From Saccoglossus kowalevskii (taxonomy: Eukaryota; Hemichordata; Enteropneusta; Harrimaniidae): DNA of 29,584 nucleotides. The stretch spans positions 28,782 to 58,365 of the forward strand of contig NW_003109582.1 in assembly GCF_000003605.2 (NCBI RefSeq), in the 5' to 3' direction. Made by a program: the position numbers and the translations under genes. Position 1 is the first letter of the stretch. Each line of letters starts with the position of its first letter. Of the stretch, positions 1-29,584 are shown one piece after another. Below the pieces are notes generated by a model. The model did not search any database, had not been told where the DNA came from, and saw only the letters and a program-made list of their open reading frames with translations.

Positions 1-82
1 GTAATATGTACAAGGTTACATCAAGTCCATGTGCAGTGTATGAGAAGTTTGATTCAACAGAAGCCTAGATTCAAATTTAGAA

Positions 83-1282
83 GTACCGTAAAATTCCTAA
101 TTGAGGCCGCGGCTTAAATTAATATTATTTTTTTCAATGGTTGAATTCAGATGCGTGAAGTCTTGTTGCGGCTTTAATTAGAGCATTCACTTCAGAAAAC
201 AAAGGCCAGAAGGGATAATGAGATGCTAATGAGATGCACGACACTCGATTGCAACTTTGTTGCAATTCTAAGCGCACTTTCGGATTTTTACACACAGACA
301 AACTTTAACACAAACGAAATTTCACACTGTATAATATACTGCACAATAAATAATATCTACAAATAGATTTGTATGCATTTGCAGATTAAGGTACCGTATA
401 CTACAATCTCTTGAATAGATGTCACTCTAATTCGTTAGCACCGGTATAGGTCACAACTGAGAGACAGTCGTCTGACACAGTTTTCAAAGTGTTACAATTG
501 ATGATTATTACTCAGTAGTGATTATAATAACGTACAAAAAATAAATTTGTTGAATTATGAAAATTCAACTTAGTTTCACTGCAAGGGAATGATTTCGGTC
601 ACATGTAAACGCTTGATCCGATACGATATCCGCCATGTTTGTTCAAACACCTTTAGTAACTTGAAACTGTTTTTTGACCTGATAGGTCAAGTCGCTAATT
701 AACCAATCGAAACGCTGGATGGTGCCAACGTGTTTGAATTACCATAGCTCATTTAAATATGTTAATGTAGTTCAGCAACTTCATGGTGAACTAACACGGA
801 TAAGATTTACCGTTGTTGTAGTGCGATCGTTTGGCTTTGATTTTGATGGAAAAACGGTATGATTTTTTTTTAAATCAAGAAATAAGTTGTTTTTCGAAAG
901 ATAAGCTGAGCATTGAAGAAGAATTTAACACGTTTGACGATAATAACAGCTCATTGTCGAAACGCAGTTTACCCATTCACGCTACCCACAATAAACACTG
1001 TACTCTCGAATAAGCGTCAATGACTACGGAAAACCTAAATTAGACTCTAATCTAGGCGTCAGAAAAGATTGAAATGTTTGACAAATTATGCCTTAATTTA
1101 AAATTAAATGGTATGTCTTTTTCTGAAATATGTGGTGGCTGCTTGGTTTGTGAAAGTTTGGGGTGCAGCTTATATTGCAGACTTTTTTCTGGGATCAAAA
1201 CTTGTCAAATTCAACATGAAACAATGTCTCAAGTTAGGGGTGCGGCTTCTATTAAAGCTGCGGCCTCAAATTTTTACGGTAC
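83..1282. mobile_element. Putative non-autonomous DNA transposon with terminal inverted repeats
   Basis: The left edge (83-115) reads gtaccgtaaaa followed by gaggccgcggctt. The right edge (1255-1282) is its inverted counterpart, aagctgcggcctc followed by ttttacggtac. Subterminal copies of a GCGGCTTnnATTA-like motif recur at about 109, 168 and 1241, and inverted near 1250, as in transposons with subterminal transposase-binding sites. A TA dinucleotide lies just outside each end, which could be a target duplication, but the outermost bases align imperfectly. The interior has only short open stretches (one of 60 codons at 831-1013) and no transposase domain I recognise. I infer a decayed or non-autonomous element; the superfamily is not assigned. 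Confidence 0.5.
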
Positions 1283-1484
1283 CTCCTACAAAAAGAAAGC
1301 TATGCTAACATGACCCTGAGTGATTACAACAATGACAATTATATTTGATTTTGAGATTAGTGATCCAATATTTCAGAATTTGTTACCATGGAAACCTATT
1401 TCATCATTTTTCATGGTGATCACAATAAATGATACAAAGTGGAAAAACAAATTTAATGTTTGTTTGTTGTTTGTTTGTTTGTAG

Positions 1485-1667
1485 ATAAAGATATGCCTAT
1501 AGACTGCATGATGAGTGAATGGCAGGAGTGGTCTGAATGTACAAAGACATGTGGTAAACATGGTAAAACTATAAGAACCAGAATGATTAAAGTAAGACCT
1601 GCCAATGGTGGCAGAAAATGTGGAAGGAAGAAGCAGAAACAGAAATGTAATACAGATATTCGTTGTC
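1485..1667 (+). CDS. Thrombospondin type-1 repeat exon (extracellular protein, partial gene)
   Basis: This internal exon has acceptor AG at 1483-1484 and donor GTAAGT at 1668. It is 183 nt, phase 1 at both ends, the usual symmetric arrangement for exons encoding one TSP1 domain. The translation contains the WxxW core (SEWQEWSEC), then KTCG, the Arg-rich strand IRTRM, GGRKC and two further cysteines, giving all six TSP1 cysteines. TSP1 domains are secreted or ectodomain modules that bind matrix and glycosaminoglycans; the tryptophans are often C-mannosylated and WSxC is a landmark. The SEW..WSEC..TCG..IRTRM pattern recalls F-spondin-type repeats, but many matrix proteins share it. The acceptor's pyrimidine tract is largely a TTTG microsatellite (about 1458-1480). 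The rest of the gene was not located. Confidence 0.85.
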
Positions 1668-2358
1668 GTAAGTATATTTGTGCTGTGGTTCAGATGTAGT
1701 GATGCAATACTATTATGGTTGGCAGTACTAATTTATATACTGTAAAATACTTTATTTAATTAACACTGAAATTACTTTATGAGTGTTTTGTATGGAATTT
1801 TTGATGAGATGTATGTAAAATATAGGAAAAAAGGTATATTTTATTGGGAACACTTTATTCATATAAATTATTCATTATTGATTCGTTTTATTTTCGCTTT
1901 GTTGTATTCCTTTGAAATTACATGTCATATGGTAAACCAACACAACCTTGACTGTTTCACGCCATTTAACTATTCAAGTTTATTAGTACTAACGTAAGAG
2001 TGAACACACTTCGAAATTGAATACAGTCAGAGTTTATTTACTTGTGTAAATCCTTGGCTGTCTATATAAACTTTGATTCAATGTAATTCTTCAGTTGTTT
2101 CAACCTGACGCTCTATGACGCATGTCATATTCCCGAATAAAAGTATTCTTTGCTGTAGAATACTGTCTTGTCACTCTGTCTCGTAACTGCGTAGTACATA
2201 TACACTATCAGACTCGTTATAATACGAATCCTGTCTTCTATTGTGATATCCAACTACATATTTGCTGGATTTTATTTTCACTGAATTCCCCCCCTTAGTT
2301 TGTGGGCAATGAAAGGCAGGGTTCTAACAATTTGACTATGTTTGTATTACCTTTTCAG

Positions 2359-2504
2359 CTGTTGACTGTACACTGGGAGAGTGGGGATCTTGGTCTGCAT
2401 GTGTGAATTCTTGTCAACAAGATGGATTACAAGTAAGGATGAGACCTGTAGTGAAACGAGCAAAGCATGGTGGGAAGGAATGCGATGAAACTGAGCAACA
2501 AAGG
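2359..2504 (+). CDS. Second thrombospondin type-1 repeat exon (same gene)
   Basis: The acceptor is ttttcag at 2352-2358. The exon enters in phase 1 and joins the exon ending at 1667 without breaking frame (C|CT, Pro). The translation has DCTLGEWGSWSAC with the WxxW motif, NSC, a VRMRP strand and HGGKEC, which is four of the six TSP1 cysteines. The last two would have to come from the next exon if the donor GTACTA at 2505 (phase 0) is used. If there is no splice there, the frame reads VLQ and then stops at 2514. Dropping one base there would read on into an Asn-Cys pair, so an indel or a weak donor are alternatives. No following exon was recognised downstream. Confidence 0.75.
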
Positions 2505-2857
2505 GTACTACAGTAATTGTGTATTCACTGGAAGCTTATTATTCATTTGCTAAGTTTTCTCAGATAATTTTTTTTTCTTGCCTCATCACATGATTTTATT
2601 AAATGAAGGGGAAACAGTTTTTTTTTCTTCCAATTTTTTCCACACTTGGATATTTTGTTAATTTGTTTGGGCTTTTGGCCATTTTTAATTTGGGGCATTT
2701 GTTGTTTGTATATTTTTCAAGATATGAATGAAATTTCATCCTTTTTATTATGGTTACATTAACTCAAACAAATTTTTATCTGATCATCTTCAAACTATGA
2801 AATAATGAAATGTCCTCCAAGTTCAATCTTAGTTTGACTAGTATGTATAATTATTGT

Positions 2858-3261
2858 ACATCTGTCACCATAATGCCATAAGTTACAGCGTGCCGCAATT
2901 TCACGGGGTATTTTCCTCCTATTATATAAGGAAAAGCGAATTCCAAATATGGAATGATTACGCACATAAGCGTCCTCAGATAATAAAAACAAACATGGCT
3001 GCCATTGGGGTTTGACCGGACTCCACATAAAGAGTATAGTACTACGCTGATTCTGTTCTAAACTTTTTGGATTTCGGCATTCCCATGATGTATCCTTGGA
3101 AGGAAAAGATGTATAATAATAAGGTTATTACGAGATTACCTCAAAGTATGCACTCAGACAGTACGCTGCGCATCGACCTCCACTGCCCGTTGGTTGATAC
3201 TCCAGCTGTACTGTCTTCGTGCATACTTTGAGGTATCTTCGTAATAACCTCATATTAATAT
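2858..3261. mobile_element. Hairpin-bearing repeat element, copy 1
   Basis: The unit begins acatctgtcac and contains stretches also found 404 bp later, such as ccataagttacagcgtg, gcgaattccaaata and aataaaaacaaacatgg. It ends in a long imperfect hairpin: arm 3122-3164 pairs with 3208-3250 at about 38 of 43 positions, around a 43-nt GC-richer loop. There is no coding capacity. It is probably a MITE or foldback-type element; the family was not recognised. Confidence 0.6.
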
Positions 3262-3570
3262 ACATCTGTCACTGTAACACCATAAGTTACAGCGTGTCAT
3301 AATTTTGCGGTATTTCATTCTACAGTATTAGGAAATGCGAATTCCAAATAAGGAATGAATATGTGCGTAAGCGTCCTCTAATAATAAAAACAAACATGGC
3401 ACTTTGATCAGAAGGAAAAGATGTATAATAATAAAGTTATTATGAAGATATTGAAAAGCATGAACTCAGACAGTACACAGTCGCATCCACCTCCGCTGTG
3501 CATCGGCCGATACTCCTGCTGTACTGTCTTCATGCATACTTTTCGGTATCCTCGTAATAACCTCAAAATA
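3262..3570. mobile_element. Hairpin-bearing repeat element, copy 2 (tandem, shortened)
   Basis: This is a diverged second copy of the 2858-3261 unit, directly abutting it in the same orientation. The first about 140 bp align to copy 1 at a constant 404-bp offset. The second part, including the hairpin at 3434-3563, aligns at an offset of about 312, so this copy lacks roughly 90 bp in the middle. The hairpin is kept (gacagtac / gtactgtc inner ends, ttatta / taataa outer ends) although its arms differ from copy 1 at several sites. Confidence 0.6.
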
Positions 3571-5855
3571 TCAACTCAACGTTAACACCAGACTATATGA
3601 GAATCGTGGAGACTGATGTACAATCTGTGAACAGTTGGATCATGTAATTGTACATGCAACCTGCTACATTCACAGAATAACCAACATATTAATTGCCTAA
3701 TTTGCATAGTTATTGATTTTTAATTGACATAACAAGCGTTGGTAGGATTGTACAGGGTTACAAGTGAATGAATTACCTGCAACAATCAGAAGCTATGTCA
3801 TCAAAATCAATACAATTAACAACAACAGCAAAACACATTTTCAATGAAATAAAAATATTGAAAGAGTAATAAGTTAATTTTGTATTGCATGTGTCGAAAC
3901 TGCAAAACAAAGAAACAGAAATGAGGTGAACATAAACCATTGTACACACAATTCAACAGACAGCAAACAACAAACAAAGTGGAAATGTACACAAAAGTAC
4001 TATATGTGAAATTGTGAACTAAACTATCGGCCATTAAGTGTTTAAGTACTTTCAAAATGTTACTTTTAGTGAGAGGAGGGAGTCAGCACTATTACGATTG
4101 ACTTACATTTTCAATGCAGCTGTTGTAATGATTGTCCACTCTATGTTAGTCAGTGAATTGTTAATTTTTTTTATAAAAATTATTATACACACATTTAACA
4201 AAATATTTTACACATATTTAATTTTAGGAACTATTATTAAATATGTTCTAATGTGTTTAATATGCTGCATGGCATTGGTGCTTTAGTGTTAATGACTTTA
4301 TTAATGAGTGTATTAACATATTTTATTGATCGTAAGTTTTTTCAATATATTTCTGTCCAAATGATTCAATTTACCTGAGTTCTACAGTATTTTTAGCACT
4401 AATATTGAACTATGCAATTTATTAAATTAAGTTTAAGTTTCAAAATTTTCAATTGTTAGGCTGTTCCATTGTTGCCTAAAGTAATTTTAGCAAACATACA
4501 GGACACCTTTCTTAAGATTGTATGTTTCTGACTATATTTACAAATGCCTCTGTGAATGTAATTTACAAAATCATGTGATTTTAGCTAACCAATCAAATGT
4601 CACCTATCACCATGATTTGCATACTTTTTAATTGATTGATTTCATATCTATATATATATATACAGTATATACAGCACATTTTATGTATCTTTATAACCAA
4701 TAAATGAATAATTATCAGTATATTTAAATCATTTGCTATTCATAATTTATTCTAAGTGTGATGCATACTTTCAATTACAGTCTCTCAAACCCTTGTGGGA
4801 CTGTGTTTCAGTAAAGGACAGTTTTCACTCAGAATCTTTTGTTGGCATTTACTTGAAGAGTACTAAATCTTTTTTTCAGTCTGCATTTACTTGTTTAGTT
4901 GTTTTTTTGATAAAAACAGTTCAAAATTATCTCAGAACAGAGAGTGGAGAGTACAACTTAATCCTTACTATTTAAAAATGGGTCATTTTTTAGAGTTGTA
5001 ACACCCTGGATTAAGCTGTGTGAGTGCATGGTCACTCCACTCAATTAACTAAGTTGTTGATTTGTGATGGAATGCATGGTCATGTCTCACTATGACACAT
5101 ATTATTATCAGGTATGTGTGATATGTACATGTGATCAACTTTTCTATACATTACCAGTACAAGAGAAGTTGGTCAGAGCTTTGTTAAATAAAATATTTAT
5201 TCAATTACCGGTACATAGTGGAATTTACAGTACATAGATGCTCATTTCAAATTGACCCTCCATATAGGTGCTTTGATTTCATTTAACATTGAGTACATCA
5301 GTGTATTTATCAATTATCAGTTAACAATTTATAACAATGTTGAAAAAAATGGTTTCTATATTTGTGCTGCTTGTTCTAATCGGCCGAGGCTTTTAATATT
5401 TGGCATATCCCACTGGCTGAGTTCTTACTTGCTTCATAGTCTCATTTCTACTGGCCAACAGAAATATATAACAGCCATTTTTGGAGTCCTTGGTGTTATA
5501 CTTTAATATTGTCAACAATGTTAAAGGATAATTGTTGAATGAGATTCATCTCGTTTGAGATCGAGTACCAGAAAATATTTTTATGAATTTTTAGCACTAA
5601 TATTAAACAATTAATTAAACAGAGCTTTCATTCATATTGTTACGTTCTCACTGTGTCGCAAAATATCTTTTTTTCAACTGAATCAGTAAAGTACATATGA
5701 CAGCAGTTATGAATAATAATTAGAATAAGATATTTAAAATATCCTGCAAAACAATGATATCCACCATGAGCGATATCAGCACGTCCTCTAGTGGTGGCTG
5801 CTAAATACACAATCATTGCAAACCCCCCCCCCCCCACAAAAAACAAAAAAAAACA
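3571..5855. other. AT-rich non-coding stretch, probably intronic or intergenic
   Basis: No exon with a recognisable domain was found on either strand. The open frames here are short, AT-rich and lack similarity to known families. A short TA microsatellite lies at about 4645-4663, and a run of 13 C followed by an A-rich tract lies at 5823-5852, next to the retrotransposon's truncated 5' end. Further exons of the TSP1 gene could lie here but I could not identify any. Confidence 0.5.
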
Positions 5856-5876
5856 CTGGCTTGTGACTGCGAGAAT

Positions 5877-6861
5877 ATGTTTATCGGGGGTACCTCATCA
5901 ACGAAAGCTAATATTTGCAATGGGGTCCCACAAGGGTCAGTCCTAGGTCCCACACTCTTTCTCATTTATATAAATGACCTACCTAATTCTTCAATTTTCT
6001 ATTATTTCCATCTTCTCGCCGATGATTCCAATCTTTTTCATACTTATTCAGAAACAACAGGTGATATTGATCTTACTCTTGTGATATCAGAACCAAATAA
6101 GGTACAATTATGGTGCGACTCAAATAGATTAACGATCAACTGTAAAAAAAAACAAATTTCATTATTTTCAGGGGAAAAAAGGAAAACACCTTAATTAGAC
6201 TGTCTGGCTTTGTTATTATCCAAGGAACTGAAATAAATGAGGTAGATGATGTTACATTCGTGGGGGAAAGTTTTAGATAAATGCCTTACTTGGACAAATC
6301 ACATTAGTAAAATTAATAAACAGATCCGAATGAAATGTGGTATTTTATATAGACTCCGTCATATACAATGTATTACCCCTTAATGTTCTTTTGTACAATT
6401 CATTTATACTTCCCTATATCACTTATGGCTTAGAGGTTTGGGGTAGTACCTATTCCACGCATTTAAATTGTTTATTGGGTGCCCACTAGTATATAGTCCG
6501 TATAATGTAGTTTAAGCCACACAATGAAAATTCAGCTAATCGTTTTTCACACCTACATGTTCTTGATATTTCTAAACTTGATAAACTCTTAGTCGCTCTA
6601 TTCATTCATAACCTTACTTATCAAGATTCACCCCATTCATTGTGTGATTACTTTCGACCACTTGAACATCACCACGACACTAGACAAAAACGCCAACAAC
6701 ATTTCTATCTTGACAGAGCTAACACAACGTCGGGACAGTTTGCTACTTACTTTACAGGAGCAAAAATCTGGAACAGTATCCCCCTCCACATATGATCAAT
6801 ACCTAATGTATCGAAATTTAGAAAACTTTTAAAATTACATTTATTGCATGAAAATAATTGA
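5877..6861 (+). pseudogene. Decayed non-LTR reverse transcriptase, C-terminal half
   Basis: From 5877 the frame shows the reverse transcriptase block GVPQGSVLGP followed by LFLIYINDLP. Next is LADDSNLF, the catalytic palm motif (the usual F/YADD with L in first place). The frame breaks in an A-run near 6150. Beyond it, in shifted frames, are CLTWTNHI, LYNSFILPYITYGLEVWG and the C-terminal GAKIWNSIP pattern, which is standard for CR1/Jockey-type elements. The last segment (about 6511-6861) is open except for one TGA near 6794. At least two frameshifts or deletions (around 6150-6290 and 6450-6510) plus the nonsense codon make it inactive. The endonuclease and N-terminal reverse transcriptase parts are absent. 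Confidence 0.85.
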
Positions 6862-6903
6862 AGTTAATTATTAGCCATTATTTATTTCATTTATTCATTC
6901 TTT

Positions 6904-7257
6904 CCGGTCGCTGGGAGCATAGTGGTTGTCGCATCAGACTCATGATCAGTAGACCCAAGTTCAAATCCTACCTCGGGCTGAACATCAAAAGGGTCGACCC
7001 TTACTCAGGGTGAGTGTGCCACAGACTCAATGGGAAGGCCAATTCACTGGCCGAGATTCATTAACGAATGCAAAGTTGACCGGCCTTGGTTTGCAGCTAG
7101 TCTAGGGGAAGGCTAGGCCCATGTCCGACAACAGTGGTTTGCGACAGGAAGGGCATCCGGCAGTAAAAACCCCATGCCAAACAAAATACGATGCGGAAAT
7201 ATTATCCGCACCGGCGACCCCAGCAACTTGGAATAAAGCTGTAGAAGAAGAAGAAGA
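6904..7257 (+). mobile_element. tRNA-derived SINE, copy 1 (tail type A)
   Basis: The head has pol III boxes: an A-box-like GCATAGTGGTTGTCGC and a B box AGTTCAAATCC, in tRNA-like spacing, with CTCATGA in the anticodon-arm position (a CAT anticodon). The body contains gggtcgaccctt and ggtgagtgtgccacagact, shared with two other copies in this window. The tail contains aggaagggcatccggc, cggcgacccc and aataaagctg and ends in a GAA repeat, which looks like a tail borrowed from a partner LINE. attcattc on both sides (6893-6900 and 7257-7264) may be the target duplication, although it sits in low-complexity ATTC/ATTT sequence. Confidence 0.8.
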
Positions 7258-7663
7258 TTCATTCATTCATTTATTTATTTATTCACTTACTACCTAAAAT
7301 ACTGCAAGTCCCTCACATACTTAGTTTTGTTTACAAAGGCTGGGCTCAGACAAGACTAGCTACATGAATAACTATTTTCTGAAGCCCCTTTCATCCATTT
7401 TCTGTGACATAGAATTGTATCATACCAAATATTGTATTTTTTACTTCTTACTTCAGGATAAATAAACGTATTATTATTATTATTATTATGATTATACTTT
7501 CCGTGATTCAGAAATCTGGCAAAGCCCTTGGCTGTTATGCAGGAAATGCCGCCCTCAAGCGACCGAATGCCACCACCTGTTGAATGATTTTATCTCTTGT
7601 ACGTATTAATTATAAACTTTTTGGGGAATGAATATTTGGCCTTTTTGGCGTGTGTGCACCAAG

Positions 7664-8029
7664 ATGGCGGAGACCCAGATGACTTCAACAGCATTTTATC
7701 TATTCAGTCTGAATGGTATATATTTATGCATGATCGGAATGCTATATGTGGGCTCACCGCCGCGGATTTACAGTGGACAATCTCAGCGACTTGCACAGCT
7801 ATGTGGTTCAAGTCTAATTGCCTTGGGTTTAATTTCGTGGTTTGCTCGTAGTTGGCCACATGCGGCACACATTCTATCACCTGTGATGGGGTTCTACAAT
7901 CTTGCTTACTGTATGTTTATCGGAGCTCTCCGTCAGGAATCAGCGAACAGTGACGACAAGTTCCAGGCCACAATGAGTGGTGTATTTGCTCTGCTATTTT
8001 CTTTATATGTAACTGGGTTTATGAAGTAG
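7664..8029 (+). CDS. Intronless small four-helix membrane protein, unidentified
   Basis: The start at 7664 is chosen because it sits in a good animal start context (accaagATGGCGG); an in-frame ATG at 7628 would add 12 residues. The product is 121 residues and mostly hydrophobic, with four probable membrane segments at about 9-29, 43-61, 66-88 and 101-119. Short polar loops include SPPRIYSGQSQR and RQESANSDDK. There is no signal peptide separate from the first helix. The frame is intact, ends TGA to the right of a Lys (GFMK, stop TAG at 8027-8029), and is followed 130 bp later by AATAAA. I do not recognise the family. A single-exon gene or a recent retrocopy are both possible; a conserved tail-anchored or TMEM-type protein would fit the layout. 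Confidence 0.6.
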   Translation: MAETQMTSTAFYLFSLNGIYLCMIGMLYVGSPPRIYSGQSQRLAQLCGSSLIALGLISWFARSWPHAAHILSPVMGFYNLAYCMFIGALRQESANSDDKFQATMSGVFALLFSLYVTGFMK

Positions 8030-8053
8030 TCGTCAAAGCTGGCGGACTGTCAC

Positions 8054-8476
8054 CACGTGACATTGTTGGATGTGTATGGAGTGTATGTGATTATCACTTG
8101 CAAGAACTGTGAACATCCGGGTACCATCAGCTCAGATACCTAAATCGTGATATATTGACAATAAAACAATGTAAGTCTGTTGAATGACGCGCGACCACTG
8201 GTACTAATGAGGCATATTGGTCGTATTGGAATCTGTCAAACATGGAATGGAACGAGTCATTGACACCAATATTTATCATCAATAATTTACAACCGAATGA
8301 ACGTTCACGTGACGACGGCTATTTCAAGTTGCAAGATGAATATACATGTATAGAGTTTCACACTAAAATAAAATATAAACACATTTTCAAATGAATTTGG
8401 ATAATTTGATGACTAGTTTCGGGGCTCTTCAAGCAAGCCGCCAATGACAATCAAATTCCATATTTGTGGTCACGTG
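8054..8476. promoter_or_regulatory. Cluster of three CACGTG E-boxes
   Basis: CACGTG occurs at 8054-8059, 8306-8311 and 8471-8476, each followed by A (CACGTGA), with TCACGTGA at the last two. This core is bound by Myc/Max, USF and TFEB/MITF-type bHLH-ZIP factors. The cluster lies 3' of the four-helix gene. A regulatory role is inference from spacing only. Confidence 0.25.
8160..8165 (+). terminator. Polyadenylation signal AATAAA
   Basis: This canonical hexamer lies 130 bp downstream of the stop codon at 8029, a sensible 3' UTR length for the four-helix membrane protein gene. It is followed by a GT-containing stretch (gtaagtctgttg). Confidence 0.45.
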
Positions 8477-8479
8477 ATT

Positions 8480-9955
8480 AAGATTGAGCCTACGACACGA
8501 TATAGTAATAAACAAGGAAGAAATTCGTTTTGTTGTGATAACATGCACATTTGTTTCTTGGCTAGATTGGTTTACAGTAAGTGGTTTGGTAAATTCACAA
8601 TTGAAAGAGGAAATGCAAATTAGAAAACATTTGGGAAAAAATCTCAATGTACTACATTTACTAATGACAGAGAGGGCGTAGTGCTTATACGTGAGATGAC
8701 AAACTGAACTAGGACAATGAAAAAAACACAAACGCGCAATGACTACCAACTAACATTTCCAGTTTTCACGTAAAGGCAGTGGTCGGCCAGGGCGGTCGTT
8801 GCGAAGCCTCGTGTTTGATCCATAGTATACAACGTGTGTAAATTAGTTTCCGTTTACTGCGACAGACGTTTGGTCTACGCCTTTTTCGTAATATACTAGA
8901 CTTCGCAGCGAGCTGAAAATCAACTACATCGTCTATATAAAGAATGGATCATTAATTCCGCAGGGGTGGTAGGTTAGTATTTGATCACATGAACAAAACA
9001 TATAGCTGTAAAGGAAAACAAAACAAAACAAGTGTCCGGTGAAAACTACAATAATAAAAAATGACTTTATTACACAACAATACATTCAGAGGATCTCTGA
9101 TAAATCCCTCTGGTAAAACAAGAACTACAACATTTAAAACTGCAACAACTTATGAAATCACAGGGTACTACCGTTCTCGGGAGAAGTGCTTATCTAATAG
9201 TATCTATCAGGTTATTAGAAATAAACACAATCATATTTTTCGTCTTCATCAATATTGGATTGACATTTTTTGCATTTTTTCTCAGGTTCAATTTTAGGTT
9301 TATTTTTTCGACCCAATATTATTTTTCAGGTAATAATACTGTAAACCACTTTGTTGCTACTCGCTATTTTAGCGAATGCCAAAATTAGTAGAATCTTAAT
9401 CTAACTAAAGTGCCAACAGTTTCATTGCAAAATAAAAAAAAATGAAAATTGACTCAAACTTTGTTTGCTACAAAATTGGAGTTCATTTCCAGAAATATTA
9501 AAGATTATAAAAAAAAAAGTGCAGAAAATTTGTGGGCAATTAAGTCTGTTGGTGAAAAGATTGATACAAAATTACGAGCCCAAAACTGTTTTTTAATGGT
9601 CTCAAACATATTTAATGGAGGAGACCATTTACAAGCTTGCTACGGCAGTATGCAGTTTACTTATGGTGTGTATAAAATGTATTTGTGGACATACACAAGA
9701 CATTTCACAATATTTTTGAGTATTTCTTTTTTCAAAATTGTATGAAGAGGTGGTGGTAGATCAGAATATTGTCATACCACGCGATAAAAGTTGGCCCCAC
9801 CCATTACCAAAATGAACTCATCCATGCTCTAGATCTCGAATAGTGAAGTGTTTCTGTGTTGCTGTTGTAAGGAATGGTAATAGCTTTTTATTCAACGCAT
9901 TTACCAATTGTGTTGGAAATACGGTCATACCGCGGCCATGTCTGGTAAGTAGGGC
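8480..9955. other. Non-coding stretch, no gene recognised
   Basis: Short open frames overlap on both strands here but show no domain. A TATA-like ctatataaag lies at 8934-8943. A weak tRNA-like pair (ggtcggccagggcggtc near 8780 and gtttgatcc near 8813) lies upstream of it. I see nothing else that stands out. Confidence 0.4.
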
Positions 9956-10615
9956 AAGATGTACTGCTATCATAGCGTACTTGATGGCAAGATGTACTGC
10001 TATCATAGCGTACTTGATGGCAAGATGTACTGCTATCATAGCGTACTTGATGGCAAGATGTACTGCTATCATAGCGTACTTGATGCCAAGATGTACTGCT
10101 ATCATAGCGTACTTGATGGCAAGATGTACTGCTATCATAGCGTACTTGATGCCAAGATGTACTGCTATCATAGCGTACTTGATGGCAAGATGTACTGCTA
10201 TCATAGCGTACTTGATGCCAAGATGTACTGCTATCATAGCGTACTTGATGGCAAGATGTACTGCTATCATAGCGTACTTGATGGCAAGATGTACTGCTAT
10301 CATAGCGTACTTGATGGCAAGATGTACTGCTATCATAGCGTACTTGATGGCAAGATGTACTGCTATCATAGCGTACTTGATGCCAAGATGTACTGCTATC
10401 ATAGCGTACTTGATGGCAAGATGTACTGCTATCATAGCGTACTTGATGGCAAGATGTACTGCTATCATAGCGTACTTGATGCCAAGATGTACTGCTATCA
10501 TAGCGTACTTGATGGCAAGATGTACTGCTATCATAGCGTACTTGATGCCAAGATGTACTGCTATCATAGCGTACTTGATGGCAAGATGTACTGCTATCAT
10601 AGCGTACTTGATGGC
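9956..10615. repeat. 33-bp minisatellite, 20 near-identical units
   Basis: Exactly 20 head-to-tail units of 33 bp start aagatgtactgc and end ttgatggc. The only variation I see is one G/C site near the unit end (ggc or gcc): G in 14 units and C in 6 (units 4, 6, 8, 13, 16 and 18). Each unit contains an inverted repeat, GTAC-t-GCTA / TAGC-GTAC around a TCA loop. Because 33 is a multiple of 3 and the unit lacks stops, several frames stay open on both strands; these are not taken as genes. Confidence 0.97.
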
Positions 10616-11992
10616 AAAACAACCAGGGTCGTTCTCCGGGGTCGTTTATTGTAAGCACGGGTCGTTCTGTTTTTACTGCTTTTATTCGTCTTCCATATTT
10701 TATTCAGATGGTTGTCTGCATTGTATATTTTGGACATATATAATTTGCCAACCATGGGCAGTGTTTTATTTTCTGATGGTCCACAGTCGAGGGACGACTG
10801 TGAATGGCCCAACCCTACCCCCGAGCCGCCTGGGCCATATGTCGTCTGCGTGCGATGACGTCATTATAGCGCTAAGTATAGCTACAGGAGGGAAGGCCGA
10901 TCTCTTAGCGAATGCTTATTCGACAGTGAATAAACTAGAGTGTATTGTAGAAGGGCAACCACACACGTGTTAAGGTTTGGGAGAATGGACCTCTATGAGA
11001 CGAGGGCGATACTAGTAACTTGTTTGTTCCTAGCTGTGCAGCATGGTATGGGCACATGAACTATAAGTTTTTATCGGTTGTCTTCTGCATTGTTCTCCCA
11101 GAATAGGGTAACAGGGGCACATTGTGATTGTCATTGTAATTTCGGAATGCCTTTTTATGTCGGTCAGTTAGTATGATAATTTTAACATATATATATTGTC
11201 AATCATTGTTTACTGTATATACTGCAGAAATCGAAATAAAATTAGGGAATTAGTGCAATTGTTGAACTTCCTAATGAAAGCTTCTAAACTGCTTGGCATA
11301 CGTTCTATGCCACAATAGTATCATAAAATGTATTTTCTCTTTAATTTCCTCTTGCTATCAAATGCCCGGTTTTACATGTGACTAGGGGGGTATGGATGAC
11401 TTCTTTCTCTGGTTACTTTATTAACTGAAAACAATACACAGTCACCCCAAAACCTGTCATATGATAAACAAATTTTATTTATTGTTTACTAGAATTCTCT
11501 AAGATACTGATTAAGCTACCGGTAATACTCTCCCTAGTATATTATTAGACCAGCTGTTACTGGAAATATAAAATTTGGGCTAAATAGAAAAATATTATAC
11601 AAATAATTCAGGTTTGTGAATTCTTATTTTGAATTATGAAACCATTTTACCAACTGAATATTATATAAATATTTGTTTAGCATTTTCACAATAGTGGATA
11701 CAATATGGTCAGAGATTAAGAGACCATTCAATTTACTCACTGGCTTGTCATTAATGTTGAATTTTTGTTTCATTGTTTTTTTTCTATTAATAATATGGAC
11801 ATATTTGGAAAAAAAACAAATGTTGTTGTTGTCACAAACAATTTAGTAAATAAAAAATTGATTTTAGTTTGTCAAATTGGAGAAGCTTATTTCCTAGAAA
11901 ATTACCCCTACCCCACCCATAATTTGTGGTTCTGTATAATACAACAAAAATGTATTTGACTGATGTAATCTACATTGAGTCAATTCAGCTTT
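10616..11992. other. Intergenic stretch with a CpG-richer patch
   Basis: 10616-10980 is visibly richer in GC and CpG than its surroundings (for example ggtcgttctccggggtcgtt and cccccgagccgcctggg) and contains a CRE palindrome. From about 11000 to 11992 the sequence is AT-rich, without a recognisable exon, leading up to the 21-bp array. Confidence 0.4.
10856..10863. promoter_or_regulatory. Consensus CRE palindrome TGACGTCA
   Basis: A perfect 8-bp CREB/ATF site lies inside the CpG-richer patch at 10800-10940, 240 bp after the 33-bp minisatellite. Perfect CREs near CpG-rich DNA are often promoter-associated, but no transcript start or exon is evident here. Confidence 0.3.
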
Positions 11993-14361
11993 AATGGTGG
12001 TGATGTGACATGTGATGGTATGAATGTGACATGTGATGGTATGAATGTGACATGTGATGGTATGAATGTGACATGTGATGGTATGAATGTGACATGTGAT
12101 GAATGTGACATGTGATGTGATGAATGCGACATGTGATGGTATGAATGTGACATGTGATGTGATGAATGTGACATGTGATGGTATGAATGTGACATGTGAT
12201 GGTATGAATGTGACATGTGATGGTATGAATGTGACATGTGATGTGATGAATGTGACATGTGATGGTATGAATTTGACATGTGATGGTATGAATGTGACAT
12301 GTGATGGTATGAATTTGACATGTGATGGTATGAATGTGACATGTGATGTGATGAATGTGACATGTGATGGTATGAATTTGACATGTGATAGTATGAATGT
12401 GACATGTGATGGTATGAATGTGACACATGATGGTATGAATGTGACATGTGATGGTATGAATGTGACATGTGATGGTATGAATGTGACACATGATAGTATG
12501 AATGTGACATGTGATGGTATAAATGTGACATGTGATGTGATGAATGTGACATGTGATGGTATGAATGTGACGTGATGGTATGAATGTGACATGTGATGGT
12601 ATGAATGTGACATGGGATGGTATGAATGTGACATGTGATGGTATGAATGTGACATGTAATGGTATGAATGTGACATGTGCTGGTATAAATGTGACATGTG
12701 ATGGTATGAATGTGACATGTAATAGTATGAATGTGACATGTGATGGTATGAATGTGACATGTGATGGTATGAATGTGACATGTAATAGTATAAATGTGAC
12801 ATGTGGTGGTATGAATGTGACATGTGATGGTATGAATGTGGCATGTGATAGTATGAATGTGACATGTGATGGTATGAATGTGACATGTGATGTGATGAAT
12901 GTGACATGTGATGGTATGAATTTGACATGTGATGGTATGAATGTGACATGTGATGTGATGAATGTGACATGTGATGGTATGAATTTGACATGTGATAGTA
13001 TGAATGTGACATGTGATGGTATGAATGTGACACATGATGGTATGAATGTGACATGTGATGGTATGAATGTGACATGTGATGGTATGAATGCGACACATGA
13101 TAGTATGAATGTGACATGTGATGGTATAAATGTGACATGTGATGTGATGAATGTGACATGTGATGGTATGAATGTGACGTGATGGTATGAATGTGACATG
13201 TGATGGTGTGAATGTGACATGGGATGGTATGAATGTGACATGTGATGGTATGAATGTGACATGTAATGGTATGAATGTGACATGTGATGGTATAAATGTG
13301 ACATGTGATGGTATGAATGTGACATGTAATGGTATGAATGTGACATGTGATGGTATGAATGTGACATGTGATGGTATGAATGTGACATGTAATAGTATAA
13401 ATGTGACATGTGGTGGTATGAATGTGACATGTGATGGTATGAATGTGGCATGTGATGGTGTGAATGTGACATGTAATGGTATGAATGTGACATGTGATGG
13501 TATGAATGTGACATGTGATGGTATGAATGTGACATGGGATGGTATGAATGTGACACGTGATGGTATGAATGTGACATGTGATAGTATGAATGTGACATGT
13601 GATAGTATGAATGTGACAGTATAAATGTGACATGTGATGGTATGAATGTGACATGTGATGGTATGAATGTGACATGTGATGTGATGAATGTGACATGTGA
13701 TGGTATGAATGTGACATGTGATGGTGTGAATGTGACATGTGATGTGATGAATGTGACATGTGATGGTATGAATTTGACATGTGATGGTATGAATGTGACA
13801 TGTGATGTGATGAATGTGACATGTGATGGTATGAATTTGACATGTGATGGTATGAATGTGACATGTAATGGTATGAATGTGACGTGTGATGGTATGAATG
13901 TGACATGTGATGGTATGAATGTGACATGTGATGGTATGAATGTGACATGTGATATGAATGTGACATGTAATAGTATAAATGTGACATGTGATGGTATGAA
14001 TGTGACGTGTGATGGTATGAATGTGACATGTGATGGTATGAATGTGACACATGATGGTATGAATGTGACATGTAATAGTATAAATGTGACATGTAATGGT
14101 ATGAATGTGACATGTGATGGTATGAATGTGACATGTAATAGTATAAATGTGACATGTGATGGTATGAATGTGACATGTGATGGTATGAATGTGACATGAT
14201 GGTATGAATGTGACATGTGATAGTATGAATGTGACATGTGATGGTATGAATGTGACACATGATGGTATGAATGTGACATGTAATAGTATAAATGTGACAT
14301 GTGATGGTATAAATGTGACATGTGATGGTATGAATGTGAAATGTGATGGTATGAATGTGAT
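11993..14361. repeat. 21-bp minisatellite, about 112 units, with higher-order structure
   Basis: The unit consensus is tatgaatgtgacatgtgatgg. Recurrent variants have gtgatg in place of ggtatg, aatttgaca, agtata, and acacatga. A block of variants from about 12361 to 12850 repeats at an offset of 607 bp (about 12968 to 13457), including the same 2-bp-short unit (gaatgtgacgtgatgg) at 12564 and 13171. The 607 bp correspond to 29 units minus 2 bp. The array ends about 105 bp before the start codon of the sulfotransferase gene. Because 21 is divisible by 3, long open frames run through it on both strands; I treat these as artefacts. Confidence 0.95.
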
Positions 14362-14466
14362 CAAAATTTGCCCTGCAGCATAAATCTTTGTAATTCAATA
14401 ATCTGTATTTATCTTTCAAGTACATGTATGAATGATGCAAAAACATCTTGGTGACAAGTGAACACC

Positions 14467-14572
14467 ATGGCAGTGTTGCCATTTGAAGCACGTAATGGCG
14501 GCAGATTTTGTTTGCTGATGTTGTTAGGTATGACGATGGGAGTCTTCATGATGATCTATATTTCAATGTCAG
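14467..14572 (+). CDS. Carbohydrate sulfotransferase exon 1: start and signal anchor
   Basis: The start codon sits in an ideal context (gaacaccATGG). The 35 codons encode a short N-terminus (MAVLPFEARNGGR), then a hydrophobic segment at residues 14-34 (FCLLMLLGMTMGVFMMIYIS), ending at donor TCAG|GTGAGT in phase 1. A short cytoplasmic tail plus a single membrane helix is the type II signal anchor expected of Golgi sulfotransferases. It joins exon 2 in phase (G|AT, Asp). Upstream ATGs at about 14424 and 14431 open only very short frames. The tttcaag at 14416-14422 could be an acceptor for a non-coding first exon. The 21-bp minisatellite lies immediately upstream and would be in the promoter or a 5' UTR intron. 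Confidence 0.75.
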
Positions 14573-15439
14573 GTGAGTTCACTAATATGTTCTGTTGTCC
14601 CTTCATTTCCATGGCATTTTCACAAAATTAATCAGGTTTGTCTGTCGAAAATGGCCTTGGCACTAAAATGTATCTTCTGAACACAGTAACACAAGTGATT
14701 AGGGAAGCAGTGCTATTAAGGTGGTGAGAAAAGAATTTGGTGACGTTTTTAAATAAAGCATTCTCTGATTGTTGTCTCATTCAAATCTGTAAATTAGTGT
14801 ATATGTTCCAAAAGCCTAAGTATAGAGGGGCAAGTTCGCACAAACTGGACAGTCATTGTTTGCATAATTATCACATAACAACAAAAATGGCGAATCTTGT
14901 AAAAATGACTAAATTCGTGGACTTTCAGGGTGAAATTTGCGTTGATAATAAATTTATTTTTCTATCCCCTAATTATTTCATACTTGGCACCTTCAACAGA
15001 CTATTAGTCAAAGTACTTTCTTTTAAAGTATTTTATGCATTTTGCACCATCATTATCTTGTGAACGACTATGGAAGTGCCTGAATGCACTAAGTTTGACG
15101 GCGATCCCAATAAGACATGCTCAATCAAAACCTAAAGTCGAGAAAATGTGTAAAGACTGTTTAGGATAATAAAATACTGCAGATTTGAACAATTCTCCAA
15201 TTTCATCCAATTTGTAAGGTACTGGATGCAAGTTTGATCCATGTACGCTAATATATACGGTGGTGAAATGCGATCCTATAGCATTGATCAGAGTTATGTC
15301 ATTATCATGTTTAATTCGGAAGAATCAGTAGTCAAAAAATAGAATAGCAACAAGCGTAGAACTGTTGTGGTAATACTGTTGCAATGCAATGAAGTAGTAA
15401 CTTGAAATCATTAAAAGTCATTGAAAAATATCATAAAAT

Positions 15440-15870
15440 TAATGCAGTTGGTTTTTTTTTTTTTGTGCCAGGCGACAGTCTCGGACATTGAATGTCACTG
15501 TTGTCTCTCCTGACTTTTTTTTTGTATGTGCAAATTGCAAGTGCTAGTGATGACACATAGTGCATTTTTGCCACAGAAGTCATATTCATATTTGGGACTA
15601 CACAGGGCTGTGTGGCCATCTCTCTATAAAATAGCAATTTTAACGCGCTATCCTGGCGTCAACCAGGCTCGGTCGAACACAGGCACCTGCGTTCCCTCAA
15701 AGTCGCATTTGTGAGTGAATGTATCTCCCATTGAATCTGTGGCACACTCACCCAGGGTAGGGGTCGACCCTTTTTGATGTTCAGCCTAAGGTAGGATTCG
15801 AACTTGGGTCTACTGGTCATGAGTCTGATGCGACAACCACTAGGCTACCAGTGACCGGTAATGCAGTTGG
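15440..15870. repeat. 12-bp target-site duplications around SINE copy 2
   Basis: taatgcagttgg occurs at 15440-15451 and again at 15859-15870, exactly bracketing the SINE. This is the footprint of LINE-mediated insertion. Confidence 0.85.
15452..15858 (-). mobile_element. tRNA-derived SINE, copy 2 (tail type B, antisense in intron)
   Basis: On the minus strand the head begins CCGGTCACTGG and has an A-box-like TGGTAGCCTAGTGGTTGTCGC region and an intact B box GTTCGAATCC. The body (GGGTCGACCCCTACC, GGTGAGTGTGCCACAGA) matches SINE copy 1. After about 170 bp the sequence departs completely from copy 1 and ends in a different tail (GAGACTGTCGCCTGGCACA) followed by a poly(A) run, seen as T at 15452-15464 on the plus strand. 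The intact boxes and perfect duplication suggest a fairly recent insertion. Confidence 0.88.
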
Positions 15871-16972
15871 GGTTAAAAAGACCTTTATCGCCTGCAAATG
15901 TTGTCGTTATTTCTCGTAGATACTAACTTATTACGGAACATAATTTGAAATTCTGCAAATTGGTAAAAAAAGTCAGATTGTTAATATAAACATTGATGCA
16001 AATTATCTTTGTTATGGTGCCATATTTTCAACATTATTTAAATATATTTTATTTCACTTATCGATGTCTTCAACATGTGTTTTTATAGTGTAAAATCATA
16101 ATGCATTCAAAACATACTTTATAAATGTGCAAGACACCGAAAATATTTGTTGGTAATTTTATAAACTGGCTTGGCAATTCCTAGCCCAATTAGATAGTGT
16201 CACAGCATTCCGGCTATTTTTTTTAGCAAATCCAGAATCACTCTTGATAATTTTGTTTCTATAGCATGTGTACTATGATTGTATTTGATGTTTTGATAAT
16301 CCAAATCCAAATAATACATACAATGAACAAAAATACCCATAAAATATTAATAAAAGAATTTATTATATAACCTGGACAAAAGAAAGCATTATTTTTCCCT
16401 TGTCATAATGATGCATTTTCCCTGATTAGTGTAACTTCATGTGGAAATCCTAATAAATATATGAGACTTAAAGTTACAACTGGCGGTTGAATTCATTAAT
16501 TCAGTCCAGCAGTTAAATAGGTTATTTATTAGAGACATCCGGGAACCAAAATTTGCAATGTATACCACTATGGCTATGAAAAATCAGCAATAATAGCCAA
16601 GGGGATGAGGGACTGAATTTCAAAAACATATTTTATATACAAAGTATATAATTTTGATTAGATTATATATATTTATATTTGTTAAGAGAAATCATGGTTG
16701 TTAATCATTTCAAATACATAGTTTCATTCATACTGACGAGAACGCAATCAAATAAAATGTTCATAAGCATTGAAAATTATATGATCATGATGACTTTGTT
16801 AATCTGACTGATAGCAACAAACCAAATGTACCAAACTGAATAAATCACTTGTCGGTGTTTGTGTGGGATTATTGTCTATCTCTGTTTTCTATGTTCTGTA
16901 ACAAATCTTTCCATCCAAAGGCTCAAACCAAGTTTTATTTCATTTTACTGATATTTCAATTTTCTTTAATAG

Positions 16973-17046
16973 ATCATGAGACACCCAAGCCTAGAAGCAG
17001 AGTAACATTAAATCACATAAAGACAACTAACATAATGGATGTAAAG
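16973..17046 (+). CDS. Carbohydrate sulfotransferase exon 2: luminal stem
   Basis: The acceptor is tttctttaatag (AG at 16971-16972). The exon enters in phase 1, completing Asp with exon 1, and encodes a short basic, polar stretch (HETPKPRSRV, then LNHIKTTNIMDVK) with no fold, as expected for the stem between the signal anchor and the catalytic domain. The end is ambiguous: GTGAAA at 17047 after AAG (used here) or GTAAAG at 17041. Both give phase 0, matching exon 3. Read-through without splicing would end at the TAG at 17104-17106. Confidence 0.6.
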
Positions 17047-17187
17047 GTGAAAAAGGATTTATCTGATGATCAGTTTGATACCATTTGTGCACAGCTCAAT
17101 TCTTAGCACAAGCTTAGAGGTTAATTGTAGTCAATGTTCATTTAGAAGATTATATTTATAACTATTCATTTCAGTATGCCATTTCTT

Positions 17188-18050
17188 ACACTTCCCATTG
17201 GAATTCAGTGTATTGTCAAGTTAAGGTTGGGAGAATTACACTTCCCATGGAATTCAGTGTATTGTCAAGTTAAGGTTGGGAGAATTACACTTCCCATGGA
17301 ATTCAGTGTATTGTCAAGTTAAGGTTGGGAGAATTACACTTCCCATGGAATTCAGTGTATTGTCAAGTTAAGGTTGGGAGAATTACACTTCCCATTGGAA
17401 TTCAGTGTATTGTCAAGTTAAGGTTGGGAGAATTACACTTCCCATGGAATTCAGTGTATTGTCAAGTTAAGGTTGGGAGAATTACACTTCCCATGGAATT
17501 CAGTGTATTGTCAAGTTAAGGTTGGGAGAATTACACTTCCCATGGAATTCAGTGTATTGTCAAGTTAAGGTTGGGAGAATTACACTTCCCATGGAATTCA
17601 GTGTATTGTCAAGTTAAGGTTGGGAAAATTACACTTCCCATGGAATTCAGTGTATTGTCAAGTTAAGGTTGGAAGAATTACACTTCCTATGGGAATTCAG
17701 TGTGTTGTGAAGTTAAGGTTGGGAGAATTACACTTCCCATGGAATTCAGTGTATTGTCAAGTTAAGGTTGGAAGAATTACACTTCCTATGGGAATTAAGT
17801 GTGTTGTGAAGTTAAGGTTGGGAGAATTACACTTCCCATGGGAATTCAGTGTTTTGTCAAGTTAAGGTTGGGAGAATCACACTTCCCATGGGAATTCAGT
17901 GTATTGTCAAGTTAAGGTTGGGAGAATTACTCTTCCCATGGGAATTAAGTGTGTTGTGAAGTTAAGGTTGGAAGAATTACACTTCCCATGGGAATTCAGT
18001 GTGTTGTAAAGTTAAGGTTGGGAGAATTACACTTCCCATGGGAACTCAGT
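17188..18050. repeat. 49/50-bp minisatellite filling sulfotransferase intron 2
   Basis: About 17 units share the consensus cttcccatggaattcagtgt followed by attgtcaagttaaggttggg and agaattaca. Units are 49 bp, or 50 bp where the centre is cccattgg or cccatggg. The early units (17240-17640) are nearly identical; the later ones (17680-18050) are more diverged, with gtgttgtgaag and ggaagaatt variants. The array takes up about 81% of the 1064-bp intron (17047-18110), leaving about 60 bp for the branch point and acceptor of exon 3. Confidence 0.95.
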
Positions 18051-18110
18051 ATATTGTACCAATATATTTGAGTATGATTTCAAATTATTACTGTGTTTTT
18101 TTACATTCAG

Positions 18111-18854
18111 AGAGAAACTAACGTAAGCAGAGAAGTCCCCAATCATACCTACATGGACAGACTGAATTTAGTAGAATCCAATTGTAATACACCTACAGTG
18201 GAACTGCCAGTGTATAAACTCCAACAACTTATTGTTGATGATGAATATAAATTCATATACTGCTGGATTCCAAAAGTTGCGAGTGGAAACTGGAAAGTGG
18301 TATTAAAGAACCTAAAAGAATTTTACACCAATAAAGACTGGAAACCAAATTTACGAGATCGCAATATGGGTCTACCAACACTGAACAAGTATTCATCAGT
18401 GGGGATAAAGACCCGCTTGAAAAGTTATTATAAATATGTGTTTGTACGTCACCCTTTAGAAAGGCTGCTATCGGCTTATAGGGATCGCTTTGAGAGACGA
18501 AGGACAAACATAAGCAGATTGCCTATTACAAATTTAAGTAGCTTTGTTAACTATATTAAGGATACAATGAATATTCACTGGAGTCCAATGACAGACTTAT
18601 GTGATCCATGTGATATTAAGTTTGATTTTATTGGACATTTTGAAACTCTCAGAAAGGATGTAGACTATCTTTTAAATTTATTCAATATAAGTTCTGTTGC
18701 GAGTTTCCGATCTGTTAGTAGCTATGCTACCAACAGTTCTGATCAATCACTGCTACATAAATACTATTCATCTCTGTCAGAGGATGACATGCTCTTTTTA
18801 CAAGGTCTTTATGCAAAAGATTATCAACTTTTTGGATATGATCCTCAAATCTGA
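18111..18854 (+). CDS. Carbohydrate sulfotransferase exon 3: catalytic domain (CHST8-14 / Sulfotransfer_2 family)
   Basis: This terminal exon has 247 codons plus TGA, with acceptor ttttttacattcag and phase 0 entry. The assembled protein is 307 residues. It shows the family's two PAPS-binding motifs: the 5'-phosphosulfate loop CWIPKVASGNWK (about residues 111-122) and the 3'-phosphate site FVRHPLERLLSAYRDRF (from about 171). It also has DFIGHFETL and the C-terminal YAKDYQLFGYD typical of the HNK-1, chondroitin-4- and dermatan-4-sulfotransferase group. These enzymes transfer sulfate from PAPS to sugars on proteoglycans or glycoproteins in the Golgi lumen. The 5' loop has Ser-Gly where vertebrate members usually have Cys-Thr. 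Several N-glycosylation sequons (NHT, NIS, NLS, NSS) fit a luminal location. The exact acceptor sugar cannot be told from sequence. Confidence 0.92.
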   Translation, partial: RETNVSREVPNHTYMDRLNLVESNCNTPTVELPVYKLQQLIVDDEYKFIYCWIPKVASGNWKVVLKNLKEFYTNKDWKPNLRDRNMGLPTLNKYSSVGIKTRLKSYYKYVFVRHPLERLLSAYRDRFERRRTNISRLPITNLSSFVNYIKDTMNIHWSPMTDLCDPCDIKFDFIGHFETLRKDVDYLLNLFNISSVASFRSVSSYATNSSDQSLLHKYYSSLSEDDMLFLQGLYAKDYQLFGYDPQI

Positions 18855-20830
18855 ACAAGATCAATTTTGGATTTTAAATCTTTTCTTAGAATAATTCTGA
18901 ATGTGTGTTTTGTTCTGAAACCTATAAAGCTGTGATAAATGGCATAAATGGTTGTAATGCTATGCAAATATTACAAGCAGACAATCACACTGCACCATGT
19001 TAGTATTAATAACACCATAATGTGTCAGGATATTTTGTATTCTTTCTACCTAACAGTGATGTATTGTTTGCAATACATTTATTTTAAATTATTATTTGAA
19101 TCAAGGAACATCTCAAGTAGCAGATGAATTTAGTTCCAGACAAAGAAGCCTGATCTGCATTGAGTCATAATAGAAAGTAGCCAATCAGTAAATCCACTAC
19201 TTTTTGCAATGATAACTGCACATAAATGAAAAAAAAAAAAAAATGGTTGACCAACTGCCAAAACATTAGTAAATGTTTCTGTAAATATCTTCAGTGATTC
19301 AATACCAATACGTGTTTAGTTTCTCACAATTTAATTTCATTGTATTAGCATTCAAAGCTATAAAAATGAATCATGTGTTTGATTTGGTCAGTAAATGTTA
19401 GGGTCTGGGTCATTAGTCTTGCAAAAATCAAGTGGTGAGGCATTTAAAAAAAAATATTTGACAGAGCAAAAATATCACAAGTTTAATCAAGAAAGGGTGT
19501 CAGAAGTTGGTAATGAAGTGGCTTATATAAAATTACTATTATCAAATTCCATTTCAGATAATGTTAGTGAAATTATTGAATTAATCAGTCTGGAACACAG
19601 CACAATCTTGAATTAATCAGTCTGGAACACAGCACAATCTTCTACTTTTATTGTACAATAATGCAATTTACATTGTAAATATTTTTTTTTACAAAAAATG
19701 GCAACAAACAGTTTGAAATAATTTTGTGGGGACAAATGGTAGGTACTTAGGCCATCATAAAATAACGTTGCAAATAAGGAAAGACAATGCCCAAATAAGG
19801 AAATACAAATTTGAAAGTATACACAATTTAACACACAAATACACTTTATATTAAATGTAAATCTAGATAAACTACATAGCGTTATTAAAAGCCATAACCT
19901 GTCTGAATTAAACTGTTTTTCCAGACAATTCTCAATTTATAAAAAAAAATCTTTTGGTGTTCATTTCAAACACATTACACAGTTACCTTCAGTCTGATTA
20001 AAATTAGATCTTAGTTTGGGCTTTTTTATTTTCATTCAATATGTATTTATTTTTTCATATATTTCTATTTTATTTTGTTTCAATTTATTATTTTCTAACT
20101 GATTTTGGCTTTTGCAATTACCAAAACTTGACCAGTAAATAAATTGAAATAAAATATATGGGAAAAAAAGTTAATCAAAAAGTTTAATCAAATTGAGATT
20201 ATTTGAAACAAGTATATTGGCAGTGAGGGTGAGATGACTGGAAGTAGTATGCTAGATTATTGTAAAATACATGATTGAATAGCTCATTAAGAACATTCAT
20301 AAATTCAAAATTACTATTTCTTTCATAAAAGCATTGTTAGTCGCTAAGCTTGTTTTCACTAGTATTGTTAAAATATAAATAATTAGCACCACACTTTTCA
20401 CTAGTAACTATAACAATGTGTTACAGATAAGATTCAACCACAAGGACATTTGAATCTATGCTTAATTAATATTTGTGCTCTGAGGTGTGCCCTCTGTGGC
20501 TGGGGTGAAACAGACTGTAGAGGGCGCCATATACCAGTTAGGTGTGACATGAGTAAAATCAACATGCATAAATTAAGAGAAACGCACATTATTACGAAAG
20601 TCTCTTAAGCTGAAAAATTTATCTTTAACAAAACCACTTCTGAGAAAAAAAATAGATTAAAAAAAATGGATATTTGAAAAATCACAAAAATGTCCTATTT
20701 TTCAAATTGACATACATGTATGAGTACATATATATGCCTTCTATAACAAAACCAATCACTGAATTGAAACATCACATGACAACAATCAGCCAATCATGCA
20801 ACAACTGCAGTCATACTATTATGTAAATAT
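18855..20830. other. 3' UTRs and space between two convergent genes
   Basis: The sulfotransferase (plus) and MICAL (minus) genes face each other across this AT-rich interval. AATAAA occurs on the plus strand at 20138-20143 and on the minus strand at 20084-20089 and 20046-20051, so the two transcripts may end close together or overlap. In such AT-rich DNA these hexamers are weak evidence. A perfect 32-bp tandem duplication lies at 19576-19639 (ttgaattaatcagtctggaa start). An open frame at 19395-19616 shows no recognisable domain. Confidence 0.45.
20489..20528. promoter_or_regulatory. Pair of oppositely oriented CTCF-like core motifs
   Basis: gccctctgtggc (20489-20500), which is CCACAGAGGGC on the minus strand, and ctgtagagggcgcc (20515-20528, plus) both resemble the CTCF core. 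They form an imperfect inverted repeat between convergent genes. They could equally be the hairpin of an old transposon end. Confidence 0.2.
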
Positions 20831-20924
20831 TCACTGCTCTTCAATGCTCTGCTTTTTCTCTGAAGTAATATTAAATCCTTTTTTCAACATAACAGTCTCA
20901 ATACTTTTGTCTTGGTCTTTTTCT
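20831..20924 (-). CDS. MICAL-family protein, last coding exon
   Basis: On the minus strand the acceptor TTTGCTACAG precedes an exon that enters in phase 2 and completes a Lys codon (AA|A) from the upstream exon. The translation reads EKDQDKSIETVMLKKGFNI and ends IEEQ, stop TGA at 20833-20831. The E-rich segment leading into ETVMLKKGF matches the conserved end of MICAL proteins, where a short tail follows the bMERB domain. This also shows that the in-frame TAA just past the upstream exon (at 21458-21460) is intronic. Confidence 0.85.
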
Positions 20925-21479
20925 CTGTAGCAAACAAACAAACACATAAATTATACAGTAGGCCACTCACAAAGCAAGCTCTATAGATAACATGTATATA
21001 TTGAAGAGTGTGGAAGGAATCTATATACCCTAAGAGTTTGAAAACAGTAAATGGGTGGCACCACTTTGTTTCACAAATTATTCAAAGTGAGACGGCTCAT
21101 TCATGATAAAGCACCTTCAGAATTTGGTTCAATAATATGGCAATCATTTTCTGGCAACGGACTGAGAATAGTTCAACTTTGAATAGTGTTTTGGGTCATT
21201 TCGACCAGCAGTGACACGTGAATCATGCGAATAGTTACGTCAGTTCTATTTTTAGTAACTCGATAAACTGCTCGGCTGCATGCCAGGCATTGCCTGCTAT
21301 ATGTAATTACACATGTACCAACATTCTCCACTTCATCTTGTATTTAAAAAGCTGTGTGGATAACTCTGAACATTTCTATAACATTCTAAGAAATTCAATT
21401 AATATACATGAAAATTGCGGCACAAAAACTAGCATGACAAATTATGGAGTTGATAGATTAAGTGTGGTATGTGACATAC

Positions 21480-21594
21480 TTTAGTCGTTCCTCCTCCAAC
21501 AAAGCAACAAGTGCATCTCTTTGTTCAACAACTTCTAACATCTCAGCCAACAATTTTTTCTCTTCATCTAATTCCTTTTTGCTTTTCTTGGAAT
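21480..21594 (-). CDS. MICAL-family protein, bMERB domain exon (third helix)
   Basis: The acceptor CGTTTCAG precedes 115 nt in phase 1 (G|AT, Asp) and the donor is AAA|GTATGT in phase 2. The translation contains KKSKKELDEEKKLLAEMLEV, then VEQRDALVALLEEERLK, the highly conserved last helix of the bivalent Mical/EHBP Rab-binding (bMERB, DUF3585) domain. The domain binds Rab8/10/13/35-type GTPases and, in MICALs, takes part in autoinhibition of the N-terminal flavin monooxygenase that oxidises actin. The MLEVVEQRD..VALLEE wording is closer to MICAL than to EHBP1. Confidence 0.9.
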
Positions 21595-21700
21595 CTGAAA
21601 CGAACATACAAGAGGTTACCAAAGCCTTTGGACATGATTTGACTTACTGTCAGATAACATCGCAACACAGCATTCAACTATTCATCCACAAACGTTTTTT

Positions 21701-21830
21701 GATCACTGGTAGTGGTAATCCAACGTTGGTTGAACACCAAAAAGGGTCTATCTCTACCCTGGGTGAGTGCGCCACAGACTCAATGGTTAGTCCAAATTCA
21801 CTGGCAGAAATTCATTCGCTTTGTGTTTCA
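21701..21830 (+). mobile_element. SINE fragment, copy 3 (internally deleted)
   Basis: It begins gatcactggtag like the SINE head, then jumps past most of the tRNA region to a body shared with the other two copies: ggttgaacaccaaaaagggt, accctgggtgagtgcgccac and agactcaatgg. The B box is lost, so it cannot be an active pol III unit. It lies in a 434-bp MICAL intron (21595-22028), antisense to the gene. Confidence 0.65.
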
Positions 21831-22028
21831 AAGAAAAAACAACACCGGCATGCAATGGCTGAAACTGTAATTAGGCACAAACATATTATTTAAAAAGCAA
21901 AACACATAACCCATGACTCTTTGGAAAAGAATGATGGAATGTTTGATTTATATCTTTACAGAATTGTAAACCATAGTCAAGGAACTGAACAATAGAAATA
22001 ATATTTGAACCAATCTAATTGTACTCAC

Positions 22029-22102
22029 CCTGTGTGGACATTTTGTCTCTCAATTCTTGTTGTAATCTACTGTGTCTGTCTTCTAACTCCAATTCTTTGG
22101 CT
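22029..22102 (-). CDS. MICAL-family protein, bMERB domain exon (middle helix)
   Basis: The acceptor is CCTTTATTTGACAG and the donor CAGG|GTGAGT. The exon is 74 nt, entering in phase 2 (AG|A, Arg) and leaving in phase 1. The translation AKELELEDRHSRLQQELRDK is the signature central helix of MICAL bMERB domains (ELELEDRxSRLQQELR). Only 28 bp of non-repeat intron lie upstream of it before the 20-bp minisatellite begins. Confidence 0.92.
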
Positions 22103-22130
22103 CTGTCAAATAAAGGATTGGAAAAAACAG

Positions 22131-23310
22131 TCATGTTGTTGCACGTGACCATCTGATGTTGCACATATCCATCTGATGTTGCACATAGCCATTCGATGTT
22201 GCATATAGCCATCTGATGTTGCACATAGCCATCTGATGTTGCACATAGCCATCTGATGTTGCACATAGCCATCTGATGTTGCACATAGCCATCTGATGTT
22301 GCACATAGCCATCTGATGTTGCACATAGCCATTCGATGTTGCACATAGCCATTCGATGTTGCACATAGCCATCTGATGTTGCACATAACCATCTGATGTT
22401 GCACATAGCCATCTGATGTTGCAGCCGTCTGATGTTGCACATAGCCGTCTGATGTTGCACATAGCCATCTGATGTTGCACATAGCCATCTGATGTTGCAC
22501 ATAGCCATCTGATGTTGCACGTAGCCATCTGATGTTGCACGTAGCCATCTGATGTTGCACATAGCCATCTGATGTTGCACATAGCCGTCTGATGTTGCAC
22601 ATAGCCATCTGATGTTGCACGTAGCCATCTGATGTTGCACGTAGCCATCTGATGTTGCACATAGCCATCTGATGTTGCACATAGCCATCTGATGTTGCAC
22701 ATAGCCATTCGATGTTGCACATAGCCATCTGATGTTGCACATAGCCATCTGATGTTGCACATAGCCATCTGATGTTGTACATAGCCATCTGATGTTGTAG
22801 CCGTCTGATGTTGCACGTAGCCATCTGATGTTGCACGTAGCCATCTGATGTTGCACGTAGCCATCTGATGTTGCACATAGCCATCTGATGTTGCACATAG
22901 CCATCTGATGTTGCACGTAGCCATCTGATGTTGCACGTAGCCATCTGATGTTGCACATAGCCATCTGATGTTGCACATAGCCATCTGATGTTTTAGCCGT
23001 CTGATGTTGCACGTAGCCATCTGATGTTGCACGTAGCCATCTGATGTTGCACGTAGCCATCTGATGTTGCACATAGCCATCTGATGTTGCACGTAGCCAT
23101 CTGATGTTGCACATAGCCATCTGATGTTGCACATAGCCATTCGATGTTGCACATAGCCATCTGATGTTGCATATAGCCATCTGATGTTGCACATAACCAT
23201 CTGATGTTGCACATAGCCATCTGATGTTGTACATAGCCATATGATGTTGCACATAGTCATCTGATGTTGCATATAGCCATTCGATGTTGCAAGTAGACAT
23301 CATGTTGTAG
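22131..23310. repeat. 20-bp minisatellite, about 58 units, occupying an entire MICAL intron
   Basis: The consensus is gatgttgcacatagccatct. Common variants are cacgtag for cacatag and attcgatg for atctgatg. Three units are 4 bp short (16 bp, ending agccgtct) at about 22415-22430, 22791-22806 and 22987-23002. The intron is 22103-23349 and the array covers about 95% of it. Because 20 is not a multiple of 3, one 60-bp cycle reads through all three minus-strand frames without stops, giving open frames near 390 codons that I do not regard as coding. Confidence 0.97.
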
Positions 23311-23349
23311 TTATTTAGTGTTTGTTGACATGAAAATGATAAGACTCAC

Positions 23350-23446
23350 CTTATAGATAATTCTTGTTCAACTCTGACCAAAGCATTCTTTTCATTCACT
23401 AATGTGAACCATTCCTGCATCAAAACTGTTTCATCTTTTTCTCCCA
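23350..23446 (-). CDS. MICAL-family protein, bMERB domain exon (second segment)
   Basis: The acceptor is CATTTTTTTCAG and the donor ATAAG|GTGAGT. The exon is 97 nt, entering in phase 1 (G|TG, Val) and leaving in phase 2. The translation contains LMQEWFTLVNEKNALVRVEQ, the most conserved stretch of MICAL and EHBP1 bMERB domains (the WF.LVNEKNALVR core). It joins the 22029-22102 exon as ELSIR-AKELELED without breaking frame. Confidence 0.93.
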
Positions 23447-23575
23447 CTGAAAAAAATGAGAATGTAATGTTTCCAAAATAAAAAAAAATATGAAATCATG
23501 TGGATATCTCCAAACACGGTCATGTCAAAACACACAGGCAGATAGGGAACTGATAGAGATAGAAAGAGAACTCAC

Positions 23576-23596
23576 CAGGTGAAGAAGGTACTTCAT
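23576..23596 (-). CDS. MICAL microexon, copy b (21 nt)
   Basis: A 21-nt symmetric phase 1-1 exon lies between CTATATATAAAG and GTGAGTTC on the minus strand. It encodes DEVPSSP when preceded by a G. Including or skipping it keeps the frame. It falls in the linker between the first and second helices of the bMERB domain. A close paralogue lies at 25169-25189 with related flanks. The acceptor is weak (purine-interrupted), which suits regulated inclusion. Confidence 0.65.
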
Positions 23597-24154
23597 CTTT
23601 ATATATAGAAAAGGCAAATAGAAATGAACAGAAATTTAAAGAAATAATATTGAAATGACAACAACAATGAGAGAACATGGATAGCCATAGAAATTGTGGA
23701 TTGGATTGCATGTACAAGAATACTTTAATCATAATTTTGTAATTTATATAATGCTTATTTTTTTACAACATGACTACATATTGTACTCTATCACATGTTT
23801 ATCACATTAGTGTTACATCATATACTGCCTGAATGTTGTCCCAAGCTTCCGGGGGTTATATATGGTCTAATAACCACAGATTATTTTGGCAAGCTCAAGT
23901 ATGTATTTTCGAAATTATTATTCAGTTATTAGGAATTTAAAAAAAACCTAATGAATTTAAGAAATTATTACGAACAAGCAGAATCACCACACAGCGCATG
24001 CAAAATGTTCTTGTGAAATAGAAGTGTGGAGTGAACAAAATTAGCATATGAGAAGAGCACAATGATATATTATATTAGTATTCGGTATTATTAGTTTCAC
24101 TTTTAACAAGGTATTGTTTCATTTTTTTGGAATGTGGAATAATGATTTTGATGA

Positions 24155-24304
24155 ATATATAATCCCATGATATTTTCTCAGTTTGGCATCAGGAGACATG
24201 TGTGATTATTGCCATGGTAACCCAAGGCTTGGATTGATACACTGGCAGTAATTATTCATGTCTGCTAATGGCAATTTAAAAGAAAATATCGTGGGATTAT
24301 ATAT
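24155..24304. mobile_element. 150-bp MITE-like element with 24-bp terminal inverted repeats
   Basis: 24155-24178 (atatataatcccatgatatt + ttct) and 24281-24304 (agaaaatatcgtgggattat + atat) are inverted complements at 23 of 24 positions, around about 102 bp without coding capacity. The ends lie in TA-rich DNA, so a TA-type target duplication cannot be delimited. The right end abuts the 53-bp tandem array. It lies within a MICAL intron. Confidence 0.7.
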
Positions 24305-24308
24305 AAAT

Positions 24309-24893
24309 ATACACCTCAATATAACCCATTCTTTACAAGTTGACTACACATTATACTCTATATACACCTCAATATAACCCATTCTTTACAAGTTGACTAC
24401 ACATTATACTCTATATACACCTCAATATAACCCATTCTTTACAAGTTGACTACACATTATACTCTATAGACACCTCAATATAACCAATTCTTTACAAGTT
24501 GACTACACATTATACTCTATATACACCTCAATATAACCAATTCTTTACAAGTTGACTACACATTATACTCTATATACACCTCAATATAACCAATTCTTTA
24601 CAAGTTGACTACACATTATACTCTATATACACCTCAATATAACCAATTCTTTACAAGTTGACTACACATTATACTCTATATACACCTCAATATAACCAAT
24701 TCTTTACAAGTTGACTACACATTATACTCTATATACACCTCAATATAACCAATTCTTTACAAGTTGACTACACATTATACTCTATATACACCTCAATATA
24801 ACCCATTCTTTGCAAGTTGACTACACATTATACTCTATATACACCTCAATATAACCCATTCTTTGCAAGTTGGCTAAACATTATATTCTATAT
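24309..24893. repeat. 53-bp minisatellite, 11 units, in a MICAL intron
   Basis: The units start at 24311 and recur every 53 bp to 24841, with consensus acacctcaatataacccatt then ctttacaagttgac and tacacattatactctatat. Variants sit in blocks: aacccattc in units 1-3, aaccaattc in units 4-9, and aacccattctttgc in units 10-11. A lone diverged relative of half a unit (ttacaacatgactacatatt) lies at about 23762-23790. The array sits between the two 21-nt microexons. Confidence 0.96.
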
Positions 24894-25168
24894 TCAAACA
24901 AACTATTTTAGAGTTATACATGTGATAATATTCAAACGTGACATCCAAATTTATTCCTGAAGAAGAGTTTTATGGACATTGAGCATACACACAGAATGTG
25001 AATATTTAAAACCTTTAATTAGCTAATTTAATTAGCATAAACAAAATGGTGGATTTGATGACATACTCTAACAAGTACATCATTTGACACCAGTCATTGG
25101 CTGCATATATAGCCATATAAATGTTCAAATCAAGGATATAATTTAGATATTGTGTTTTGAGTACTCAC

Positions 25169-25189
25169 CAGGTGAAGAAGATACTTCAT
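25169..25189 (-). CDS. MICAL microexon, copy a (21 nt)
   Basis: On the minus strand it lies between TTTTCAAAATATAAAG and GTGAGTAC and is 21 nt, phase 1-1, encoding DEVSSSP. It differs from the copy at 23576-23596 by one base (P to S), and the upstream intron flank (TTGCCTTTTC, TATAAAG) is shared. With both included the linker reads DEVSSSP-DEVPSSP; with one, seven residues; with neither, exon 25765-25972 joins 23350-23446 directly in the same frame. Confidence 0.65.
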
Positions 25190-25764
25190 CTTTATATTTT
25201 GAAAAGGCAAATATACATGAAAGTTAAAAATGCGATAAACAGGAATTTCAGAAAATGAAATGGAAATATAAAAGAATGGGTGGACATGACTAAGGACAAT
25301 GTTTACAACTCAGTTTGCAATGGCAGAAAGTACTGAGATATAGAAGAGGAAAGGCACTTTAAATGCAAACAAGAACCATGCATCAATTTGTAATTATGAA
25401 AAAAACATTGGAAAAAATGTGTATTAATTAACTATTAATTAATGGTTATCAAATATTACAATATTCTAATGAAGAGGAATTCCCATAGAGTATGTACTAT
25501 AGAGAGTGAATGTTCTAACTATGAAATGATTGGGTCTCTGAAAGTGTAAAACAAATGATTTTCCATGCAGTGTCTTTGAGATAATCAATCTTAACACATT
25601 GTTGATTACTGCCATCTATAACCTGAATTAGAATTAGAAAAGATTTACAAGTACACTGTAGACAAAATATTAAAGTAGTGATTTTAAATAATCACAATTT
25701 GAGTGACAGATGACACCAATCACAGGTATGAATGTGCCTGCTGTTTATGTGATAAATTACAAAC

Positions 25765-25972
25765 CTGACTCGCCCCGTAATGTCTTCTCAACTTCAACAC
25801 CTCTTACTTCTAACTGTTTTTGTTTGACTTCCACCTCCTGTAACTGTCGTTGTATCTCTTGTGCCAGTCGTAACCGTTTTAGCTCCTCTTGTCTATGCTG
25901 TTTTTTAACAGCTTTCTGCACCCTTTTTGTTAACTTGGCATTCACCTCAGAGTCAGAAAGCTGTGGTTTGCC
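25765..25972 (-). CDS. MICAL-family protein, bMERB domain exon (first helix)
   Basis: The acceptor CTACACTTAG (minus) precedes 208 nt, entering in phase 0 and leaving in phase 1 at GAGTCAG|GTTTGT. The translation is a charged, coiled-coil-like helix: KLTKRVQKAVKKQHRQEELK, then EIQRQLQEVEVKQKQLEVRG and VEVEKTLRGES. The IQRQLxEVEVKQ..LE.RGVE.EK.LRG pattern is the first helix of the bMERB domain. Exons for the monooxygenase, CH and LIM domains, if this is a full MICAL, must lie to the right, beyond this window or beyond the 39-bp minisatellite. Confidence 0.9.
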
Positions 25973-26133
25973 CTAAGTGTAGAAAATCAAATAAGTCAGT
26001 AATTCCATTTCAGTAAACAAGCCTCTATACTTTTTCAACAACTGGGACCTATAGTAAAGAGCGTTACATCAATTTATGGTTATAAATACTGGACAATGAA
26101 TTGATAATAAAAAAGTATTGAAATATTTTTTCC

Positions 26134-26900
26134 TATGCAGCATTGTCTATATCTCATGTCTCCATCTGAATCTACATAGCAATGTCTCTATGTCAAGTCT
26201 CTATCTGCCCCTGTGCAGCATTGTCTCTATGTCAAGTCTCTATCTGAACCTGTGCAGCATTGTCTATCTGAACCAGTGCAGCACTGTCTCTATGTCAAGT
26301 CTCTATCTGAACCTGTGCAGAATTGTCTCTATGTCAAGTCTCCATCTGAACCTGTGCAGCATTGTCTCTATGTCAAGTCTCCATCTGAACCTGTGCAGCA
26401 TTGTCTCTATGTCAAGTCTCTATCTGAACCTGTGCAGAATTGTCTCTATGTCAAGTCTCTATCTGAACCTGTGCAGAATTGTCTCCATGTCAAGTCTCCA
26501 TCTGAACCTGTGCAGCATTGTCTCTATGTCAAGTCTCCATCTGAACCTGTGCAGCATTGTCTCTATGTCATGTGTCCATCTGAACCTGTGCAGCATTGTC
26601 TCTATGTCTAGTCTCTATCTGAACCTGTGCAGAATTGTCTCTATGTCAAGTCTCCATCTGAACCTGTGCAGCATTGTCTCTATGTCTAGTCTCTATCTGA
26701 ACCTGTGCAGCATTGTCTCTATGTCATGTGTCCATCTGAACCTGTGCAGCATTGTCTCTATCTGACCTGTGCAGCATTGTCTCTATGTCAAGTCTCCATC
26801 TGAACATGTGCAGCATTGTCTCTATGTCAAGTCTCCATCTGAACATGTGCAGCATTGTCTCTATGTCAAGTCTCCATCTGAACATGTGCAGCATTGTCTC
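26134..26900. repeat. 39-bp minisatellite, left block
   Basis: The unit is tctctatgtcaagtctccat followed by ctgaacctgtgcagcattg (39 bp), with a 26-bp deletion form that skips from tctctat to ctgaac. The block holds about 19-20 units. It starts in diverged units near 26134, 160 bp upstream of the first MICAL bMERB exon (minus sense), and is cut at 26900 by the solo LTR. Confidence 0.95.
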
Positions 26901-27947
26901 TGTTAAGGCCAAATCAACATTTTAATGTGTATTTAATTGCTATTATATATTTTGTATTTACTGCATGCTATGCTATATATTATTCACTGTAAACTTGGAT
27001 AAATTCCATGTGGCGAATAGCGCCACCCAGAGTTATTTGTGAAAGTTATTAATAGTATTAAGGTCAGTTCTTATCTGAGATAAAAAACTGATGAGTTGGC
27101 AGTGTGACTCAGCTAACTGTACGGTACGGATGTACGCTTTTGAGGTCCATCAATACCTTGATATTGCAAACTGTTTCACTTGGAATTGATTGGCTAGGAA
27201 GGTCTACAAACACGGTGAGTGTTTAATGAATCACATGTGTTCTTTTGGCAGTTTAATTTTAGTGCCATTATGGTGCAAATATATCGTACACTGTTTACTG
27301 TGCCATCACATTGATTTTTAAGTGTAAATAACTTCACTATAGCCAGAACAACCAAGATTTCAGTATAGATTTGAATAAGTTTGAATAAGTTTGAATAAGT
27401 TTTATTATACTCGTTTAGTTTGCATAGTTTATGTTAGGAAACTTTGTTCGTTTCAAGTACAACCATTGTTAGTGTACTAGTTGCACTGTCTATTTCTCAG
27501 AGCTATTTATAGAACTTAAACTTGTCCATGCATGCATATAGATATTAGGTTACTTGGAAGAGTCATTTCACTCATATTACAATTATACAGTGTCTTCGTT
27601 TAAGACAGGCTGAGCATTATAAGCCATGAAGTACTATGTGTATTTTTAGATATTTTACACTGTGTGTACATCACTAGAAATGTATTTGCTTTATTTTATC
27701 ATTGTATGTGTATTTATTATTTTGTTTGTGTTACATTTCAGTTAATCGTCATTCTACATTCTTTGTATGGAATAAAGAGTCGTGATACAGAAAACAGACT
27801 TTTGTTCAATTAGTGTGGAAGAACGCATTGGTGAGGGGATGACTTCCTGGTGTAATCAATACATAGTGGCAAGCTTATTCACTGTGTCAGCCATTAATTA
27901 GGCGTTATACGGGACCAGTAAAACTTGGAGTTTGCTTGTGCACTACA
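26901..27947 (+). mobile_element. Solo LTR of an LTR retrotransposon (1047 bp)
   Basis: The element begins TGTTAAGGCC and ends GCACTACA (TG...CA termini, TGT/ACA inverted). The host sequence GTCTC is present directly before it (26896-26900) and after it (27948-27952). Because the minisatellite unit reads cattgtctctatgtc, removing the element and one GTCTC restores the array exactly, so GTCTC is a true 5-bp target duplication. AATAAA lies at 27771-27776 and a TATATAT stretch near 26974. A 10-bp sequence, ttgaataagt, is repeated three times at 27371-27400. No internal coding domain is present, so I infer an LTR-LTR recombination product. BEL/Pao or Gypsy origin cannot be told apart. Confidence 0.8.
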
Positions 27948-29584
27948 GTCTCTATGTCAAGTCTCCATCTGAACATGTGCAGCATTGTCTCTATGTCAAG
28001 TCTCCATCTGAACCTGTGCAGCATTGTCTCTATGTCAAGTCTCTATCTGAATCTGTGCAGCATTGTCTCTATCTGAACCTGTGCAGCATTGTCTCTATGT
28101 CAAGTCTCCATCTGAACATGTGCAGCATTGTCTCTATGTCAAGTCTCCATCTGAACATGCGCAGCATTGTCTCTATCTGAACCTGTGCAGCATTGTCTCT
28201 ATGTCAAGTATCCATCTGAACCTGTGCAGCATTGTCTCTATCTGAACCTGTGCAGCATTGTCTCTATGTCAAGTCTCCATCTGAACATGTGCAGCATTGT
28301 CTCTATGTCAAGTCTCCATCTGAATCTGTGCAGCATTGTCTCTATCTGAACCTGTGCAGCATTGTCTCTATGTCAAGTATCCATCTGAACCTGTGCAGCA
28401 TTGTCTCTATCTGAACCTGTGCAGCATTGTCTCTATGTCAAGTCTCCATCTGAACATGTGCAGCATTGTCTCTATGTCAAGTCTCTATCTGAATCTGTGC
28501 AGCATTGTCTCTATCTGAATCTGTGCAGCATTGTCTCTATCTGAACCTGTGCAGCATTGTCTCTATGTCAAGTCTCCATCTGAACATGTGCAGCATTGTC
28601 TCTATGTCAAGTCTCCATCTGAACATGTGCAGCATTGTCTCTATGTCAAGTCTCTATCTGAATCTGTGCAGCATTGTCTCTATCTGAACCTGTGCAGCAT
28701 TGTCTCTATGTCAAGTCTCCATCTGAACCTGTGCAGCATTGTCTCTATGTCAAGTCTCTATCTGAACATGTGCAGCATTGTCTCTATGTCAAGTCTCTAT
28801 CTGAACCTGTGCAGCATTGTCTCTATGTCAAGTCTCCAACTGAACCTGTGCAGCATTGTCTCTATGTCAAGTCTCTATCTGAATCTGTGCAGCATTGTCT
28901 CTATCTGAACCTGTGCAGCATTGTCTCTATCTGAACCTGTGCAGCATTGTCTCTATGTCAAGTCTCCATCTGAACCTGTGCAGCATTGTCTCTATGTCAA
29001 GTCTCTATCTGAATCTGTGCAGCATTGTCTCTATCTGAACCTGTGCAGCATTGTCTCTATGTCAAGTCTCCATCTGAACCTGTGTAGCATTGTCTCTATG
29101 TCAAGTCTCTATCTGAATCTGTGCAGCATTGTCTCTATCTGAACCTGTGCAGCATTGTCTCTATGTCAAGTCCCCATCTGAACATGTGCAGCATTGTCTC
29201 TATGTCAAGTCTCCATCTGAACATGTGCAGCATTGTCTCTATGTCAAGTCTCTATCTGAATCTGTGCAGCATTGTCTCTATCTGAACCTGTGCAGCACTG
29301 TCTCTATGTCAAGTCTCCATCTGAACCTGTGCAGCATTGTTTCTATGTCAAGTCTCTATCTGAACATGTGCAGCATTGTCTCTATGTCAAGTCTCTATCT
29401 GAACCTGTGCAGCATTGTCTCTATGTCAAGTCTCCAACTGAACCTGTGCAGCATTGTCTCTATGTCAAGTCTCTATCTGAATCTGTGCAGCATTGTCTCT
29501 ATCTGAACCTGTGCAGCATTGTCTCTATCTGAACCTGTGCAGCATTGTCTCTATGTCAAGTCTCCATCTGAACCTGTGCAGCAT
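27948..29584. repeat. 39/26-bp minisatellite, right block, running off the window
   Basis: This continues the 26134-26900 array after the LTR. Here 39-bp and 26-bp units alternate in higher-order patterns: a 169-bp period (three 39s plus two 26s) at about 28060-28520, and a 598-bp period linking 28531-28934 to 29129-29532 with only a few differences. The array continues past the window end. The MICAL intron holding it is therefore at least 3.6 kb long. Confidence 0.95.

Follow-up and report, generated by a model that had tools for sequence, protein, structure and literature searches.

Two nearly identical 21-nt microexons lie between two coding exons of a gene on the minus strand of the DNA analyzed (the window; the final 29584 bases of a 58365-base contig, from a 572-Mb assembly of 4830 contigs). 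With a confidence slightly above even, they are best explained as one cassette microexon, neuronal and eMIC-regulated, that was duplicated in tandem within a MICAL2/3-type gene and of which either copy is optional. As judged from the sequence, the two segments are likely to be real optional exons, and the balance tips somewhat toward their control by eMIC-domain factors.

The gene encodes a C-terminal bMERB domain (Pfam PF12130) of a MICAL2/3-type protein, and the window carries its 3′ end, exons E1 to E5 with the stop codon (Table 1). E1 ends in phase 1 (..LRGES|G) and its splice joins in frame; E2 has a strong acceptor, TTTTTTTCAG, and the donor GTGAGT. The spliced product scores 141.3 bits against PF12130 without the inserts and 139.1 bits with both (cut-off 24.6), and covers positions 1–133 of the 134 in the profile. 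Among solved chains, phmmer gave 158 bits for MICAL3, 126.9 for MICAL-cL, 71.1 for MICAL1 and 63.9 for EHBP1, MICAL-L being absent from the chains listed. The gene is nearer to MICAL2/3 than to MICAL1 or EHBP1, and the MICAL bMERB identity given in the original prediction is borne out by the profile match and by MICAL3 as the nearest solved chain. For the full protein, with the monooxygenase, CH, and LIM domains of the N-terminal part, we infer MICAL identity only, because the contig ends at the window end and the upstream part is out of view.

TABLE 1. Exons of the MICAL-type gene and elements of the two microexon copies (positions in the window).
Feature	Position	Strand	Length (nt)	Description and basis
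E1	25765..25972	-	208	Pre-bMERB segment and helix 1; tblastn with human MICAL3 bMERB, E 5.9e-15
mA	25169..25189	-	21	Microexon, phase 1-1, DEVSSSP
mB	23576..23596	-	21	Microexon, phase 1-1, DEVPSSP; 20/21 identical to mA
E2	23350..23446	-	97	Start of helix 2; tblastn and in-frame joins
E3	22029..22102	-	74	bMERB continued after E2 (helix 2); tblastn and frame
E4	21480..21594	-	115	Helix 3 region; tblastn and frame
E5	20831..20924	-	94	C-terminus and stop TGA; tblastn (query tail approximate), first residues also by HMMER alignment
Conserved block, copy A	25159..25221	-	63	57/63 ungapped identity with copy B; genome search
Conserved block, copy B	23566..23628	-	63	57/63 ungapped identity with copy A; genome search
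AG-free zone before mA	25192..25289	-	98	Pyrimidine-rich
AG-free zone before mB	23599..23722	-	124	Pyrimidine-rich; longest of 1041 on the strand outside tandem arrays

The positions, lengths, sequences and phases that had been predicted for both 21-nt segments were confirmed on the sequence, as were the good GT donors (GTGAGT in both copies). Introns of 575, 1572, and 129 nt separate E1, mA, mB, and E2. The insertion point of either copy falls between the Ser and the Val of ..LRGES|VGEKDE.., seven residues being added by each. Joining E1 to E2–E5 through none, A, B, or A and B gives open frames of 195, 202, 202, and 209 residues with the same stop, and the anticipated gain of 0, 7, or 14 residues without a change of frame therefore holds for all four joins. 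The two remaining frames of each microexon read MKYLLHL or contain a stop.

The duplication extends beyond the exon to a conserved block, which reaches from 32 nt upstream of the microexon to 10 nt downstream. In copy A it comprises a branchpoint-like TTCAT at -32, TATTTGCCTTTTC at -24 to -12, the acceptor ATATAAAG, the exon, and GTGAGTACTC. All 13 bases of TATTTGCCTTTTC, with a TGC at -20, are identical between the copies; the six differences fall at -27, -25, -11, -9, exon position 9 (Ser to Pro), and intron +7. Local alignment of mA and mB with 400–500 nt of flank scored 51, the maximum among 200 first-order Markov controls being 20. Beyond the 63-nt block there was no above-chance similarity (54, 274, and 108 of 300 controls reached the observed flank scores), and no larger residual duplication around the microexons was detected in the flank comparison. 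The suggestion of duplicated symmetric microexons is supported; the copies of the block share 57 of 63 bases, and both exons have phase 1-1. Either the duplication is old and selection has kept only 63 nt, or only a 63-nt unit was copied; in either scenario the unit spans the branchpoint-like TTCAT to the donor.

A genome search with the block (E ≤ 10) found at least two places, both at this locus; the two candidates were both scored, and counts are lower bounds, very common words having been skipped. A dispersed-repeat origin of the block was rejected on the two places of the genome search and on finding no comparable match elsewhere in the window. A degenerate codon pattern built on GAG/GTG codons, which mA and mB do not use, matched 0 places in the genome and therefore has no bearing on them. 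Viral contigs gave 17 pattern matches and 0 confirmed relatives, and neither the Rfam scan of the window (gathering threshold) nor the tRNA scan gave a match. Candidates of the form AG-(3–51 nt)-GTRAGT number 35 on the minus strand and 25 on the plus strand, and those of exactly 21 nt number three (mA and mB among them) and 0, respectively. As a lone AG..21 nt..GTRAGT segment comes cheaply by chance, the evidential weight lies in the duplicated block and its architecture.

The acceptors, which the original prediction missed, are weak AAG sites behind an A/T-rich spacer. By an approximate matrix mA scores -2.3 and mB 2.2, against 4.8 for E1 and 7.5 for E2, which places mA and mB at about the 54th and 88th percentile among the 1563 AGs of the strand; mB is thus only moderately weak. 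The weakness of the microexon acceptors is probably meaningful. Both are preceded by long AG-free zones (Table 1), against 29–59 nt at the five ordinary exons. On the minus strand outside the arrays the median gap between AGs is 11, gaps of at least 98 occur in 11 of 1041 cases (5 of 303 in the gene region) and of at least 124 in one. On the plus strand 13 of 1050 gaps reach at least 98 and two at least 124, and long zones thus occur without an exon; those before mA and mB are rare, not unique. Among the 50 minus-strand AGs with an AG-free zone of at least 60, a GTRAGT follows within 58 nt in three, and two of the 50, exactly mA and mB, also have a TGC within 30 nt upstream. A GTRAGT donor follows 0 of 50 such AGs on the plus strand.

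The stretch from -98 to -12 (87 nt) is 73.6% pyrimidine in both copies, a value reached at nine positions on the minus strand, eight of which abut mA or mB, and at none on the plus strand. This stretch was picked after the data had been seen, and the enrichment depends on the window chosen: the ranks of A and B are 3.6% and 0.2% for -60 to -10, 4.1% and 0.6% for -80 to 0, and 19% and 5% for -40 to 0. No CUAAY branchpoint occurs within 130 nt upstream (-130 to -1) of either microexon; the TTCAT at -32 is of the weaker yUnAy type. UCUC is found upstream of mB only. Over the whole E1–E2 interval TGC is not enriched (24, control mean 22), and the conserved TGCC of both blocks also fits the MBNL-type YGCY.

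The published eMIC code, in the sections drawn on, combines a weak acceptor with a nearby UGC, a long pyrimidine tract and an extended AG exclusion zone; fly targets are described there as having weak donors and short introns, and the weak donor is said not to hold for mammalian targets (PMC8797185). The size of mA and mB, 21 nt at phase 1-1, falls within that of eMIC microexons (about 3–27 nt, frame-preserving), and their surroundings appear largely to agree with an eMIC (Srrm2/3/4)-dependent neuronal microexon code, apart from the strong CUAAY-type branchpoint, which neither copy has.

An SRRM_C profile search of the same genome gave nothing at E ≤ 0.001. At E ≤ 10 two places were found, the better with 20.8 bits (cut-off 27, whole-genome E 0.33), and two bacterial control genomes also matched at this threshold. 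The better place is an RS-rich open frame ending ..RKRRDSPSHLEPRRIT.., an end that we take to resemble the eMIC core. In hmmscan SRRM_C is the sole Pfam family for this frame at E ≤ 1 (E 0.0015; 19.6 bits, below 27; profile 12–55 of 67), and beyond it the contig continues with 10 kb of N. The RS-rich open frames with this sub-threshold match (L011:1498-1812, minus strand) are a candidate Srrm234 gene with an eMIC domain.

The original prediction placed the insert between the first two helices of the Rab-binding domain, and the HMMER alignment agrees: the insert separates the parts of MICAL3 that form helix 1 and helix 2. In the MICAL3 construct 1841–1990, helix 2 is reported to begin at K1891, about eight residues past the insertion point (own count, plus or minus one or two), and the loop placement follows from this start and the alignment. 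The structural accounts drawn on assign helix 1 and the first half of helix 2 to Rab site 1. They describe helix 1 of autoinhibited MICAL1 as wedged into the monooxygenase and the inter-helix loops as flexible, and the crossing angle of helix 1 and helix 2 in the Rab10 complex differs from that in autoinhibited MICAL1. Further literature used comprises PMC5026484, PMC11557892, PMC12626424, PMC7935315, and PMC10250204.

The aligned loop of MICAL1 reads RRQSSSP, and the alignment pairs the SSSP of the insert with S960-S961-S962-P963 (960–963 as counted from residue 918). PAK1 phosphorylates MICAL1 at S817 and S960, by which autoinhibition is relieved and interaction with Rab7A and Rab10 increased, according to the relevant part of a review (PMC9982024). 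The predicted addition of phosphosites gains weight from this, as the aligned MICAL1 loop is SSSP and holds a reported PAK1 site. Because so few residues are involved and the setting for a kinase differs, the match is taken as a lead rather than as homology; it may be a coincidence of two flexible loops. For a Ser stretch preceded by DEV a proline-directed kinase would be expected, a class different from that acting on MICAL1. Alternative use of mA and mB is plausible, and so is Rab tuning or phospho-switching by the insert. A published account from zebrafish describes the Rab11 GAP EVI5B as binding RAB11 similarly with and without its microexon, and for this reason an effect on Rab binding is not to be assumed.

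The only other bMERB gene found by genome search (C1210:1455200-1457030) served as a control and is about equally near to MICAL3 (65.8 bits) and EHBP1 (65.6 bits). It has a phase-1 intron of about 245 nt in the same loop, without a second GTRAGT, and no extra seven residues there. From this shared intron, its position looks ancestral and the microexons look particular to the MICAL copy within this genome. The human MICAL3, MICAL-cL, and MICAL1 chains also lack the seven residues at this place, and the skipped form thus has the family length. At the same loop of the second gene (L006:5941-6188) there is a TAGCAG tandem acceptor, where NAGNAG choice could add or drop one residue.

In the proposed mechanism, each copy acts as a symmetric exon of 21 nt whose donor is strong and whose acceptor is weak. 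Both copies would probably be skipped by default, as an exon this short, with an A/T-rich spacer between its AAG acceptor and the pyrimidine tract, is difficult for U2AF to define. In neurons, an eMIC-domain factor of the Srrm2/3/4 family would probably promote inclusion, acting via the UGC/pyrimidine element at -24 to -12 and the upstream tract. Each included copy would add DEV(S/P)SSP, and with it one Ser-Pro site, to the helix 1–helix 2 hairpin loop of the bivalent Rab-binding domain; the loop would grow by 0, 7, or 14 residues and carry up to two such sites. As a likely outcome, helix 1 and helix 2 would be arranged differently, and phosphorylation would control both the first Rab site and the contact by which helix 1 exerts autoinhibition. 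A bolder form, which is tentative and on the whole unlikely, would be a neuron-specific splicing dial, in which an eMIC microexon was duplicated with its whole 63-nt unit and 0, 1, or 2 phosphorylatable DEVxSSP modules are placed in the MICAL hairpin; if so, splicing would install a Ser-rich switch of the kind that human MICAL1 has at S960.

Control of the cassette by a program other than eMIC (RBFOX, QK, or MBNL in muscle, or Elav) is rather unlikely. A 51-nt cassette exon of Mical3 near the coiled coil is described as co-activated by RBPMS, RBFOX2, MBNL, and QK in smooth muscle cells in the section drawn on (PMC12721327), and the 2318-nt E1–E2 interval holds three TGCATG (reached by 25 of 300 controls), 13 TCTTY (13 of 300) and 13 TTTNTTT (0 of 300), besides the TGCC at 25209 and 23616, which also fits YGCY. 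The T-rich introns inflate the TTTNTTT count, however, ACTAAY (3; 56 of 300 controls) and YGCY (15; 63 of 300) are not enriched over the interval, and the 63-nt blocks hold neither TGCATG nor ACTAAY; the only instance of either motif in the 200 nt around the exons is a TGCATG 193 nt upstream of mA. Constitutive inclusion, by which nearly all transcripts would carry DEVSSSPDEVPSSP and the duplication would merely have lengthened the loop, would account for the strong donors, the in-frame double form and the conservation of the exon and its splice signals between copies; it is nevertheless improbable, given acceptors that are weak and oddly built and a skipped form of family length.

According to published abstracts, mutually exclusive splicing typically acts on tandem duplicated exons that match in length and phase, and such use of mA and mB had been suggested. 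It is not borne out here and is very improbable, because a single residue distinguishes the peptides, the frame survives double inclusion as well as double skipping, and the 1572-nt intron between the copies excludes simple steric interference. An equally low probability is given to the view that the segments are no exons at all and represent either a repeat of the intron without coding function or cryptic sites that arose by chance. Chance does readily yield single AG..GTRAGT segments (60 candidates with both strands counted), and the same intron also holds a minisatellite and an imperfect palindrome; yet the block turned up at just two places in the genome search, both in one intron. Both copies have the fitting phase, their exons differ at a single nucleotide of 21, and no above-chance similarity extends past -32 and +10.

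The minisatellite between mA and mB has a 53-bp unit (24307-24893, 11 copies, 98% matches), a degenerate copy of which was seen by eye near 23755-23800. The palindrome adjoining it (24155-24304, about 150 bp, self-inverse match 75%) is perhaps a MITE. Large tandem arrays with units of 20, 21, 33, and 39 bp and multiples (22137-23291, 11997-14360, 9953-10617, 26138-26901, and 27948-29584) crowd the introns and the intergenic DNA, and the window end, which is the contig end, lies inside one of them. On the plus strand, two open frames (1457-1699 and 2328-2516) with spondin-like thrombospondin type 1 domains belong to a separate gene, an open frame at 18078-18854 has a Sulfotransfer_2 domain (150 bits), and a reverse-transcriptase fragment at 5805-6191 (RVT_1, 38.5 bits) is a retroelement remnant. 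Three related dispersed repeats, 82–90% identical (6901-7062, 15726-15861, and 21717-21816, one of them in the E3–E4 intron of the MICAL gene), were not picked up by the Rfam and tRNA scans of the window.

Through MICAL, signals from Rabs and plexins lead to the oxidative disassembly of actin, and the C-terminal helices of the protein serve both in Rab binding and in keeping the enzyme inactive. A duplicated insert at the helix 1–2 turn, if its use is optional, would illustrate one way in which a lineage adjusts this switch from tissue to tissue. The pair also offers a natural experiment on microexon regulation, as the similarity of the copies outside the exon is confined to 32 nt before it and 10 nt after it, which define a testable minimal element. 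Tandem exon duplication and neuronal microexons are already known kinds; this instance, a MICAL microexon pair, was not found in print among the matches listed in the literature searched (mainly open-access texts).

Several symmetric microexons are also combined, as in mA and mB, in the mini-exon A microexons of LAR-RPTPs and in the schistosome micro-exon genes. The LAR-RPTP mini-exons, unlike mA and mB, are not known to be duplicates of one another, and the schistosome genes encode secreted-protein families. Neuronal eMIC microexons, as far as the sections drawn on describe them, share with mA and mB the short symmetric exon, the weak acceptor, the nearby UGC, the long AG exclusion zone and the pyrimidine tract; here there is a tandem pair without a CUAAY branchpoint, under a putative regulation, and compared with the fly targets the introns are longer and the donors stronger (PMC8797185). 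Tandem duplicated exon substitution events likewise have an exon duplicated within a gene, but those treated in the part cited are described as mutually exclusive, whereas mA and mB, at 21 nt and nearly identical, would allow double inclusion (PMC9741552). The mammalian Mical3 cassette is also a regulated exon beside the coiled-coil/bMERB region of a MICAL gene, for which altered autoinhibition is suggested as well in the section cited; it differs in size (51 nt, 17 residues) and in its smooth-muscle program (PMC12721327). The phospho-loop of MICAL1 around S960, as covered in part of a review, shares the helix 1–2 location and the aligned SSSP (PMC9982024); in the chains compared its Ser stretch lies within the chain and follows RRQ, whereas in the window it is carried by a separate small exon and follows DEV, without RRQ.
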